A stretch of DNA of 64,000 nt, from assembly GCA_030657355.1 (NCBI GenBank), contig CP131057.1:1-64000 (forward strand), given 5' to 3'. Position numbers and translations under genes: made by a program. Below, piece after piece: positions 1 to 64,000 of this stretch. Within the stretch, counting starts at the first letter, position 1. Every line of letters begins with the position of its first letter. The notes beneath the pieces are model-generated. The model saw only the letters and a program-made list of their open reading frames with translations. It was not told the DNA's origin and searched no databases. This DNA is from Radicibacter daui (GTDB lineage: Bacteria > Pseudomonadota > Alphaproteobacteria > Radicibacterales > Radicibacteraceae).

Positions 1-1022
1 AGAGCAGCCGTCAGAACGAGACCCTTTTCCTCCGCCGCCGGCTCATAGAGTTCCACCATGTCTGCCAGCAGGCGCTGCAGATCAACCGAGCCTGTCGCGC
101 GCAACAACCCGGCCTCTGCTTCGGCGATATCCAGCAAGGCGCGGAACAGATCAAGCATCTGGGCCGCCTCGGCCGAAACACCCTCAAGCGCTCCACGCAG
201 CAGTACCGGATCGTCCGTTTCCTGACGCAGCGCTTCCTCGACGCGGTTGCTGAGGCGGGAAAGGGGGGTCTTGAGTTCATGGGCAATGTTGTGGCTGAGA
301 CGGGTAAGCCCCTGCATCAGGGCCTCAAGCCGGTCGAGCATCACATTCACCGCCCCTACCAGCCGGTCGAGCTCGTCACCGGAGCCGTTTTGCGGCATGC
401 GGGCGGAAAGATCGCCGTCGACAATCCGGCTGGCGGTGCGGCTGATCTTCTCCACCCGCTTCAGCGCCCGCCGGGCGAGGAGAACGGCGCCAATCAGGCC
501 AAGCGCCACACTGATGCCGAGGGCCCAGGCCATGCCCTCCGCAAGGCGGCGGGCGAAGATGTCGCCTTCGCGGATATCGCGCCCGACGAGCAGATGAAAT
601 CCACCGGCGAGCAGGAAGCTTCGTGCCCTTGCCGGGATATGGCCGCTGTCCGGCAGCCGGGAATCCTCCAGCATGAAGGAGGTCCAGCCTTCGCCTGTAC
701 GCGGCGCCACCGGCCAGTGCGACAGGTTTCCCGCCAGCGGCTCGAAGGTGGGGGAGGTGAGGAGATAGAGCGTGGCATTGGAGGGGGTGGCAACCCGCCC
801 CTCGATGACCCGGACAAGACCGGTAAGGCCGCGGCTGCGATAGGTGTCGGAGAGGCCTTCGGCCTCCGTATTGATGGTTTCGCTGACATGTTCGGCGACA
901 AGACGCAGGGTGATGCGCCAGGTAATCCCCATCAGCAGCGCCGTTGAGGACCAGAACAGCAGCAGATAGAGCACCGCGATACGAAAGCTCGAGGTACGCA
1001 GCAGGGCGCGAGGATCAGGCAC
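1..1022 (-). CDS. Sensor histidine kinase, HAMP/HisKA type (3' end outside window)
   Basis: Inner-membrane sensor kinase, presumed partner of the adjacent OmpR-type regulator. The reading frame starts at a GTG overlapping the regulator's stop codon, which indicates translational coupling. Visible residues: a first membrane segment at about 14-35 (IAVLYLLLFW), a periplasmic stretch, a HAMP-like region, and an H-box LSHNIAHELKTPLSRL with the phospho-acceptor histidine at residue 248. This H-box form is typical of the CusS/QseC-like branch. The ATPase domain lies beyond base 1, so about 340 codons are seen. The input signal is unknown; the nearby degP gene makes envelope stress a reasonable but unproven guess. 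Confidence 0.85.
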   Translation of the reverse strand, partial: MPDPRALLRTSSFRIAVLYLLLFWSSTALLMGITWRITLRLVAEHVSETINTEAEGLSDTYRSRGLTGLVRVIEGRVATPSNATLYLLTSPTFEPLAGNLSHWPVAPRTGEGWTSFMLEDSRLPDSGHIPARARSFLLAGGFHLLVGRDIREGDIFARRLAEGMAWALGISVALGLIGAVLLARRALKRVEKISRTASRIVDGDLSARMPQNGSGDELDRLVGAVNVMLDRLEALMQGLTRLSHNIAHELKTPLSRLSNRVEEALRQETDDPVLLRGALEGVSAEAAQMLDLFRALLDIAEAEAGLLRATGSVDLQRLLADMVELYEPAAEEKGLVLTAA

Positions 1023-1695
1023 GGAGCACGTATCCCGCCCCACGCACCGTATGGATGAGCGGTGTTTCGTAGGGCTTGTCTATTTTCTGGCGAAGCCGGG
1101 CGATATGGACGTCGATGACGTTGGTCTGCGGGTCGAAATGATAGTCCCACACCTGCTCCAGCAGCATGGTACGGGTCACCACCGCGCCGACATTGCGGGC
1201 AAGACAGTCCAGCAGCTGGAATTCACGTGGCTGCAGATCAATGGCCTCTCCGGCGCGTTTGACCTGGCGGGCGAGGCGGTCGATCTCCAGATCGCCAATG
1301 CGGATCGTCGTGGCGCCGGCAGCGGCTTCCGGTGATGAGTTTCGCCGGCCAAGGGCCTCAAGGCGCGCCAGCAGTTCGGCAAAAGCGAAAGGTTTTGTCA
1401 GGTAGTCATCGCCGCCAGCCCGCAGGCCCAGCACCCGGTCATCCACGCTGCCAAGGGCGCTGAGGATCAGGGCAGGGGTGTGATTGCCGGCAGTGCGCAG
1501 CAATTTCAGCAGTTCCAGCCCGTCGCGGCCGGGTAGCATGCGGTCAAGGACCAGCACGTCGTAATGTTCGCTGCCGGCCATGAACAGGCCGTTGGTACCG
1601 TCGCCGGCGTGATCGACGCTATGGCCGGCCTCGCGCAGTCCTTTACGCACATAATCGGCGGTCGCTTCGTCATCTTCGATGATCAGCACACGCAT
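1015..1695 (-). CDS. OmpR-family response regulator
   Basis: DNA-binding response regulator of 226 residues. The receiver domain begins MRVLIIEDDE, has its phospho-acceptor at Asp51 (VLDRMLPG) and the KPF segment near residue 100. A C-terminal winged helix (IDLQPREFQLL through VRGAGYVL) follows. The start at 1695 is chosen because the conserved receiver domain begins there; a longer upstream frame has no family similarity. Its stop overlaps the start of the sensor kinase, so the two form an operon. A hairpin followed by T residues separates it from degP upstream, suggesting its own promoter. Confidence 0.92.
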   Translation of the reverse strand: MRVLIIEDDEATADYVRKGLREAGHSVDHAGDGTNGLFMAGSEHYDVLVLDRMLPGRDGLELLKLLRTAGNHTPALILSALGSVDDRVLGLRAGGDDYLTKPFAFAELLARLEALGRRNSSPEAAAGATTIRIGDLEIDRLARQVKRAGEAIDLQPREFQLLDCLARNVGAVVTRTMLLEQVWDYHFDPQTNVIDVHIARLRQKIDKPYETPLIHTVRGAGYVLRA

Positions 1696-1742
1696 GTCAG
1701 GCTTCTCCGGTTTTCCGCTCCTTCTTGTCGCCTGACCGGCCA

Positions 1743-1769
1743 CAAAAAAGAAGCCCCGCCGACGCTTCT
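1743..1769 (-). terminator. Likely rho-independent terminator downstream of degP
   Basis: On the minus strand AGAAGC pairs with GCTTCT (1764-1769 and 1749-1754) around a GC-rich loop and is followed directly by a T run. It lies in the 240-bp gap between the degP stop and the response-regulator start. The stem is short, so the call is moderate. Confidence 0.5.
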
Positions 1770-1935
1770 CCTTCCGGCTTGCAGGGATTGCCGTCTGGAG
1801 GGGCGAAGGCGGGGCCAGGTTCGGCGCGCGAGGCAAGAGGGCAGGGGACAGGGGAGAAACCCGTACCCCTTGCCATGAAGTTGCGCGCCGGCCAGGGAAG
1901 GAAACGGTCAGAAACGGTAGGGCAGGGGCCCCGCC

Positions 1936-3471
1936 TTACGAGGCATCGAGGTTGGCGACGATCCAGCCCTGCTGGCCGCGATGCAGCACCAGCAGCAGCA
2001 CGGACTTGCGGCCATCCTCACGGGCGGCATGCACGGCAGAGGAAAGCTCCTTCGGGCTTTCAACCGTCTTGCTGTCCACCCGCAGGATCACGTCGCCCGG
2101 CTGGATGCCATCGGGGGCCTTCCGGCCGGCGCCACGCACCAGCACGCCATTGACATCACTGTCGAGGCCAAGCTTGTGGCGCGCATCGTCGGTAAGGCCG
2201 GCAAGATCGAGGCCGAGGGCATCGGAATGGCCGGTCGCAGCCGGGCCGGCATCGGCGACCTGCTGGTCATCCGGGGCCTCGGCAACCGTGACTGCGATGG
2301 TGGTCGGCTTGCCGTCACGCACCACCTTCATGTCGACGGTGGCGCCGGCGCTGGTATCGGCGACGGCGCGGGTGAGATCACGCAGGTCGCCGATATCGGT
2401 CTTGTCGAAGCGGGTGATGACATCGCCCGGCTTCAGGCCGGCCTTGCCGGCAGGGCTCTTGCCGTCGACGGTGACGACAAGGGCACCCTCGGCATCGTCG
2501 AGGCCCAGAGCGGCGGTCATCTCCGGCGTTACCGGCTGGATTTGCACGCCCAGCCAGCCGCGCTCGACCTTGCCGTCGCGGATCAGCTTGTCGACCACCG
2601 GCTTGGCGAGCGAGGAGGGGATGGCGAAGCCGATACCGATGGAGCCGCCATTGGGGGTGTAGATGGCGCTGTTGACGCCGATGACCTGACCGTTGGCATC
2701 GATGGCAGGGCCGCCGGAATTGCCGCGGTTGATCGAGGCATCGATCTGCAGGAAATCGTCATAAGGGCCGGAGTGGATGTCACGGCCGCGGGCCGAGACG
2801 ATACCGGCGGTTACCGTGCCGCCAAGGCCGAACGGATTGCCGATGGCGATAACCCAGTCACCCACACGGGCCTTGGTGCTGTCGCCGAACTCCAGATAGG
2901 GCAGGTCCTTGTCAGCCTCGATCTTCAGTACGGCAAGATCGGTCTTGGGGTCGCGACCGACGAGGGTTGCCTTGTAGTCCTTCTTGTCGAGGGTGACGGT
3001 GATCTCCTTGGCATCCTCGATCACATGGTTGTTGGTGACGATATAGCCTTTGGGATCGATGATGAAGCCGGAGCCGAGGGCGTGGACCTCACGGGCCGGC
3101 CCGTTGTCGCCCTCATCGCCGCCCTGCGGCACGCCGGGCATGCCGAAATGGCGGAAGAACTCTTCCATGCCGGGCGGCAGGCCTTCGGGCAGCTGCTGGT
3201 CGCTGCCGTCATCCTTGGCCTCCTGGGTGGTGGAGACGGTGACGACCGCCGGGCTCACATGGGAGACGAGGTCGGCAAAGCTGGGCGGCAGGGCGCCCTG
3301 GTGGCTGAGCGGGGCCGGGGCGGTTGCCGTGAGCGGAGGGGCGCTGTCGGCATGGGCGGGACGCGCCGGGCTGGCGAAATAGACGCCGGTCAGCGCGGAG
3401 CTCGCCAGCAGCACCGCAAGCAGGGCGCCTTTTCCGGCCTTGTGGGCCTTGGAAAGCAGCGGCTTGGACAT
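1936..3471 (-). CDS. degP: Periplasmic serine protease, DegP/HtrA (Do) family
   Basis: Envelope quality-control protease of 511 residues. An N-terminal signal region (residues 1-41, ending in a PAHA-type cleavage site) is followed by a trypsin-like domain with the full catalytic triad: His149 (NNHVIEDA), Asp178 (KTDLAVLK) and Ser252 (GNSGGPAI). Two PDZ domains follow at about 290-385 and 410-505. The length matches DegP/MucD proteins with two PDZ domains. It lies upstream of a two-component system on the same strand, a common arrangement in which the regulator controls the protease. The exact Deg paralogue (DegP, DegQ or MucD) cannot be fixed from sequence alone. Confidence 0.93.
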   Translation of the reverse strand: MSKPLLSKAHKAGKGALLAVLLASSALTGVYFASPARPAHADSAPPLTATAPAPLSHQGALPPSFADLVSHVSPAVVTVSTTQEAKDDGSDQQLPEGLPPGMEEFFRHFGMPGVPQGGDEGDNGPAREVHALGSGFIIDPKGYIVTNNHVIEDAKEITVTLDKKDYKATLVGRDPKTDLAVLKIEADKDLPYLEFGDSTKARVGDWVIAIGNPFGLGGTVTAGIVSARGRDIHSGPYDDFLQIDASINRGNSGGPAIDANGQVIGVNSAIYTPNGGSIGIGFAIPSSLAKPVVDKLIRDGKVERGWLGVQIQPVTPEMTAALGLDDAEGALVVTVDGKSPAGKAGLKPGDVITRFDKTDIGDLRDLTRAVADTSAGATVDMKVVRDGKPTTIAVTVAEAPDDQQVADAGPAATGHSDALGLDLAGLTDDARHKLGLDSDVNGVLVRGAGRKAPDGIQPGDVILRVDSKTVESPKELSSAVHAAREDGRKSVLLLVLHRGQQGWIVANLDAS

Positions 3472-3618
3472 CTGGCATTTCTCCTTGAAGCGATCTCGGG
3501 CGGGAGGAGCACCGGTGAAGTGCCCGTCCCTGATGAGAGGGAGAATGCCCTGGGCCGCCTTTCGCGGTTATGGAGCCGGGATTAATCTTTCGTAATGTTC
3601 GGAAGATAGGGCTTCTTC

Positions 3619-5403
3619 TTAGTCCTGTCCTTCATCCTCGACGCTGATGCCGAGCTTTTCCCCCTGCTGGAGCATGTCCATCTGGGCAAAGAGGCCACCA
3701 TGGGCGACCAGTTCCGCATAACTGCCCTCTTCGATCACCTTGCCCTGGTCCAGCACGTAAATCCGGTCTGCCGAGCGAATGGTGGAGAGGCGGTGAGCGA
3801 CGATGATCGTCGTCCGGCCACTGCGAAGGGTGTTCAGTGCGTCCTGCACCGCCCGTTCGGATTCCGTATCGAGTGCCGAAGTCGCTTCGTCCAGCAGTAA
3901 CACCGGCGCATCGGAGAGGATGGCCCGGGCTATCGCGATACGCTGGCGCTGCCCGCCCGAGAGGCGCGTTCCTTGCTCGCCGAGCCGGGTTTCGTAGCCA
4001 TCATCCAGTTCGTGGATGAAATCGTGAGCGTTGGCGGCTCTGGCAGCAGTTTCCACTTCCTGACGATTGGCGTTCGGCCGCGCGTAGGCAATGTTGGCAT
4101 GCACGGTATCGTCAAAAACCGCCACTTCCTGGGTCACCAGCGAGATATGATCCCGCAGGCTCTCCAGGGTCAGGGTGCGTACATCCAGACCGCCGACCAG
4201 AACCTGCCCGTCATTGACGTCGTAAAAGCGCATCACGAGGTTAAGAACGGTAGATTTTCCCGCACCCGACTGTCCGACAAGCGCAATGGTCTGACCGGCA
4301 AGCGCCCTGATGTTGAGGCCGTTGAGAGCGGGCGACCCATCGGCAAAAGCGAAGGTCACATCGCGTAGTTCGACTGATGGATGGGGGTTGGCGAGCCGCT
4401 GTGCGTTAGCCGCGTCGGCAATTACAGGCGGTGTATCCAGGATAGCATAGACGCGTTCGGCACCAGCGAGACCTTGTTCGATCACGCCGTTCAACTTCGC
4501 CAACGCCTTCATCGGCTCGTAGGCGAGGATGAAGGCGGTGATGAAGGAAAAGAGCGCGCCTGCCGTTGCCTCCCCTGCCGCTACACGGCTGCCGCCGTAA
4601 AGAATGACGGTCATGATCGCAAGGCCACTCAGTAATTCGCCGAGGGGGCTCGATATTTCTCCTAGGCGAAAGGCCCGGGCGGCAAGGCGCTGCATCGTGC
4701 GGATGCGCTCTTCCAGCTTCCGGGCCTCGGCCTTCTCCTGACGGTATCCCTTGACCTGACGAATGCCCTGAAAGGTCTGCATCAGCGACGCTGCCAGAAA
4801 ACCGGCTTCAGCCTGTGTTCCACGTGCGACACTGCGCAGACGGCGGCCGAGCCGGCTTACAACGATGCCGAGAGCCGGAAACACAATAAAAATGCAAAGC
4901 GCCAGGCGCCAGTCCTGCCAGAACATCACGGCGACGAGGGCAATCAGCGTAACGGCGCTCTTCACGACACTGGTCAGGCTGCCGGTAAGGGAGTTACTCA
5001 TGGCGCTGGTGTCGCGCACGACATGGGAATAGAGCACGCCGGTCGATTTGCTCTGGAACAGCGCGATATCGCTGTTCAGCAGATGACGGATAAGGTGGTT
5101 CTGCACCCGCGCGGTTACATTGAGGCCAATCTTGTTCATGATGACCACGTGCAGGAAGCTGCTCAGCCCGCGAATAACGAAGGCTACAACCACAGCGCTG
5201 GCGATCAGCACCACTCTCGTCTGGTTTCCGGTCACGAACACGTCATCGACGATGAACTGCATGAGTTTGGCAAAGACACCGCTCATGGCGCCGGCAACAA
5301 TCATCAGCAGGACTGCTACTATCAGCCGGCGCCAGTAGGGCGCCATGTAGTTGACCAGCGTCCGCCGGATCAGCGGCCAGGATTCATCCCGCTTCTTAGC
5401 CAA
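3619..5403 (-). CDS. ABC exporter (transmembrane plus ATPase), MsbA/lipid A flippase type
   Basis: Half-transporter of 594 residues with an N-terminal six-helix domain (about 20-310) fused to an ATPase domain. Motifs seen are Walker A GQSGAGKS at 377-384, the signature LSGGQRQR at 481-488, and Walker B VLLLDEATS at about 501-509. It probably works as a homodimer flipping lipid A core or another lipid-linked glycan across the inner membrane. The neighbouring glycosyltransferase and LpxL-type acyltransferase support a glycolipid substrate, but MsbA-like sequences also include peptide and drug exporters. Confidence 0.85.
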   Translation of the reverse strand: MAKKRDESWPLIRRTLVNYMAPYWRRLIVAVLLMIVAGAMSGVFAKLMQFIVDDVFVTGNQTRVVLIASAVVVAFVIRGLSSFLHVVIMNKIGLNVTARVQNHLIRHLLNSDIALFQSKSTGVLYSHVVRDTSAMSNSLTGSLTSVVKSAVTLIALVAVMFWQDWRLALCIFIVFPALGIVVSRLGRRLRSVARGTQAEAGFLAASLMQTFQGIRQVKGYRQEKAEARKLEERIRTMQRLAARAFRLGEISSPLGELLSGLAIMTVILYGGSRVAAGEATAGALFSFITAFILAYEPMKALAKLNGVIEQGLAGAERVYAILDTPPVIADAANAQRLANPHPSVELRDVTFAFADGSPALNGLNIRALAGQTIALVGQSGAGKSTVLNLVMRFYDVNDGQVLVGGLDVRTLTLESLRDHISLVTQEVAVFDDTVHANIAYARPNANRQEVETAARAANAHDFIHELDDGYETRLGEQGTRLSGGQRQRIAIARAILSDAPVLLLDEATSALDTESERAVQDALNTLRSGRTTIIVAHRLSTIRSADRIYVLDQGKVIEEGSYAELVAHGGLFAQMDMLQQGEKLGISVEDEGQD

Positions 5404-5458
5404 AACTTCGCTACTCCACTTTTAATGTGCCGCCGGTACTGCCGTTTTGCGGCTATCC

Positions 5459-6475
5459 TCAGTGTCCGGAACCGTCGAAATAGAGATCGTCCGGTCCCCC
5501 CTCAAGGGTACGCTTGATGATATAGGCGGTTATCGCCTCGCTTGAGAAACGCTGTGTGTAGGTTTCCCAGCCGCGGCGCGCAACCTCGCGCCACGCATCA
5601 TCTCGCGCGATTTTCTGGATTGCTGCGTGCAGTTCGTCCTCACCGTCGAAGAAGAAGGCGTTTTCCTCACCGATCAGTCTTTGCAATCCACCTGCCCGCG
5701 ACAGTATGACCGCCAGACCATTTCCAAAACCTTGGGCAATGCGGTCAGAGGAATAGAGCTCCTCGCCCTCATGCCGGTTGAGATTGAGCAGGGCCTTCGA
5801 CTGGGCTAGCAACCTTTCATATGGAAGCCCCCAGGCTGCCTGGGCACCCAGAATTCCGCGGATTTCTATCCGGGCCTGCGGAAGAGCCTCCCGGGCCCTT
5901 TCCATCAGCCCTACGCGGGGGTCGCTTGGCTCCCCCACTCCGCAGAACAGGGCGTCAAATGCCAGTGAAGGGGTCTGGAAATTGGTTAACGGCTCAAGAG
6001 ACCGATCGCAGCAAGGAGGGGTAAAGCAAACCGGCCCGCCTCCGCGGGGTTTGAACTGCCGAAGGGCTTCTCCACCGCTTGTTATAAAAAGCGCGTCAGC
6101 GACCTCGGCATTCTGCAGAAGACGCTTGCGATTTGCATCGACAAAGAGTGCGTCGAGACACCAGAAGGCAATCCTGAGCGAGGGTTTTTGGCGGCGTACT
6201 TCCAGCAGGGTTTTGTTGTCGATGGTATCTGCGTGACCGATCAGGATCAGGTCCGGGTCGAAAGCCTCGCATGTCTCAAGCAGGCGCTTGTTGGCCATGG
6301 CGCGGCCGGAGCGGAAAAGGTGGCGTTCGGTTTTGGCGACGTCCCGATCCGAAAAGGGCATCACATTGTGGCCGAGGCGGATCAGGCCATTGTGAAACTT
6401 CACAGTGTTGCGTGTTTTGAGGACGCCGTAGTGCTTTTGATGGTAATTGCCCACATTCAGGATGCGTAGCGCCAT
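5459..6475 (-). CDS. Glycosyltransferase, CgeB-like / GT-B fold
   Basis: Protein of 338 residues resembling CgeB-like and group 1 glycosyltransferases. The C-terminal half carries the GT-B donor-site pattern (LLNLNRHEGEE, then SDRIAQGFGNGLAVILSRAGG), and the end looks like the usual glycosyl_trans_1_2 segment. The start at 6475 (MALRILNVGNYH) is preferred over an upstream start because the upstream 29 residues are low quality and would overlap the divergent acyltransferase gene. It lies just upstream of the MsbA-like gene on the same strand, so the two may share a transcript. Donor and acceptor are unknown. Confidence 0.7.
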   Translation of the reverse strand: MALRILNVGNYHQKHYGVLKTRNTVKFHNGLIRLGHNVMPFSDRDVAKTERHLFRSGRAMANKRLLETCEAFDPDLILIGHADTIDNKTLLEVRRQKPSLRIAFWCLDALFVDANRKRLLQNAEVADALFITSGGEALRQFKPRGGGPVCFTPPCCDRSLEPLTNFQTPSLAFDALFCGVGEPSDPRVGLMERAREALPQARIEIRGILGAQAAWGLPYERLLAQSKALLNLNRHEGEELYSSDRIAQGFGNGLAVILSRAGGLQRLIGEENAFFFDGEDELHAAIQKIARDDAWREVARRGWETYTQRFSSEAITAYIIKRTLEGGPDDLYFDGSGH

Positions 6476-6551
6476 GTCCAGTCGCCCCGGTTCAACTGCC
6501 AACCGATGCTGGTTATCATGGCCACTTGGTGATGTGCGAGGGTAAAGGGTT

Positions 6552-7526
6552 TTGTCGGGCAAGAAGTTGGTTTACCGTCTCCAGTACATTTTGGTGCTGG
6601 CGCTAGTTGCGGCATTCAAATTGCTTCCGCCGAAGCAAGCCTCGGGTGCCGGAGCGCTGCTTGGCCAATGTGTCGGGTTTATGTTGCGCGGAGCAAGCCG
6701 TCGGGCTGTCCAGCAGATAGCGCGTGCCTTTCCGGAAAAGACGGGACAACAGCACGCAGCGATTTGCCGGGGCATGTGGCGCAATCTTGGGCGGATTGTC
6801 GCCGAATACAGCCAGATGCCGCGTATGCTCGATGAAGAAAAACGCAGCCCTGGCACCTATTTTGAAATTAATGATGAAGAAGATGCACTCCGGCAGACCC
6901 AGGAAGGGCAGGGGGCCATCTTCGCCTGTGCGCATTTCGGAAACTGGGAGGTGGTCGGAGCGATCTCTGGGCTCTATGGCATTAACAGCTATGCATTCGG
7001 GCGTCCGCTCAACAACCCTTATGTGGAAGCGCTGCTGGTCCGGTTTCGTGAAAGTCTAGGCCTCAAATTGCTGGCCAAAGGCACCGGGCAGGATGGCGTG
7101 CGCCGTTTGCTGGGGGTGCTCCGTGAAGGTGCCGCCGTCGGTATGCTGGTTGATCAGGCGCAGCGGGGCGGTGTTCATTCCACGTTCTTCGGGCAGGAAG
7201 TCAGGACGAGCCCGGCCTTTGTCAGCGTATCCTATCATCTTGGCACGCCGATATTCCCATTGCTGGTAACCAGAATCTCCGGGTGCCGGTTTCGTATCGA
7301 TATTCTTCGCAGGCTGGACCTTCCGCAGAGCGGAGATCGGGAGGCTGATATTGCGGCAGTGACAATAAGGCACGATGCCTGGCTTGAGGGCCGTATCCGT
7401 GAGCACCCGGAACAATGGCTGTGGTTGCACCGGCGCTGGAAAACATGGCCGCGCCACGAAAAGCGGGAGGCCGTCCGCAGGGACCGTATCGAGGCTGAAC
7501 GAGCCGCTCATCGTTTACCCGACTAG
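6552..7526 (+). CDS. Lysophospholipid/lipid A acyltransferase, LpxL (HtrB) family
   Basis: Inner-membrane acyltransferase of 324 residues that would add a secondary acyl chain to a lipid A precursor. It has an N-terminal hydrophobic anchor (residues 8-25) and the catalytic HX4E motif as AHFGNWE (His128, Glu133). The C-terminal segment EQWLWLHRRWKTWP is characteristic of the family. The start codon is TTG. The gene diverges from the glycosyltransferase and converges with a GT9 gene, overlapping its end by 12 nt. The acyl chain and precise position of transfer cannot be read from sequence. Confidence 0.88.
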   Translation: MSGKKLVYRLQYILVLALVAAFKLLPPKQASGAGALLGQCVGFMLRGASRRAVQQIARAFPEKTGQQHAAICRGMWRNLGRIVAEYSQMPRMLDEEKRSPGTYFEINDEEDALRQTQEGQGAIFACAHFGNWEVVGAISGLYGINSYAFGRPLNNPYVEALLVRFRESLGLKLLAKGTGQDGVRRLLGVLREGAAVGMLVDQAQRGGVHSTFFGQEVRTSPAFVSVSYHLGTPIFPLLVTRISGCRFRIDILRRLDLPQSGDREADIAAVTIRHDAWLEGRIREHPEQWLWLHRRWKTWPRHEKREAVRRDRIEAERAAHRLPD

Positions 7527-8453
7527 TTTAGTCTCCAGTGCCGACATCACTGTCTGCGGTTTCAGGGCCGCCAGAGGGTCGTTGAACAACATGGACATGT
7601 CGCCAACATCAAGGCCGATCTGATCAGGCCTCTTGGTTCCCTTGCCGAAAAGGGCAAGGCCCGGTCGCCCCAGATAAGCGGCCAGATGAGTGGGACCGGT
7701 GTCGTTGCCCACGATGGCCGCCGCCGCCCGCGCCACGCCGGCGAGCTGGAAATAGGTAAAGGGCGAGCGATCTGCCTTGATGATGGCGGTGGCTGGCAGG
7801 GCCTGACAGAGTTCCATCTCGTCTGGCCCCGGCATGGTGATCGGAGTGAGTCCATGGGTCGAGATCATGCCGGCAAGTTCTGCAAAACCCGGCCAGCGTT
7901 TTCCCGGATGTTTGGCGCTTGAGCCCGGAAACAGGAGCACATACCTGCCTGCTTCCAGCCCGTGGGCGGCGAGCAGTTCACCTACCGGGTCGACCATCCA
8001 GTTCAGATCGGGCATCAGCGTATGATGCGGAGTCAGGCCGGCTGCGGAGAGCAGTGCGGCAATCCGCTCACGGCCGTTGAGGCTCTTGGGTGTTGGATGA
8101 GGGTGTGACCAGCGCATGCCGCTGCAGAACCCCGCCCAATCCGGTTCAGGGAGCAACCAGCGCCAGTAAAAGGCTGTTCGTCCTGACCCTTGCAGGTCAT
8201 AGACCCGTTCGAACCGACGGCTGCGAAGCGCGCGAGCGAGGGCCCATTGTCTGTCGAGCCGCCAACGGGGAGCATGGTCGTCGACCAGAACCTCTTCGAC
8301 CCAGGGGCAACGCTCGAGAATGGTGCGAAAGGGACGCCGGGTCAGGACCGTTATGCGGTCTCCGGGATGATTTTCCCGAATGTCATGCAAGGCGCCTTCT
8401 GCCTGAAGGACGTCGCCGAAGGCCCCAAGCTTGATGATAAGAATATTGGCCAT
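7515..8453 (-). CDS. Glycosyltransferase family 9 (heptosyltransferase-like)
   Basis: Protein of 312 residues with the GT9 fold. It starts MANILIIKLGAFGDVLQAEG, the typical first strand and loop of heptosyltransferases, and carries the C-terminal GNDTGPTHLAAYLGRP donor-site motif. The start at 8453 is chosen because the fold begins there; an upstream extension in frame looks noncoding. It lies downstream of a TPR/GT9-like gene on the same strand. Its job could be lipopolysaccharide core assembly or, given flgL upstream, decoration of a flagellar protein. Confidence 0.85.
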   Translation of the reverse strand: MANILIIKLGAFGDVLQAEGALHDIRENHPGDRITVLTRRPFRTILERCPWVEEVLVDDHAPRWRLDRQWALARALRSRRFERVYDLQGSGRTAFYWRWLLPEPDWAGFCSGMRWSHPHPTPKSLNGRERIAALLSAAGLTPHHTLMPDLNWMVDPVGELLAAHGLEAGRYVLLFPGSSAKHPGKRWPGFAELAGMISTHGLTPITMPGPDEMELCQALPATAIIKADRSPFTYFQLAGVARAAAAIVGNDTGPTHLAAYLGRPGLALFGKGTKRPDQIGLDVGDMSMLFNDPLAALKPQTVMSALETKLVG

Positions 8454-8601
8454 CGGCGAAGCGGCTCCGGTAATCGGGGGAAGCGTCTGGGTAACCCATT
8501 GATTAGGCGGGATGTCGCCCGAGGAAACGTCGCCAGACTTCCATGTGGAGGATTGGTGCCACTCAGGACGCTGTGTTGCAAGGAAGAAGGAGGAGGCAAG
8601 A

Positions 8602-10338
8602 CTAGCCCAGTCGCCATTCTCCGGCATCTAGTGCAGTGCCCATAGCCGCGATCACCGAGCCCCAGTCGCCAGGCCTGGGTTGCCTGAAGAGGCGTGCGGT
8701 CGGGTACCAGGGGCTGTCGGTCCGTCCCAGCTGCCAGCGCCAGTCGGGCGAGTAGGCGAGGGCGATCCAGACCGGGCGACCGAGGGCGCCGGCCAGATGG
8801 GCGATCGAGGTGCAACTGGTGATGACGAGGTCGCAGTTGGCCATCAGGGCGGCCGTATCGACGAATCCGTCCTCGCCGGCATCGACGTCGGCATCGGGAC
8901 GGGTGAGCCAGTCGGCTCGGGCTTCAATGCCTTTTCCCTGCTGCAGCGCGAGCAGACTTGCCCTGTCGGCAAGGGGGGACAAGGCAGAGAGTGGCAGGGA
9001 GCGTTTGCGGTCGCCGCCATAATTGGGGTTGCCCTGCCAGGCAAGGCCGATCCTTGGCCGGCTGCCGCTATCCTGCGGGATCTGCCGCTCGAGGCGTTCC
9101 TTCCAAAGGCTCACCAGTTCGTCTTCGGCCTGTAGGTAAGGCGGGGAGGGCAGGGCACGGATATCTGCCTCACTGGTGATGCCCAGGAGCGCGGGCAGGC
9201 TCATGAGGTGGGTAAAGTAGCGGGTGCCCCTTGCCGCGCGTGGCGCGACGAATTTGAGCCCTTTCAGGGCATGGTATTTGCCGAGAGTGGCGGCGATCCG
9301 AAAAAGCCGTGGATTCATCTCCCACTGGACCTCGTGGGCGCCGCGCGCAAGCAGGGCTGGAGCAAACCGCAGGAACTGCAGACTGTCGCCGAGCCCCTGT
9401 TCGGCGAGGATCGAGAGGGTCTGTCCTTCCAGAGGTTCTCCGCGCCACCGCCGGCTGTTGGGCAAGCTGGCTCGCGCCTTGCCGAGCGCCGAGTGCGCAA
9501 GGCGGGCTTCGTAGCCGACAAAGCCCTGTTTCAGTTCGCCCGCGCTCAGGAGTGTTGTGGCCAAAGCGCTCATGATTTCAGGGTCTTGCGGGTTTTGCGC
9601 CGCTGCCGCCATCAGCCAGCTGCGAGCGTCATCGATATGGCCGCCTTCCACCAGAGCAATGCCATAGGTAGCCATCAGCTTGGGGGAGGAGATTCCGGCT
9701 GCCATGGTCTTGCGACACAGCAGGGCGGCTTCATCATTGCGGTCTTCATTATAAAGCGCCTGGGCGGCAACTACGATAACGTCGGGCTTGTCCGGGCAGC
9801 CGGCGGCAGCCGTGGCCGCGAGTCGGGCTGCCTCATCATGACGGCCCTGGCGCATCAGGATCTGCAGCAGGTTAATCCAGGCAGCGGAGGTCGCCCGGTT
9901 ATGCTGCAGCACGGCCGAGAGTGCCTCGATGGCCTGGCGGGGGTGACCGGCGGCGTCGAGGGCGAGACCGAGATTGAGCGTGTTGTCGGCGTTGCCGTCG
10001 AGCCTGTGCGCCTCGCGGGCGGCGGCCAGAGCGGCAAGTCCGTCGCCAGTCTTCAGCAGGGCTTGCGAGAGGTTGGACCAGCTGTTGGCCCGATCCGGGA
10101 CAAGTGCGACGGCTTCTCGCAGGAAGTTGGCTCCTTCGCCGGAGCGCCCAGTCTGCACCAGCAGCGTGCCGAGCAGATGCAGCAGTTCTGCCTGTTCCAT
10201 GGCATCAACTGCGGCCATATCGGCCAGCATCCGGCGATAGGCGTGTTCTGCTGCGGCCAGATCTCCGGCCTGGTGTTGGGCAAGGGCGACGGCAAGCGCG
10301 GAGGGGGAGGGAGAAGAAGAGGACAGAGTCTGGTTCAC
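8602..10338 (-). CDS. TPR-repeat protein with C-terminal GT9-like domain
   Basis: Protein of 578 residues. The first half is a series of tetratricopeptide units (for example AWINLLQILMRQGRHDEAAR). The second half looks like a GT-B glycosyltransferase, with LSILAEQGLGDSLQFLRFAP and the terminal segment LVITSCTSIAHLAGALGRPV resembling the GT9 donor site. It begins 37 bp after flgL on the same strand and is probably co-transcribed. TPR/glycosyltransferase proteins of this layout occur beside flagellar and surface-glycan genes in alphaproteobacteria; Caulobacter FlbA is a possible relative. Substrate unknown. Confidence 0.78.
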   Translation of the reverse strand: MNQTLSSSSPSPSALAVALAQHQAGDLAAAEHAYRRMLADMAAVDAMEQAELLHLLGTLLVQTGRSGEGANFLREAVALVPDRANSWSNLSQALLKTGDGLAALAAAREAHRLDGNADNTLNLGLALDAAGHPRQAIEALSAVLQHNRATSAAWINLLQILMRQGRHDEAARLAATAAAGCPDKPDVIVVAAQALYNEDRNDEAALLCRKTMAAGISSPKLMATYGIALVEGGHIDDARSWLMAAAAQNPQDPEIMSALATTLLSAGELKQGFVGYEARLAHSALGKARASLPNSRRWRGEPLEGQTLSILAEQGLGDSLQFLRFAPALLARGAHEVQWEMNPRLFRIAATLGKYHALKGLKFVAPRAARGTRYFTHLMSLPALLGITSEADIRALPSPPYLQAEDELVSLWKERLERQIPQDSGSRPRIGLAWQGNPNYGGDRKRSLPLSALSPLADRASLLALQQGKGIEARADWLTRPDADVDAGEDGFVDTAALMANCDLVITSCTSIAHLAGALGRPVWIALAYSPDWRWQLGRTDSPWYPTARLFRQPRPGDWGSVIAAMGTALDAGEWRLG

Positions 10339-10375
10339 TTCCCGTCTGTGGCCCGCAGCAGGCGCGCAGGAGCCG

Positions 10376-11290
10376 TTAGCGGATCGAATTCAGAAGCGAC
10401 AGCTGCGAGACCCGCGACAGCGCCATGTAGGAGGCCTGCAGCACTGTTTGCACCTTGGTCAGCTCTACCATGGCGAGGCTGGGATCGACATCCTCGATCG
10501 TACCCAGCTGGGTTTTCAGGGTAAGCTTGAATTCGCTCTGGCGGGACTGGATGTCCTCGATCTGCTTCTGCTGGTTACCGACGACGGCCTGGTTGTCGGC
10601 AATGCCGGTGATCGCATCGGCAAGCATCGCGTTGGCCTGATTGAGCTTTTCCTCTTCGCCGCCGGACGTGGCAACGAGGTTGAGAGCGCGCATCAGCTTG
10701 TCGAAAGCAGGGTTATTGGCGGTGAGGCCATAATTGATGGTCTCTGTATCGTCGATGCGGGCCTGCGACTGTTCCGTGGAGCCATTATAATAAAGCGGCT
10801 TTTCCGGCGTTGCTTCGCCGGCATCGAGCGGTGCCAGCACGCTGCGGTCGCTGACATCGACCGGCGGCTGGTCGCCGCCTATGCCGCCAAAGACATAGAC
10901 GCCGCCAAGGCTCGAATTGAGCGCTGACGCCACGGTGTCGATGGCGGTGTTGGCGAGGGTCGTCACCTGACCCTGGTTGCCGGTGGTGCCGGAGAGTGCC
11001 TGCATCACCTTGGTGCGCATATCGCTGGCAATATCGAAGAGCGTGTCCAGTGCCGTTGCCTGGGTGTCGAGGCGGCTGCTGGCAGTCTGGGAATTCTCCG
11101 TAAACTGATCGTAGGCGCGGACCTGGGCGGAAAGATCGATCTGCTGCCCGGCAAGATCTCCCAGGCCAGAATATTGCTGTGCCTTCTTTCCGGTCGTGAT
11201 TTGTTCCTGCAACCGGGCATAATCTGCCGTGTTGTTGACGACATGGTTCAGAATCTGGTTCTGCAGCGAGCTTGTGGCAACACGGGTCAT
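10376..11290 (-). CDS. flgL: Flagellar hook-filament junction protein FlgL
   Basis: Structural protein of 304 residues that joins the hook to the filament. The N terminus MTRVATSSLQNQILNHVV and the following TGKKAQQYSGLGDLAGQQ match the conserved D0/D1 helix of flagellin-like proteins. The C terminus LTKVQTVLQASYMALSRVSQLSLLNSIR is the matching helix. The start at 11290 is chosen because the family begins there; a much longer in-frame extension crosses the ParA gene on the other strand and is spurious. No flgK is adjacent, so it is separated from its usual partner. Confidence 0.92.
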   Translation of the reverse strand: MTRVATSSLQNQILNHVVNNTADYARLQEQITTGKKAQQYSGLGDLAGQQIDLSAQVRAYDQFTENSQTASSRLDTQATALDTLFDIASDMRTKVMQALSGTTGNQGQVTTLANTAIDTVASALNSSLGGVYVFGGIGGDQPPVDVSDRSVLAPLDAGEATPEKPLYYNGSTEQSQARIDDTETINYGLTANNPAFDKLMRALNLVATSGGEEEKLNQANAMLADAITGIADNQAVVGNQQKQIEDIQSRQSEFKLTLKTQLGTIEDVDPSLAMVELTKVQTVLQASYMALSRVSQLSLLNSIR

Positions 11291-11403
11291 GACAGGCCTC
11301 CGATACGTTGCCCTCTTACAAGCATCTTTCATGCCAGGTTTCCGGTTCCTTTCCGGAACTGCTTTCCTGTCCTTTTCTGAGGAAATCTGTGCGCTTTGGC
11401 GTG

Positions 11404-11435
11404 GTATGATATCGAATCTAGTATGATATAGATTC
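11404..11435. repeat. Paired 9-bp direct repeats upstream of the ParA gene
   Basis: GTATGATAT occurs at 11404-11412 and again at 11421-11429, and each copy is followed at once by a GAATC or GATTC motif. The block is AT-rich in a GC-rich setting and lies 40-70 bp before the ParA start, in the divergent gap with flgL. It could be an operator or a centromere-like site for the ParA partner. No binding data are available. Confidence 0.5.
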
Positions 11436-11473
11436 ATCTCCAACCGTATGTTAAGTTCACTCTTATAGGTTGG

Positions 11474-12187
11474 ATGTCCAAAACCGAAAGCAGCGTAACC
11501 GTGATCATTCTCATCGGTGGTGAAAAGGGCGGCTCCGGCAAGACCACCATCGCGACCAACATGGCCGCGATGCGGGCAGCGCAGGGGCGCGACGTACTGC
11601 TGGTGGATACCGATATCCAGGGCAGCGCCAGCTATTGGGCCGCAAACCGTGACGAGGCGGGGGTCATTCCCCGCATCCCCTGTGTGCAGAAGTTCGGCCG
11701 CAACCTTGCTGTCGAGGTCCGCGATCTTGCCGGCCGTTACGGCGACGTCATCGTCGATGCAGGCGGGCGTGACAGCGCGGAGCTGCGGGCGGCGCTGGTG
11801 GTGGCGGAGGCAGCCTTCATCCCCATTCAGGCCTCGCAGTTCGATGTGTGGACCCTGCAGCGCATGGACGAACTGGTGGCCTCCGCGCGCGCCTTTAATC
11901 CGGGGCTTACTGCCCGCGTCATCGTCAACCGCGCTTCCACCAACCCGGTGGTCAGCGAAGCGGACGAGGTGCGGGAGGTGATGGGCGATTTCGAGCATCT
12001 ATCGCTCGCGCCCGTGGTTCTGCGGGACCGTATCAGTTATCGCAAGGCCGCCAAGGCGGGTCTGGGTGTTGTGGAAATGGAACGTTCGGACGCCAAGTCG
12101 AAGTCCGAAATTCGCCGTTTGTTCAATGAGGTGTTCAGTGAAAACAGCCAAGCCGACTCTGAGGGCGAAACCGCCGTCTCGGCGTGA
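11474..12187 (+). CDS. ParA/MinD-type partition ATPase
   Basis: Protein of 237 residues with the deviant Walker A motif KGGSGKTT (residues 18-25) and the DTDIQGSASYW switch region typical of ParA. It lacks the N-terminal DNA-binding domain of type Ia ParA, so it resembles the small type Ib plasmid partition ATPases. A second small gene overlaps its 3' end, as in ParA-ParB/ParG cassettes. It stands alone beside flgL, away from any replication gene. It may be a domesticated plasmid module or a cargo-positioning ATPase rather than the main chromosome partition protein. Confidence 0.82.
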   Translation: MSKTESSVTVIILIGGEKGGSGKTTIATNMAAMRAAQGRDVLLVDTDIQGSASYWAANRDEAGVIPRIPCVQKFGRNLAVEVRDLAGRYGDVIVDAGGRDSAELRAALVVAEAAFIPIQASQFDVWTLQRMDELVASARAFNPGLTARVIVNRASTNPVVSEADEVREVMGDFEHLSLAPVVLRDRISYRKAAKAGLGVVEMERSDAKSKSEIRRLFNEVFSENSQADSEGETAVSA

Positions 12188-12500
12188 GCTGCCCGATCTG
12201 CATGACCCGCGCCTGGCTGCCTTCCTGGGCGGCGCGGAGCGTGCTTATGCCGATGAAGGCAGCGCCGCCGGAGAGGTCGAGGTTCTGGAGCCGCCGCCGC
12301 CGCCGGCGCTGCCGTGGGACGATCCCGCGGTTCGTCCGGACGTGACCAAGCTCTATAATCTTCGCCTGCCCGAGGGTTATTTGCTGAAATTACGTTACAT
12401 CGCTGACAATACGCCGCTCAGCATGCAGAGATTCTGCCTTGAGCTGCTGTTGCCGGCGATCGACGAGAAGATCGATCAATTGATCGGGCGCAAGGCCTGA
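12138..12500 (+). CDS. Small partner of ParA-like ATPase, possible DNA-binding protein
   Basis: Predicted protein of 120 residues starting at a GTG that overlaps the ParA gene by 50 nt. The N terminus is basic and proline-rich. The C-terminal 45 residues (YNLRLPEGYLLKLRYIADNT, then SMQRFCLELLLPAIDEKID) look like a ribbon-helix-helix fold, the DNA-binding fold of ParG/Omega-type partition proteins. This position and fold make it the likely centromere-binding partner of the ParA protein. I do not recognise a named family, so the function is inferred from context. A longer frame starting at 12066 is not favoured. Confidence 0.6.
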   Translation: MKTAKPTLRAKPPSRRELPDLHDPRLAAFLGGAERAYADEGSAAGEVEVLEPPPPPALPWDDPAVRPDVTKLYNLRLPEGYLLKLRYIADNTPLSMQRFCLELLLPAIDEKIDQLIGRKA

Positions 12501-12571
12501 ACGCCGGAATTTGGCATTCTTGTGGAGTGATCCCTGTTTTCTCCACATCCTTATGAAAAACCGGAGCCGGT

Positions 12572-13798
12572 ATGAGCGTGGCTGAACTTGTTGCTGCCCT
12601 TCCCGCAAATTTGAAGGCGCGGTTGGACCGCCTGTTCGATCCCATCGGGATTGAGGGTTTTCTCAAGGACTATCACGGCAAGAAGTATCTGCATCTGCCG
12701 GGCAAGGCCGAGAGCGTGGCTGACGTGATGAGCTGGGAGCTACTGGAGCGCCTGCTTAACATGGCGCCGATCTGGAGCCCGGCATCTCTGCAGCTGGTAC
12801 TGGATCGCAATCCGGTGCCGACCGCTGAATATTGTCGTCCTGCGGTGCTGGCAAACGGCCAGGAAGGTCTGCGGCCGGAGCCAGCCCTGGTGGAAGGCTG
12901 GATCACCCGCGGTGCTACGCTGGTGCTCAATGACGTCGACCGGCTGACCTTTGGCCTGAATGAGGTCTCTGCGGCACTGCAGGCGCTGACCGGCGGCCGT
13001 GTTCAGGGCAATCTTTACTGCTCGCGCCGCGGACGGCAGGCTTTTGCCCCCCATTTCGATACGCACGACGTTTATGCGCTGCATTGCGCCGGCGAGAAGG
13101 TCTGGCGGCTCTATGAGGGCCAGATTGAGGCGCCGATTGCGCACCGCTCCTTCAAGTTCAGCCCGGAAGAAAACCAGAAACATTGCGGCAAGCTGGCTGA
13201 AGAGATCGTGATGCGCCCCGGCGACCTGCTTTATATGCCACGGGGCCGGTACCACGACGCGCTGGCGAGCCAGGAAGGGGCAATCCACATCGCTCTTGGC
13301 GTTACCGCTCCCAAGGCCATAGATCTGCTGCCGCTGGTCATGGAAGCCATGATCAGCCAGGGCTTTTTCCGGGCCGATCTGCCCGGTCCTGCTGTGCGGG
13401 AGACGCTTGGTGCCTGGCAGAAACAGCTTTCCAGGGGGATTGGGGAGCTGGTGGCTTCACCAGCCTTCAGCGAGGGGCTGCGCACTATTCTGGAGACCTA
13501 CCCGTATCCTCGCGATACGTACAATCTGGACGCAGTGTTCACTGGCGGCCAGCGTTACCGTCTTAACGGGCAGTTTAGGCTGGCCCAGCAGGGCCCCCAA
13601 TGGCTGCTTGCCAGTGACAAGGGCGCGGTTGCTGTCCCCGGTGAAATCGTGGAGATCGTGCGGCATGTCGTCGAGCAGCCGCATGAGGTCAGTTTCAGCG
13701 AAAAGCAGGTCGCCGATCTTTCCGCCGGCAAGCCGCTGGGACTGGTGCGCGATACGCTCGACAAACTGCGGCAGATGAAGGTTGTTACCTTCGCCTGA
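12572..13798 (+). CDS. JmjC/cupin 2-oxoglutarate- and iron-dependent oxygenase (ribosomal oxygenase-like)
   Basis: Protein of 408 residues in the Cupin_4/ROX (YcfD, MINA/NO66) group. The iron-binding HxD is HFD at residues 161-163 (APHFDTHDVY), and the distal histidine is His228 in PRGRYHDAL. The N-terminal segment GFLKDYHGKKYLHLPG is a family hallmark, and a C-terminal winged-helix region follows. Members hydroxylate ribosomal proteins such as L16 in Escherichia coli. Whether this one modifies a ribosomal protein or another target cannot be seen. It follows the ParA pair on the same strand and ends just before a perfect palindrome. Confidence 0.85.
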   Translation: MSVAELVAALPANLKARLDRLFDPIGIEGFLKDYHGKKYLHLPGKAESVADVMSWELLERLLNMAPIWSPASLQLVLDRNPVPTAEYCRPAVLANGQEGLRPEPALVEGWITRGATLVLNDVDRLTFGLNEVSAALQALTGGRVQGNLYCSRRGRQAFAPHFDTHDVYALHCAGEKVWRLYEGQIEAPIAHRSFKFSPEENQKHCGKLAEEIVMRPGDLLYMPRGRYHDALASQEGAIHIALGVTAPKAIDLLPLVMEAMISQGFFRADLPGPAVRETLGAWQKQLSRGIGELVASPAFSEGLRTILETYPYPRDTYNLDAVFTGGQRYRLNGQFRLAQQGPQWLLASDKGAVAVPGEIVEIVRHVVEQPHEVSFSEKQVADLSAGKPLGLVRDTLDKLRQMKVVTFA

Positions 13799-13816
13799 GG
13801 TTGGCGAGCGGCAAAC

Positions 13817-13878
13817 AAGGACCAGAAACAGAAACGGCCACTCCGCATGCGGAGTGGCCGTTTCTGTTTCTGGTCCTT
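13817..13878. terminator. Perfect 62-bp palindrome between convergent genes, probable bidirectional terminator
   Basis: Bases 13817-13847 are the exact reverse complement of 13848-13878, giving 31-bp arms with no spacer and a GCATGC centre. The segment lies 18 bp after the oxygenase stop and directly abuts the stop codon of the convergent lipoprotein gene. A GC-rich inner stem flanked by A- and T-rich outer arms would fold in either transcript. The arm length is far beyond an ordinary terminator. Confidence 0.8.
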
Positions 13879-14376
13879 TCAATAATGCATCGTTCGTTGC
13901 TCCGCAGCGCGGGCAAGCACGGCATTTTCAAGGTCCCGATGCAGATCGGGGGATACCGGCGCGCTTTGCCAGATTTTGCCATCCGGCCCCAGAACCTGCC
14001 GGAAGGCAGAAATGGAGATGTTTTCTGCCTTCAGTGCTTCACCGCGGATAACGACGTTGAAGCGGAAGCGCTCGGTTGGCGCGTCGGGGGCGGCGGTCCA
14101 GTCATAGAGGATGGTACCGCCATAGGGGTCTGCCTGCAGCAGATGATAGGGCGCGAAGATCTCAAGCGTAGCGCGCCACAGTTCGGCGTTCACGGCAATG
14201 CCGGATCGGGGGCCGTCCGGTGTCCCCTTGGGGGCTCCGGGGCCGAGGACGATGCCGCCTGGACCAAACACGGACTCTTTTGGTTTGCTCTCGGGTGCGG
14301 GCTTGAACTGATATCCGCAACCGACAACGACAACGGTTGTGAGGGCGAGGGTAAGATACTTGGCGCTGCGGCGCAT
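13879..14376 (-). CDS. DUF3576 lipoprotein
   Basis: Predicted outer-membrane or periplasmic lipoprotein of 165 residues. A signal peptide (residues 1-19) ends in a lipobox VVVGCG, so Cys20 would be lipid-modified. The core (VNAELWRATLEIF, ADPYGGTILYDW, then ERFRFNVVIRGEALKAENIS) matches DUF3576, a family largely confined to alphaproteobacteria. Its cellular role is not established. The stop codon abuts the 62-bp palindrome that also follows the convergent oxygenase gene. Confidence 0.82.
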   Translation of the reverse strand: MRRSAKYLTLALTTVVVVGCGYQFKPAPESKPKESVFGPGGIVLGPGAPKGTPDGPRSGIAVNAELWRATLEIFAPYHLLQADPYGGTILYDWTAAPDAPTERFRFNVVIRGEALKAENISISAFRQVLGPDGKIWQSAPVSPDLHRDLENAVLARAAEQRTMHY

Positions 14377-14447
14377 GAAGAAGCCCGGATCGGTTAAGCC
14401 AAAATTCGGTTTGCATCCTCGTCGCTTGCAGGCGGGGCTTCAACACA

Positions 14448-14488
14448 AAAAGCACGAAAAAAGAAAGGCAGGGCCGAAGCCCTGCCTT
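14448..14488 (-). terminator. Rho-independent terminator of the first porin
   Basis: A perfect 10-bp stem (AAGGCAGGGC at 14465-14474 with GCCCTGCCTT at 14479-14488) encloses a CGAA loop. On the minus strand it is followed by a T-rich stretch, and it begins 30 bp after the porin stop. Confidence 0.85.
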
Positions 14489-14517
14489 CCTGTTTCCAAT
14501 TCAGATCAAAGTCTGGA

Positions 14518-15591
14518 TCAGAAAGCAACCTTGGTGCCGAGCATAACGACGGTGGTGTCATCACCATTGTCGTCATCCTTGAACTGGTTGACTTCACCAA
14601 GGGCCGTGACGCCCGGAGCAACAGCGTAGCTAACAGCGGCGCCGTAAGCGGTGGAGTCCGGGTTGCCATCGAAGTTCGTCGATTCGTAGCTGGCCTTGTC
14701 GTAGGTCGCACCAACGGTGAACGCGCCGATGTCGTAGGTAACACCAACAGCCCACTCGTTGAAGTCGTCGCCGCCCGAGGTCAGATTCCTAGCGAAGGTG
14801 TAGCCGCCACCAACCTTGAGAGCACCGAAGCCGAAAGTGGCACCAGCGTTATAAGCGGTCGGGTTTTCCGAGCTGAGGTCGCGCTTGCCGGTGATCACCG
14901 CACCACCAGCGCTGACGGAAACGCCAGAGAACTCACCTTCCCAGCTGCCGCCGAAATCATAGATATCGGACACACCGCTATCGGAGGTAGTAGTAGCCGC
15001 AGTCTTCTTGAGGCCATTGCCGCTGTCGAAGCTGTTGTCACCCTTCGGCGTGTAGGACGCGCCGAAAGTGAAGCCAGCCAGATCAAGGCCGCTGGTGCTG
15101 TAATAGATCTTCGTGGCGTCGCCATTGAGGTTCTGCTCGATGGAGTCGCCAGCCCAGCTGGTGGTCACGAAGCGGGTAGCGGAACCGTCCCACTGGCCGT
15201 CGCCGGTCAGCGGGCCCTGCTGGTAGAAAGTGTCAACGGCGCCGTCATCGTCACCGAGGGTCAGCGAACCGAAGCTCGCGGACGAGAAGGTGATGGACAG
15301 TTCGTCGGTGGCGAGGTTGCTGTTGTTCTTGTCCCAAGCAAAGTCGAGACGACCGGTGGTGGTCAGGCCGTTGTCAGCAACATACTTCGGGGAGAAGGTG
15401 AAGTCGCCGTCGGACAGAAAGTCGATCTTGCGCTGAGCGCCGGTGTCGTTATCGGCGTAGGCGCCTTCGAACTCGACGCTGCCGGAGATGCCGAGCGTGG
15501 TGGCCTTGGTGGTCACCTGCTGAGCAGAAGCCACGCCAGCAAAACCAGCAGCGGCGACCAGGGCGGTGGTGCCCAGAAGAATCTTCTTCAT
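14518..15591 (-). CDS. Outer-membrane porin, paralogue A
   Basis: General diffusion porin of 357 residues, predicted 16-stranded beta-barrel and trimeric. The signal peptide MKKILLGTTALVAAAGFAG ends at ASA-QQ, and the mature N terminus is QQVTTKATTLGISGSVEFEG. The chain is glycine- and aspartate-rich and ends in VMLGTKVAF, with the terminal Phe that the outer-membrane assembly machinery recognises. The start at 15591 has a good AGGGAG ribosome-binding site. It is the last of three tandem paralogues, each with its own hairpin terminator, which suggests separate expression. Confidence 0.93.
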   Translation of the reverse strand: MKKILLGTTALVAAAGFAGVASAQQVTTKATTLGISGSVEFEGAYADNDTGAQRKIDFLSDGDFTFSPKYVADNGLTTTGRLDFAWDKNNSNLATDELSITFSSASFGSLTLGDDDGAVDTFYQQGPLTGDGQWDGSATRFVTTSWAGDSIEQNLNGDATKIYYSTSGLDLAGFTFGASYTPKGDNSFDSGNGLKKTAATTTSDSGVSDIYDFGGSWEGEFSGVSVSAGGAVITGKRDLSSENPTAYNAGATFGFGALKVGGGYTFARNLTSGGDDFNEWAVGVTYDIGAFTVGATYDKASYESTNFDGNPDSTAYGAAVSYAVAPGVTALGEVNQFKDDDNGDDTTVVMLGTKVAF

Positions 15592-15957
15592 TAAAATGTG
15601 CTCCCTCAAGCAGCAGATTTGTTTCACCCCGGATTAGGCTCCTTACCCTCCCCCTGTTCAATGGATTTGCCCTTGAAGGGCAATCCAAACTGCAACACTG
15701 TTGTTTTTTAGCAACGGTATTGAAGAGGGAAGAGCAAAGCCTAGCGAAAACAGAACCTCACAAAGTGTGAGACTTCGCTTTCGCTGAGGTGACGACAGAG
15801 TTCATGACAGACAACGAGGACGCAACCACACTCTTCCTCCAAGGGGATCAGCGGAGGAGTGGTGTTGCCGCATCGACACAATGTCTCGGATGTACTGCTA
15901 ATAGCGCGGAGGGACGTAAAAGCTTTTGTCAGACGTTCATTCTGTAGGGCCTAACGA
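15592..15957. other. Intergenic region upstream of porin A with a hairpin at 15661-15684
   Basis: No gene is supported here. An interrupted stem (TGCCCTT with AAGGGCA, extended by GGAT/ATCC) lies about 70 bp before the porin start. The 35 bp just before the start codon closely match those of porin B, including CTGCTGCTTGAGGGAGCACA. The region presumably holds the porin A promoter and an untranslated leader. Confidence 0.5.
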
Positions 15958-15990
15958 GGGAGAAACAGGGCCTTGTGCCCTGTTTCTCCC
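15958..15990 (-). terminator. Hairpin terminator of porin B
   Basis: A perfect 14-bp stem, GGGAGAAACAGGGC at 15958-15971 with its complement at 15977-15990 and a 5-nt loop, lies 24 bp past the porin B stop. No clear T tract follows on the minus strand, so it could also act as a 3' stabilising hairpin. Confidence 0.7.
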
Positions 15991-16014
15991 CAGTTTGGTC
16001 AGACAAAAGCTGGA

Positions 16015-17100
16015 TCAGAACGCAATCTTTGTGCCCAGCATGACGACGGTGGTGTCGTTGCTGTTGTCGTCATCCTTGAACTGGTTGATTTCGCCGAGAG
16101 CGGTCACGCCGGGAGCCACGGCGTACGTAACGGCGGCACCATAAGCAGTGGAATCGACTTTGGCGGTACCTGCGGTGCCGGTAGTGGTGCCATCGTCGAA
16201 ATCACTCTTTTGATAAGTGGCGCCAACGGTGTAAGCGCCAATCGCATACGTGGCACCGACGGCCCAAGCGTGATCATCCTTACCGGGGGCATAGCGGTTG
16301 GAACCGCTGGTGTAGCCGCCACCAACGGTGAGTGCACCGAAGCCCAATTTGCCGCCGACGTTAAAGGCCGAGGGATCTTCGCTGGAGAGGTCACGCTTGC
16401 CGCTGATGTAAGAGCCAGCAACCGAGACCGTCACACCGGAGAAGTCGCCGCTCCAGCTTCCACCGACGTCATAAAGGTCCGACATCGCGGCGTCAGTAGT
16501 AGTGCCGATAGCCGTTTTAGAAAGAGTGCCGGTGTCGAAGGTGCTGTTGTTCTTCGGGGTGTAGGACGCGCCGAAGGTAAAGCCGGCAAGGTCGAGGCCG
16601 GAGGTGCTGTAATAGATCTTCGTGGCGTCACCGTTCAGGTTGACGTTGAGATTGTCGCCAGACCAGTCGGACGTCACGAAGCGGGTCGCTGAGCCGTCCC
16701 AGTTGCCATCGCCGGCGGTCGGGCCACCCTGCCAGAAAGTGTCGGCAGCGCCGTCATCATCACCAAGAGTTATGGAGCCGAAGCTTGCGGACTGGAAGGT
16801 GATGGACAGTTCGTCGGTGGCAAGATTGCTGTTGTTCTTGTCCCAAGCAAAGTCAAGACGACCGATGGTGGTCAGGCCGTTGTCGGCAACGTATTTCGGC
16901 GAGAAGGTGAAGTCGCCGTCAGACAGAAAGTCGATCTTGCGGGCTGCGCCTGTGTCGTTATCGGCATAGGCGGCTTCAAATTCGACGCTGCCGGCGATCG
17001 ACAGCGAGGTGGCCTTGGTGGTCACCTGCTGGGCGGAGGCAAGGCCAGAGAAACCGGCAGCCGCGACCAGGGCGGTGGTGCCCAGGAGAATCTTCTTCAT
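16015..17100 (-). CDS. Outer-membrane porin, paralogue B
   Basis: Porin of 361 residues and paralogue of the genes on either side. The signal peptide MKKILLGTTALVAAAGFSG ends at ASA-QQ, and the mature barrel ends VMLGTKIAF. It is closest to porin A, with near-identical N-terminal strands (FTFSPKYVADNGLTT, SNLATDELSITF), and differs mainly in segments likely to form surface loops. The start at 17100 is used rather than the much longer upstream frame, because the signal peptide begins there and an AGGGAG site precedes it. Confidence 0.93.
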   Translation of the reverse strand: MKKILLGTTALVAAAGFSGLASAQQVTTKATSLSIAGSVEFEAAYADNDTGAARKIDFLSDGDFTFSPKYVADNGLTTIGRLDFAWDKNNSNLATDELSITFQSASFGSITLGDDDGAADTFWQGGPTAGDGNWDGSATRFVTSDWSGDNLNVNLNGDATKIYYSTSGLDLAGFTFGASYTPKNNSTFDTGTLSKTAIGTTTDAAMSDLYDVGGSWSGDFSGVTVSVAGSYISGKRDLSSEDPSAFNVGGKLGFGALTVGGGYTSGSNRYAPGKDDHAWAVGATYAIGAYTVGATYQKSDFDDGTTTGTAGTAKVDSTAYGAAVTYAVAPGVTALGEINQFKDDDNSNDTTVVMLGTKIAF

Positions 17101-17693
17101 TAAGGTGTGCTCCCTCAAGCAGCAGTTTGGTTTGCCCCGAAAAGGGTTTCTGCTTCTTTTTGTGGTCAACAGCCTCAAGGGCTGCCGTGGTGACGTTGTC
17201 TTTATGTTTTCAACAGTTGTCAGACCAAAAACAGAAAACCTGTATTCGCCTGAAGCCCAGAGTCGGTCTTCAGCCGGGTACTGGGGCGCAAACAGAGTTG
17301 CCGACAAAGTAGGCAGGTGCAACCCGCTCTCTGCGGCATTTCGTACCAAAGTGTGAGGGTGTGGCCAAATGGACACGTCATATGACGAATTCGCGGCAGT
17401 GTGATTAAGTTCACGTTACCAAAGTTGTGTTCGGAAATTTCTTTTCACTTTATGCGGTCACGGCATCAGAAAATTGCGGGCGCACAGCTTGGGCTCTGGA
17501 TTTAGTGGCCGAACGGCGTAGCAATCTGAGCTTCGTGGCGGGTTTGGCGGTCGTCTTCATAATAAGCCGTAGCCGTTTATGGCTCGGTCTTCTTGGCGGG
17601 GTAACTCTGGAGGCATGAGGAAAGGCAGAACGGTGGCTATGACCCCATTGGGATGGATCGCCTAGGAAGCAGAAGACCAGAGCGGCCAGTGCC
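17101..17693. other. Intergenic region between porins B and C, no gene seen
   Basis: Nearly 600 bp of less GC-rich DNA. The part adjoining porin B must carry its promoter and leader, since a terminator closes porin C. Short open frames on both strands here have no family features and atypical composition, so none is called. Confidence 0.5.
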
Positions 17694-17730
17694 CAAAAAA
17701 GAGAAGGCAGGAGCAAAAGCTCCTGCCTTC
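17694..17730 (-). terminator. Rho-independent terminator of porin C
   Basis: A perfect 12-bp stem (GAAGGCAGGAGC at 17703-17714 with GCTCCTGCCTTC at 17719-17730) has an AAAA loop and is followed on the minus strand by TCTTTTTT. It begins 31 bp past the stop. Confidence 0.9.
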
Positions 17731-17761
17731 CGGAAACTGCGCTTGAGGGAGAGGGCAGTTT

Positions 17762-18844
17762 TTAGAAATCGACCTGGGTGCCAAGCATGACGACGGTGGC
17801 GTCATTACCGGTGTCATCATTCTTGAACTGGTTGACTTCACCTTTGGCGGTTACGCCCGGGGCCACGGCGTAACTGACGGCGGCACCGTAGTCGGAACTG
17901 TCGTCATAGCCCGATCCGACATCGTAATCGCTCTTGGTGTAGGTCGCTCCGACTGTGAAGGCACCAATGTCGTAGGTGGCACCGGCCGCCCAAACGTCCG
18001 CATCGGCCCCTGCAGCGTAATAATCGCTATAGCCGGTGTACCCCCCGCCAACCTTGAGGGCGCCAAAGCCAACGGTGCCGCCGACATTGTAGCCAGAGGG
18101 GTTATCGCCGCTGAAGTCCCGTTTGCCGGTAACATAAACGCCGCCGACGGTAAGGTTGACGCCGGAGAACTGGCCTTCCCACGTGCCGCCAACATCCCAT
18201 ACGTCGTGTATATCGCCGACGGCCTTGGTCAGGCCATTTCCGCTGTCAAAGGTATTACCGGCAGACGGCGCATAGGATGCTCCGAAGGTGAAGCCAGCCA
18301 AATCCAGGCCGGAGGTGCTATAGTAGATCTTGGTGGCGTCGCCGCTGAGGTTGGGCTCGATATTGTCGCCGGCCCACTTGATACCATCGCCGCCGGTCGG
18401 GCTGGTGGGGTCGGCCCAGCCTGCAAACTGCGGGGCGCTGCCGTCCCAGTTGCCATCACCGGCGACCGGGCCGAACTGATAGAAGTTGTCGGCGGCGCCG
18501 TCATCATCACCGAGGGTTACGGAGCCGAAGCTTGCCGACTGGAAGGTGACAGAGAGTTCGTCAGTAGCAAGATTACTGTTGCCGGAGTTCCACTGGAAGT
18601 CGATGCGGCCGGTAGTGGTCAGGCCGTTGTCTGCGACATATTTCGGCGAGAAGGTGAAGTCGCCGTCGCTGAGGAAGTCGACCTTGCGGTCGGTCGAATC
18701 GTTGTCCGAATAGGCACCTTCGAATTCGACGTCACCGGAGATGGCGAGGGAGGTTGCCTTGGTGGTTACCTGCTGGGCGGAAGCGATGCCGCTGAAGCCA
18801 GCAGCGGCAACGAGGGCGGTGGTGCCAAGGAGTAGCTTTTTCAT
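17762..18844 (-). CDS. Outer-membrane porin, paralogue C
   Basis: Porin of 360 residues, the most divergent of the three. Signal peptide MKKLLLGTTALVAAAGFSG ends at ASA-QQ. The mature protein shows the same barrel strands (FTFSPKYVADNGLTTTGRID, SNLATDELSVTFQSASFG) and ends VMLGTQVDF. Its leader differs from the other two, lacking the CTGCTGCTTGAGGGAGCACA block. That suggests separate regulation. The 286-bp gap upstream, to the methyltransferase stop, is AT-richer and should contain its promoter. Confidence 0.92.
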   Translation of the reverse strand: MKKLLLGTTALVAAAGFSGIASAQQVTTKATSLAISGDVEFEGAYSDNDSTDRKVDFLSDGDFTFSPKYVADNGLTTTGRIDFQWNSGNSNLATDELSVTFQSASFGSVTLGDDDGAADNFYQFGPVAGDGNWDGSAPQFAGWADPTSPTGGDGIKWAGDNIEPNLSGDATKIYYSTSGLDLAGFTFGASYAPSAGNTFDSGNGLTKAVGDIHDVWDVGGTWEGQFSGVNLTVGGVYVTGKRDFSGDNPSGYNVGGTVGFGALKVGGGYTGYSDYYAAGADADVWAAGATYDIGAFTVGATYTKSDYDVGSGYDDSSDYGAAVSYAVAPGVTAKGEVNQFKNDDTGNDATVVMLGTQVDF

Positions 18845-19130
18845 TAACTTTTGCTCCATTTTCATTAGGGCGTGTCCAAAATCCAGGCGAGCGGACACAT
18901 TGCCGGAAAGCGCTGCGTTACCCCCGGCTCGCTTCTGGATCATGTCTGGACATAGGAACCCTGTCGCAGATGAAGCCGTCATCCGCGTTAAGGCCCTATA
19001 GGCGAATTCCACGAGGGAGTTCGTCCTAAGGCTATGTTAGAGGCCGAATTTGGTGAGGGGTAGTCGCGAGAACTGCGAGATTTGTGAGGTTTTACACATC
19101 AATTTTGTCGCAGTTTGGGATTAAAATCCT

Positions 19131-19889
19131 TCAAACTGTGAGCTTGATCACAGCCCAGTCGTAACGGCCCCATTGATCTCCGGTTTTTTGCTGCAGGGAG
19201 AATGAGTCGCAGCGCACCGTGGCGAGGAAAGTCTGGACAGCCTTTCGGTATACCGGTTTGTGCATGTCGTCGAGCACCAGCACCCCGCCCGGGGCCAGCT
19301 TCTGCCACAGGAGCGGCAGGACGTTGCGCCGGGTCACCATGTCGCCAAGATCATGGAAGATGAGGTCGAGGGTTTCCGGCCCGTGGCTCGCGAAATCCTG
19401 CCACACCATCAGCCCGTCCTGCCGCAGGCTGCGTTTGGAAAGGAAGCTGCCGGTGCGCGCCAGCCAGAAGGCGTCGTCATCCACTGACCACAACTGGAAG
19501 GCCGGGTCTGCCAGCAGGGCGCGGAAGGCAACCGAACTGAAGCCGGAGCCGAGATCGGCCACCCGCTTTGCGCCAGTCGCCTTGACGAGCTGCAGCGCCG
19601 TTACGCAGGCGGAAAGCGAAGCCGCCATCATCGCCTCCGACACCTGGCTGGTATAGGCCGCGTAAAGCCGTTGCAGCCGGCCTGTCAGTAGACTGGCATC
19701 GGTGTCGGCCAATCCCGGCACAGCAGCCAGCAAGCGACCCCACTCGCCGCTGGCCTTTGCCTGTGCCAGCCGGAAGGCGCCGCGCTCGTTCGCTCGCATC
19801 AGCCGGTTGCGCCGCTTGCGGTGGAAAGGGCCGCGGAACGGGGCAATGGAAATCAGATCCGGCTGGGGCTGGCGGAGAGCGCTGGTCAT
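19131..19889 (-). CDS. Class I SAM-dependent methyltransferase
   Basis: Protein of 252 residues. SAM-binding motif I is VADLGSGFSSVAFRALL, an acidic residue follows the next strand (LWSVDDDAFWL), and a later strand reads LIFHDLGDM. The overall order matches small O-methyltransferase-like Rossmann enzymes. It precedes a second methyltransferase gene on the same strand, 73 bp away. The substrate is unknown; capsule, lipopolysaccharide or flagellar glycan methylation are possibilities because surface-glycan genes are common in this window. Confidence 0.75.
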   Translation of the reverse strand: MTSALRQPQPDLISIAPFRGPFHRKRRNRLMRANERGAFRLAQAKASGEWGRLLAAVPGLADTDASLLTGRLQRLYAAYTSQVSEAMMAASLSACVTALQLVKATGAKRVADLGSGFSSVAFRALLADPAFQLWSVDDDAFWLARTGSFLSKRSLRQDGLMVWQDFASHGPETLDLIFHDLGDMVTRRNVLPLLWQKLAPGGVLVLDDMHKPVYRKAVQTFLATVRCDSFSLQQKTGDQWGRYDWAVIKLTV

Positions 19890-19962
19890 GTCGTCGGGAA
19901 CCGTGATGGAAAGAAGAAGGAAGAGCTCAGGATAGTGGACCGCTGAGCCGTTTAGCGCGACC

Positions 19963-20733
19963 TCAGGCCGGTTTGCGGCAGAGGTAAAGCGGTGTCTTGT
20001 TCAGGCGCATCAGCCGGCGCTTATGGCCGCTGAGGCTGCGTGAATGGCGATACTCCACGGCAAAGCCGGTCGCTTCCAGCCGTTTGGGGTAATCCGCGCC
20101 GCACACCCGCACATGATAAGGATGGCCGAAGGCAACTGCCCGATCCGCCGGCGAGACGATGCTGTCATCCTCATAGGTGGCGGCGCGTTTTTCATCCACC
20201 GGCACCATCACCACCGCATGGCCGCCCGGCCGCAGCACGCGCAGCATCTCCGCCATCGCCTGCCGGTCGTCGGGGATATGCTCCAGCACATGGTTGCAGA
20301 TGATAAGATCGGCCGAATTGTCCGGCATCAGCAGCTCGGTAAGGTCCATTGGCTCGGCATCCGGGTCATAACGGTCGACGGCGCGGTAATGCACCCCCGG
20401 CAGCCCTTCCAGCCGGGCGCGGATGCCCGGTTCGGGCGCCACATGCACGATGCGGCGCGCCCGGCTCAGCAGCGGGGCCAGCGTCAGCCACAGGAAGCGG
20501 TGGCGCTCCACCGAGCCGCAGGTGGGGCAGAGCGCATTCGGCCGGCCATTGCGGCCATAGGGCAGGAAGCGCCAGTGCCAGCTTGTGCATACCGGGCAGT
20601 AAAACCGCCCGTCCGGTGCCCCGGCAACGTCACTCGCGCCAGAGACTTCACGCCGGGAGGCACGATAGACGGCAGCTTCGCTCAGATTATGGGTCAGGGC
20701 CCGGGCGATCAGGGAGTGGATGGGAGCGGACAT
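19963..20733 (-). CDS. SAM-dependent methyltransferase with N-terminal zinc-ribbon-like motif
   Basis: Protein of 256 residues. The N terminus carries two CxxC pairs (YCPVCTSW and LCPTCGSVERHR), suggesting a bound zinc. The catalytic part is a Methyltransf_11 domain with VHVAPEPGIRARL, the aspartate segment MPDNSADLIICNHVLEHIPD, and LRVLRPGGHAVVMVPV. Proteins of this architecture are often found in polysaccharide or secondary-metabolite loci. It lies upstream of the other methyltransferase on the same strand. Acceptor unknown. Confidence 0.78.
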   Translation of the reverse strand: MSAPIHSLIARALTHNLSEAAVYRASRREVSGASDVAGAPDGRFYCPVCTSWHWRFLPYGRNGRPNALCPTCGSVERHRFLWLTLAPLLSRARRIVHVAPEPGIRARLEGLPGVHYRAVDRYDPDAEPMDLTELLMPDNSADLIICNHVLEHIPDDRQAMAEMLRVLRPGGHAVVMVPVDEKRAATYEDDSIVSPADRAVAFGHPYHVRVCGADYPKRLEATGFAVEYRHSRSLSGHKRRLMRLNKTPLYLCRKPA

Positions 20734-20778
20734 GGATCTCTGCTTAAGCCAATCGGAAGGGCGGAAATAGGAGGAGCC

Positions 20779-21732
20779 TCACGCTCCCAGAACATCTGGC
20801 CGGGCAAGGCCGGTCGGCAAGGCGGCGAGGTCGCCGTCACCGCTTTCCTCGCGCAGCCAGTCGCGAAAGGCGATGACCCGCAGGTCCCGCTCCGCGCCGG
20901 CGGCCCAGCGGGCGGCATAGATGCGGCTGGCCGGAATCATGGCATTGCCGAACGGGCGAATGAGCCGCCCGGCGGCAAGCTCGTCGTCCACCATCGGCGC
21001 GCGGCCGAGCGCCACGCCCATGCCATCCATCGCCGCCCGCATCACGAGGGCGAAATGCGAAAAATGCGGGCCGCGCGCGGGGTCAACCCTGCCTTCCACT
21101 CCCAGCGCCCGCACCCAGAGCCGCCAGTCGAGCTCGGAGGTGTAACGCTGGTCTTCATGCAGCAGCGGTACGGCGGCGAGATCGGCAGGGCTTTTAAGGC
21201 GCGCGGCAAGCGCCGGGCTGCAGACGGGAAACACCTTCTCCCGCAGCAGCTTGCAGGAGGTCGCCCCGTCGGGCACCGCTTCCGGCCGAGCGAGAAACAG
21301 GCTGACATCGATGCGGTCGCGCTCGAAATCCACCTTCTCGTCCATGGCGGCGATGCGCACCTCGATCTCCGGATGCCGGGCGCTGAAGCGGCCGAGCCGC
21401 GGCACCAGCCACCAGGTGGCGATGCCGGGCGGGGCCGCCACCGCCAGCACGCCAGCCCGGGCGCGGCGGCGCAGCCGTTCGGCCACCGCGCCCAGCCGGT
21501 CCAGCGCCTCGCGCACTTCCGGCAGCAGGGCCTGCCCGTCTTCGGTGAGCGCGATGCCGGGATTGAGCCGGTTGAACAGCTTGACGCCGAAATGCCCCTC
21601 CAGATGCCGGATCTGGTGGCTGACGGCGCTTTGCGTCACGCACAGCTCCGCCGCGGCCCGGCTGAAGCTCAGATGCCGGGCCACCGCCTCGAAGGCGACA
21701 AGCGGTTGCAGCGGGGGCAGATGCGGGCCCAT
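20779..21732 (-). CDS. LysR-family transcriptional regulator (GcvA-like)
   Basis: DNA-binding regulator of 317 residues. The N-terminal winged helix reads LVAFEAVARHLSFSRAAAEL, then CVTQSAVSHQIRHLEGHFG, the classic LysR recognition helix. A periplasmic-binding-protein-like effector domain occupies about 95-300. The start at 21732 is chosen because the helix-turn-helix begins 10 residues later. It starts 26 bp after the ThuA gene on the same strand, so the two may be co-transcribed, which is unusual since LysR genes are more often divergent from targets. Confidence 0.9.
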   Translation of the reverse strand: MGPHLPPLQPLVAFEAVARHLSFSRAAAELCVTQSAVSHQIRHLEGHFGVKLFNRLNPGIALTEDGQALLPEVREALDRLGAVAERLRRRARAGVLAVAAPPGIATWWLVPRLGRFSARHPEIEVRIAAMDEKVDFERDRIDVSLFLARPEAVPDGATSCKLLREKVFPVCSPALAARLKSPADLAAVPLLHEDQRYTSELDWRLWVRALGVEGRVDPARGPHFSHFALVMRAAMDGMGVALGRAPMVDDELAAGRLIRPFGNAMIPASRIYAARWAAGAERDLRVIAFRDWLREESGDGDLAALPTGLARPDVLGA

Positions 21733-21758
21733 GGATGATCCGGTCTTCCGGATCCGTC

Positions 21759-22526
21759 TCAGCGCTTCAGCGGGCTGGGCGGATAGGGCACACGTTCGGT
21801 GCGCAGAAGGTTGCCCGTCTGGTGCGGCGGCGCGGCCCAACGTACCGCGTTGGCGAGGATGTGCTGGATCTCGCCGCTCCAGTAGGTGGCAAACGTCTCG
21901 TGCCCGGGGCGGAAATAGAAAATGCGCCCGCGCCCGCGCCGCCAGCAGCAGCCGGAGCGGAACACCTCGCCGCCTTCAAACCAGGAGATGAACACCAGCT
22001 CGTCCGGCTCGGGAATGTCGAAGGGTTCGCCATACATCTCCTCCTGCGGGAGCTCGATCTGGTCGCTGACCCCTTCGGCGATCGGGTGACCCGGCGCAAC
22101 CAGCCACAGCCGCTCGGTCTCGCCGCGCTCGCTCATCGGCGCGCTCTCCTTGCCGGCAAGCCGGTGGCGCAGCGTGCCGCCGGTGCCAAGCAGCGTCAGG
22201 AACGCCTTTGCAAGGTGGGAGGAGTGCAGGGCGATGAAGCCCATGCCATCCAGCACCCGCCGTTGCACCCGGCGCACCACATCGTCGCTGACGGCCTCAT
22301 GCTGGCGGTGGCCCCACCAGATCAGCACATCGGTTGCCGCCAACCGGGCTTCGGAAAGCCCGTGTTCGCTGTCGGCAAGGCAGGCGGTCTCCACGTCGAA
22401 GCCGCGTTGGGTCAGCGCCTGCGCCAGCACGGCCTCCATGCCATCGGGGTAAACCTCAGCGCTGTCGGCATCCACCGGCGTGCCGGCGGTTTCGGTCCAG
22501 ATCAGCACACGTGCGCTCATGTCCAT
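21759..22526 (-). CDS. ThuA-domain protein (class I glutamine amidotransferase-like fold)
   Basis: Protein of 255 residues matching the ThuA (trehalose utilisation) family. Features are VLIWTETAGTPVDADSAEVY, the strand TDVLIWWGHRQH, the FIALHSSH segment and the C-terminal FRPGHETFATYW. The family has a glutamine-amidotransferase-like fold and is linked to sugar catabolism, but its reaction is not well defined. The start at 22526 has an alternative two codons later. It is followed closely by a LysR regulator on the same strand. Confidence 0.85.
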   Translation of the reverse strand: MDMSARVLIWTETAGTPVDADSAEVYPDGMEAVLAQALTQRGFDVETACLADSEHGLSEARLAATDVLIWWGHRQHEAVSDDVVRRVQRRVLDGMGFIALHSSHLAKAFLTLLGTGGTLRHRLAGKESAPMSERGETERLWLVAPGHPIAEGVSDQIELPQEEMYGEPFDIPEPDELVFISWFEGGEVFRSGCCWRRGRGRIFYFRPGHETFATYWSGEIQHILANAVRWAAPPHQTGNLLRTERVPYPPSPLKR

Positions 22527-22713
22527 GGAGGAGGGGCCTTTTTGGGTGGCGATATCGGTGCCGTCGGGGCCGGTCTGGCCCGCCGGCGCGGCAAGAGGCG
22601 GAATTAGGGGGGAATTTGTGGCGGAAGTCACTGCCCAAATCTTGTTGATTTTTGTGCAGCCGGGTCCGGCGCCTGTCTTGCCGGCTGCGGCCCAAAGCCA
22701 CTACAAGCAATTC

Positions 22714-23646
22714 ATGCCCAACGCCTCTGCCCTTGATCCTGCTGTGACTTCTGCCGCCGTGCCGGCCGCGGGAGGTATGGTGCTTGGCCTTATCGCCGGC
22801 GGGGGAAGCCTGCCGGAGCAGCTTGCCGCGCATTGCCGCGCAGCCGGGCAGACGGTGCTGGTAGCCGCCCTTACGGGCTTTACCGAACCCGCTTGGGTCG
22901 AGGGTTACACGCACCGCTGGTTCCGCCTCGGGGAAGCGGCCGAGCTGGTGGCCTGGCTGAAATCAGCCGGGGCCGGCGAGGTCTGCATGCTGGGCCCGGT
23001 GCGCCGGCCCTCCCTTGCCGAACTGGCGCCAACGGCGGCCACGGCGGCCCTTGCTCTGAAGCTCGGTTACGCCGCGGCGCTGGGCGATGACAATCTGCTC
23101 GGCCTGCTCGGCCGGCATCTGGAGAGCGAAGGGCTGGCGCTGAGGGGCGCTCACACCCTTTACCCGGCCCTGCTGGCGGCGCCCGGCCCTGTTACCCGCG
23201 CACTGCCAGATGCCGGGGCGTGGAGCGATATTACCCGGGCGGCGGAAGTGGTACGGGCGCTGGGCGCGCTCGATGTCGGGCAGGGGGCGGTGGTGCAGCA
23301 GGGACTGGTGCTGGCGGTGGAAGCCATCGAGGGCACCGATGCCATGCTGGGGCGCGTCGGCGCGCTCGCCCGTGCCGGCGAAGGCGGCGTGCTCGTCAAG
23401 CTGCGCAAGCCGCAGCAGGACCCGCGACTGGACTTGCCCACGATTGGCCCGGCAACGGTGGAAGCAGCCCTTGCCGCCGGCCTGCGCGGCATCGCCATCG
23501 AGGCTGGCGGGGCGCTGCTGGCAGAACGGCAGGCGCTGCTGGAACGTGCTGACGCGGCAGGTTTTTTCATCACCGTGCTGGAAAAGAACTGGGGCCTGAA
23601 AATCCCGCACCGGCCCTGGTGGAAGCGGCTCCTGCGCCACCCCTGA
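22714..23646 (+). CDS. lpxI: UDP-2,3-diacylglucosamine pyrophosphatase LpxI
   Basis: Lipid A biosynthesis enzyme of about 310 residues that hydrolyses UDP-2,3-diacylglucosamine to lipid X and UMP. Family features are LGLIAGGGSLPEQLAAHCR near the start, the middle segment LLGLLGRHLESEGLALRGAH, and the C-terminal catalytic region with QGLVLAVEAIEGTDAMLGR and the KLRKPQQDPRLDLPTIG motif. The start could be 22714 or 22777; the latter would fit the usual 280-290 residues and lies just before the conserved block. It is usually clustered with lpxA and lpxB in alphaproteobacteria but stands alone here. Confidence 0.9.
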   Translation: MPNASALDPAVTSAAVPAAGGMVLGLIAGGGSLPEQLAAHCRAAGQTVLVAALTGFTEPAWVEGYTHRWFRLGEAAELVAWLKSAGAGEVCMLGPVRRPSLAELAPTAATAALALKLGYAAALGDDNLLGLLGRHLESEGLALRGAHTLYPALLAAPGPVTRALPDAGAWSDITRAAEVVRALGALDVGQGAVVQQGLVLAVEAIEGTDAMLGRVGALARAGEGGVLVKLRKPQQDPRLDLPTIGPATVEAALAAGLRGIAIEAGGALLAERQALLERADAAGFFITVLEKNWGLKIPHRPWWKRLLRHP

Positions 23647-23750
23647 GGGCAGGGGTGCGGCAGCAGGGACGGGAACCGGAACGCGCCCACCCCGTTGTTC
23701 CTGCAACCGGACGGCGCGTCGCCGATCCTTCCCCTGACAGGAGCACCTCG

Positions 23751-24311
23751 ATGAAATTCGCCCGCACCTCCCTGCTGATCGCTGCGCTCGCTGCCGCCGG
23801 CGCGGCCGGTGTTGTCATGCCGGGTCCGGCCTGGGCCGCCACGGCCGAGGATCTCAACCGCGATTCCAACCAGGCGCTGGAAAAACTCATCAGCACCAAT
23901 CAGGCCGCCGCCGGCATCGCCAAGCAGGCCAAGGCCGTGCTGATCTTCCCGAACATCGTCAAGGCCGGCCTCGTCTTCGGCGGCGCTTATGGCGAAGGCG
24001 TGCTGGAGAAGAACGACAAGGTTACCGACTATTATAACTCGGTCACTGGCTCCTGGGGCCTGCAGGCCGGCGCGCAGTCCTACGGTTATGTCGTCTTCCT
24101 GATGAACGACAAGGCCGTCGATTATCTCGACAAGTCCAAGGGCTGGGAAATCGGCGTCGGCCCGACGGTGGCGCTGGTGGATGAGGGCGTGGCCAAGAAC
24201 CTCTCCACCTCGACCCTCAAGGACGATGCCTATGCCTTCATCTTCGACCAGCAGGGCCTGATGGCCGGCATCAGCATCGAAGGCACCAAGATTACCCAGA
24301 TCAAGCGCTGA
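23751..24311 (+). CDS. Secreted SYLF-domain (YSC84-related) lipid-binding protein
   Basis: Protein of 186 residues with an N-terminal signal peptide (residues 1-29, cleavage near AWA-AT). The rest is a SYLF/Ysc84 domain: LIFPNIVKAGLVFGGAYGEG, VTGSWGLQAGAQSYGYVVF, and FDQQGLMAGISIEGTKITQI at the end. The family binds phosphoinositides or membranes in eukaryotes; bacterial members are periplasmic with no fixed role. An AGGAG ribosome-binding site lies 8 bp before the start. It follows lpxI by about 100 bp, so an envelope function is plausible. Confidence 0.85.
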   Translation: MKFARTSLLIAALAAAGAAGVVMPGPAWAATAEDLNRDSNQALEKLISTNQAAAGIAKQAKAVLIFPNIVKAGLVFGGAYGEGVLEKNDKVTDYYNSVTGSWGLQAGAQSYGYVVFLMNDKAVDYLDKSKGWEIGVGPTVALVDEGVAKNLSTSTLKDDAYAFIFDQQGLMAGISIEGTKITQIKR

Positions 24312-24340
24312 ACGGCGCCCTCAAAGTCTGTTGAAGCAAG

Positions 24341-24373
24341 GAGCCCGGCCGAAAGGCCGGGCTCTGTCCTTTG
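24341..24373. terminator. Bidirectional terminator between SYLF and hydantoinase-like genes
   Basis: A perfect 10-bp stem, GAGCCCGGCC (24341-24350) with GGCCGGGCTC (24355-24364), has a GAAA tetraloop. A T-rich stretch follows on the plus strand. The two flanking genes converge. Confidence 0.82.
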
Positions 24374-24385
24374 CAGGGCGAGCTT

Positions 24386-25840
24386 TCAGGAAAAAGCGGC
24401 AGCGTCGAAATCATCCGGCACCACGCCGCGCGGCTTCATGGCGGGCGAAAGTGATGCTGGCAGAAACTCACCGGCACCGGCAGTTGCCGAGACCTTGCCG
24501 TCTTCCATCACCAACTTGCCGCGGGCAATGGTCATCACCGGCCAGCCGGTCACCTTCAGCCCTTCATAGGGAGTGTAGTCGATGGCGTGCTGCATCAACT
24601 GATTGGTGAGCGTCACCTGCCTGCCGGGATCCCATAGAACGATGTCGGCATCGGCGCCGGGAGCAATCAGGCCCTTGCGCGGATAAAGGCCGAAGCGTTT
24701 GGCCGGGTTGGTAGCGGTCAGCCGCACGAAGTCGCTGGCATCGATGCGCCCTGCGCTCACCCCTTCGCTGAAGGTAATGGCCATGCGGGCCGCGAGACCC
24801 GGCACGCCGTTGGGGATGCGGGTAAAGTCGGCATCGGCGCCGTTGATCTTCTTGCCGCGATTGCCCTCGATGCTGTAGCCGCAATGGTCCGAGGAAATGA
24901 TATCGAGCGTGCCGGCGGTAATCGCCGCCCACAGCCCCTCGGCATCGCTGGCATCGCCGGCAGCGCGCGGGCTCGGGCTGCACATGAACTTGGCGCCTTC
25001 AAAACCCGGACGGTCCATGTCGCCGGCACCCAGCACCATATATTGCGGGCAGGTTTCCGCCGTGATCTTCACGCCCCGGCGTTTTGCCCGGGTTATCTCC
25101 TCCGCCACCTCTCCGCAGGAGACGTGGAAGATATGGATCGGCTGGTCCACCAGTTCGGAAAGGGCGATGGCGCGGTAGGTCGCTTCCCGCTCCACCACCT
25201 TCGGGCGCGAAAGGGCGTGGGAGGCCGGCCCCGGCAGCCCGGCCTTCAGCAGCGCTTCGCTGCGCCAGCGGATCGCCTCGTAATTCTCGCAATGGATGGT
25301 GATGATCGCGCCCAGCTTTTTGGCCGCCGTCAGTACCTTCAGATATTGCCGGTCATCCAGATGCAGCGGGTCATAGGTCAGGAACACCTTGAGGCTGCGG
25401 ATGCCGGAGGCGACGATTTCCGGCAGTTCCTCGGCAAGGCCTTCGGCATCCGGATCGGTGATGATCTGGTGGAAGCTGTAGTCGATGGGGGAGAGGGCGG
25501 CGCGCCGGCGATATTCTGCCAGCTTTTCCCGGATCGGCTGCCCCTTGAACTGCGGGGCAAAGGGAATGACCGTCGTCGTGCCCCCGGCAAAGGCCGAGAT
25601 GCCGGCGGTGGTGAAGGTTTCTTCATGGATGGAGCCATCGGCTTCCAGCTGCTCGATATGGCAGTGGCTGTCGACCCCGCCCGGCATCACCAACAGGCCC
25701 TTTGCGTCGATGATCCTGTCACCGGCCAACCCGTTTCCCAGAGCGGCAATGCGCCCGTCCCGGATCGCCACGTCGCATTCAAAGCTGTCCGCGGCCGTCA
25801 CCACCGTGCCGCCGCGAATGACGAGGTCAAAATTCTGCAT
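24386..25840 (-). CDS. Cyclic amide hydrolase, dihydropyrimidinase/hydantoinase family
   Basis: Cytoplasmic metal-dependent hydrolase of 484 residues that opens a cyclic amide ring. All expected binuclear-metal ligands are visible: His59 and His61 (GGVDSHCH), carbamylated Lys151 (SLKVFLTY), His183 (TIHCEN), His239 (IFHVSCGE) and Asp318 (ISSDHCGY). This is the last gene of a tightly packed run; its start overlaps the stop of the GntR gene by 1 nt (TAATG). The run also encodes a flavin dehydrogenase and a DapA-like lyase, so the substrate may be a cyclic amide related to an imino acid rather than a pyrimidine. Confidence 0.88.
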   Translation of the reverse strand: MQNFDLVIRGGTVVTAADSFECDVAIRDGRIAALGNGLAGDRIIDAKGLLVMPGGVDSHCHIEQLEADGSIHEETFTTAGISAFAGGTTTVIPFAPQFKGQPIREKLAEYRRRAALSPIDYSFHQIITDPDAEGLAEELPEIVASGIRSLKVFLTYDPLHLDDRQYLKVLTAAKKLGAIITIHCENYEAIRWRSEALLKAGLPGPASHALSRPKVVEREATYRAIALSELVDQPIHIFHVSCGEVAEEITRAKRRGVKITAETCPQYMVLGAGDMDRPGFEGAKFMCSPSPRAAGDASDAEGLWAAITAGTLDIISSDHCGYSIEGNRGKKINGADADFTRIPNGVPGLAARMAITFSEGVSAGRIDASDFVRLTATNPAKRFGLYPRKGLIAPGADADIVLWDPGRQVTLTNQLMQHAIDYTPYEGLKVTGWPVMTIARGKLVMEDGKVSATAGAGEFLPASLSPAMKPRGVVPDDFDAAAFS

Positions 25841-26571
25841 TACCGACGTTCCCGTTTAAGCGGGCCGCTGTCGCGGCCGGTCACGATATCGAGGATTTCC
25901 GCGGCGACATTGCGCAGGTGCGTAACCATCGCCGTACGGGCCTGCCGCGCATCGCCCTTCTCCACCGCGTCGAGAATGGCGATATGCTCGGCGGCATCGG
26001 CCTGAACCCGGCCGCTCGGGCTGGTCAGCTCGAAAAGTCGGGTGGTCATGCGCAGCTGGCGGATGATCTTCATCAGTGTGCCGTTGCCCAGGGCTTCGGG
26101 GAACAGCATGTGCAGCCGGTCATCCATTTCCCAGTGCGCGGCTTCCTGCGAGCCGAGCGTGCCCAGCTGGCGAATGCCCTCGCGCAGCTCATCGATCACC
26201 GCCTTGGGAATGCGGCCGATGGCCAGCGTGACGGCTTCGCCCTCCAGCAGTTCGCGGACCTTGAGCGCCTGGAAAAACTCGACAGGCTGCACCTGCCGCA
26301 CCGCATAGGAGCGCGAGCCTTGCTTGACCAGCAGCCCTTCGGCGGCAAGGCGCAGCATGGCCTCCCGCATCGGCGTGCGCGAAATGTTGAGCTGCAGGGC
26401 AAGCCGCCCCTCGACGACCAGGCTGCCGCCGGGCAGCTTGCGTGTCAGGATAAGGCGGCTCAATTCCTCATAAGCGACATCGCCAAGGCTGGCTTCGTTG
26501 TCGGCACCGCTCTCGGCTTCGGCCGGCCGGGGCAACTCCACGTCCTTGATCGGGGGCGACTTCTGGGTCAA
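25840..26571 (-). CDS. GntR-family regulator, FCD (FadR-like) subgroup
   Basis: Regulator of 243 residues. An N-terminal winged helix (YEELSRLILTRKLPGGSLVV, then LQLNISRTPMREAMLRLAAE) is followed by an all-helical FCD effector domain that usually binds a metal and a small carboxylate. The TTG start at 26571 overlaps the stop of the upstream lyase gene, which explains why a longer upstream frame is not used. Its place inside the operon suggests autoregulation. A 21-bp inverted repeat in the divergent promoter region (30504-30524) is the natural operator candidate. Confidence 0.9.
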   Translation of the reverse strand: MTQKSPPIKDVELPRPAEAESGADNEASLGDVAYEELSRLILTRKLPGGSLVVEGRLALQLNISRTPMREAMLRLAAEGLLVKQGSRSYAVRQVQPVEFFQALKVRELLEGEAVTLAIGRIPKAVIDELREGIRQLGTLGSQEAAHWEMDDRLHMLFPEALGNGTLMKIIRQLRMTTRLFELTSPSGRVQADAAEHIAILDAVEKGDARQARTAMVTHLRNVAAEILDIVTGRDSGPLKRERR

Positions 26572-27509
26572 GCACAGGCCTCCAGTAATCCTGCGGTTGC
26601 AAGCGCACGCCGCAGGGCATCGGTTTCCTCTGACGAAATGCCCGTAATCGGCGCGCGGGTCATCCCATTTTTCCACCGGCCGAGCAGGACCATCGCCGCC
26701 TTGAGCCGCGCGGTGGCATGTCCCGTGGGCGCCATGCCATAGATCACGTCCGCCAGCGGCTGGATGCGCGCATGCAGCGCCAGCGCGCGGTCGCGCTCGT
26801 TGTTCAGCACCGCCCGGTCCAGTGCGACGATCTCTTCGGGCATCAGCACGGCAAGGCTTACAAGGCTGCCGGCGCTGCCCTGCACGAAGCAGGAGAGCAG
26901 GTGCTGGTCACCCGAGGCCATCATCTCCACATGGGGGGCAAGCTCCGCCACCAGCCGGCGATTGCGGTCATAGGCCGCGCTCTCCCAGCTGCCTTCCTTG
27001 ATGCCGACGATATCCGGCAGCTGCACCAGCTGCGCCAGCACATCCGGTGGATAGGCCATCGCCGATCCGACGCCCGCCTGATAGAGCATCAGCGGACAGC
27101 GGGCCTTTTCGGCGATGATCCGGTGATGGGTAACCGCCATGTCAGGATCCTGGGAGAGCGCCCAGGAAAAGGGCGGGAACACCAGCACGGCATCGGCACC
27201 CGCGGCCACGGCATCGGCCGCATGCAGCGCGGCCTCGGCGCTGGCTTCCGCCACCACGCCGCTGACGATGATGTGGCTGCTGCCGATGGTCTGCCGGGCG
27301 ATGTCCGTGACCCTGCGCCGTTCGTCGCGTGTCAGCAGGAAATTTTCGCCCGCATGGCCGTTGCACAGCACCCCGACAATGCCGGCCACTGCCGTGACGG
27401 TACGAAAATGCTCGGCAAGCGTCTCCTCGTCGATCCCGCCATCGGGATGAAACGGTGTCAGCGTAGCGGCGTAGATACCGCGAAAGGGCCGGTCTTTTTG
27501 CGGGATCAA
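26568..27509 (-). CDS. DapA/NAL-family lyase (dihydrodipicolinate synthase-like)
   Basis: TIM-barrel Schiff-base enzyme of 313 residues. The catalytic lysine is Lys171 (IVGIKEGS) and the partner tyrosine is Tyr143 (LMLYQAG). The usual substrate-carboxylate GTTGE loop is replaced by CNGHAGEN, so it is not a lysine-pathway DapA. In hydroxyproline pathways a relative deaminates 1-pyrroline-4-hydroxy-2-carboxylate, and the adjacent dehydrogenase makes that a real option. It starts at TTG, overlapping the oxidase stop (TTGA), and overlaps the GntR start in the same way. Confidence 0.87.
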   Translation of the reverse strand: MIPQKDRPFRGIYAATLTPFHPDGGIDEETLAEHFRTVTAVAGIVGVLCNGHAGENFLLTRDERRRVTDIARQTIGSSHIIVSGVVAEASAEAALHAADAVAAGADAVLVFPPFSWALSQDPDMAVTHHRIIAEKARCPLMLYQAGVGSAMAYPPDVLAQLVQLPDIVGIKEGSWESAAYDRNRRLVAELAPHVEMMASGDQHLLSCFVQGSAGSLVSLAVLMPEEIVALDRAVLNNERDRALALHARIQPLADVIYGMAPTGHATARLKAAMVLLGRWKNGMTRAPITGISSEETDALRRALATAGLLEACA

Positions 27510-28696
27510 GGCGTTTCCTCTGGTCTTTGTGCAGCCGGGGCTGCCATCAGCCGGGCCGGATCGAAAAGGGGCAATTCTGGCTCATGCCCCAGGATTGTCT
27601 GCGAGAGCAGCCAGCCCATGCAGGGGGCGCTCGTGTAGCCGGAATGGACGCAGCCAATGACGAAGGCGTTTTCCATGCCGGGCAGCGGGCCGATCATGGG
27701 CAGCGCATCCGCCGTCTCCGATTCAAGGCCAAGCCAGATGCGTGCGATGCGCGTCTCTCCAAGCGCCGGAATGGCGTGGCGGGCAAGGCGCACATTGCCG
27801 ACCAGATTTTCCGGGATAGCTTCCACGCCGCCCCGCACCGGGTCACCGATGCCTTGCCAGCCGCCGCCGATCAGCACCGTGCCGTTCTCGAACTGCTTGA
27901 GCGAAAGCAGGCCATTGGCAATGCCGACGACGGAGCGCATGACGGGCCGCATACGCTCCGTCACCACCAGCTGGTTGATGAGGCATTTGACCGGCACGTC
28001 GAACCCGAGCCAGCCGAGCATGGATTGCAGCCACACCCCGCCGGCAAGCACCAGGCGGCGCGTGCGCAAATGTTCCGGTGCGCGGTTATCAGGGGAGGCG
28101 GCTGTGATGTCATAGTGGGCACCATCCCGGTTGATCGCGCTCACCGGCAGGTTCTCACGGATGGTCACGCCTGCGGCCGTGAGGGCGCGGCGGTAGGCGC
28201 GGCCGGTCAGGTAGGCCGTTACATGTCCATCCAGTTCGCAAAAGGCGGCAGCCAGGACGCCGTCATTGAGCCTGGGCTCCACGGCGCGGGCCTCGGCCGG
28301 CGTTATCAGCCGGATCGGCGCCCCCATGGCGGCCCGCGCTTCGGCCCGCTTTTCCAGCATCTCGCGTTCTGCCGGTGTAAAGGCAAGCGAGAGGCCCGGC
28401 GCGGAACGCGCGCCGACATCCATACCCAGCCATTTGGGGGCGTCGAGCCATAACTCGCGCCCTCTCATGGCGTGGGGAATAAGGGCCGCCCGGGTCATGT
28501 GCAGCGTCAGCGTGCCTGCGTTGACGCCCGATGCCTCGCGGCAAATCTCGCCCCGGTCGATCAGCAGCACCTTCATGCCGCTGCGCGCCAGATGAAGTGC
28601 AGTGGTGGCGCCCATGGCACCGGCGCCGATGATCGTGGCGTCGTAGATTTCGCCGGCACCGCGGGAGAGGGCGGGAGAGGGGTTCGGGCTGGTCAT
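27506..28696 (-). CDS. FAD-dependent oxidoreductase, DadA/HcnC/OoxB-like subunit
   Basis: Flavoprotein of 396 residues. The FAD-binding Rossmann motif is IIGAGAMGATTALHLARSG, followed by the DAO-fold segments REASGVNAGTLT and MIGPLPGMENAFVIGCVHSG. It resembles the beta subunit of D-amino-acid, opine, cyanide-forming (HcnC) and D-hydroxyproline dehydrogenases. The start at 28696 overlaps the upstream gene by 4 nt (ATGA). With the two genes upstream it would form a heterotrimeric membrane-associated dehydrogenase that oxidises an amino or imino acid. Confidence 0.88.
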   Translation of the reverse strand: MTSPNPSPALSRGAGEIYDATIIGAGAMGATTALHLARSGMKVLLIDRGEICREASGVNAGTLTLHMTRAALIPHAMRGRELWLDAPKWLGMDVGARSAPGLSLAFTPAEREMLEKRAEARAAMGAPIRLITPAEARAVEPRLNDGVLAAAFCELDGHVTAYLTGRAYRRALTAAGVTIRENLPVSAINRDGAHYDITAASPDNRAPEHLRTRRLVLAGGVWLQSMLGWLGFDVPVKCLINQLVVTERMRPVMRSVVGIANGLLSLKQFENGTVLIGGGWQGIGDPVRGGVEAIPENLVGNVRLARHAIPALGETRIARIWLGLESETADALPMIGPLPGMENAFVIGCVHSGYTSAPCMGWLLSQTILGHEPELPLFDPARLMAAPAAQRPEETP

Positions 28697-30141
28697 AGCG
28701 GTGCCGGGGGCGGGAGTTTGATGTCGCCATAGTCGCAATCGCCGGCGAACTGCGAGATGGGCAGGGGGCGAAAGGGTGTACGGCCGGTAAAGGGGGCGAC
28801 GGGGGCTTCTCCGGTGGCCTGCGCCATAAGGGCGGTTGCCACATCCCCGCACATGCGCCCCTGGCAGGGACCCATGCCGCAGCGGGTCCAGGATTTGAGC
28901 TGGTTTACCGTGCGGGCCCCATCTTCGATGGCACTGTCGATTTCGGCCCGGGTCACATCCTCGCAGCGGCAGACGACGGTTTCGGGGCTGATTGCCGCGA
29001 CCTGTGCCGGCCTCAGCGCCATAAGCTCCGCCATGGCGCGGCCAAAGCGTCCGGCCTTTGCCGCTTGCTGTTCCAGCCGGGCGGCAAGCTGCTCATGCAC
29101 GGTGTCGGCAAGAGCCCCAAGGTCCCGGGCGGCAGCAAGTCCGGCAAGCTGGCCGTTCAGGGAGGCGGTCGCCGCTCCGGCAATGCCGGTTCCGTCCCCG
29201 ACGGCGTAGAGGCCGGGCAGGTTGGTGCGGAAATTCCCGTCGAGGTCCGGTGCCCAGCCGCCTTGTGCGAAATCATAATGGTGACGGGCACGCAGCAACC
29301 GGGTCACGTCTGTTCCCGGTACCAGCCCATGGCCAACGGTGACGGCATCAACGGCAAAGTGGGGCTCCGGTCCGGTTACCGGGCGGCGGGCGCCATCGAC
29401 CGGCTGCAAGGTCGCGACCAGCTGGTCCCCGTCGCGGACCACTTCCTTGAGAGTATGGGCGCTGAAGACGGGCACGCCGGTCCGTTTCAGACTGGCAAGC
29501 CAGCCCGCGCCACGAAGCAGCAGGTCCGGCCTTGAGGCCAGGCGGGGGAATTTTCGCAGCCAGTCGCTGCGTGGCGAAAGGTCCGCGACGGCCGCCACCT
29601 CGCCGCCGGCGGCCAGAATGCCGGCGGCAACAGCCAGCAACAGGGGGCCGCAACCGGCAATCAACGTCCGCCGGCCGGGCAGGATGCCCTGCGATTTGAG
29701 CAAAATGGTCGCCCCGGCAAGGCCGATGACACCCGGCAGCGTCCAGCCCGGAAACGGGACGACACGCTCGCTCGCTCCTGTCGCAGTAATGAGAGCGCGG
29801 CCATGCCAGGACCGGGTGCCTTGTGCGCTCAGGCTGTCGACCCGGAAGCCGGGGGAGACGGACCAGACTGTTTCACCGAAATGGCATTCGACCGTGCTGG
29901 CTTCCAGGCGGGCGCGCAAGTCGTTGCCCGCAACAGCCTCGGGGGAGCTTGCGGATTTTTTGTCCCCCGCGTGCGGGGCGCGATAGACCTGCCCGCCGGC
30001 GGCTACCGCCTCGTCCAGCAGCAGCACCCGCAGGCCTTGCGCTGCCGCGCTCATGGCGGCTTCGGCTCCGGCAGGTCCGGCGCCGATGACGATCAGGTCG
30101 GCAGGGGCCGGCAATGTCGCGGGTTCGAGTGCCGTCTTCAT
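28693..30141 (-). CDS. FAD/2Fe-2S oxidoreductase subunit, HcnB/OoxA-like
   Basis: Protein of 482 residues. A pyridine-nucleotide-disulphide-type FAD domain (LIVIGAGPAGAEAAMSAAAQ) makes up most of it, with a second dinucleotide motif near GVIGLAGATILLKSQG. The C-terminal BFD-like domain binds a 2Fe-2S cluster through VVCRCEDVTRAEID and a later SWTRCGMGPCQGRMC. This is the alpha subunit of OoxA/HcnB/hydroxyproline dehydrogenase-type enzymes. It starts with an ATGA overlap of the small ferredoxin-like gene and ends with another overlap. Confidence 0.9.
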   Translation of the reverse strand: MKTALEPATLPAPADLIVIGAGPAGAEAAMSAAAQGLRVLLLDEAVAAGGQVYRAPHAGDKKSASSPEAVAGNDLRARLEASTVECHFGETVWSVSPGFRVDSLSAQGTRSWHGRALITATGASERVVPFPGWTLPGVIGLAGATILLKSQGILPGRRTLIAGCGPLLLAVAAGILAAGGEVAAVADLSPRSDWLRKFPRLASRPDLLLRGAGWLASLKRTGVPVFSAHTLKEVVRDGDQLVATLQPVDGARRPVTGPEPHFAVDAVTVGHGLVPGTDVTRLLRARHHYDFAQGGWAPDLDGNFRTNLPGLYAVGDGTGIAGAATASLNGQLAGLAAARDLGALADTVHEQLAARLEQQAAKAGRFGRAMAELMALRPAQVAAISPETVVCRCEDVTRAEIDSAIEDGARTVNQLKSWTRCGMGPCQGRMCGDVATALMAQATGEAPVAPFTGRTPFRPLPISQFAGDCDYGDIKLPPPAPL

Positions 30142-30479
30142 GCGATGGTCCCCGGGAAAATCTGCATTCCGGCCGCCAGGCTGGTACGACAGGCAGGACG
30201 CCGCACCCCGTCGATGACGACGGTGCATTCCTGGCAAACGCCCATCCAGCAAAACGGGCCGCGCGGCGTGCCGGCGCGGGGGCTTTCCCGCAGGGTGGTG
30301 TATCCCGCCGCCAGAAGGGCAGCGGCGACGCTGTCGCCGGCCACGCCTTCAACGCGCTGTCCATTAAAGCTGAAGGCCAGTTTTTCGCCGGCCAGCCCGG
30401 TCTTGCGGCGCGGGCCGGTTTGGGGCCTGCCGGCGGCGGCGCAGATGCCGACGGTCTCTTCGGTTTGATTTTTTTTCAT
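30138..30479 (-). CDS. 2Fe-2S ferredoxin-like subunit, HcnA/OoxG-like
   Basis: Small subunit of 113 residues. The plant-type 2Fe-2S fold shows FSFNGQRVEGVAGDSVAAAL, then FCWMGVCQECTVVIDG and RRPACRT, giving the CX4CX2C-like pattern with a distal cysteine. It would pass electrons from the FAD subunits to a membrane acceptor. It is the first gene of the six-gene run, and its start at 30479 lies 25 bp from a 21-bp inverted repeat. An upstream in-frame extension into the repeat is not favoured. Confidence 0.87.
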   Translation of the reverse strand: MKKNQTEETVGICAAAGRPQTGPRRKTGLAGEKLAFSFNGQRVEGVAGDSVAAALLAAGYTTLRESPRAGTPRGPFCWMGVCQECTVVIDGVRRPACRTSLAAGMQIFPGTIA

Positions 30480-30503
30480 CTTGGGGCTTGCTTCGTACAC
30501 AAA

Positions 30504-30524
30504 CGGTATACGATAGATATACCG
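30504..30524. promoter_or_regulatory. Candidate operator in the divergent promoter region
   Basis: CGGTATA at 30504-30510 is repeated as its reverse complement TATACCG at 30518-30524 with 7 bp between. It lies in the 133-bp gap between the ferredoxin-like gene and the divergent transporter gene. GntR/FCD regulators bind inverted repeats of this size, and the regulator gene is part of the same run. Binding is inferred. Confidence 0.6.
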
Positions 30525-30612
30525 ACAAAACACAAAGCGCAATCCAAACCGCTAGGCTTGATGGGAACAACCACCAGCCGTCACCCAAACAGGAACGGAG
30601 GCTTCAGGAATC

Positions 30613-31422
30613 ATGGGATTTTTAAAGAAAGTCAGTCTTATCACGGGCTTGGCCTGCATGGCCTTGGCCCCGGTTGCCGCCTCTGCCCACAGCCTGGACG
30701 AGGTGCTTTCCGCCAAGACGCTGGTCGTCGGCATCAATCCGAATCTGCCGCCGCTGGGCGTTTACGATGACAAGAACGAGATCACCGGCTTTGATGTCGA
30801 CCTGGCGAACAAGCTGGGTGAAATGCTGGGCGTTGAGGTAAAGCTGGTGCAGGTCGGCTCGGCCGACCGTGTTCCGTTCCTGGCGACCGGCAAGGCTGAC
30901 ATCGTGCTGGGCGGCCTCACCCGCACTCCTGACCGCGCCAAGGTCATCGACTTTACCGTTCCGGTGATTACCGAAGCGATCAGCGCGCTGACGCTGGACA
31001 GCAAGCCCTTCAAGTCGATGGACGATCTGAACAGCGCGGACGTGAACCTCATCGAGGTGCGGGGCACCACGCCGGTGGATTTCGTCAAGACGCGGCTGCC
31101 CAACGCCAAGGTTGTGCTGTTCGACAACTACCCCGATGCCGTCCGTGCCCTGTTCCAGGGCCGCGGTGATGCGATCGTGGACGTCGTCGATTATCTCGGC
31201 CGCTACACTGCCAACTACAAGGATGCAACGCGCGTCCTGACCGATGCCACCGCCTCGGTCGATTATGACTGTATCGGTGTCGCCCGTGGCAACGATGCCC
31301 TCAAGGACTGGCTGAACACGGCGCTCTTCTCGTTGCAGAGCTCCGGCTTCGTCGATGTGACCTACAAGAAGTGGTTCGGGATCGACATGGTCTATCCGAT
31401 CCATCCGAACCCTTATTTCTGA
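30613..31422 (+). CDS. ABC transporter substrate-binding protein, polar amino acid type
   Basis: Periplasmic binding protein of 269 residues, with a signal peptide (residues 1-25, ending AASA). The SBP_bac_3 domain starts TLVVGINPNLPPLGVYDDKN, with EITGFDVDLANKLGEMLG and the GKADIVLGGLTRTPDRAKVI segment typical of amino-acid binding proteins. It opens a four-gene importer operon, divergent from the catabolic run. It likely captures the substrate of that pathway, an amino or imino acid. Confidence 0.9.
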   Translation: MGFLKKVSLITGLACMALAPVAASAHSLDEVLSAKTLVVGINPNLPPLGVYDDKNEITGFDVDLANKLGEMLGVEVKLVQVGSADRVPFLATGKADIVLGGLTRTPDRAKVIDFTVPVITEAISALTLDSKPFKSMDDLNSADVNLIEVRGTTPVDFVKTRLPNAKVVLFDNYPDAVRALFQGRGDAIVDVVDYLGRYTANYKDATRVLTDATASVDYDCIGVARGNDALKDWLNTALFSLQSSGFVDVTYKKWFGIDMVYPIHPNPYF

Positions 31423-31466
31423 TCGGTCTGGGTTAGTACCATATCGGGGAGGGGCCTGAGGCGCCT

Positions 31467-32141
31467 ATGCATTACGTCCTGCAATATGGGCAAGTCACGC
31501 CCTTCCTCTCCTATTTCCTCGGGGGTGCGCTCATCAGCCTTGTGCTGAGCGGGCTCGCCTTTTGCGGCGGCATGTTCTTCGGCCTTGTTGGCGCCCTGTG
31601 CCGCCTGCATGGCGGGCCGGTGCTGTCCGGTCTGGTGCGGGCCTATGTTGTCTTTTTCACCAACACGCCGCAGCTCGTGCAGATCTACGTCATCTTCTAC
31701 GGCCTGCCCGATCTCGGCATCCTCTTCTCCCCCTTCGCGGCCGTCCTCCTTGGTATGACGTTGAACGCCGCGGCCTACCTGACGGAAATCCTGCGGGCCG
31801 GTGTGACCTCGGTTCACCGGCAGGAGCTGGAGGCCGGCGAGACGATGGGGATGAACCATCTGCAACTGCTGCGTTTCATCATCCTGCCGCACATCTTCCG
31901 GGTCCTGCTGCCGCCCCTGAGCAGCCAGTACATCATGATGGTGCTGGGCTCCTCCATGGCGGCGGTTTTCGGGGTCGAGGAACTGACCGGCCGCGCCTTC
32001 AACGTCAACTCAACAACCTTCCGCTCGATCGAGGTGTTCACGCTGGTCGCCGGCCTTTACGTGCTGGTGACGCTGGGCGCGACGATCCTGCTGGCGCTGG
32101 TGGCGCGTTATGGCTTCCGGGCGAGGGTGAAGGTCCTATGA
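31467..32141 (+). CDS. Amino-acid ABC transporter permease, HisM/GlnP type
   Basis: Inner-membrane permease of 224 residues with about five hydrophobic segments. The cytoplasmic coupling loop EAGETMGMNHLQLLRFIILP is the expected EAA-type motif. The gene's stop overlaps the second permease start (ATGA). It follows the binding-protein gene by 44 bp. Confidence 0.9.
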   Translation: MHYVLQYGQVTPFLSYFLGGALISLVLSGLAFCGGMFFGLVGALCRLHGGPVLSGLVRAYVVFFTNTPQLVQIYVIFYGLPDLGILFSPFAAVLLGMTLNAAAYLTEILRAGVTSVHRQELEAGETMGMNHLQLLRFIILPHIFRVLLPPLSSQYIMMVLGSSMAAVFGVEELTGRAFNVNSTTFRSIEVFTLVAGLYVLVTLGATILLALVARYGFRARVKVL

Positions 32142-32851
32142 GCTTCAGCGATCTTCTCGGCCAGCTGCCCCGGGTCTTCACCTATTATAATCTGCTGCTG
32201 CTGGGGCAGGCAGCGCTGACGACCCTGCTTCTTTCGGCCTTCGGCTGCATCGTGGGCCTCGTGTTCGGATTGCTGCTTGCGCTCGCGCGCCGGTCGCACG
32301 CCCGTCTGCTGCTTCCCCTCAAGGCTTTCGCCTTCATTTATGTCGAGATTCTGCGCCGGGTACCGTTTCTCGTCACGCTCATGCTGTTCTTCTTCGGCTC
32401 GCAGGTGTTGGGGTTTGACCTTGCGCCGCTGACGATTGCCCTCATCAGCACATCGGTGATTTCCACCGCCTTCGTGTCCGAGATCATCCGGGCCGGGCTG
32501 GACGCGGTCAAACAAAGCCAGATCGAAGCGGCAACGGTGATGAATTTCGGCTTCTGGCAGACCTTGAGGCTGGTGGTCCTGCCGCAGGCCTGGCCGGTCA
32601 TCCTGCCGCCGATCTTCAGTTACTTCGTCCTCTTCATCAAGGACACCGCCCTGGCCTCGCAGGCGGGTGTCCTTGAGCTGGTGCAGGCCGGCCGCATCCT
32701 GACGACCAAGGGCTTTTCCGCCTTCATCGTCTTTGGCGCCGTGCTGCTGCTCTATTTTGTCATTTCATACCCCCTGGCCCGGCTGGGGAGCCATCTGGAG
32801 AGCCGTCTTGGTGTATCTCGACATTCGCGGGCTCGCCGCCCGATATCATGA
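32138..32851 (+). CDS. Second amino-acid ABC transporter permease
   Basis: Permease of 237 residues forming a heterodimer with the preceding one. The coupling loop is QIEAATVMNFGFWQTLRLVV, and the first helices (TTLLLSAFGCIVGLVFGLLL) are typical of HisMQ permeases. The ATG overlaps the stop of the first permease. A longer reading frame beginning upstream at 31562 is only the overlap of another frame with that gene and is not real. Confidence 0.88.
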   Translation: MSFSDLLGQLPRVFTYYNLLLLGQAALTTLLLSAFGCIVGLVFGLLLALARRSHARLLLPLKAFAFIYVEILRRVPFLVTLMLFFFGSQVLGFDLAPLTIALISTSVISTAFVSEIIRAGLDAVKQSQIEAATVMNFGFWQTLRLVVLPQAWPVILPPIFSYFVLFIKDTALASQAGVLELVQAGRILTTKGFSAFIVFGAVLLLYFVISYPLARLGSHLESRLGVSRHSRARRPIS

Positions 32852-33545
32852 ACTGCAGGTGCTGGACGGGATCGACCTCTCCATCAGCCGTGGCGAGATC
32901 GTCAGCCTCATCGGTCCCTCCGGCTCCGGAAAGAGTACGCTGCTGAGGGCGGTCACCGGGCTGCTTCCGCCCGAGCGGGGCACGGTTTCGATTGGCGGCG
33001 AGGAGATTGATTACAAGGACCGGCGCTCGTTGCGTGCCGCCCGCAGCCGGCTTGCCATCGTCTTCCAGCAATATAATCTCTTCGGCAACATGACCGTGCT
33101 GCAAAATGCGGTTGTCGCGCCAGTCAAGATCAGGGGGCGTAGCCGCGCCGAGGTTGAGGCCGAGGCTCGCGACCTGCTGGCCAGGGTCGGCCTGGGCGAC
33201 AAGCTCGATGCCTATCCCGATCAGCTCTCCGGCGGGCAGCAGCAACGTGTGGCGATTGTCCGTGCGCTCTGCCTGAAGCCGGAAATCCTGCTGCTGGACG
33301 AGGTGACCTCGGCCCTCGACCCGGAGCGTGTAAGCGAAGTCCTGGATACCATCCGTTTGCTCGCTGCCGAGCACATCACCATGCTGATTGTCTCGCATGA
33401 AATGAGCTTCGTGCGGGATGTCTCCCACCGCGTCGCCTTCATGGCGGAGGGCAGGGTGCTGGAGATCGGCCCGCCGGAGCAGATTTTCGATGCGCCGCAG
33501 GTGCAGCGCACGCGCGATTTCATCGACAAGATCTCGCGAAAGTGA
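32811..33545 (+). CDS. Amino-acid ABC transporter ATP-binding protein, GlnQ type
   Basis: ATPase of 244 residues with Walker A GPSGSGKST, the Q-loop FQQYNLFGNM, signature LSGGQQQR and Walker B ILLLDEVTSALD. The GTG start at 32811 overlaps the permease by 41 nt; a TTG one codon earlier is an alternative. It completes the importer. Confidence 0.92.
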   Translation: MYLDIRGLAARYHELQVLDGIDLSISRGEIVSLIGPSGSGKSTLLRAVTGLLPPERGTVSIGGEEIDYKDRRSLRAARSRLAIVFQQYNLFGNMTVLQNAVVAPVKIRGRSRAEVEAEARDLLARVGLGDKLDAYPDQLSGGQQQRVAIVRALCLKPEILLLDEVTSALDPERVSEVLDTIRLLAAEHITMLIVSHEMSFVRDVSHRVAFMAEGRVLEIGPPEQIFDAPQVQRTRDFIDKISRK

Positions 33546-33666
33546 CGGGTTTTTGTCCCTTCACCAATTTTTGAATATGAGAGGCACTTTCTTCTGAAAA
33601 ATGCCTCACCATGTCTTTCTCCGGGAGCAACTGCCTGACAAGGGCTGACGGGAGAGGGACCTCGAC

Positions 33667-34557
33667 ATGACACGTCTGACTGCCAAGGATTTTCCGCAGG
33701 AACTGCTTGAGCTCTACGACTATTACGTCCACGGACGGATCACCAAGCGCGAGTTTCTGGAGCGTGCCGGCAGGTTTGCTGTCGGGGGCGTCACGGCAGC
33801 AGCGCTGCTGGCCTCCTTGAGCCCGGATTATGCGCTCGCCGAGCAGGTGTCCTTCACCGATCCCGATATCGTGGCGGAGTACATCCACTACCCCTCACCG
33901 CTGGGCAATGGCGATGTCCGGGGGTATCTGGTGCGCCCGGCGGCCGCAAAGGATCCGGTGCCGGGTGTGGTGGTGGTGCATGAGAACCGGGGGCTCAATC
34001 CTTATATCGAGGACGTCGCCCGCCGGGTGGCCAAGGCCGGTTTCGTGGCGCTGGCGCCGGATGGCCTGACCTCTGTCGGCGGATATCCCGGCAATGACGA
34101 AAAAGGCCGCGAACTGCAGCAGCAGGTCGATCCGGTCAAGCTGATGAACGACTTTTTTGCCGCCATCGAGTTTCTCGGCGCGCACCCCGCCGTTAAGGGC
34201 CGCAAGGTCGGTATCACCGGCTTTTGTTATGGCGGCGGTGTCGCCAATGCGGCGGCTGTTGCCTATCCCGAACTTGGCGCGGCGGCCCCGTTTTATGGTC
34301 GCCAGCCGCGGGCGGAGGATGTGCCGCGCATCAAGGCGCCCTTGCTGCTGCACTATGCGGAGCTGGACAAGAACATCAATGCCGGCTGGCCGGATTATGA
34401 AGCCGCGCTCAAGGCCAATGGCACGACCTACGAAGCCTATGTCTATCCGGGCGTGAACCACGGTTTCCACAACGACACCACGCCGCGTTATGACGAGGCG
34501 ACGGCCAAACTGGCGTGGGATCGCACCATCGCCTGGTTCAACAAGTACCTGGCCTGA
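33667..34557 (+). CDS. Dienelactone hydrolase-family alpha/beta hydrolase (YghX-like)
   Basis: Hydrolase of 296 residues with the DLH catalytic triad Cys187 (GFCYGGG), Asp234 (AELDKNIN) and His265 (GVNHGFH). The N-terminal 60 residues include a hydrophobic stretch ([20 protein letters not shown]) preceded by [10 protein letters not shown], resembling a twin-arginine signal without the paired arginines, so it may be exported or merely membrane-tethered. It follows the importer by 121 bp and ends at a strong terminator. Whether it takes part in the neighbouring pathway is unknown. Confidence 0.85.
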
Positions 34558-34564
34558 TGCCTGG

Positions 34565-34618
34565 AGGCCGGGCGGGTCCGGCGCAAGGCGCCGCGTTTCG
34601 CCCGGCCTTTCTTCTTGA
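34565..34618. terminator. Bidirectional terminator after the hydrolase
   Basis: AGGCCGGGCG at 34565-34574 pairs with CGCCCGGCCT at 34599-34608, enclosing a further GC-rich stem. A T-rich stretch (TTCTTCTT) follows on the plus strand. It separates convergent genes. Confidence 0.82.
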
Positions 34619-34627
34619 TCCCCGGCC

Positions 34628-35800
34628 TCAGCCGACAGCCTTCAGGGCCCGGGCGAGGGTATCAATCTGTCCGGGCAGCAGCCCGGCGATGTTGATGCGC
34701 CCGGCAGCCGTGCCATAGACTCCGAACTCGAGCCGGAGCCGTTCCATCTGCTGCCCGTCAAGCGGCAGAAGCGAGAACATGCCCTTTTGCCGGCGCAGCA
34801 CCTGCAGCCGTTCCGGCGCGCCCAGGGTCGCCAGTGCATCGGCAAGGCTGCGGCGGGTATCGGCAACCCGGCGGCGGGCCGCTTCCAGCTCTTCCCGCCA
34901 CGGGGCCGGCTGCTCAAAAAGCGAAACCGCAATCGCGGCACCATGGTCGGGCGGCATGGAATAGTTTGCGCGGGTGATGTTTTCCAGCGTCGAGCGGATA
35001 TTGCCGAGGAAGGAGCCATCCGGCGCGATGACCATGGCGGCGCCGGTGCGCTCGCAATAAAGCCCCATATTCTTGGAGCAGCTGGCCGCAACAAACACGG
35101 TGTCGAGCTGGTCCACCATGTGGCGCAGGCCCTGCGCATCCTCCTCCAGCCCCTCGCCGAAACCCTGGTAGGCCATGTCGATCAGCGGGGTAATCCGCTT
35201 GCGGGCACAGAAACGGGCAATCTCTTTCCATTGTTCGAAGGTCGGATCAATGCCGGTCGGGTTGTGGCAACAGCCATGCAGGATCACCACGTCCCCGGCT
35301 GCCGCCGCATCAAGATCGGCGAAGGCAGCCTCCAGATCGAGGCCATGATCGTTTTCAATCCAGCGGAAGGGCCGGACCGGCAGGCCGGCGGCCGCCATCA
35401 GCGGCTTGTGGTTCACATAGCTGGGGTCGGTGTTCCAGGCGGTGGTGCCGGGGGAAATGCGGGCGATAAAATCCGCCAGCAACCGCAGCGCCCCGGTGCC
35501 GCCGACGGTCTGGATGGTGCATTGACGGCCAAGGGCCGGCGCATTGGCACCCAGCAGCAGGTTTGCCATTCCGGCGTTGAAGGCGTGGTTGCCGGAAAGG
35601 GCCCGGTAGGATTTGGAAAGCGCCGCCGAGGCAAGCCGCACCTCGGCCTCCTGCACCGCCCGCATTACCGGGGTATTGCCGGAAGCGTCGCGATAAACGC
35701 CGACGACGAGATCGATCTTTTCGCGGCGACCATCGGCGCGAAAGCTGTTGATCAGATCCCATAACGGGTCGGGAGCGGCGGCGGGAAAGTTGTTGAGCAT
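34628..35800 (-). CDS. Aromatic/aspartate aminotransferase, class I
   Basis: PLP enzyme of 390 residues related to AspC/TyrB. The PLP lysine is Lys243 (ASCSKNMGLY), the cofactor-binding segments TVGGTGALRLLADF and HGCCHNPTG are present, and the arginine that holds the substrate carboxylate is expected near the C terminus. It would interconvert an aromatic amino acid or aspartate with its keto acid. A DMT exporter gene lies upstream on the same strand, 15 bp away, with a divergent Lrp regulator beyond it, so amino-acid balance is a likely theme. Confidence 0.9.
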   Translation of the reverse strand: MLNNFPAAAPDPLWDLINSFRADGRREKIDLVVGVYRDASGNTPVMRAVQEAEVRLASAALSKSYRALSGNHAFNAGMANLLLGANAPALGRQCTIQTVGGTGALRLLADFIARISPGTTAWNTDPSYVNHKPLMAAAGLPVRPFRWIENDHGLDLEAAFADLDAAAAGDVVILHGCCHNPTGIDPTFEQWKEIARFCARKRITPLIDMAYQGFGEGLEEDAQGLRHMVDQLDTVFVAASCSKNMGLYCERTGAAMVIAPDGSFLGNIRSTLENITRANYSMPPDHGAAIAVSLFEQPAPWREELEAARRRVADTRRSLADALATLGAPERLQVLRRQKGMFSLLPLDGQQMERLRLEFGVYGTAAGRINIAGLLPGQIDTLARALKAVG

Positions 35801-35815
35801 GGCGTTTCCCTGTTG

Positions 35816-36736
35816 TCAGCGGCGAGTGGGGCGATTGGAGAGAATGACGCCTGCGGTGATGAGGGCGATGGCGGCAAGCGTGGCGAAAGAGAGGGGCTCA
35901 CCCAGCAGCGGGATCGCCAGTAGCGCGGCCAGCGCCGGGGCGAGGGAGCCGATCGTTGCGCTTTTGTTGGCACCGAGGCGGGAGATGGCAAAGGCATAAC
36001 CGACGGTCGACACCAACCCGACGCCAATGCCCTGGATCAGGAGAAAGGGCGCGGCGTCGAACAGCGTGACCTTGCTGAAATCAACCTGTGTCAGCCCGCA
36101 CAGCATCAGGACTGTCATGACGATCAGCGACCCTGCGGAAACAAGCAGGCCGTTCGAGATCGCATCAAGGCCGGTTCGCCTGAGGCCGATGGTGTAGGCG
36201 CCCCAGAGCAGGCTGGCGGCGAGCAGAAAACCGACACCGCTCATCGTGCCGGCATCGACGGCCTTGGGCTGACCGATCACCATCCCGACGGCACCGCAAA
36301 GGATAAGCGCGAGCGGCAGCAGTTTGCGCCGCTCGACAAGCTTGCGCTCGAAGAGGCGGGAGAGCAGGGCAACCGCCACCGGGCTCGTGCCGGCAATGAG
36401 CGCGCCGACAAAGGCGGCAGACGTGGTGCGGGCACCTTCGGTCGCGATGAAGAAAAACGGCACGCCACCCAGCAGAACGAGGAGCGCGTCTTTCGGCGCG
36501 ACTTTCCGCAGTTTGCCGAGACGTTTTGCCGACAGGGGCAGCAGAAAGAGCAGGGGCAGGGCGAAGCGGATCAGCGCGACATCGGCAGGGCTGAGCGGGG
36601 AGGCGCCGATGGCCCTGAGGGTAAGGGCAAAGCCCGCCCACACAAACACCACGATCCCAAGCACGACATAACCGGCGAGCGCCGATGGATGCCCTTTGAC
36701 CTCGGGCCTGCCCAGAATGATCGCCGCGTCGGACAT
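35816..36736 (-). CDS. EamA/DMT-family membrane transporter
   Basis: Inner-membrane protein of 306 residues with about ten hydrophobic helices in two EamA repeats (first from YVVLGIVVFVWAGFALTLRA, second from GVGFLLAASLLWGAYTIGLR). Such transporters often export amino acids or metabolites. It diverges from an Lrp-family gene, the usual layout for a regulated exporter, and is co-linear with the aminotransferase. Substrate unknown. Confidence 0.85.
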   Translation of the reverse strand: MSDAAIILGRPEVKGHPSALAGYVVLGIVVFVWAGFALTLRAIGASPLSPADVALIRFALPLLFLLPLSAKRLGKLRKVAPKDALLVLLGGVPFFFIATEGARTTSAAFVGALIAGTSPVAVALLSRLFERKLVERRKLLPLALILCGAVGMVIGQPKAVDAGTMSGVGFLLAASLLWGAYTIGLRRTGLDAISNGLLVSAGSLIVMTVLMLCGLTQVDFSKVTLFDAAPFLLIQGIGVGLVSTVGYAFAISRLGANKSATIGSLAPALAALLAIPLLGEPLSFATLAAIALITAGVILSNRPTRR

Positions 36737-36851
36737 GCTTTTCCCCTGCTTTTCGATGGAGAAAGATTACCGTTATTGGCGGGACAGTTTCTTGCTAATA
36801 TTGCCAGTGATGAGCGAATGTTTGGCAGATTCTGCCAGGAAAGAGCCTTTT

Positions 36852-37307
36852 ATGGACGACAAGGACCGGCAGATCATCTCGGCCCTGCAAAAGGATGGCC
36901 GGCTGACGAACCAGGAACTGTCGGAGAAGATATCGCTCTCGCCCTCCCCCTGCCTGCGCCGGCTGCGGCAGCTGGAAGAGGACGGGATTATCCGCGGCTA
37001 TACCGCGATCGTGGATGAGGAGGCCTATGGCCTGCCGATCACGGCTTTTGTGCGCATCCGGCTGGAGCGGCATTCAAAGGCCACCGTGGCCACCTTCGAG
37101 GCGAAGGTCAGGGCGCTCGACCGTATCCAGGACTGTTACGTGATGACCGGCGAGGCGGATTATCTGCTGCGGGTGCTCGTCGAAAGCCTGAAGGACTATG
37201 AGCACTTCGTGCGGGATGAATTACACAATATCGCGGGCATTGCCGCCATCGACACCAGCTTCGCTTACGGCACCGTAAAACGGTCGACGGTCTTTCCGCG
37301 CATCTGA
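36852..37307 (+). CDS. Lrp/AsnC-family transcriptional regulator
   Basis: Regulator of 151 residues. The helix-turn-helix reads DRQIISALQKDGRLTNQELS followed by SLSPSPCLRRLRQLEEDGII, and a C-terminal RAM ligand-binding domain follows (ITAFVRIRLERH through RVLVESLKDYEHFV). The start at 36852 is preferred because conserved residues begin there. It diverges from the EamA transporter, and the 115-bp gap presumably holds the shared operator. Confidence 0.92.
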   Translation: MDDKDRQIISALQKDGRLTNQELSEKISLSPSPCLRRLRQLEEDGIIRGYTAIVDEEAYGLPITAFVRIRLERHSKATVATFEAKVRALDRIQDCYVMTGEADYLLRVLVESLKDYEHFVRDELHNIAGIAAIDTSFAYGTVKRSTVFPRI

Positions 37308-37391
37308 GCGCGCCGGGACCTGGCGTGCGGATAGTTCCGGAAACTCGTTCGCTTTTTCGGTGTGAATCGAAAGAGCACTAGCTGTAGCGGC

Positions 37392-37736
37392 TCATTTCGC
37401 CAGCATACGTACCAGCATCTGTCTTATGTGATCCTGAGCGCCGTGGAAGATTGCCACAACAATGATTGTATTGCTGCTTTCTGCTGGCAGAAACCAGATG
37501 GCGGATTTGTCCCGCCGAAGAAACCGGATGCCTGTGTAAATATCGGACCGTTGCGTTCCGATATATGGGGTGTCGGTCAGGCGATTGATTTCGCGCCGTA
37601 AGTTGTCGATTCGCTCAGCGGCGCGTTCCAGCGCCTCGTCGTGCGCTTCTCCAAGTTTGATATAGGCAGTGAACAGATGGTCGAAGATTTGCTCGAAATC
37701 GCGTTCAGCGGCTTCTGAATATTCAAGAGTCCACAC
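37392..37736 (-). CDS. Type II toxin, ParE/RelE family
   Basis: Toxin of about 114 residues starting at GTG (37736), or about 122 if a TTG at 37760 is used. The fold begins TLEYSEAAERDFEQIFDHLF and continues with the basic strand GIRFLRRDKSAIWFLP expected of ParE. ParE toxins act on DNA gyrase, RelE on ribosome-bound mRNA; the sequence fits the ParE branch better. It overlaps the antitoxin gene by 14 nt and follows it, the usual parDE order. Confidence 0.85.
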   Translation of the reverse strand: MWTLEYSEAAERDFEQIFDHLFTAYIKLGEAHDEALERAAERIDNLRREINRLTDTPYIGTQRSDIYTGIRFLRRDKSAIWFLPAESSNTIIVVAIFHGAQDHIRQMLVRMLAK

Positions 37737-37998
37737 GGGCGGCCCGGCGCTTGCGCTCAATCATTGCTCCGACACGGCTTTCCATTTCCGCTGCAGAGAT
37801 CGTCGGTCCGTTCAATCGCCGCGCGACCAGTTCTCGAAGCGCAGCCGTTTCCGCTGTCTCGTTTTCCGTCTTCTGGCGAAGTAACTCCAGCCCGTGCTGA
37901 ATAACAGAACTCATACTGGAATACCGGCCGTTTTCCACCAGCGAACGGGCAAATGCATCTTGTTGATCGGTCAACGAGATCGACGATTTGACACTCAT
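37723..37998 (-). CDS. ParD-family antitoxin, ribbon-helix-helix
   Basis: Antitoxin of 91 residues. The N terminus SVKSSISLTDQQDAFARSLV followed by ENGRYSSMSSVIQHGLELL is the ParD DNA-binding ribbon-helix-helix, and the acidic C terminus would wrap the toxin. The start at 37998 is the family start; an upstream frame adds 17 unsupported residues. A 15-bp palindrome 26 bp upstream is the likely autoregulatory operator. Confidence 0.88.
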   Translation of the reverse strand: MSVKSSISLTDQQDAFARSLVENGRYSSMSSVIQHGLELLRQKTENETAETAALRELVARRLNGPTISAAEMESRVGAMIERKRRAARVDS

Positions 37999-38024
37999 CC
38001 CCGTGGGCTCCTTTGCATCAAACT

Positions 38025-38039
38025 TGCTACTCAGTAGCA
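38025..38039. promoter_or_regulatory. Palindrome upstream of parD, likely autoregulatory operator
   Basis: TGCTACT and AGTAGCA flank a single central base, giving a perfect 15-bp palindrome 26 bp before the antitoxin start. ParD proteins repress their own operon through such sites. Confidence 0.65.
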
Positions 38040-38158
38040 CATTTATCAAGTCGCTTCATCGTCTATTGGTCCGGAGTAGCTGGCGGTCAGATTGGCATGG
38101 GAGCGCAGGTTCACCTGGTTCGGAAAGTTCCTGAGACCTGACAGGGGATGGCCGGGGC

Positions 38159-39277
38159 TCAGGCAAAGAGTGCCTGAACCCGCTCGCCAATCGCCAGTGA
38201 AGCCGTCAGTCCCGGCGATTCAATGCCGAAGAGATTGATGAGGCCCTCGAGGCCATGTGTCTCCGGCCCCTCAATGACGAAATCCGCCGCAGCTTCCGCC
38301 GGGCCGCCCAGTTTCGGGCGATAGCCGCTATAGGCCGGCATCAGCGCCCCGTCCGGCAGAGCCGGCCAGTAGCGACGGATGGCGGCATAGAAGCTTTCCC
38401 CGCGCGTGGGGTTTACCTGATAGTCGAGCGGCGCGGCGCCGTCCGTCTCCACCCACTCCACATCCGGGCCGAACTTGGCCTGCCCGCCAAGATCAAGCGT
38501 CAGATGCACGCCGAGCCCGGCTGCCTCCGGCACCGGATAGATGAGGCGCGAGAACGGGGAGCGCCCGGCGAGGGTGAAATAGTTGCCCTTGCAGAAATGC
38601 GCCTGCGGCACGAAATCCGGCGCCAGCCCCTCGATGCGGGCCGCCAGCTGCGGCGCAAAAAGGCCGGCACTGTTGATCAGCCACCGGCAGCCGATTTCCA
38701 TCGGCTGCGCCCCGCCGACGGAGAGGGTAAAGCCACTGCCATCCAATGGGCGGGCGGAGAGCAACGGGCTTTCGAGCGCCAGCATGGCGCCGGCGCTTTC
38801 CGCATCGCCCAGATAGGCCAGCATCAGCTGATGGCTGTCGATGATGCCGGTGGAGGGAGAAAGCAGGGCCCCGGTGGCCGAGAGCGCCGGCTCCAGGGAG
38901 CGGGCCCTTGCCCCGTCGATGATTTCCAGATCATCAACCCCGTTGACCCGTGCCTTGCCGGCAATCTCCTCCAGCTTGCCAAGCTGGGCGTCGTCAGTGG
39001 CGACGATCAGCTTGCCGAGGCGCCGGTAAGGTACGCCATGGCTCTGGCAATAGTCGTAGAGCGTCTTGCGTCCGGCGACACAGAGTTCGGCCTTCAGGCT
39101 GCCCCGGGGATAGTAGATGCCGGCATGGATCACTTCGCTGTTGCGCGAGGAGGTGCCGGTGCCGATGGCGTCCGCGGCTTCGAGAATCAGCACTTCGCGT
39201 CCCGCCATCGCCAGTGCGCGCGCGATCGCGAGACCTACGGCGCCAGCACCCACCACCACGCAGTCAACCTGGTCCAC
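38159..39277 (-). CDS. FAD-dependent oxidoreductase, LhgO-like (L-2-hydroxyglutarate oxidase family)
   Basis: Flavoprotein of 372 residues. The N-terminal FAD motif is [20 protein letters not shown], then [20 protein letters not shown], a hallmark of the LhgO/YgaF group, and the C terminus [20 protein letters not shown] matches. L-2-hydroxyglutarate is oxidised to 2-oxoglutarate by close members. The gene stands alone between the toxin-antitoxin pair and the LexA-box region. Confidence 0.88.
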
Positions 39278-39429
39278 GGTTAGCCAAGCTCCTCAGCCGT
39301 CAGGCAAATCTTCCGCCTGTCTTAGCACGGTTGCCCCCCGGTGCCAGCGTCGGCTGCCGGGTGAGGGGGCGCGGCAAACAGACCGGACAGGGCCCGAAAC
39401 GGGCGCTTTCTGTGAGGTTCTCCACAGAT

Positions 39430-39444
39430 GTTCTTATTTTGTTC
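39430..39444 (+). promoter_or_regulatory. LexA (SOS) box, GTTC-N7-GTTC
   Basis: The sequence GTTC TTATTTT GTTC matches exactly the alphaproteobacterial LexA operator. A -35-like TTGTTC (39439-39444) overlaps it and a -10-like TATGGC lies 18 bp on, so LexA binding would block this promoter. It faces the small plus-strand genes at 39480-39925. Confidence 0.75.
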
Positions 39445-39479
39445 TTGTTCTCGCCCCGTTGCTATGGCAAATAAGGGTC

Positions 39480-39560
39480 ATGCAGCCGCGGGATCTTGTC
39501 CCGCCCGGCCTTGAAGGGCCGGCAAACCCTTTCCGCGTGATGGGGAGCGAGATGAAATGA
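39480..39560 (+). CDS. Possible 26-residue leader ORF under the LexA box
   Basis: A short frame beginning MQPRDLVPPG and ending with a stop overlapping the next start. It lies 35 bp after the LexA box, with a weak AAGG upstream. It may be a translated leader or simply untranslated RNA. It is not hydrophobic, unlike the SOS peptide SidA of Caulobacter, so it is not a recognised cell-division inhibitor. Confidence 0.3.
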   Translation: MQPRDLVPPGLEGPANPFRVMGSEMK

Positions 39561-39925
39561 TCATTGCCGATAATCTCTTCATGGCCGCCGGCCTCAACCT
39601 CTCCGCCGTTCACCGGGCCGTGCTGGATTGTGCGCGCCGGCCGGACTGGTCGCTGCATGCCGATGGCAGTGCTTCCCAGCCCAATCCCGGCACCCCCTGG
39701 GTCACGGCCATTACTGCCGAGCCGGGCGGCGGTTATGCCGTGCGCCAGCAGCCGGCCGAGGCTGTCGAGGCGCGGGACCGGCCGGGAGTGAGCGCTGCAG
39801 GCGCGAACCGGAACGAGCCTGTGCTCGGTTACGCCATCCGCACCGGCGGTTCGCCCGGCGCCCTGGTGGGCTGGGCGGAGGCGGCGGTTTCCGGCTGGCA
39901 GAGCGCCGGTGTGCTGGCGGCCTGA
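39557..39925 (+). CDS. Unknown small protein, probably SOS-regulated
   Basis: Protein of 122 residues, no family recognised. It is moderately acidic, with an alanine- and glycine-rich C-terminal half and no membrane segment or signal peptide. A good GGGGAG ribosome-binding site lies 9 bp before the ATG, and a LexA box and promoter-like elements lie about 110 bp upstream. A terminator follows at 40068. Those controls support a real, damage-inducible gene; the function is unknown. Confidence 0.6.
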   Translation: MIIADNLFMAAGLNLSAVHRAVLDCARRPDWSLHADGSASQPNPGTPWVTAITAEPGGGYAVRQQPAEAVEARDRPGVSAAGANRNEPVLGYAIRTGGSPGALVGWAEAAVSGWQSAGVLAA

Positions 39926-40067
39926 GAACATTGGAACGCGCAAATGCGGCTTCCCCTCGTTTCTTCCCCGGACCTTTCGGCTTCCCTCGGCCGGAAAACG
40001 TCAAAAAGCCGGTTGGTCCGCCGGCCTCCCAACGGCATCAAGGCCAATAAACTTCGTCCTGTTCATT

Positions 40068-40099
40068 GGCCCCGGCTGTCCACCGGGGCCTTTCTTTTT
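40068..40099 (+). terminator. Rho-independent terminator after the SOS-controlled gene
   Basis: GGCCCCGG (40068-40075) pairs with CCGGGGCC (40083-40090) around a 7-nt loop and is followed by TTTCTTTTT. Confidence 0.9.
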
Positions 40100-40409
40100 G
40101 CGGGGTTGTTGCCCTCTGGCGCAGCGCCCTCACAATCCCGGTTTTGTCGGCATATGTAGGCATCCGTTGTGTTTCGTCGGCGGGCTATGGGTTGAAACGC
40201 CTCGAAAAAAGCAACATTTGCAGCATCATGGGCTGGCAGATGGCAACATGCCGGCCAACATCCGTGCCTTGCCCGGCCGAGGCACATACGGAACACCGGC
40301 CCTGAAAGGATGCGCATGCAGGATCGCTGTCGGGGGGGCACCTCGAAGGAAAAGGGCAGGGTAATGTCGCGGCCCTGTGCGCTGCGCGCTGCCAGCCTGC
40401 GGGGCGCCC
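40100..40409. other. Intergenic region upstream of the YcjX gene, no gene seen
   Basis: About 310 bp after the terminator with short open frames on both strands but no family features. It probably holds the promoter of the YcjX/YcjF pair. No clear operator was recognised. Confidence 0.45.
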
Positions 40410-41825
40410 ATGTTTGAAGCCTTGTTCGACAGCGCCGGCCGCATGGCTGGCGACCTGATGGAAGGGCGTATCCGTCTCGGCGTCACCGGCCTCAGCCGGT
40501 CAGGCAAGACGGTCTTCATCACCGCCCTCGTCGATCATCTGCTGAACCCGTCACGTTTGCCGCTGCTGACCGCCCGGGCCGAAGGGCGGCTGCATGCCGC
40601 GCTGCTGCGCCCGCAGCCGGACCCGCAGGTGCCCCGCTTCGATTACGAGGCGGCGCATGCCGCCATCAACGGCCTTTCCGGCACCGCCGGCTGGCCGCCG
40701 GGCACCACCCGCCTTTCAGAGCTTCGGCTTTCGCTGCGCTATCGCCCGCATGCGCTCTGGCGCCAGTGGGGCAGCGATGCCGTGCTCAATCTCGATATCT
40801 ATGACTATCCCGGTGAATGGCTGCTCGACCTGCCGATGCTGCGGCAGAATTTTGCCGACTGGTCGGCGCAGGCGTTCCACATCATGCATGGAAACCAGCG
40901 CCGCCCGCTGGCCGCTCCCTTCCTTGAGGCGCTGCAGACGGTAGAGGCGGCAGAACCTGCCAGCGAGGCCGTCGCGGCGGATCTTGCCCGGCGCTACACG
41001 GCCTATCTTTTTGCCTGCCGGGATTCCGAAACGCCCTTTTCCCATCTGCAGCCCGGGCGGTTTCTGGTGCCGGGCGAAGCCGAAGGGGCGCCGATGCTTA
41101 CCTTCGCGCCACTCATTCCTGCCGCTTTCGATCCAGGGCGGGGCAGCCTGTGGCGATTGATGGAAGAACGGTACGAGGCCTACAGGGCACGCCTCGTCAA
41201 ACCCTTCTTTGAAACGGTGTTTTCCCGGCTGGATGCCCAGATCGTGCTTGTCGATCTGCTGGACCATCTGAAGGCCGGGCCGGCGAGCGTGCGCGATCTC
41301 GGGCTCGCGATAACCGAAACGCTGGACTGTTTTCGCCACGGCTCCAACAGCTTCCTTTCCAGCCTGCTCGGCCCGCTCTGGCGCCCGCGGGTGGAAAAGC
41401 TGCTGTTCGCCGCCACCAAGGCCGATCATTTGCCGCGCGACATGCATGCCGCTTATGGTGGCCTGCTGGCGGCCATGGTGGCGGAGGCGCGCCGTAAAGC
41501 CGATTTCAATGGCGCGGCAACGGCCGCGATGGCCATTGCCTCGGTCCGTGCCACGCAGGAAGCCGATGTGACGCGGGATGGGGAAGTCCTGCGCTGCGTG
41601 ACCGGCACGCCGCTGGGCGGCGGGGCGCCGGTGGCGGCTTTTGCCGGTGCACTACCGGCCAGCCTGTCGGAGGCCGATCTGGCGGCTGCCAGCGCGGCCG
41701 GCCAGTTCTCCAGCATTTCCTTTGCCCCGCCGCCCCGTGCCGGGCTGGTCGCTCCGGGCGAACCGCTGCCGCATCTGGGGCTCGACCGGGCCTTGCAGTT
41801 CCTGATCGGGGAGGCGCTGGCATGA
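40410..41825 (+). CDS. YcjX-family P-loop protein
   Basis: Protein of 471 residues of the YcjX/DUF463 family, a predicted GTP- or ATP-binding protein. The P-loop is GLSRSGKT at residues 27-34, followed by FITALVDHLLNPSRLPLL, a conserved family stretch, and LNLDIYDYPGEWLLDLPML. The role is unclear, though family members are linked to membrane stress. The start at 40410 is chosen because the family begins there. The downstream YcjF gene overlaps by 4 nt (ATGA). Confidence 0.88.
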   Translation: MFEALFDSAGRMAGDLMEGRIRLGVTGLSRSGKTVFITALVDHLLNPSRLPLLTARAEGRLHAALLRPQPDPQVPRFDYEAAHAAINGLSGTAGWPPGTTRLSELRLSLRYRPHALWRQWGSDAVLNLDIYDYPGEWLLDLPMLRQNFADWSAQAFHIMHGNQRRPLAAPFLEALQTVEAAEPASEAVAADLARRYTAYLFACRDSETPFSHLQPGRFLVPGEAEGAPMLTFAPLIPAAFDPGRGSLWRLMEERYEAYRARLVKPFFETVFSRLDAQIVLVDLLDHLKAGPASVRDLGLAITETLDCFRHGSNSFLSSLLGPLWRPRVEKLLFAATKADHLPRDMHAAYGGLLAAMVAEARRKADFNGAATAAMAIASVRATQEADVTRDGEVLRCVTGTPLGGGAPVAAFAGALPASLSEADLAAASAAGQFSSISFAPPPRAGLVAPGEPLPHLGLDRALQFLIGEALA

Positions 41826-42919
41826 CGCAGGATCCGGCAAAACCGGGCAGCGTCCCGGTCGTACCGTTTGTCGAGGCAGCGCCGCTGCCGCAGCGGGCAC
41901 GCCGGGCGACCGCTGCCGTGGCGGTCGCGGACCGGATGATCCGCCCCGGAGTCTTCCGTCTCGATGCGGTGGAGGCTGTGCCGGTGGTGGAAACCCCGAT
42001 GGAGCCGCCGCCGCCCCTGCCGCCCCGCCGTGCCAGCTGGGCCGCGCGGCTTGTCGGCTGGGGCATCGGCACCGGGGCGCTTGTGCTTGTGGGGCTTGCC
42101 GGCGATGCGCTGGTGGAAAAGGCGCTCTCTCAGCCGCCTGCTATCGCTGCCCTGTTGCTGGCGCCGCTTGGTCTGCTGGCGCTCGGGCTTGCCGGCATCA
42201 TTGTTGGCGAACTGGTCGCGCTGGCGCGTCTTGGCAAGGTTGGCGCCCTGCGGGCCGAGGCGGAGGCCGCGCTGGTGGCGGCCGATCTGGCAAGTGCGGC
42301 ACCGGTCATGCGCGCGCTGCGGCGCCTCTATCAGGGCCGGCGCGATCTCGAATGGGCAATTGCGCGGGCAGATTCCCACGGCGAACACGCGGCCGATGGC
42401 GCTGCCCTCATCAGCCTCTTCGACAGCGAAGTGATGGCTCGGCTGGACCGGGCAGCCGCCGATCTCATTCTTGCCGCTGCCGGCCGGTCGGCCATGGTCA
42501 CGGCGCTCAGCCCCTTTGCCGCCATTGACCTGCTGGCTACCGCCGCCATCAATCTGCGCCTCGTTGGCCAGCTTTCCCGCCTCTATGGCGGGCGCGGCGG
42601 CTGGGTTGCCACCCTGCGGCTGATGCGGCAGGTGGCCCTTGCCCTGCTGGTGACCGGCGGGCTCGACGCGACCGACGGCATTCTCGGCAATGTTTTCGGC
42701 CACACTGTGCTGCGCGGCCTGTCACGGCGGGCGGGTGAGGGCATGGTCAACGGCCTGCTCACCGTCAGGCTTGGCGTGGCCACCCAGCGCACCGTGCGGC
42801 CGCTGCCGGCCATTGTGGCGCAGCCGCTGTCGGTCAGCGCTCTCGCGCGCCGGCTTGCCGACCGGATGATGAAAAAAGACGGCAGCGAGGACGGGCCGGA
42901 GGAAGGCCAAGTCCGCTAG
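41822..42919 (+). CDS. YcjF-family inner-membrane protein (DUF697)
   Basis: Membrane protein of 365 residues of the TIGR01620 family. It has a cytoplasmic N terminus, two close hydrophobic helices (about residues 75-135, with IGTGALVLVGLAGDALVEKA) and a C-terminal DUF697 region (VTALSPFAAIDLLATAAINL). It is the standard partner of YcjX. The pair shares an ATGA overlap and probably works together at the inner membrane. Substrate or signal unknown. Confidence 0.88.
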   Translation: MTQDPAKPGSVPVVPFVEAAPLPQRARRATAAVAVADRMIRPGVFRLDAVEAVPVVETPMEPPPPLPPRRASWAARLVGWGIGTGALVLVGLAGDALVEKALSQPPAIAALLLAPLGLLALGLAGIIVGELVALARLGKVGALRAEAEAALVAADLASAAPVMRALRRLYQGRRDLEWAIARADSHGEHAADGAALISLFDSEVMARLDRAAADLILAAAGRSAMVTALSPFAAIDLLATAAINLRLVGQLSRLYGGRGGWVATLRLMRQVALALLVTGGLDATDGILGNVFGHTVLRGLSRRAGEGMVNGLLTVRLGVATQRTVRPLPAIVAQPLSVSALARRLADRMMKKDGSEDGPEEGQVR

Positions 42920-42943
42920 GCGGATATGTGACCCAGTCTGCCT

Positions 42944-44635
42944 TCAGCCTTCGGAAGGCCCGGATTTGGCAGCGGTTTTGCTGGCGCGTGCCATCGCCTC
43001 ATCCATGCCGGACGGGCCTTCCGGGGGAGGGTCGGCCCAGGGATCGTTGTTGTGAAAACGGTCATGGATGAGGTCGAGCGCGATGGCGCAGGCCGTATCC
43101 AGATCCTCCTCGCCATGGGCGATGGCCACACCGAGATCGATGACGATCTCGTTTGCCGGAATACGGCCGAGGGCGGCCTGCTCAAGCGCTGAATCCAGCA
43201 TGCGGCGCGCCAGAGCGGCAGCGCCTTCCGCGTCCCGGCCCGGCAGGATGACGCCGATCTCGTCCGGCCCGGCGCGGAACGGCACGTCGCCCGCGCCGGT
43301 ATGGGCGGCAACCGAGCCGGCAATGCGCTTCAGCAGCCGGTCGCCCTCGCGGCGACCATAACGGCGGTTGATGTCGTGCAGGCCGCCGATATCGAAGATG
43401 GCGACGGCGCAGCCTGTCACCATGTCGGCATTGCCGGCCTCGCGTGGATGGGCCGGCAGGGTGATGCCTTCATAAGCCAGGATTTGTTTCAGCGTCTGCC
43501 GTTCGGCGCGCAAGGCCGCCATGGCGGCCTCGAAGGCCAGATCGGCCGTGTCGCGTGAGCAAATACCGGTCAGGCGGTCGGCAAAGGGGGCGTGGCTGCC
43601 CCCGGTCAGGCGCCGCAGCCGGTCGTCGATGGCGAGCCCGGCCAGCAGCAAGCTGGAACCGGCCAGCAGCACCAGCAGCGCGCCGCCGGCGGGGCTGATA
43701 TGCGGGGCGGCAACCGGGGCGATGGAGACAAGCGCCCACCGGTCGGCAAAGGGCCGGGCGGCAAAAGCAAAGCTGCCTTCCGGAAGTGGGGCGCCATCGG
43801 TCCCGGGCTGGGCGGCCAGCGTCAGGAAGCCGCGCCGCTCTTCCATCATCTGGGCGGGGCTGCGTGACAGGGCGACGGCGCCGGTGCGCGCATCACGCTC
43901 GTGCGGGGCCGATCCCTGCCAGTTGAAATGCCAGTCGCCGCCGCTGGAAATGACGGCCTGGCCGGATTCATCCAGCAGCAGCACATAACCGTTGTTGCCC
44001 GTCCAGCCATTGAGGGCGACGAGCGGCTGGTAGACGGCGATTACCGCGCCCTGCACGCCGTCGCTGTTTACCACCGGGGCGGCCACGATATAGGCGGTGT
44101 CGTTCTGGCTGTCCCCGGCAACGATGGGCGCGGTGCTAAGGCGTGAGGGGGACGGGCGGCAGGGGCTCTGGCCGAAGGTGGTGCCCTGCACGCCGCCCAG
44201 GGCAAGCTGGGTCGCGCTGTTGGCGGTCAGCCTGTCCTCGCGATGGTCGCTATAGGGGCCGTTGTCCGAGGCCAGCACATGGCCGGCGGGGTCGATCAGC
44301 ACCACACATTGCGCGGCAGCCGTAAGGGATACCTGCGTCAGCAGCAGCTCGGTGCGCCGCTGCACGATTTCGGCCTGCGGGCGCGCCAGCAGCGTCAGCA
44401 CCAGTTCGCTTTGCGCTGCGGCGCGGGGGGGCAACTTGAGGCGCGGCAGGCCGGAAAGCAGCAGGGCTTCATGCGCGGAGAGATTTTCCTGCGCCAGAAC
44501 CAGCGCCTGATTTTGCCAGCGGGCGGCCAGTGAATTGTAGGTAATGGCAGAAAGGCCGATCAGCAGCACGATGGCGCCGGCCAGTGCCCACAGGCGCCAG
44601 TTCAGTCGGCGTTTTTTGCTGAGGCTGACAGCCAT
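42944..44635 (-). CDS. Membrane sensor protein with degenerate GGDEF domain
   Basis: Protein of about 563 residues with a hydrophobic N-terminal helix (WRLWALAGAIVLLIGLSAIT), a periplasmic sensor region of nearly 300 residues, a second helix (LLVLLAGSSLLLAGLA) and a C-terminal GGDEF-like domain. The signature position reads FRAGPDEIGVILPG, so GGDEF is replaced by GPDEI, and the usual D(I/V)DxFK strand reads FDIGGLHDIN. Such changes usually abolish diguanylate cyclase activity, so it may bind GTP or c-di-GMP as a regulator rather than make it. The start at 44635 is favoured; a GTG or ATG at 44662 is an alternative. Confidence 0.8.
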   Translation of the reverse strand: MAVSLSKKRRLNWRLWALAGAIVLLIGLSAITYNSLAARWQNQALVLAQENLSAHEALLLSGLPRLKLPPRAAAQSELVLTLLARPQAEIVQRRTELLLTQVSLTAAAQCVVLIDPAGHVLASDNGPYSDHREDRLTANSATQLALGGVQGTTFGQSPCRPSPSRLSTAPIVAGDSQNDTAYIVAAPVVNSDGVQGAVIAVYQPLVALNGWTGNNGYVLLLDESGQAVISSGGDWHFNWQGSAPHERDARTGAVALSRSPAQMMEERRGFLTLAAQPGTDGAPLPEGSFAFAARPFADRWALVSIAPVAAPHISPAGGALLVLLAGSSLLLAGLAIDDRLRRLTGGSHAPFADRLTGICSRDTADLAFEAAMAALRAERQTLKQILAYEGITLPAHPREAGNADMVTGCAVAIFDIGGLHDINRRYGRREGDRLLKRIAGSVAAHTGAGDVPFRAGPDEIGVILPGRDAEGAAALARRMLDSALEQAALGRIPANEIVIDLGVAIAHGEEDLDTACAIALDLIHDRFHNNDPWADPPPEGPSGMDEAMARASKTAAKSGPSEG

Positions 44636-44895
44636 GCGATCCCTTGTAGCGGCGCCCGTCAAATCCGGCCCCGGCTTATAACCTACTGTCTAGGGTTGCC
44701 ACTATAGCGGCCTGTTTTTTTGCGGCAATGGCGCGGAAAATGGTTCGTTGCCCAATTATTTCCGGGATTGGCCTGGGCCATCCCCTGCGTCGACGTTAGG
44801 GCGTTGGTTTGGTGGGCTCTATCTGCTATCGCCAAGGGGCGGTTATGCGATCTGGCGGCCGGCAAGGGATGGCAGATGTCGGGGCAGGCGTGGTG

Positions 44896-46254
44896 ATGGT
44901 CTTCTGGCTCGTGGCAGCCCTTTTAATGGCGGCAGCGGTTGCGGCGCTGGTCTGGCCGCTGCTGCGCTCCCCTGCCGATAATAGCGAGGCTGGCACCGCG
45001 CCGCTTCCCGAAGCGCAGGAGAAAGCCGCCCGGATCTATCGCGACCAGCTGGCGGAACTGGCCCGGGATGTTGAAACCGGCGCCCTGTCGCCAGAAGCTG
45101 CCGCACCGGCGCGCGCCGAGATTGCCCGCCGCCTGCTGGCGCTGGACAAGGCGGAAGCGGAGCCGGGAGCGGCAGCAGGCCGGCCGGTGCGGCGGCTTGG
45201 CCGGCCGGCCCGTCTGGTCCTTGCTCTTTTGCTGGTGTTTGCCATTCCCGCCGGGGCCCTTGGCCTTTACTGGCGCGTGGGGTCCCCCGCCCTCGTCGGT
45301 GTTCATGTCAACCGGCCGGTCGATGCCGCGGGCTGGGCAGCGCTGGGTCGGCAGCGTTTTGCCGCCGGCGACGGCGCCGCGGCGGCAGATGCCCTGCGGG
45401 AGGCGTTGAGGCTTGCCGGTCAGGAAACGGATACAGCAACGGCTGATATCCTGCGCCTCAAGGGCGAATTGGCCGAGGCGCTGGTAATGGCGGCCGGCGG
45501 TCAGGTGACGGAAGAAGCCGGCATGCTGCTGTCGCAAGTGGCAGCGCAGGAGCCGGACGATCCGCGAACCCGCTATTATCAGGCGCTGGCACTGGAACAG
45601 CAGGGCAAGCGCGAAGCGGCGCTTGCGGCCTGGCAATCCTTCCTCGCCATCTCGCCGCCGGACGCTCCCTGGGTCGACGGGGTGCGCCAGCATATTGCCG
45701 CGCTCGGTGGCGCGGAGACCCCCGATCAGGCGGGGATGCCATCGGGAGACGAGGCTGCGGCCATCGCCGCCCTGCCGCCCGAGCAGCAGCAAGCCCGTAT
45801 CGAGGGCATGGTGGCGGGGCTTGCCCAGAGGCTGGAAGCAGCGCCGGATGATGTGGATGGTTGGCTGCGCCTTGGGCGCGCCTATCGTGTGCTCGGCCGG
45901 CTGGAGGAGTCGGCCACGGCCTTCGGCCGTGCGGCCTCCCTGAAGCCTGAGGATGATGAGATCGCCGCGCTGGAGGCCCAGTCTCTGGTTGCTGCCGCAC
46001 CTGCCGGTGCGCCGTTGCCGGAAGCGGCACTGGTCATCTATCGCCGTCTGCTGGCCAGGGAGCCCAAAAGCGGTCCCGCTCTCTGGTATCTGGGGCAGGC
46101 CGCCGCCGATGCCGGCGATGTTGCGGCGGCGCAAGGTTATTGGCAGCGGCTGCGCGACCTTTTGCCGGAAGGCTCCTCCGATCGTGGCCTGATCGAACAG
46201 GCCCTCACCGCACTGGCCTCCATGCCTGCCGGGCAGCAAGGAAAAGCTCAATGA
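44896..46254 (+). CDS. ccmI: Cytochrome c maturation protein CcmI (CycH)
   Basis: Protein of about 452 residues. Two membrane helices near the start (VFWLVAALLMAAAVAALVWP and, around residue 110, LVLALLLVFAIPAGALGLYW) flank a cytoplasmic loop with the family motif RIYRDQLAELARDVETGALS. The rest is periplasmic TPR units (DVDGWLRLGRAYRVLGRLEE). CcmI chaperones apocytochrome c to the haem ligation complex. Its stop overlaps the start of the OGT-like gene (ATGA), placing them on one transcript. The other ccm genes in this window lie on the opposite strand. Confidence 0.9.
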   Translation: MVFWLVAALLMAAAVAALVWPLLRSPADNSEAGTAPLPEAQEKAARIYRDQLAELARDVETGALSPEAAAPARAEIARRLLALDKAEAEPGAAAGRPVRRLGRPARLVLALLLVFAIPAGALGLYWRVGSPALVGVHVNRPVDAAGWAALGRQRFAAGDGAAAADALREALRLAGQETDTATADILRLKGELAEALVMAAGGQVTEEAGMLLSQVAAQEPDDPRTRYYQALALEQQGKREAALAAWQSFLAISPPDAPWVDGVRQHIAALGGAETPDQAGMPSGDEAAAIAALPPEQQQARIEGMVAGLAQRLEAAPDDVDGWLRLGRAYRVLGRLEESATAFGRAASLKPEDDEIAALEAQSLVAAAPAGAPLPEAALVIYRRLLAREPKSGPALWYLGQAAADAGDVAAAQGYWQRLRDLLPEGSSDRGLIEQALTALASMPAGQQGKAQ

Positions 46255-48659
46255 CCCTCTCTGCCGCCGACGCCGTCGCTGCCGCCAGTGCCCATCTGGG
46301 CGCCGGCAAGTCCGGTGAGGCTGCGGCGGTGCTGGATGTTGCGCTGGCATCGGCGCCGCAGGACGTCAATCTGCTCCATCTGCGCGGCCTGGCCGCTGCG
46401 CAAGGGGGGGATGCGGCCCTCTCGCTCGACTATTTTGCCCGCGCACTGAAACAGGTGCCCGGCCACCCCGCCATTCTGCAGAACCGGGCGGTCTCGCTCT
46501 ATCGCCTGGGTCGTCCGGCCGAGGCGCTGGCCGATTTCGACGCTGTGGCTGCCCGCCAGCCTCTGCCGCCAAATCTCGCCCGCTATCGCGCCGCCTGTCT
46601 GGTGGCGCTCGGGCGCCTTGCCGAGGCCCGGACCCTTTATGTGTCTCTGCTGCCGGCGCTGGCACATGACGCCGAGACCCTCGGCAATCTCATCAATGTC
46701 GAGCTGCGGCTGGGTCAGGCACTGGCAGGCGAGGGGCGGCATCAGGAGGCGCTGGCTGTTTTTGACTCGGCTGAAGGCAGGGGAGCCGATAAACGGGCGC
46801 TGGCCCGTTTGCGCGCGCCGCTGTTGGTGCAGCTTGGCCGGCATGAGGAGGCGTTGCCGCTGCTGGACGCGCTCATCGCCGCCGATCCGGCTGACGCGGC
46901 CAGCCTTGGCAACAGGGGCGCGGCGCTGGAAGGGCTGGACCGCCTGGAGGAGGCGCTCGCCGATTGCCAGGCCGCCCTTGCGCTGGAGGACGGCAATGCT
47001 GTCCTTCACCGTAACCTCGCCAACGTCCTGCGCCGGCTGGACCGGCCGGAAGACGCGCTGGCTGCTGCCGTGCGCGCCACCGAACTTGCCCCGGCCTCAG
47101 CCGAAGCCCACGACATGCATGGCATCGTTCTGCAGGGGCTGAAGCGCTATGGCGAAGCGCATGAGGCGCATGTCACGGCGCTGCGGCTTGATCCGCAACG
47201 GCTAGAGACCTTGCGTAATCTGGGGGTTTGCCTCTTCGAGCGCGGGCTGATGTTCGATGCGCTCGATGCGCAGGATCTGGTGCTGAAGCGCACGCCGGAC
47301 GATTTCAACACCATCACCGCCCGCGCGATGACGCTCTTCAGCATCGGCCGGACGGAGGAGGCGATTGCCGCTCTCGACCGGGCGCTGGAACTGCAGCCGG
47401 GTTCAGCCCCGGCGGAATCGAACCGCCTGTTTTTCCTCAGCCATCTGACGGGCTCCCGCAGCGGTGATGTTGCAGCGGCGGCTCGCCGCTGGCACCAGCG
47501 CCATATCGTCGAGGCCGGCATCAAACCGCTTGCACGCGGCGGCGCCCGCGCGGCGCTTTCTACCGGCAGGCGCCTGCGTATCGGCTATATATCGCCGGAC
47601 TTTCACCACCACGCGGTCTCCTCCTTCATGCTGCCGCTTTTGGATGCGCATGACCGGCAGGTGGTGGAGGTGTTCGGCTATGCCAATGTGGCGGCACCCG
47701 ACCGCATCACCGCGGCTTGCGAGACGGCAAGCGAGCACTGGCGCTCCGTGCACGGGCTGACGACGCAGGAAATGGCCGGGCTGATTGCCGGTGACGGGCT
47801 CGATATCCTGATCGATCTGGCCGGCCATACCCGCAACAATGTGCTGCCGGTTTTCGGCTATCGCCCGGCGCCGGTACAGGCAACGTATCTCGGCTATTTC
47901 GCCACCACCGGCATGCCGGAGATCGACTACTGGATCACCGACGGGATGCTGCACCCGGCGGATAGCGCCGAGCAGACGGTGGAAAAAATCTGGCGCTTGC
48001 CGCGCTGCTATGTGGCCTATCGGCCGCTGAAAGCCACTCCGCCGCTGGAGGACCTCAAGCCGCGCGATCCTGGCCAGCCGGTAACCTTCGGGTCCTTCAA
48101 CGCCGCTCGCAAGATTGGCAACGAGACGGTGGCGCTGTGGGCCGCGGTGCTGAAGGCGGTGCCGGGATCGCAGTTGCTCCTGAAGTCCGGCAGCTTTGCC
48201 GACCGGCGGGTGGGGGATGACCTGCGGGCCGCCTTTGCCCGTGAGGGTATCGATGCGGCGCGGATCACGACGCTCGGCCAGACGAAGAGCTACGACGATC
48301 ATCTGGCACTCTATGGCCGCATCGACATTGCGCTGGATACCTTCCCGGTGACGGGGGCGACCACGACGGCGGATACGCTGTGGATGGGGGTGCCGGTGGT
48401 TACCCTCGCCGGCCGCAGCAAGGTCGAGCGTATGAGCGCCACGCAGCTTGCCGCCATCGGCCATGAAGACTGGATTGCCGGCACGGCGGAGGAATTTGCC
48501 GGTATCGCGGCGCGTCTTGCCGGCGAGGTTACGGCTCTTCATGCCGGCCGGGCGGCGCTGCGCCAGCGGTTTCTGGCGTCGCCTTTGGGGGATGCGGCGG
48601 GTATCGCCCGGGCGCTGGAAAGTGCCTATCTGGAAATGGCGGCCCGCGCCGGGCTTTGA
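46251..48659 (+). CDS. TPR protein with O-GlcNAc-transferase-like (GT41) domain, copy 1
   Basis: Protein of 802 residues. The first half is about ten TPR units (LHRNLANVLRRLDRPEDALA). The second half matches the GT41 family: GYISPDFHHHAVSSFMLPLL with the conserved histidine, the donor-site stretches VTFGSFNAARKIGNETVALW and LDTFPVTGATTTADTLWMGV. Family members move a sugar to serine or threonine in proteins. A related protein, FlmG of Caulobacter, glycosylates flagellin. Here it is coupled to ccmI and convergent with ccmG, so its target could be flagellin or another exported protein. Confidence 0.88.
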   Translation: MTLSAADAVAAASAHLGAGKSGEAAAVLDVALASAPQDVNLLHLRGLAAAQGGDAALSLDYFARALKQVPGHPAILQNRAVSLYRLGRPAEALADFDAVAARQPLPPNLARYRAACLVALGRLAEARTLYVSLLPALAHDAETLGNLINVELRLGQALAGEGRHQEALAVFDSAEGRGADKRALARLRAPLLVQLGRHEEALPLLDALIAADPADAASLGNRGAALEGLDRLEEALADCQAALALEDGNAVLHRNLANVLRRLDRPEDALAAAVRATELAPASAEAHDMHGIVLQGLKRYGEAHEAHVTALRLDPQRLETLRNLGVCLFERGLMFDALDAQDLVLKRTPDDFNTITARAMTLFSIGRTEEAIAALDRALELQPGSAPAESNRLFFLSHLTGSRSGDVAAAARRWHQRHIVEAGIKPLARGGARAALSTGRRLRIGYISPDFHHHAVSSFMLPLLDAHDRQVVEVFGYANVAAPDRITAACETASEHWRSVHGLTTQEMAGLIAGDGLDILIDLAGHTRNNVLPVFGYRPAPVQATYLGYFATTGMPEIDYWITDGMLHPADSAEQTVEKIWRLPRCYVAYRPLKATPPLEDLKPRDPGQPVTFGSFNAARKIGNETVALWAAVLKAVPGSQLLLKSGSFADRRVGDDLRAAFAREGIDAARITTLGQTKSYDDHLALYGRIDIALDTFPVTGATTTADTLWMGVPVVTLAGRSKVERMSATQLAAIGHEDWIAGTAEEFAGIAARLAGEVTALHAGRAALRQRFLASPLGDAAGIARALESAYLEMAARAGL

Positions 48660-48664
48660 TCTGC

Positions 48665-49204
48665 CTAGCCGCGCAGCTTGCGGATCATCGGCAGCACATC
48701 GTGCTTCAGCGACTGTTCGGTCAGCGGTCCGGTGATCTTGAGCCGGATCTGTCCCCGGCTGTCGACAATGAAGGTCTCCGGCACGCCATAGACGCCCCAG
48801 TCGATGGCGACCTTGCCATCGGTATCGGCAAGGATACGGCTGAAAGGGTTGCCCAGCTCAGCCAGCCAGCCTTCCGCATCCTCCTTGCGGTCCTTGTAGT
48901 TGATGCCGACGATGGGCACGCCGCTGGAAGCGGCGAGTTGCTGCAGCACCGGATGCTCGGCCCGGCAGGGTACGCACCAGGAGGCAAACAGGTTCACCAC
49001 ATGCACCTGCCCCACCAGATCGGAGCGGGAAAAGGCCGCCTCACCGTCAAAGAGCGAGGGCAGGGTGAATTCCGGCGCCGGCTTGTTGATGAGCGGCGAG
49101 GGGATAAGGCGCGGATCCCGGCCTGGCTGCAATCCGATGAGGAAGGCAGCGGCCAGTCCGCCGAAAGCCACGATGGGCAGCAGGAAGAGAAGGCGCGTAC
49201 GCAT
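48665..49204 (-). CDS. ccmG: Thiol:disulfide interchange protein DsbE/CcmG
   Basis: Periplasmic thioredoxin-like protein of 179 residues anchored by one N-terminal helix (residues 4-24). The redox motif is WCVPC (residues 76-80), with the family segments VHVVNLFASW and GINYKDRKEDA. It keeps apocytochrome c thiols reduced for haem attachment. It starts 11 bp after ccmF on the same strand, so the two are co-transcribed. Confidence 0.93.
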   Translation of the reverse strand: MRTRLLFLLPIVAFGGLAAAFLIGLQPGRDPRLIPSPLINKPAPEFTLPSLFDGEAAFSRSDLVGQVHVVNLFASWCVPCRAEHPVLQQLAASSGVPIVGINYKDRKEDAEGWLAELGNPFSRILADTDGKVAIDWGVYGVPETFIVDSRGQIRLKITGPLTEQSLKHDVLPMIRKLRG

Positions 49205-49215
49205 CGTCGGTCTTT

Positions 49216-51207
49216 CTATTCAGCGGCCGTGGCGGCGGCAGCCATCGCGGGCTGTTGCCGGCGCGACGGCGCACCCAGCCGGTAGCGCCGGTCGCTGAGC
49301 GAGATCAGTCCGCCCAGCACCATAAGGGCGCCGCCGCCCCACAGCCACGGCACCAGCGGATGGTGCCAGACACGGGCGGTGATGGTGTCGGGTGTTGGCC
49401 CGGCTCCGGTGGCGACATAGAGATCGCCGAAGGGCCGGGTGAGAATGGCGGCTTCGGTAGTTTCCATGCGGGCAACGGGATAGAAGCGCCGCTCCGGTTT
49501 CAGCACCGTCACCGGGCGGCCGCCACGGGTGACCTCGAAGCGGGCCGCTTCGGCGGTATAGTTCGGGCCTTCGGCGGGCTCGACGCCCTTGTAGGTGATG
49601 TCATAGCCCGCCATCCGGATGTGGCTGCCGGGCTTGACGGCGGCGATATGCTCATCGACCCACAGGCTGGTGCCCACCATGCCCAGAATGGCAATGCCGA
49701 GACCGGCATGGGCCAGCACCATGCCCCAGCTGGCCCGCGTCTGACGGCCAAGACGGCGGCGCACCTCGGCAAGGCTGGCCCGGCCGAGATGGATACGGTC
49801 GGCAAGTTCGGCAAGGCTGCCCAGCAGCACCCAGCTGCCGGCAGCGATGCCGACAAGACCCAGCAGCGGCCCGTCCCAGCGCAGCGCCAGCGTGGCGATC
49901 ACCACGAAAGTCGCTGCCAGCAGTGCGATCTTGAGCCGGCTGAAGGCAGAGCCCAGATCGCTGCGTTTCCAGCCCAGCAGCGGGCCGATGACCAGCAGGG
50001 CAAAGAGCGGCACCATCAGCGGCACGAAAGTGGCGTTGTAATAGGGGCTGCCCACCGTAACCCGCTCCCCGGCCACGACATCGAGCACCAGCGGATAGAG
50101 CGTGCCGATGAGCACTGTGGCCGCCGCCGTGGCGAGCAGCAAATTGTTGAGCACCAGCGCACCTTCACGGCTGATCGGCTGGAAGAGGCCGCCCGGTGCC
50201 AGTGCCGGCGCGCGCCAGGCGTAAAGCGCGAACGATCCGCCAACGGCAATCACCATCAGGGCGAGGATGAAGTAACCGCGCCCTGGATCGACGGCAAAGG
50301 CGTGGACGGAGGAAAGGACGCCCGAACGCACCAGAAAGGTGCCCATCAGCGACAAGCTGAAGGTAATGATGGAAAGCAGGATGGTCCAGCTTTTGAGCGC
50401 GTCACGCTTTTCCACCACGATGGCGGAATGCAAAAGCGCGGTGCCCACCAGCCAGGGCATGAAGCTGGCATTTTCAACCGGGTCCCAGAACCAGAAGCCG
50501 CCCCAGCCCAGCTCGTAATAGGCCCAGTTGGAGCCGAGCGTGATGCCGGCGGTAAGCCCGGTCCAGGCCGCCAGCGTCCACGGCCTTACCCAGCGCGCCC
50601 AGGCCGGATCGACCCGGCCTTCGATCAGCGCCGCCATGGCGAAGGAAAACACGATGGAAAAGCCGACATAGCCGAAATAGAGCAGCGGCGGATGCACCGC
50701 CAGACCCGGATCCTGCAGCAGCGGGTTGAGGTCGTGCCCGTTGACGGGGGGCGGAAACACGCGCTGGAACGGGTTGCTGGTGGCGATGATGAAGGCAAGG
50801 AAACCAAGCGTGATCATGGCCTGTACCGCCAGCGTGCGGGCGCGCAGCGCCATCGGCATGCCGCCGCCCAGCAGGGCGACGCCGGCGCCGAACAGCGTCA
50901 GCATCAGTACCCAGAGCAGCATGGAGCCTTCATGGTTGCCCCACACGCCGCTCACCTTGTAGAGCAGCGGCTTGAGCGTGTGGCTGTTTTCCACCACGTT
51001 CTCTACGGTGAAATCCGAGGTCACATGGACCCAGGTCAGGCAGCCGAAGGCAAAGGCGATCAGCGCAAACTGGACGAGTGCGCCGGGTACCGCCATGGCC
51101 ATGAGGCCCGGCAGGCGCCGGGCCGCGCCGACAAGCGGCAGGATCGATTGCACCAGTGCCACCATCAGGGCCACTATCAGCGCGAGATGTCCGAGTTCCG
51201 GTACCAA
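49216..51207 (-). CDS. ccmF: Cytochrome c haem lyase subunit CcmF
   Basis: Multi-spanning inner-membrane protein of 663 residues. The haem-handling WWD domain reads WGGFWFWDPVENASFMPWL at about residue 230, and the conserved start is PELGHLALIVALMVALVQSI. The TTG start at 51207 is chosen because a strong GGAGG site lies 5 bp before it and it matches the family start; a longer upstream ATG frame is not conserved. CcmF with CcmH and CcmI attaches haem to apocytochrome c. No ccmE or ccmH is seen beside it. Confidence 0.92.
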   Translation of the reverse strand: MVPELGHLALIVALMVALVQSILPLVGAARRLPGLMAMAVPGALVQFALIAFAFGCLTWVHVTSDFTVENVVENSHTLKPLLYKVSGVWGNHEGSMLLWVLMLTLFGAGVALLGGGMPMALRARTLAVQAMITLGFLAFIIATSNPFQRVFPPPVNGHDLNPLLQDPGLAVHPPLLYFGYVGFSIVFSFAMAALIEGRVDPAWARWVRPWTLAAWTGLTAGITLGSNWAYYELGWGGFWFWDPVENASFMPWLVGTALLHSAIVVEKRDALKSWTILLSIITFSLSLMGTFLVRSGVLSSVHAFAVDPGRGYFILALMVIAVGGSFALYAWRAPALAPGGLFQPISREGALVLNNLLLATAAATVLIGTLYPLVLDVVAGERVTVGSPYYNATFVPLMVPLFALLVIGPLLGWKRSDLGSAFSRLKIALLAATFVVIATLALRWDGPLLGLVGIAAGSWVLLGSLAELADRIHLGRASLAEVRRRLGRQTRASWGMVLAHAGLGIAILGMVGTSLWVDEHIAAVKPGSHIRMAGYDITYKGVEPAEGPNYTAEAARFEVTRGGRPVTVLKPERRFYPVARMETTEAAILTRPFGDLYVATGAGPTPDTITARVWHHPLVPWLWGGGALMVLGGLISLSDRRYRLGAPSRRQQPAMAAAATAAE

Positions 51208-51350
51208 ATGATCCTCCGCCGCTGTGCGGGCCTTCCGCCCAGCTTCTGCCTGCCACTCTACCGTGCTGCTTCTGTGGCGGCAGCAGGCAATCAGCCGCAG
51301 CCTCATCGCATGAAGGGCCGTCCCCTGTCCAACGTACTGGTTTTCCAAGC

Positions 51351-53564
51351 ATGAAGGCAGAAGAAGAAGTCGCACTGCGGGCGGCGGTCGCCGCCGCACC
51401 TGCCGAAGCCATGCCGCGCGCGGCGCTGGGCGTCTGGCTTTGTCAGGCCGGGCGGGTCGCCGAGGGCGAGGCCGTGCTTGCCGAGGCATCGCAGCGCGAT
51501 CCCGCGGAGCCCCAGATCGCGGTCAATCGCCTGCTCGCGCTGCGTCAGCTCGGCCGCCGGGAGGAAGCGGAGGCGGTTATGGTGCGGGCACTTGCCGCAA
51601 GTCCGCGCCATCCCGACCTGTTGCTGGGGGCGGGCAACCTGCTGGCCGAACTCGGCCGGCCGCTGGAGGCACTGGGCCATTTCGACCGCCTGCTGGAGAT
51701 CAGCCCGGATAATCCCGGCGGCCTTCTCAACCGGGCAAACTGCCTGCGCCTTGGCGGACGCGGCGAGGCGGCGCTTGCGGCCTATCGCCGGCTGATGGAG
51801 GTCGGCTTCAAGCTGCCGGCGGCCTATCTGGGCGAGATTGCCTGCCTTGCCGAACTGAAGGACGGGCCGGGGCTGCTGGCCGCCTTCTCGGCATCGCCGG
51901 TGCGCTTGCCTAAGGGGCTTCTCGATACGGTTGCCCATGTATTGCTGGCGAGCGACCAGATTGCTGCCTTTGAGGCGGCGCTCCGGGACTATGCCGGCTT
52001 GATGGAGGATGCGCAGGCCTGGTTCCTGCTCGGCTTCAGTGCCCTGCGCCGCAGCGATTATGCGGCTGCCGGACCCTTCCTGCAGGAGGCGCTGAAGCTC
52101 GACCGGCTGCATGTGGCCGCGGCTACGGAGCTCGCGACCCTCAGCCTCAACCAGAACAAGGTTTCGGCGGCCGCGGCCATTCTGGAGCCGCTGTTGCCGC
52201 TGGCGGCGGACAATCCCGGCCTCGCCCGGGCGGCGTGCAGCGTTGCCTTGCGGGCCCGGCGCTGGCAGCAGGCCAGCGAGATTGCCGTCGCCGCGCTGGA
52301 AAAGGCGCCGGATGCCTGGGCCTTGTGGTCGACCTACCTTATGGGGCTGCTTTATCGCGACGATCTGAGTGCGGCCGAAATTGTCGATGAACATCGGCGT
52401 TTCGGCTCCGCCATCGAGGCGGCGATAACTCCCTTGCCGGCAAGCGTGCGCCGGCGGGATTTGTCGCCCGCGCGCCGGCTCAGGGTCGGGTATGTCTCGG
52501 GGGACTTCCGTCACCATTCCGTCGCCTACTTCCTTGCCGCCGTGTTGGAAGCGCATGATCCGGCGGCTGTTGAGGTTGTTTGTTATTCAAGCAGCCTCAA
52601 GAGCGACGATATGACGGATCGCTTCCGGCAGATGGCGGGCCTGTGGCGCCAGGTCGCCGATCTTTCCGACGACGCTCTGGCCGCGCAGGTGGTGGAAGAC
52701 CAGATCGACATTTTGGTCGATCTTTCCGGTCACAGTGCGGATAACCGCCTGCCGGTCTTTGCCCGCCGCCCGGCGCCGGTCCAGCTCAGCTGGCTCGGCT
52801 ACCCGCAGACCACGGGGCTGGCGGCAATGGGCTATCGTCTTGTCGATCCGGTAACCGATCCTCCGGAGCCGGCTTTTGTGCGCGGACCCGAGGGGCTGGT
52901 GCGGCTTGAAAATGGCTTTCATGCCTTTGAACTGCTGTCCGTCGCGCCCGCTGTGGGGCCACGGGACCCGGGCCCCGTACGGTTCGGGTCCTTCAACGCG
53001 CTTTCCAAGATATCGCCAACGACGCTCGACCTCTGGGCCTCCGTGCTGCTTGCATTGCCGGACAGCCGGCTGGTGCTGAAGGCCGCCGGGCTTGACGATG
53101 CCGGACTTGCCGCAGCTCTGAGCGATAATCTGGCAGGCCGCGGCGTTGCTCCCGGCCGGATCGATTTTCTGCCCTGGGCCGGCGGGCAGGCGGAGCATCT
53201 GGCGCTTTATGCCGGCATCGATATTGCGCTCGATACCTTTCCCTACAGCGGCACAACGACGACCTGCGAGGCTGCCGCGATGGGGGTGCCGACGGTGACG
53301 CTCAAGGGCAGCAGCCATCCGGCCCGGGTTTCGGCGAGCCTGCTGTTCCGCATGGGGCTTCAGGAACTGGTGGCCGAAACGCCGCAGGATTTCACCACCA
53401 TCGCCGTTGCTCTGGCTGGCGACAAAAACAGGCTTGGCGAATTGCGCCAGAGCTTGCGTCAACGTCTGGAAGCCTCTCCTGTCGGAGATCCGGTGCGAAT
53501 GGCGCGGGCGTTGGAGGCGGCCTACCGGGCGCTGTGGCAGCGCAGTCTCGGGCGCAGCGCATGA
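51351..53564 (+). CDS. TPR protein with O-GlcNAc-transferase-like (GT41) domain, copy 2
   Basis: Protein of 737 residues, paralogue of the first copy and divergent from ccmF. TPR units occupy about 1-370. The GT41 part shows GYVSGDFRHHSVAYFLAAVL, VRFGSFNALSKISPTTLDLW and LDTFPYSGTTTTCEAAAMGV. The start at 51351 has no strong ribosome-binding site but follows the family. It ends 36 bp before fliS on the opposite strand. Its position between cytochrome and flagellar genes and its family make a flagellin-modifying role plausible. Confidence 0.87.
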   Translation: MKAEEEVALRAAVAAAPAEAMPRAALGVWLCQAGRVAEGEAVLAEASQRDPAEPQIAVNRLLALRQLGRREEAEAVMVRALAASPRHPDLLLGAGNLLAELGRPLEALGHFDRLLEISPDNPGGLLNRANCLRLGGRGEAALAAYRRLMEVGFKLPAAYLGEIACLAELKDGPGLLAAFSASPVRLPKGLLDTVAHVLLASDQIAAFEAALRDYAGLMEDAQAWFLLGFSALRRSDYAAAGPFLQEALKLDRLHVAAATELATLSLNQNKVSAAAAILEPLLPLAADNPGLARAACSVALRARRWQQASEIAVAALEKAPDAWALWSTYLMGLLYRDDLSAAEIVDEHRRFGSAIEAAITPLPASVRRRDLSPARRLRVGYVSGDFRHHSVAYFLAAVLEAHDPAAVEVVCYSSSLKSDDMTDRFRQMAGLWRQVADLSDDALAAQVVEDQIDILVDLSGHSADNRLPVFARRPAPVQLSWLGYPQTTGLAAMGYRLVDPVTDPPEPAFVRGPEGLVRLENGFHAFELLSVAPAVGPRDPGPVRFGSFNALSKISPTTLDLWASVLLALPDSRLVLKAAGLDDAGLAAALSDNLAGRGVAPGRIDFLPWAGGQAEHLALYAGIDIALDTFPYSGTTTTCEAAAMGVPTVTLKGSSHPARVSASLLFRMGLQELVAETPQDFTTIAVALAGDKNRLGELRQSLRQRLEASPVGDPVRMARALEAAYRALWQRSLGRSA

Positions 53565-53600
53565 AGCGCGCGCAGCATGCAGTAGCGGAGCGGTTTGAGC

Positions 53601-54074
53601 TCAGGCGCTGACGGTAAAACCGCCGGCCGGCATGGTAACCGGCTGTTCGCCGGGCGCGGCGGTGCCGGACTGCTGCGGGGCAGGAGCGCCCGCATGGGGG
53701 ACGGACTGGCCGACCTGGCGCCAAGTCTGTGCCATGGTGCGCAGGCCATCGACAACCACCGAGCAGGCGTCACGATCATTGCGGACATTCACCCGCGTGA
53801 TCATGAGCGACAGGTTGGTATAATAATTGTCGAACACCTCGACCATCTGCTTTGCCTCGTCGACATCTTCGGCAAGGCATTGCTGCAGACCCTTGATGAT
53901 GAGCTGGGCCTTTTCCGTGGCCAGGAAACGCGCCTCGTAATCCTTGGCGTCCAGGGCATTCAGGGCCGTCATCATGTGACGCGCGGCCGTTTCCAGTAAC
54001 ATGGCGACCTGGTCGGCCGGGCTTGCCGCGGCGACGGAACGGTTGCGATAGGTCTGGTTTGCGTAGGCGCTCAT
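53601..54074 (-). CDS. fliS: Flagellin export chaperone FliS
   Basis: Cytoplasmic chaperone of 157 residues that caps the C-terminal helix of flagellin before export. It matches FliS: YANQTYRNRSVAAASPADQV then AMLLETAARHMMTALNALDA, and MVEVFDNYYTNLSLMITRVN. The C-terminal 35 residues are a proline- and glycine-rich tail not usual for FliS. It lies 69 bp after the fliD stop on the same strand, the normal fliD-fliS order. Confidence 0.9.
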   Translation of the reverse strand: MSAYANQTYRNRSVAAASPADQVAMLLETAARHMMTALNALDAKDYEARFLATEKAQLIIKGLQQCLAEDVDEAKQMVEVFDNYYTNLSLMITRVNVRNDRDACSVVVDGLRTMAQTWRQVGQSVPHAGAPAPQQSGTAAPGEQPVTMPAGGFTVSA

Positions 54075-54143
54075 ACCCTTACCTTACTCCTCGTGGCCTG
54101 TCCGTCCAACGCTCTCTTTGGGATGTGTGGCTCCGGAGCCGCG

Positions 54144-56945
54144 TCAGCTGCTGGAGCCGGTGTTGGTATAGGCCTTCAGAGTGTTCTGGGTGTTGTTGAG
54201 TTCGGCCAGCAGGGACTGCACCTGGGTGAACTGGCTCTGCATGCGGGCCAGATAGCTGGTCAGGTTATCTTCAAGGCGGGAAATCTGATCCTCAAGCTTG
54301 GTATTCTTGGCGGTCAGATTGTCCATCTCGCTTTTCATGCTGCCGTTCGTCTGATCCATGACACTGGTCAGGTAGCCGGCGGCGATGTCCGCGATGCCAT
54401 CGGTAATCTTGAAGGTGGTCGAGACCGAAGCCTGACCGGGCCTGATGTCTCCGCCGGAATAGGCAAAGACGAAACCATCGAGATCGCCGGTGCCCCGGAT
54501 GATGCCGTTATCGACGGTGCCGTTGTAGCCGCGCACTTCCCAGTCGTTGTAGGAGCCCGGGGTGGTCGCGGCGTAATCGCTGACGGTGAAGCTGAGCTTG
54601 CCGGTGGTGGAGTCATAGCCGGAGACGGTGCCAATGATGTAGGTGCCATCTTCGTCACCATTCTTGGCAATCTCGATCTTGTCGCCCGCAGCAAAGCTTT
54701 TGCCGGCCTGGATCGTCATCTCATGTTCGGTGGTCAGGAAGTCCGAGGCCGAGAGATCGAGGCTGGTGCCCTGACGCACGACATCGACATTCGACAGCGT
54801 GCCGGTGCCGGATTTGTCGATCATCGTGTACTGAACGGTCTTGGTCGCGCTGTCATACCCCGTGACCTTGGCGGTCATGTACTGGGTTGCATCACTCTGG
54901 CTGGAAACCTTGATAACGTCTCCGACGCCATAGGCCGTGTCCGTATCGAGCACGAAGCTGCCCGAGCTGCTGGACTTGGCGGCAAACAGGTCGATCCCGA
55001 CGGTGGAGGCCGTTGAAGTCAGGGTGGAGGAGGTGGCGGTATTGCCTTCGTAATTGAGCAATACCTCCTCGCGGTCCATGTTGAGGGTCCAGTTGGTGAT
55101 CGGACCGGTTGCATCCTGATTGGATTTGCCGACCACCTTCATGGACACGGAACCGCCAACGGAATCGTCGACGGCAGTGATGGTGGCGACGAAGAAGTTA
55201 TTGGAGTCGTTGGCGTCGACCATCTGGACGGACTGGCCGACCTTGAGGCCGCCATTGACGCCCATATTCTGCACATCAATGCTGTTGATATCGAAGGTCA
55301 GCACGTTGTCGGCTTGCAGCACGTCCATCTCGATGCCGCCGGCCGGGTTCGTCACTGTCGTGCCCCGCACTTCGCCGCGGTTTCGGATGACAGCTTCGAC
55401 AGTGCCTCCCGCCAGAGAGTTCGGGATGACATCCGGACGGTCAATCGACGAAAACTCGGGATTGCTGCTGGTTGCCTGATAGGAGAAGACAGCCTTCACC
55501 TGGTCGAAATTGGTCAGCAGCGCGTTGTTGAGCTTGGTGTCGTCGATGGTCAGCTTGTTGCTGGCATCAAGCGTGATGCCGACATCGGCCAGGGTTGAGT
55601 AGCTGCCGGTGCCAAGCTCGATGCCGAGCGCGCTGCCGGTGATGGCGGAACGCAACTGCTGGCTCACGGAGCGCAGCAGGCTGTTGCCGTAGAGCAGCGC
55701 ATCTTCCGATACCGTGCCGTCACTGCCGATGGCCGACTGTGCTTTGATGAAATCCCGCAATGCGTTGTAGGAATCCACGAAGTCGGTGATGGCGGTCTTG
55801 GCAGTCGAGACGTCGTCTTCGACCGACACATTGATGGTGTCGTTCGGGGCGCTGTCGTAAATCTGGAAAGTCAGGCCGGAGATCAGATCGTCGAAGGTGT
55901 TGGTGCTGCGCACGGCGACGAGGCCGTTATATTCCACCTTGGCCGAAAGCTGCTCTTCGAACTTGCCGTCGGTGAGGCCGAGCACACTGGTCGCATTGGC
56001 ATCGGCGGTGATGTTCAGCGGGCTGTTGGAATTGGTGGAGTTGATGAGCAGCCGCACCGACCCGTCTGCCTGCGAATAGACGCTGGAAGAGACGTTGGCG
56101 ATGCCCAGGCCGTTGATATAGTCCGACAGCTCCTGAACGGTGACCACACCGTCGCCGCCGGCTGCCGCACTGAGATCGAGCGCCGTGCCGTTGATGGAGA
56201 TCGAATCCGTCGTGGAAAGGCCGGTATTGGCCGCTTTGGACGCAAAGCTCTGCGAAGTCTGCTGCAATGAGCTGAAATTCAGATCGGAGAGCACGCCCGC
56301 ATCGCCGCCGATATCGAGCACCTCGCCGGTTTCCGTGCCGCTGATGACCAGACGATAGTTGCCGTCGCTCAGCTGCAGCACCTGTGCCTTGGCGTTGGCC
56401 GCCGTCGATTTGGCATTGATGGCATTGGCGACATCGGTGAGCGACATGTTCGCGGTCAGCGCGATATTGGTGCCGTTGATGCTCAGGTTGCCGGCAGAGG
56501 TGATAACTGCAGCGGTCTTGCTGGACTGCGCCTGGGCGAGCTTCTGGTCAGCCGTTGCCGTTTGCAGCACCTTGATCTGGAACGTACCGGTCGCGGCCGC
56601 TGAAGTGGCGCTGATCCCGATAACGGCGTCCGGATTGGAGAGGGTGCCTGAGGTTGTATAGGCGGCCTTGCCCTCGAAAGCGTCGGTCACCGAGCTGAGG
56701 AGCCCGGGATTGCGCAGCAGAGTGGACGCCGCCTGAAAATTGGTGAGCAGGGTCTGGAAATCGGTGAGCGCGGACAGCTTTTTGGTGTTGGTGTCGATGA
56801 GCGTCTGCTTCTGGGTAATCGGAACCCGCTTGGCTTCCTCAAGGTTCTTGAGGATGTCCTCGACATTCACACCCAGAACCTGGGTGTTCAGCGTGGTCGT
56901 GCCGTTGGAGTTCGTCTGGATATTGCCGAAGCTGATGTCTGCCAT
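54144..56945 (-). CDS. fliD: Flagellar filament cap protein FliD, unusually long
   Basis: Filament cap of 933 residues, against the usual 450-650. The conserved N terminus reads GVNVEDILKNLEEAKRVPIT, and the C-terminal coiled coil (NLTAKNTKLEDQISRLEDNL, MQSQFTQVQSLLAELNNTQN) matches the D0 and D1 helices of FliD. Between about 555 and 810 sits an insert with three similar modules, near 565-620, 670-725 and 752-803 (pattern VGDxIxI then GTVxGYDSxTGxLxF), recalling motifs common in phage tail and receptor-binding proteins. A good AGGAG site precedes the ATG at 56945. The gene is followed by fliS. Confidence 0.9.
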   Translation of the reverse strand: MADISFGNIQTNSNGTTTLNTQVLGVNVEDILKNLEEAKRVPITQKQTLIDTNTKKLSALTDFQTLLTNFQAASTLLRNPGLLSSVTDAFEGKAAYTTSGTLSNPDAVIGISATSAAATGTFQIKVLQTATADQKLAQAQSSKTAAVITSAGNLSINGTNIALTANMSLTDVANAINAKSTAANAKAQVLQLSDGNYRLVISGTETGEVLDIGGDAGVLSDLNFSSLQQTSQSFASKAANTGLSTTDSISINGTALDLSAAAGGDGVVTVQELSDYINGLGIANVSSSVYSQADGSVRLLINSTNSNSPLNITADANATSVLGLTDGKFEEQLSAKVEYNGLVAVRSTNTFDDLISGLTFQIYDSAPNDTINVSVEDDVSTAKTAITDFVDSYNALRDFIKAQSAIGSDGTVSEDALLYGNSLLRSVSQQLRSAITGSALGIELGTGSYSTLADVGITLDASNKLTIDDTKLNNALLTNFDQVKAVFSYQATSSNPEFSSIDRPDVIPNSLAGGTVEAVIRNRGEVRGTTVTNPAGGIEMDVLQADNVLTFDINSIDVQNMGVNGGLKVGQSVQMVDANDSNNFFVATITAVDDSVGGSVSMKVVGKSNQDATGPITNWTLNMDREEVLLNYEGNTATSSTLTSTASTVGIDLFAAKSSSSGSFVLDTDTAYGVGDVIKVSSQSDATQYMTAKVTGYDSATKTVQYTMIDKSGTGTLSNVDVVRQGTSLDLSASDFLTTEHEMTIQAGKSFAAGDKIEIAKNGDEDGTYIIGTVSGYDSTTGKLSFTVSDYAATTPGSYNDWEVRGYNGTVDNGIIRGTGDLDGFVFAYSGGDIRPGQASVSTTFKITDGIADIAAGYLTSVMDQTNGSMKSEMDNLTAKNTKLEDQISRLEDNLTSYLARMQSQFTQVQSLLAELNNTQNTLKAYTNTGSSS

Positions 56946-57207
56946 TTGAAGCTCTCCTGCCCTCCGGGGCGCCACTTTCCGGGAGTGCCGGAAAATCTTG
57001 CCAGAAACGGGGAAAGGCGGCTGCTCAAAACTGCCTGACCCGTAGAGAAGGCGATTGCCGACGGCACAAAATGCCCGTCTGGATATTTGCTGCCGATGGC
57101 TTATGCAAGCTGTGGGCCGTTTTTGCCCCAGGCGATGCCGTATCGGTCGAGCTTTCCAGTGTGCCGCTTGCCGGCGATGCTCAGGCGCTGTGCGCCCGGT
57201 CCGACGG

Positions 57208-57245
57208 CCCCGGATGCCGCCTCCCGAAGGAGACGGCATCCGGGG
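57208..57245. terminator. Strong hairpin downstream of flagellin A
   Basis: CCCCGGATGCCG pairs with its complement across 57208-57245, with a mismatch and a further 4-bp inner stem. It lies in the 324-bp gap between the fliD start and the flagellin A stop. No T tract follows on the minus strand, so it may be a terminator or a 3' stabilising hairpin. Confidence 0.7.
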
Positions 57246-57269
57246 TTTCGTCAGCTGATGTTGTCAGGC

Positions 57270-59453
57270 TTAGCCGATGAGACGCAGCAGCTGCTGCGGC
57301 ATCTGGTTGGCCTGGGCCAGCATGGAAACGCCGGCCTGCATCAGGGTCTGGGACTTGGTGAAGGAGATCATTTCGGAAGCCATGTCGACATCATAGAAGG
57401 TGCCGCGGGCTGCCGAGGAGTTCTCCACCTGGGTCGAGATGTTGGCCTGGATGAACTCGAACCGGCTCTGCTGGGCGCCGATGTTGGCAAGCCCGGTGTT
57501 GACGGTGTTGAGAGCGCTGTCCAGGGCGATGCTGGCCTTGCGGGCATCATCCTTGGTGTTGATGTTCATACCGGTAAGGCCGAGGGCATCGACGGTCGCG
57601 GCGGTCATGTTGACCGTGAGATCGTCGCCCGCGATTTCAGAGACCTGGAACACGAAGTTCTGGCCGCTGCCCTTGCCGACATTGAACACCATCTGGGTCA
57701 TGTCCTTGCTCGAGTCGAAGGTGTTGCCATTCGAACCGAGGGTCAGGGACAGACCATTGGAGAACTGAACCGTCTGATTGCCATCCGAGCTGACCTTGGC
57801 CTTGAGAACGGTGACACCGTCCGTCAGCTTGAAGGTCTTGTCGTCGGCGCTGTAGGACAGGGAATAAGTGCCGGGTTCGGTGGTCGCGGACGCCTTGATG
57901 GTCTGGTTCACGCCCATTTCGAAGCCATTATAGCCATCGTTATTGGCGGAAGCGGACTGGAAGCGTGCCGGGTTAGCACCGGAGGTGGGGTCGAGACCGA
58001 GCAGGCGCTGCAGGCCGACCTGCAGTTCCGGAAGGGTGTCGAGAGAGGTGCTGGCCGTCGAGCTGAGGTTCAACGAGATGACGTTGTCAGCATCCGTGGT
58101 GCTGATGAGGTTCAGCTGGCCGTTGTTGGTGGCGGAGAAGCCCTTGGCCTGGAAGGTCTGGCTGCCGACGACGAGAGAAACGTCGAAGGCGGAGCCGTTC
58201 TTCGTGACCGTGACACCGCTCGCCACGCCGTCGATGAAGCCGGCAGTGTTGGTGGTGTTGATGGAACCCGAGAAGCCGGCCGTGGCGGTGTTGAGACCGA
58301 AGGCGGATTCGGAGTTGCCGATATTGAAGGTGGCGCCACCGAGCAGGTTCTGCAGGTTGGTCTGGAAGGAACCAGCCGTGCTGAGGGTAGAGGAAGCGGT
58401 GGAGCCATAGTTGATGGCCAGCACGTTGCCGCTGTCGCGGGTGCTGGTGAGCTTCAGCACGCCGCCGTCGGTGACGGTGACGGACGAAGCACGGAAGGTT
58501 TCACCATCGATCACGGCCTGGACGGTGTAGTCGCTGGCGGAGCCATTGACGGTGATATTAGCGGCGGCGGTGGTGCCCTGGACCACGCCACTGGAGGCGT
58601 CGAGGTTCAGGAGCGAAGTGGTGTTGAAGCCGCTGGAGGTCGTGCCGGCGCTGGAGATGCTTTCGGCATAACCGACCTGGAGGGTGGAGTTCTGCAGCAG
58701 ATTGTTGATCTGCGTTTCCATCTCGCTGTCGGTATCGATGTTGGCAACCGAGGAGCCGACATCGAAAGCGATCTTGTTGCCGGAGTTGGTGCTGCTGGTG
58801 AGCACGAGCACGCCGTTGGCCTGGACCTCGGAGGAACCGGTGAAGGTTTCGCCGTCGATGGCCAGGGTCACAACGCCGTTCGTCACATCGGCGCCAACGG
58901 TGTTGGCGGCGCCAAACACATGCTGGACATAACCCGAGGAAGCAGCGGAGTTGAGCGTGCCGGCAAAGCCGCCCGCACCGGAGTTGAGGCCGGTAGCAGA
59001 CTTGTTGTTGTTGGCATATTCAACCTGGCCCGAGCCGCCGGTGAGCAGCGAGGTGCCGTTGAAACGGGTCTGCTTGGCGGTGCTGTCGACCTGGTTCAGG
59101 AGCAGACCGAATTCCTGCTGGGCGTAGGAGACTTCGGAAGCACCGAGGGTGTCGTTGACGACCTGGGTCGCCAGCACTTTCATGCGGTCGAGCATGTCGG
59201 AGATGTTGGAGAGACCGCCAGCGGCCACCTGCAGCAGGGACGAACCCTGGGAGGCGTTACGGGAGGCTTGTCCGAGCGACGAGATCGTCGAGCGCATCTT
59301 GTTGCTGATGGAGAGCGACGCAGCGTCATCCATCGGCTTGGTGATGCGGGTGCCCGAGGACATGCGGGCGATGGACGCGGAAGAGGAATTGCTGTTGGTG
59401 TCCAGATTGCGCTTGGCAGTCAGGGCAGCCGTGTTGGTGCTGACGGAAATCAT
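57270..59453 (-). CDS. Flagellin, copy A (727 residues)
   Basis: Filament subunit of 727 residues. The conserved N-terminal helices (MISVSTNTAALTAKRNL, then AASLSISNKMRSTISSLGQA) and the C-terminal helix (YDVDMASEMISFTKSQTLMQ, ending QQLLRLIG) are typical. The middle is long, with three similar units of about 113 residues at roughly 156-270, 275-385 and 386-487, each centred on a DGETF or GSQTF motif. That makes it much larger than usual alphaproteobacterial flagellins. The start at 59453 matches the N-terminal helix. It is preceded by a promoter and hairpin leader shared with copy B. Confidence 0.95.
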   Translation of the reverse strand: MISVSTNTAALTAKRNLDTNSNSSSASIARMSSGTRITKPMDDAASLSISNKMRSTISSLGQASRNASQGSSLLQVAAGGLSNISDMLDRMKVLATQVVNDTLGASEVSYAQQEFGLLLNQVDSTAKQTRFNGTSLLTGGSGQVEYANNNKSATGLNSGAGGFAGTLNSAASSGYVQHVFGAANTVGADVTNGVVTLAIDGETFTGSSEVQANGVLVLTSSTNSGNKIAFDVGSSVANIDTDSEMETQINNLLQNSTLQVGYAESISSAGTTSSGFNTTSLLNLDASSGVVQGTTAAANITVNGSASDYTVQAVIDGETFRASSVTVTDGGVLKLTSTRDSGNVLAINYGSTASSTLSTAGSFQTNLQNLLGGATFNIGNSESAFGLNTATAGFSGSINTTNTAGFIDGVASGVTVTKNGSAFDVSLVVGSQTFQAKGFSATNNGQLNLISTTDADNVISLNLSSTASTSLDTLPELQVGLQRLLGLDPTSGANPARFQSASANNDGYNGFEMGVNQTIKASATTEPGTYSLSYSADDKTFKLTDGVTVLKAKVSSDGNQTVQFSNGLSLTLGSNGNTFDSSKDMTQMVFNVGKGSGQNFVFQVSEIAGDDLTVNMTAATVDALGLTGMNINTKDDARKASIALDSALNTVNTGLANIGAQQSRFEFIQANISTQVENSSAARGTFYDVDMASEMISFTKSQTLMQAGVSMLAQANQMPQQLLRLIG

Positions 59454-59520
59454 TTCAAATGTCCTCGCATCTTGCGATTTCCACACCTCATACCTGAGGC
59501 GGGAGCCATCTTGGCTTCCG
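59454..59520 (-). promoter_or_regulatory. Structured 5' leader of flagellin A
   Basis: Three hairpins can be drawn on the transcript. The first, at 59500-59520, pairs GGAAGCC with GGCTCCC-type bases around AAGAT. The second, at 59484-59501, is a 6-bp stem with loop AGGTAT. The third, near 59463-59477, pairs TCGCA with TGCGA and places the GAGG ribosome-binding site beside it. The same layout occurs in copy B with compensating changes. Confidence 0.7.
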
Positions 59521-59522
59521 TA

Positions 59523-59551
59523 ATATTAAGGAAATGGCGGGCAAGAGGCAA
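59523..59551 (-). promoter_or_regulatory. Candidate sigma-70-type promoter of flagellin A
   Basis: TTGCCT (59551-59546) and TAATAT (59528-59523) are separated by 17 bp on the minus strand. The predicted start of transcription falls at the base of the first leader hairpin. Confidence 0.6.
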
Positions 59552-59690
59552 GCACAATGCCGCGCAGGGCGCGCGGGGGCCAGAGCCGGGGACGTGGTCT
59601 AAACGTCTGAATTGGCTGCCGTTCTGGCAGGGTTCACAAAATGAGGAACTGGATCAAAAGGATAGGGTGTTCTGGTCGGGATACCTCTGG

Positions 59691-59727
59691 AAAAGAAAGG
59701 GCCCCGGCGTTTTGTTCGCCGGGGCCC
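59691..59727 (-). terminator. Rho-independent terminator of flagellin B
   Basis: An 11-bp perfect stem, GGGCCCCGGCG (59699-59709) with CGCCGGGGCCC (59717-59727), has a 7-nt loop. On the minus strand it is followed by TTTCTTTT. It begins 28 bp after the flagellin B stop. Confidence 0.9.
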
Positions 59728-59754
59728 TCGTTTTAGCCCTTTGCTGTTTCAGGC

Positions 59755-61938
59755 TTAGCCGATGAGACGCAGCAGCTGCTGCGGCATCTGGTTTGCCTGA
59801 GCCAGCATGGAGACGCCGGCCTGCATCAGGGTCTGGGACTTGGTGAAGGAGATCATTTCGGAAGCCATGTCGACATCATAGAAGGTGCCGCGGGCTGCCG
59901 AGGAGTTCTCCACCTGGGTCGAGATGTTGGCCTGGATGAACTCGAACCGGCTCTGCTGGGCACCGATGTTGGCAAGCCCGGTGTTGACGGTGTTGAGCGC
60001 GCTGTCCAGGGCGATGCTGGCCTTGCGGGCATCATCCTTGGTGTTGATGTTCATGCCGGTAAGGCCGAGGGCATCGACGGTCGCGGCGGTCATGTTGACG
60101 GTGAGATCGTCGCCCGCGATTTCAGAGACCTGGAACACGAAGTTCTGGCCGCTGCCTTCGCCGACATTGAACACCATCTGGGTCATGTCCTTGCTCCAGT
60201 CGAAGGTGTTGCCGCTGGACCCGAGGGTCAGTGACAGACCATTGGAGAACTGGACCGTCTGATCGCCATCCTTCTCGAGCTTCGCCTTGAGGACGGTGAC
60301 ACCGTCCGTCAGCTTGAAGGTCTTGTCGTCGGCGTCATAGGACAGGGCATAGGTGCCGGGCTGGGTGGTTGCGGACGCCTTGATGGTCTGGTTCACGCCC
60401 ATTTCGAAGCCATTATAGTCATCGTTATTGGCGGAAGCGGACTGGAAGCGTGCCGGGTTAGCACCGGAGGTGGGATCGAGACCGAGCAGGCGCTGCAGGC
60501 CGACCTGCAGTTCCGGCAGGGTGTCGAGAGAGGTGCTGGCCGTCGAGCTGAGGTTCAACGAGATGACGTTGTCAGCATCGGTGGTGCTGATGAGGTTCAG
60601 CTGGCCATTGTTGGTGGCGGAGAAGCCCTTGGCCTGGAAGGTCTGGTTGCCGACGACGAGGTTAACGTCGAAGGCGGAGCCATTCTTCGTGACCGTGACA
60701 CCGCTCGCCACGCCGTCGATGAAGCCGGCGGTGTTGGTGGTGTTAATGGAACCCGAGAAACCGGCCGTGGCGGTGTTGAGGCCGAAGGCGGTCTCGGAGT
60801 TGCCGATATTGAAGGTGCTGCCGCCCAGCAGGTTCTGCAGGTTGGTCTGGAAGGAGCCTGCGGTGCTGAGAGTAGAAGAAGCACTGGAACCATAATTGAT
60901 GGCCAGCACGTTGCCGCTGTCGCGGGTGCTGGTGAGCTTCAGCACGCCGCCGTCGGTGACGGTGACGGACGAAGCACGGAAGGTTTCACCATCGATGACA
61001 GCCTGGACGGTGTAGTCGCTGGCAGCGCCGGAAACGGTGATGTCAGCGGCGGCGGTGGTGCCCTGGACCACGCCGCTGGAGGCGTCGAGGTTCAGGAGTG
61101 AAGTGGTGTTGAAGCCGCTGGAGGTCGTGCCGGCGCCGGAGATGCTTTCGGCATAACCGACCTGAATGGTCGCGTTTTGCAGCAGATTGTTGATCTGCGT
61201 TTCCATCTCGCTGTCGGTATCGATGTTGGCAACCGAGGAGCCGACATCGAAAGCGATCTTGTTACCCGAGGCGGTGGTGCTGGTGAGCACGAGCACGCCG
61301 TTGGCCTGGACGTTGGAGGAACCGGTGAAGGTCTCGCCATCGATGGCCAGGGTAACAACACCGTCCTGGACATCGGCACCAACAGTGTTGGCGGCGCCGA
61401 ACACATGCTGGACATAGCCCGAGGAAGCGGCGGAGTTGAGCGTGCCGGCAAAACCGCCCGCACCGGAGTTGAGGCCGGAAGCGGACTTGTTGTTGTGCGA
61501 ATATTCAACCTGGCCCGAGCCGCCGGTGAGCAGCGAGGTGCCGTTGAAACGGGTCTGCTTGGCGGTGCTGTCGACCTGATCCATCAGCAGGCCGAATTCC
61601 TGCTGGGCGTAGGAGACTTCGGAAGCACCGAGGGTGTCGTTGACGACCTGGGTCGCCAGCACCTTCATGCGGTCGAGCATGTCGGAAATGTTGGAAAGGC
61701 CGCCGGCGGCCACCTGCAGCAGGGACGCGCCCTGTGAGGCGTTGCGGGCTGCCTGGCCAAGCGACGAGATCGTCGAGCGCATCTTGTTGCTGATGGAGAG
61801 CGACGCAGCGTCATCCATCGGCTTGGTGATGCGGGTGCCCGAGGACATACGGGCGATGGAGGAGGAAGAGGCGTTGCTGTTGACGTCCAGATTGCGCTTG
61901 GCAGTCAGGGCGGCAGTGTTGGTGCTAACGGAAATCAT
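59755..61938 (-). CDS. Flagellin, copy B (727 residues)
   Basis: Paralogue of copy A with the same length and only about 40 substitutions by eye, spread over residues 19-610. The last 130 residues are identical. The same three internal repeats and conserved end helices are present. It has its own promoter, leader and terminator. Tandem copies this close suggest recent duplication or gene conversion. Both could be co-assembled into one filament or used at different times. Confidence 0.95.
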   Translation of the reverse strand: MISVSTNTAALTAKRNLDVNSNASSSSIARMSSGTRITKPMDDAASLSISNKMRSTISSLGQAARNASQGASLLQVAAGGLSNISDMLDRMKVLATQVVNDTLGASEVSYAQQEFGLLMDQVDSTAKQTRFNGTSLLTGGSGQVEYSHNNKSASGLNSGAGGFAGTLNSAASSGYVQHVFGAANTVGADVQDGVVTLAIDGETFTGSSNVQANGVLVLTSTTASGNKIAFDVGSSVANIDTDSEMETQINNLLQNATIQVGYAESISGAGTTSSGFNTTSLLNLDASSGVVQGTTAAADITVSGAASDYTVQAVIDGETFRASSVTVTDGGVLKLTSTRDSGNVLAINYGSSASSTLSTAGSFQTNLQNLLGGSTFNIGNSETAFGLNTATAGFSGSINTTNTAGFIDGVASGVTVTKNGSAFDVNLVVGNQTFQAKGFSATNNGQLNLISTTDADNVISLNLSSTASTSLDTLPELQVGLQRLLGLDPTSGANPARFQSASANNDDYNGFEMGVNQTIKASATTQPGTYALSYDADDKTFKLTDGVTVLKAKLEKDGDQTVQFSNGLSLTLGSSGNTFDWSKDMTQMVFNVGEGSGQNFVFQVSEIAGDDLTVNMTAATVDALGLTGMNINTKDDARKASIALDSALNTVNTGLANIGAQQSRFEFIQANISTQVENSSAARGTFYDVDMASEMISFTKSQTLMQAGVSMLAQANQMPQQLLRLIG

Positions 61939-62000
61939 GACGGTGACCTCGCTTCTTGCGAATTACGCGTCTCGTACCTGAGACGGGAGCCATCACGGCT
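61939..62000 (-). promoter_or_regulatory. Structured 5' leader of flagellin B
   Basis: The layout matches that of copy A. A hairpin at 61988-62000 has stem AGCC/GGCT. A hairpin at 61968-61985 has a 6-bp stem with loop AGGTAC. A third, near 61949-61961, pairs TCGC with GCGA beside the GAGG site. Two changes relative to copy A in the second stem keep pairing (C-G to T-A, and G-U to G-C). Confidence 0.7.
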
Positions 62001-64000
62001 TATAGAGGCTTATATCCGGGCTCCGTGTGTTGCACAAGATTTTTAATAAAATTTGATCTAAATTTTTCCGAATTCAGAAAGGCGCTCTGTTCAAGCTTTT
62101 GGCGCAGGCCTTGACGCCAGCCGGAAAGCTGAGCCCTGTTTTCGGATAAGCGATTGCAAATGTTAACGAAAGAAGCCGCATCCTGCGCAATCAGCTGGCC
62201 AAGATCCAGATGAGAAAGGATGCTCGCCCCCACCCGTGCGGCATGCCTGTCACCGGCAAGACAGACGACGGGGACCCCCATCCACAGGGCTTCGAAGGTC
62301 GTGGTCGTCCCATTATAGGGCACGGTATCGAGGGCGATATCGATCCCGGCATAGGAAGCAAGATGCTCTGCCACGCTGCTGCGAGAGCCGAGGAAATGAA
62401 GCCGGCCGGCATCGATACCTTCGCTGGCGAAACGTGCCAGCAGCGCCGATCCCGTTCGTGGGTCGGCAAGGGCACGGGACTTCAGCACAAGACGCGAACC
62501 CGGCACGGCGCGCAGCACGGCGCTCCACAGCCGGATCGTGCGGTCCGACAGCTTGGCGATATTGTTGAAGCTGCCAAAGGTAAGGGGGGCATCCGGGCTG
62601 GCGGCGGCTTTCGGCACCGGAGCCTCCTCGGGCGGGCGATAGCATAAAAAGCCGTCCGGCAGCCGGATCAGGCTTTCCGTAGCATGGGCCTCATAGCCCG
62701 GCGGGTCGGCAATCGCATCGGTGATACGCCAGCCGATTGTGCCAAGGCCGGTCGTGTTTGGATAACCGAGCCAGGTGATCTGGGCCGGAGCGGGTTTAAG
62801 CGCAAAGATATCAAGCCGGTTGTCGGCGCTGTGGCCGGCAAGGTCGATCAGGATATCGATACCGTCGTCCCGCACGGTGCGGGCAATGACTTCAGCCGGG
62901 CGACCGACCGTGTCGCGCCAGCCATCCGCCAGTTTGCGCAGCCGGGCCGACTTGTCGTCCGGACGGGCAAGCTCGGCGTACAGAATGGCATCGAAACCGG
63001 TTTTTCCCTCAAGAAGGGGTTCCAGAAAGAAAGATACCGAATGCCAGCGCAGGTCCGGAGAGACGAACCCCAGACGCAGCCGGTCTCCCCGCCGGGAGAG
63101 GGATGCCGGAGCGGCGAGGGGCAGGGTGAAGCGCCGGCCCCAGTCTTCATGCTGGCGGCGGCTCTCTTCGGGCGGGGGGCCATCGACATAATTGCCGGTG
63201 AACAGGCGGTTGGAGGCGATGGCCGCGTTCTGTGGATCCAGCCTTTCGGCCTTCTCCAGCAGACAGAGGGCTTCCTCGGCCCGTGCACTCTCGGTCAGAC
63301 AGTTGGCAAGATTGGCCAGGGCCTCGGCATAGGCCGGGGTAATGGCGAGCGCCGCCTCAAGTTTTTCGACCGCAGCGCTGGTTTGCCCTCTCAGCTGCAG
63401 CACCCGGCCCAGATTGTTGAGCGCCACGGCATTGGCGCCGTCGCGGGCGATCGCTTTCTCAAGCAGCTGCTGTGCGGCCGGCAAGTCGCCTTGCTGGAGC
63501 AACAATGTAGCGGCGTTGACCTGGGCGGCGACATGATCGGGGGCAAGGGCAAGCAACTGGCGAAAGCAGCTCGATGCTTCTGGAAGGCGGCCCAGCCGCT
63601 TTAGCAGGTTGCCCTTGTTATTGAGGGCCTCAAGGTGCCCCGGCGCCAGTTCGATGGCACGGTCATAGCCGGCAAGCGCTGCTTCAATCTCTTCGGTCGA
63701 TGCCAGAAGATTGGCAAGATTGTAGTGGGCGCTGGCATAGGCGGGGTCAATCGTCAGGGCTTGGCCGAAGGCGTCTCTGGCCGCCGGCGCGTCGCCGGAC
63801 GCGATGAGGGCAGACCCCAGATTGTCGAGGATCACGGCGCTGGAAGGGGCGAGTTCGGCGGCCTTGCGCAACAAGGGGACGGCCTCTGCCGCTCGCCGTG
63901 TCTGGTTCAGCAGGGCACCGAGATTGTTGAGAAACCCGGGGTTCAGCGGGTCGAGCTCCAGCCCGCGTCGCAGCAGCCTCTCTTCATCGTCGCGTCGGCC
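62000..64000 (-). CDS. TPR protein with O-GlcNAc-transferase-like (GT41) domain, copy 3 (5' end outside window)
   Basis: At least 666 residues are visible and the frame stays open to the window edge, so the N terminus is missing. The visible N-terminal part is TPR units (LDPLNPGFLNNLGALLNQTR). The GT41 part has GFVSPDLRWHSVSFFLEPLL, LTFGSFNNIAKLSDRTIRLW and LDTVPYNGTTTTFEALWMGV. It lies directly upstream of flagellin B on the same strand, and the flagellin promoter starts inside its 3' end. That makes flagellin a probable acceptor, as for Caulobacter FlmG. A start seen at 63874 would truncate the TPR array and is not favoured. Confidence 0.88.
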   Translation of the reverse strand, partial: GRRDDEERLLRRGLELDPLNPGFLNNLGALLNQTRRAAEAVPLLRKAAELAPSSAVILDNLGSALIASGDAPAARDAFGQALTIDPAYASAHYNLANLLASTEEIEAALAGYDRAIELAPGHLEALNNKGNLLKRLGRLPEASSCFRQLLALAPDHVAAQVNAATLLLQQGDLPAAQQLLEKAIARDGANAVALNNLGRVLQLRGQTSAAVEKLEAALAITPAYAEALANLANCLTESARAEEALCLLEKAERLDPQNAAIASNRLFTGNYVDGPPPEESRRQHEDWGRRFTLPLAAPASLSRRGDRLRLGFVSPDLRWHSVSFFLEPLLEGKTGFDAILYAELARPDDKSARLRKLADGWRDTVGRPAEVIARTVRDDGIDILIDLAGHSADNRLDIFALKPAPAQITWLGYPNTTGLGTIGWRITDAIADPPGYEAHATESLIRLPDGFLCYRPPEEAPVPKAAASPDAPLTFGSFNNIAKLSDRTIRLWSAVLRAVPGSRLVLKSRALADPRTGSALLARFASEGIDAGRLHFLGSRSSVAEHLASYAGIDIALDTVPYNGTTTTFEALWMGVPVVCLAGDRHAARVGASILSHLDLGQLIAQDAASFVNICNRLSENRAQLSGWRQGLRQKLEQSAFLNSEKFRSNFIKNLVQHTEPGYKPL
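62009..62037 (-). promoter_or_regulatory. Candidate sigma-70-type promoter of flagellin B
   Basis: TTGTGC (62037-62032) and TATAAG (62014-62009) are 17 bp apart. The promoter lies inside the last codons of the upstream OGT-like gene. The predicted start is at the base of the first leader hairpin, as in copy A. Confidence 0.6.

Follow-up and report, generated by a model that had tools for sequence, protein, structure and literature searches.

The fliD gene of Radicibacter daui raises the question of what a long segment resembling phage tail proteins is doing within a flagellar filament cap protein. The gene lies at 54144..56945 on the reverse strand of the window, that is, the whole 64,000-nucleotide stretch of DNA that was analysed, and its product of 933 residues contains an insertion of about 260 residues. 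Here, we describe the site of this insertion, its relationship to a module of phage tails, the occurrence of the module in other proteins, and the roles that it may have at the tip of the flagellum.

The fliD gene and the insertion in D1

The reading frame of fliD is exactly delimited: an AGGAGAG ribosome-binding site stands before the ATG start at 56945, and the stop codon ends at 54144. Both family domains were found above the Pfam cut-offs: FliD_N (PF02465; 50.5 bits for a cut-off of 24.8, E 3.3e-13) at residues 25-133 (56547..56873, reverse strand) and FliD_C (PF07195; 133 bits for a cut-off of 25.4, E 1.5e-38), which is split by about 350 residues, breaking at profile position ~163 and resuming at ~154. 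The first part of FliD_C (residues 335-492; 55470..55943, reverse strand; profile positions 4-163) corresponds to the C-terminal half of D1, and the second part (residues ~841-917; 54195..54425, reverse strand; profile positions 154-235) to the C-terminal helix of D1/D0. The protein shares its N-terminal MADISFGNI with the relatives L004 and L005. The gene context also supports the FliD identity, since two flagellin genes precede fliD on the reverse strand (57270..59486, 738 aa, and 59755..61938, 727 aa, both with Flagellin_N and Flagellin_C) and the export chaperone gene fliS lies directly downstream of it (53601..54074, reverse strand; Pfam FliS, E 2e-20). Judged by its domains and gene context, the frame is a genuine FliD, predicted to form the oligomeric cap at the filament tip.

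Some other features of this neighborhood deserve a description of their own. The tandem flagellins (57270-61938) are much alike, and between Flagellin_N and Flagellin_C each has a variable region of about 500 residues with an internally repetitive look and without a Pfam match. Genes with TPR and GT41 (O-GlcNAc-transferase-like) character are found on either side of the flagellin-flagellin-fliD-fliS cluster, at 51156-53561 on the forward strand, where this character was confirmed by Pfam, and at 62000-64000 on the reverse strand, where it was judged by sequence only; the two are possible candidates for O-glycosyltransferases of flagellin or FliD. A second, ordinary fliD of 558 aa is present in the same contig (L001, G000:C2:676703-678277), free of the insert and with an unbroken FliD_C, which points to either a paralogous cap or an additional flagellar system.

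The original prediction gave the protein 933 residues, which is exact, and placed it about 300 residues above most FliD proteins. Among approximately 67 alphaproteobacterial FliD frames, ranging from 556 to 1097 aa, the median length was 689, and the nearest relatives (570-584 aa) are shorter by about 350 residues; however, as ten of the 67 frames have at least 900 residues, the protein is large but not unique. All nine of the long FliDs tested with Pfam carry Flagellin_IN, and in three of them (L152, L154 and L161) it is the D1 insert that holds the best match to it, whereas Flagellin_IN (PF07196) was not matched by Pfam in the 933-residue FliD.

The insertion was located by comparison with the nearest FliDs (L007 of genome G010, 570 aa; L004, 584 aa; L046, 580 aa), which match the protein up to residues ~516-527 and then again from ~806-819; with phmmer, the alignment to L007 breaks at residues 527/806. 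When residues 547-806 were omitted, the beta-hairpin of D1 aligned through, with GGNTYTAT-IQNGIIRAPEGSPLEGFAFGY in L007 facing (insert)-YNGT-VDNGIIRGTGDLDGFVFAY in this FliD, which argues for a single clean insertion in the hairpin loop. The insertion thus delimited (54528..55307, reverse strand; residues ~547-806) is absent from the closest FliDs, as seen in the empty-site alignment with these three and others, and both this alignment and the FliD_C break at 163/154 place it inside the helical region of D1. GC content at third codon positions is equal in the insert (0.81) and in the core (0.80), so either the insertion is of some age or its composition has since been ameliorated.

The site itself appears to be permissive, or even a hotspot for insertions, as the FliD of L005 (5471-7510) has a duplicated D1 beta-hairpin unit at the corresponding position and the FliD_C match is interrupted at this profile position in many FliDs of Alphaproteobacteria. 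Additional domains of cap proteins are known from other bacteria. In Campylobacter jejuni, the D1 helix bundle of FliD contains an inserted domain, D4 (PMC7316729), and the FliD described here similarly carries extra domain material inside D1, the position of D4 being taken from the published description and not from a residue alignment. The fold of D4 was unresolved in the 2020 map, and no phage relationship is mentioned for it in the parts of the C. jejuni reports consulted, whereas the present FliD has the three tandem phage-tail modules described below. In Helicobacter pylori, the cap protein is likewise enlarged by extra domains, D4 and D5; however, these are situated in the head and resemble D2/D3 (PMC8306008), whereas in the present FliD the extra domains lie in D1 and are similar to modules of phage tails. 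The 933-residue FliD is a case of a D4-type D1 insertion, a known kind, here made of phage-tail modules.

Three modules related to phage tail proteins

The original prediction was of a pattern repeated three times near residues 555-810, and its two example strings do occur in the insert. We delimited three modules on the reverse strand: M1 (residues 548-623; 55077..55304), which is divergent, M2 (residues 655-725; 54771..54983) and M3 (residues 735-807; 54525..54743). The repetition is real. M2 and M3 aligned to each other with a score of 70, above the shuffle maximum of 64 (0/1000), while for M1 the pairing with M2 was equaled in 15/1000 shuffles and that with M3 in 127/1000. Each module taken alone matched a profile of viral copies (M1 16.4, M2 36.7 and M3 41.8 bits; maximum of about 10 in 2000 shuffles each), and AlphaFold predicted a five-strand unit three times.

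The viral profile originated in a search with the insert as query, which gave weak matches to prophage-like tail proteins. A phage tail motif was recognized in those proteins, and a consensus query of this motif, not taken from FliD, retrieved 80 viral-contig loci from IMG/VR; it also matched isolated cyanophages, in one of which the gene is annotated as 'fiber protein'. Among the ORFs of the window, the viral-copy profile matched the FliD insert three times, with 10.0, 30.2 and 34.9 bits (total 57.4, E 4e-17), and the next best frame reached 4.4 bits. In the 5.06-Mb genome, the only matches of an alignment of 60 viral copies were M3 (E 1.4e-9), M2 (E 9e-8) and M1 (E 0.12), the last being marginal genome-wide when taken alone, though its 16 bits were attained in 0/2000 shuffles. 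The excised insert scored 72.4 bits, and the best of 5000 shuffles 9.4. Reciprocally, at E<1e-3, a profile built from M1-M3 only recovered 72 of the 84 viral ORFs that carry the module, and it picked up none of the remaining 537. These profile matches, the shuffle controls and the reciprocal search argue for homology and against chance composition; at the level of sequence, the resemblance of the FliD modules to phage tails is real homology.

Other searches were negative. Neither the whole insert nor M3 by itself gave a significant BLAST match in phages, and the insert had no BLAST match in plasmids; pairwise similarity is too low for this method, and profiles alone detected the relationship. 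Scans of the insert against Pfam, PHROGs and NCBIfam gave no significant match, the best being Pertactin with E 0.018, below the cut-off, and Pfam matched neither the module consensus nor the FliD copies. No PDB structure was significant for the module by sequence or by fold; the PDB fold search gave nothing at E<0.1, and its matches to the Chi tail-tip and the FliH-FliI barrel were set aside as not significant.

Structure prediction was carried out on an insert-only alignment, as a whole-protein alignment put viral rows on D2 and was set aside. M3 modeled with its viral relatives had five strands, with pLDDT 87 and pTM 0.76. In the model of the whole insert, the five-strand pattern occurred at residues 548-622, 661-725 and 740-807; most core regions had pLDDT of about 80-96 and the flanks were low, and the overall pTM of 0.35 means that the relative placement of M1-M3 is not fixed by the model. 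In these models, the insert does not show the ordinary FliD D2/D3 fold. Foldseek against BFVD, which contains predicted viral proteins, returned mainly phage proteins named 'Collagen triple helix repeat' and 'Tail fiber', with nine matches for M3 at E<1e-3 (probability 1.00, TM 0.69-0.76) and a best E of 1.5e-8 for the insert. This fold match is supportive but not independent of the sequence match, because the AF2 alignments contained viral rows. The likeness to phage tails, first put forward as a personal pattern match, is better supported than was claimed at the time, by reciprocal profiles, fold matches to collagen-like tail and tail-fiber proteins, and the absence of the module from the other FliDs examined.

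The FliD modules share with the tail-fiber and collagen-like tail module of Caudoviricetes (BFVD A0A6J5P004, Synechococcus phage Ssp-JY42 fiber protein) the profile, the five-strand unit, the tandem array found in some phages and the GSGT..W ending, which is diverged in FliD. They differ in being more divergent and in lying within a bacterial flagellar cap, whereas the phage copies are in tail proteins, often beside collagen repeats.

Occurrence of the module in other FliDs, tail proteins and PilY1

The module is absent from the approximately 67 other alphaproteobacterial FliDs, including the ten of at least 900 residues, where the viral profile reached at most 7.3 bits against 57 here. Among the genomes compared, the FliD with the module is present in one, the single representative of its order in this set; no identical insert was found in relatives, which were compared from class rank upward. 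The module as such was found in 14 of 385 class-level genomes and in 14 of 398 phylum-level genomes, with the source genome counted in each set. Most of the frames inspected resembled phage tail proteins, and some of them had collagen repeats or, as a neighbor, a phage gene such as DNA primase; in two genomes (G050 and G202) the context is uncertain as to phage or not. In the former, two adjoining collagen-like proteins carry the module (L227, G050:C2:1632000-1646000) on a bacterial contig that may or may not be of phage nature. From this distribution we infer a phage origin of the FliD modules; in the tree, however, they lie on long, unresolved branches, so the direction and date of the transfer are matters of inference.

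The clear exceptions to the phage-tail-like carriers were PilY1-like proteins of 1760-2067 aa in three genomes of two genera (L222:2193-7472, L223:648-6791 and L224:542-6742), whose N-terminal part includes the module once or twice. T4P_PilY1 was above the Pfam cut-off in two of the three, and a PilX_N gene adjoins the one in L222. PilY1 is the tip protein of the type IV pilus, so that, like FliD, these proteins place the module family within a bacterial motility appendage; unlike the FliD copies, the PilY1 modules sit in another host protein and form a clade of their own in the tree, and recruitment to PilY1 therefore looks independent of FliD. The module family may be present at two appendage tips. 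The broader proposal that an undescribed phage tail-fiber family was recruited independently to the tips of the flagellum and of the type IV pilus, as a ready-made contact module, is somewhat doubtful.

Possible roles at the flagellar tip

We consider it probable that this FliD is a cap protein with three modules of a phage-tail family in the D1 hairpin loop, exposed on the outside of the cap and most likely serving contact at the tip. In the mechanism that we propose, the conserved D0 and D1 would fold into an ordinary cap and promote flagellin insertion, with the modules on the cap exterior, as is D4 in what is described for C. jejuni; were the cap pentameric, like those of other species, it would display about 15 modules. 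In Pseudomonas aeruginosa FliD, D1 and the coiled-coil region are functionally important and the head domains can be swapped with motility kept (PMC8533109), and the C. jejuni D4 domains are described as distant from the cap cavity (PMC12221982). Because of this exchangeability and of the position of D4, at least as far as the latter is described, an insertion in the D1 loop should be tolerated and displayed outward. From there, the modules would make or modulate contacts between the tip of the flagellum and a surface, a glycan or another cell. Such a contact or binding role, suggested by the position and the family of the modules, is put forward tentatively. The part in adhesion or phage interaction that the original prediction considered would be reasonable at a D4-type position. 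For C. jejuni D4, heparin binding and adherence are postulates of the authors (PMC7316729, PMC12221982).

The modules could instead be phage-derived and yet purely structural, acting without a ligand as a rigid spacer or as a shield by which the cap is made wider or protected. The phage module is often beside collagen-like stalks, a spacer-like setting, and may be just structural in phages; no binding pocket, catalytic motif or ligand-binding family was identified for the module in any protein, and no member was found whose ligand is known; and C. jejuni D4 is said to possibly influence the flatness of the cap plate through steric packing (PMC12221982). However, the three divergent copies and the parallel placement in PilY1 fit contact equally well, and we regard a purely structural role as unlikely, although it is the alternative that fares best.

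An action on the phage side, with the modules as a decoy or an altered receptor for flagellum-binding phages, or a service as an O-glycosylation scaffold for GT41-type enzymes, would agree with the phage origin of the module and with the two TPR and GT41 genes that flank the cluster; but the module has no known phage receptor role and the GT41 enzymes may act on flagellin alone, which leaves this reading improbable. That the insert is an ordinary D4-type expansion of flagellar material, its phage likeness a convergence of Thr/Ser/Gly-rich beta repeats, might be argued from the large D1 insertions common at the shared profile position in alphaproteobacterial FliDs, some with Flagellin_IN in their later part, but it is scarcely credible for a protein without a Flagellin_IN match, and was rejected by the shuffle, other-FliD and reciprocal controls.

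A tip contact through the modules thus stays our preferred reading. Insertions in FliD were known earlier; this is one with a traceable phage-tail relationship, and, together with the clean empty site, this relationship makes the role of the insertion testable by deletion of a defined segment. In the open-access literature, the scope of our search, we found no earlier account of a FliD with phage tail modules. The work further defines the limits of a widespread module of phage tails for which neither Pfam, with the consensus and the FliD copies as queries, nor the PDB gave a match. With PilY1 as the second example, our findings suggest that phage tail parts are reusable on appendage tips; if this is true, bacteria would be equipping the tips of their appendages with components of phage tails.
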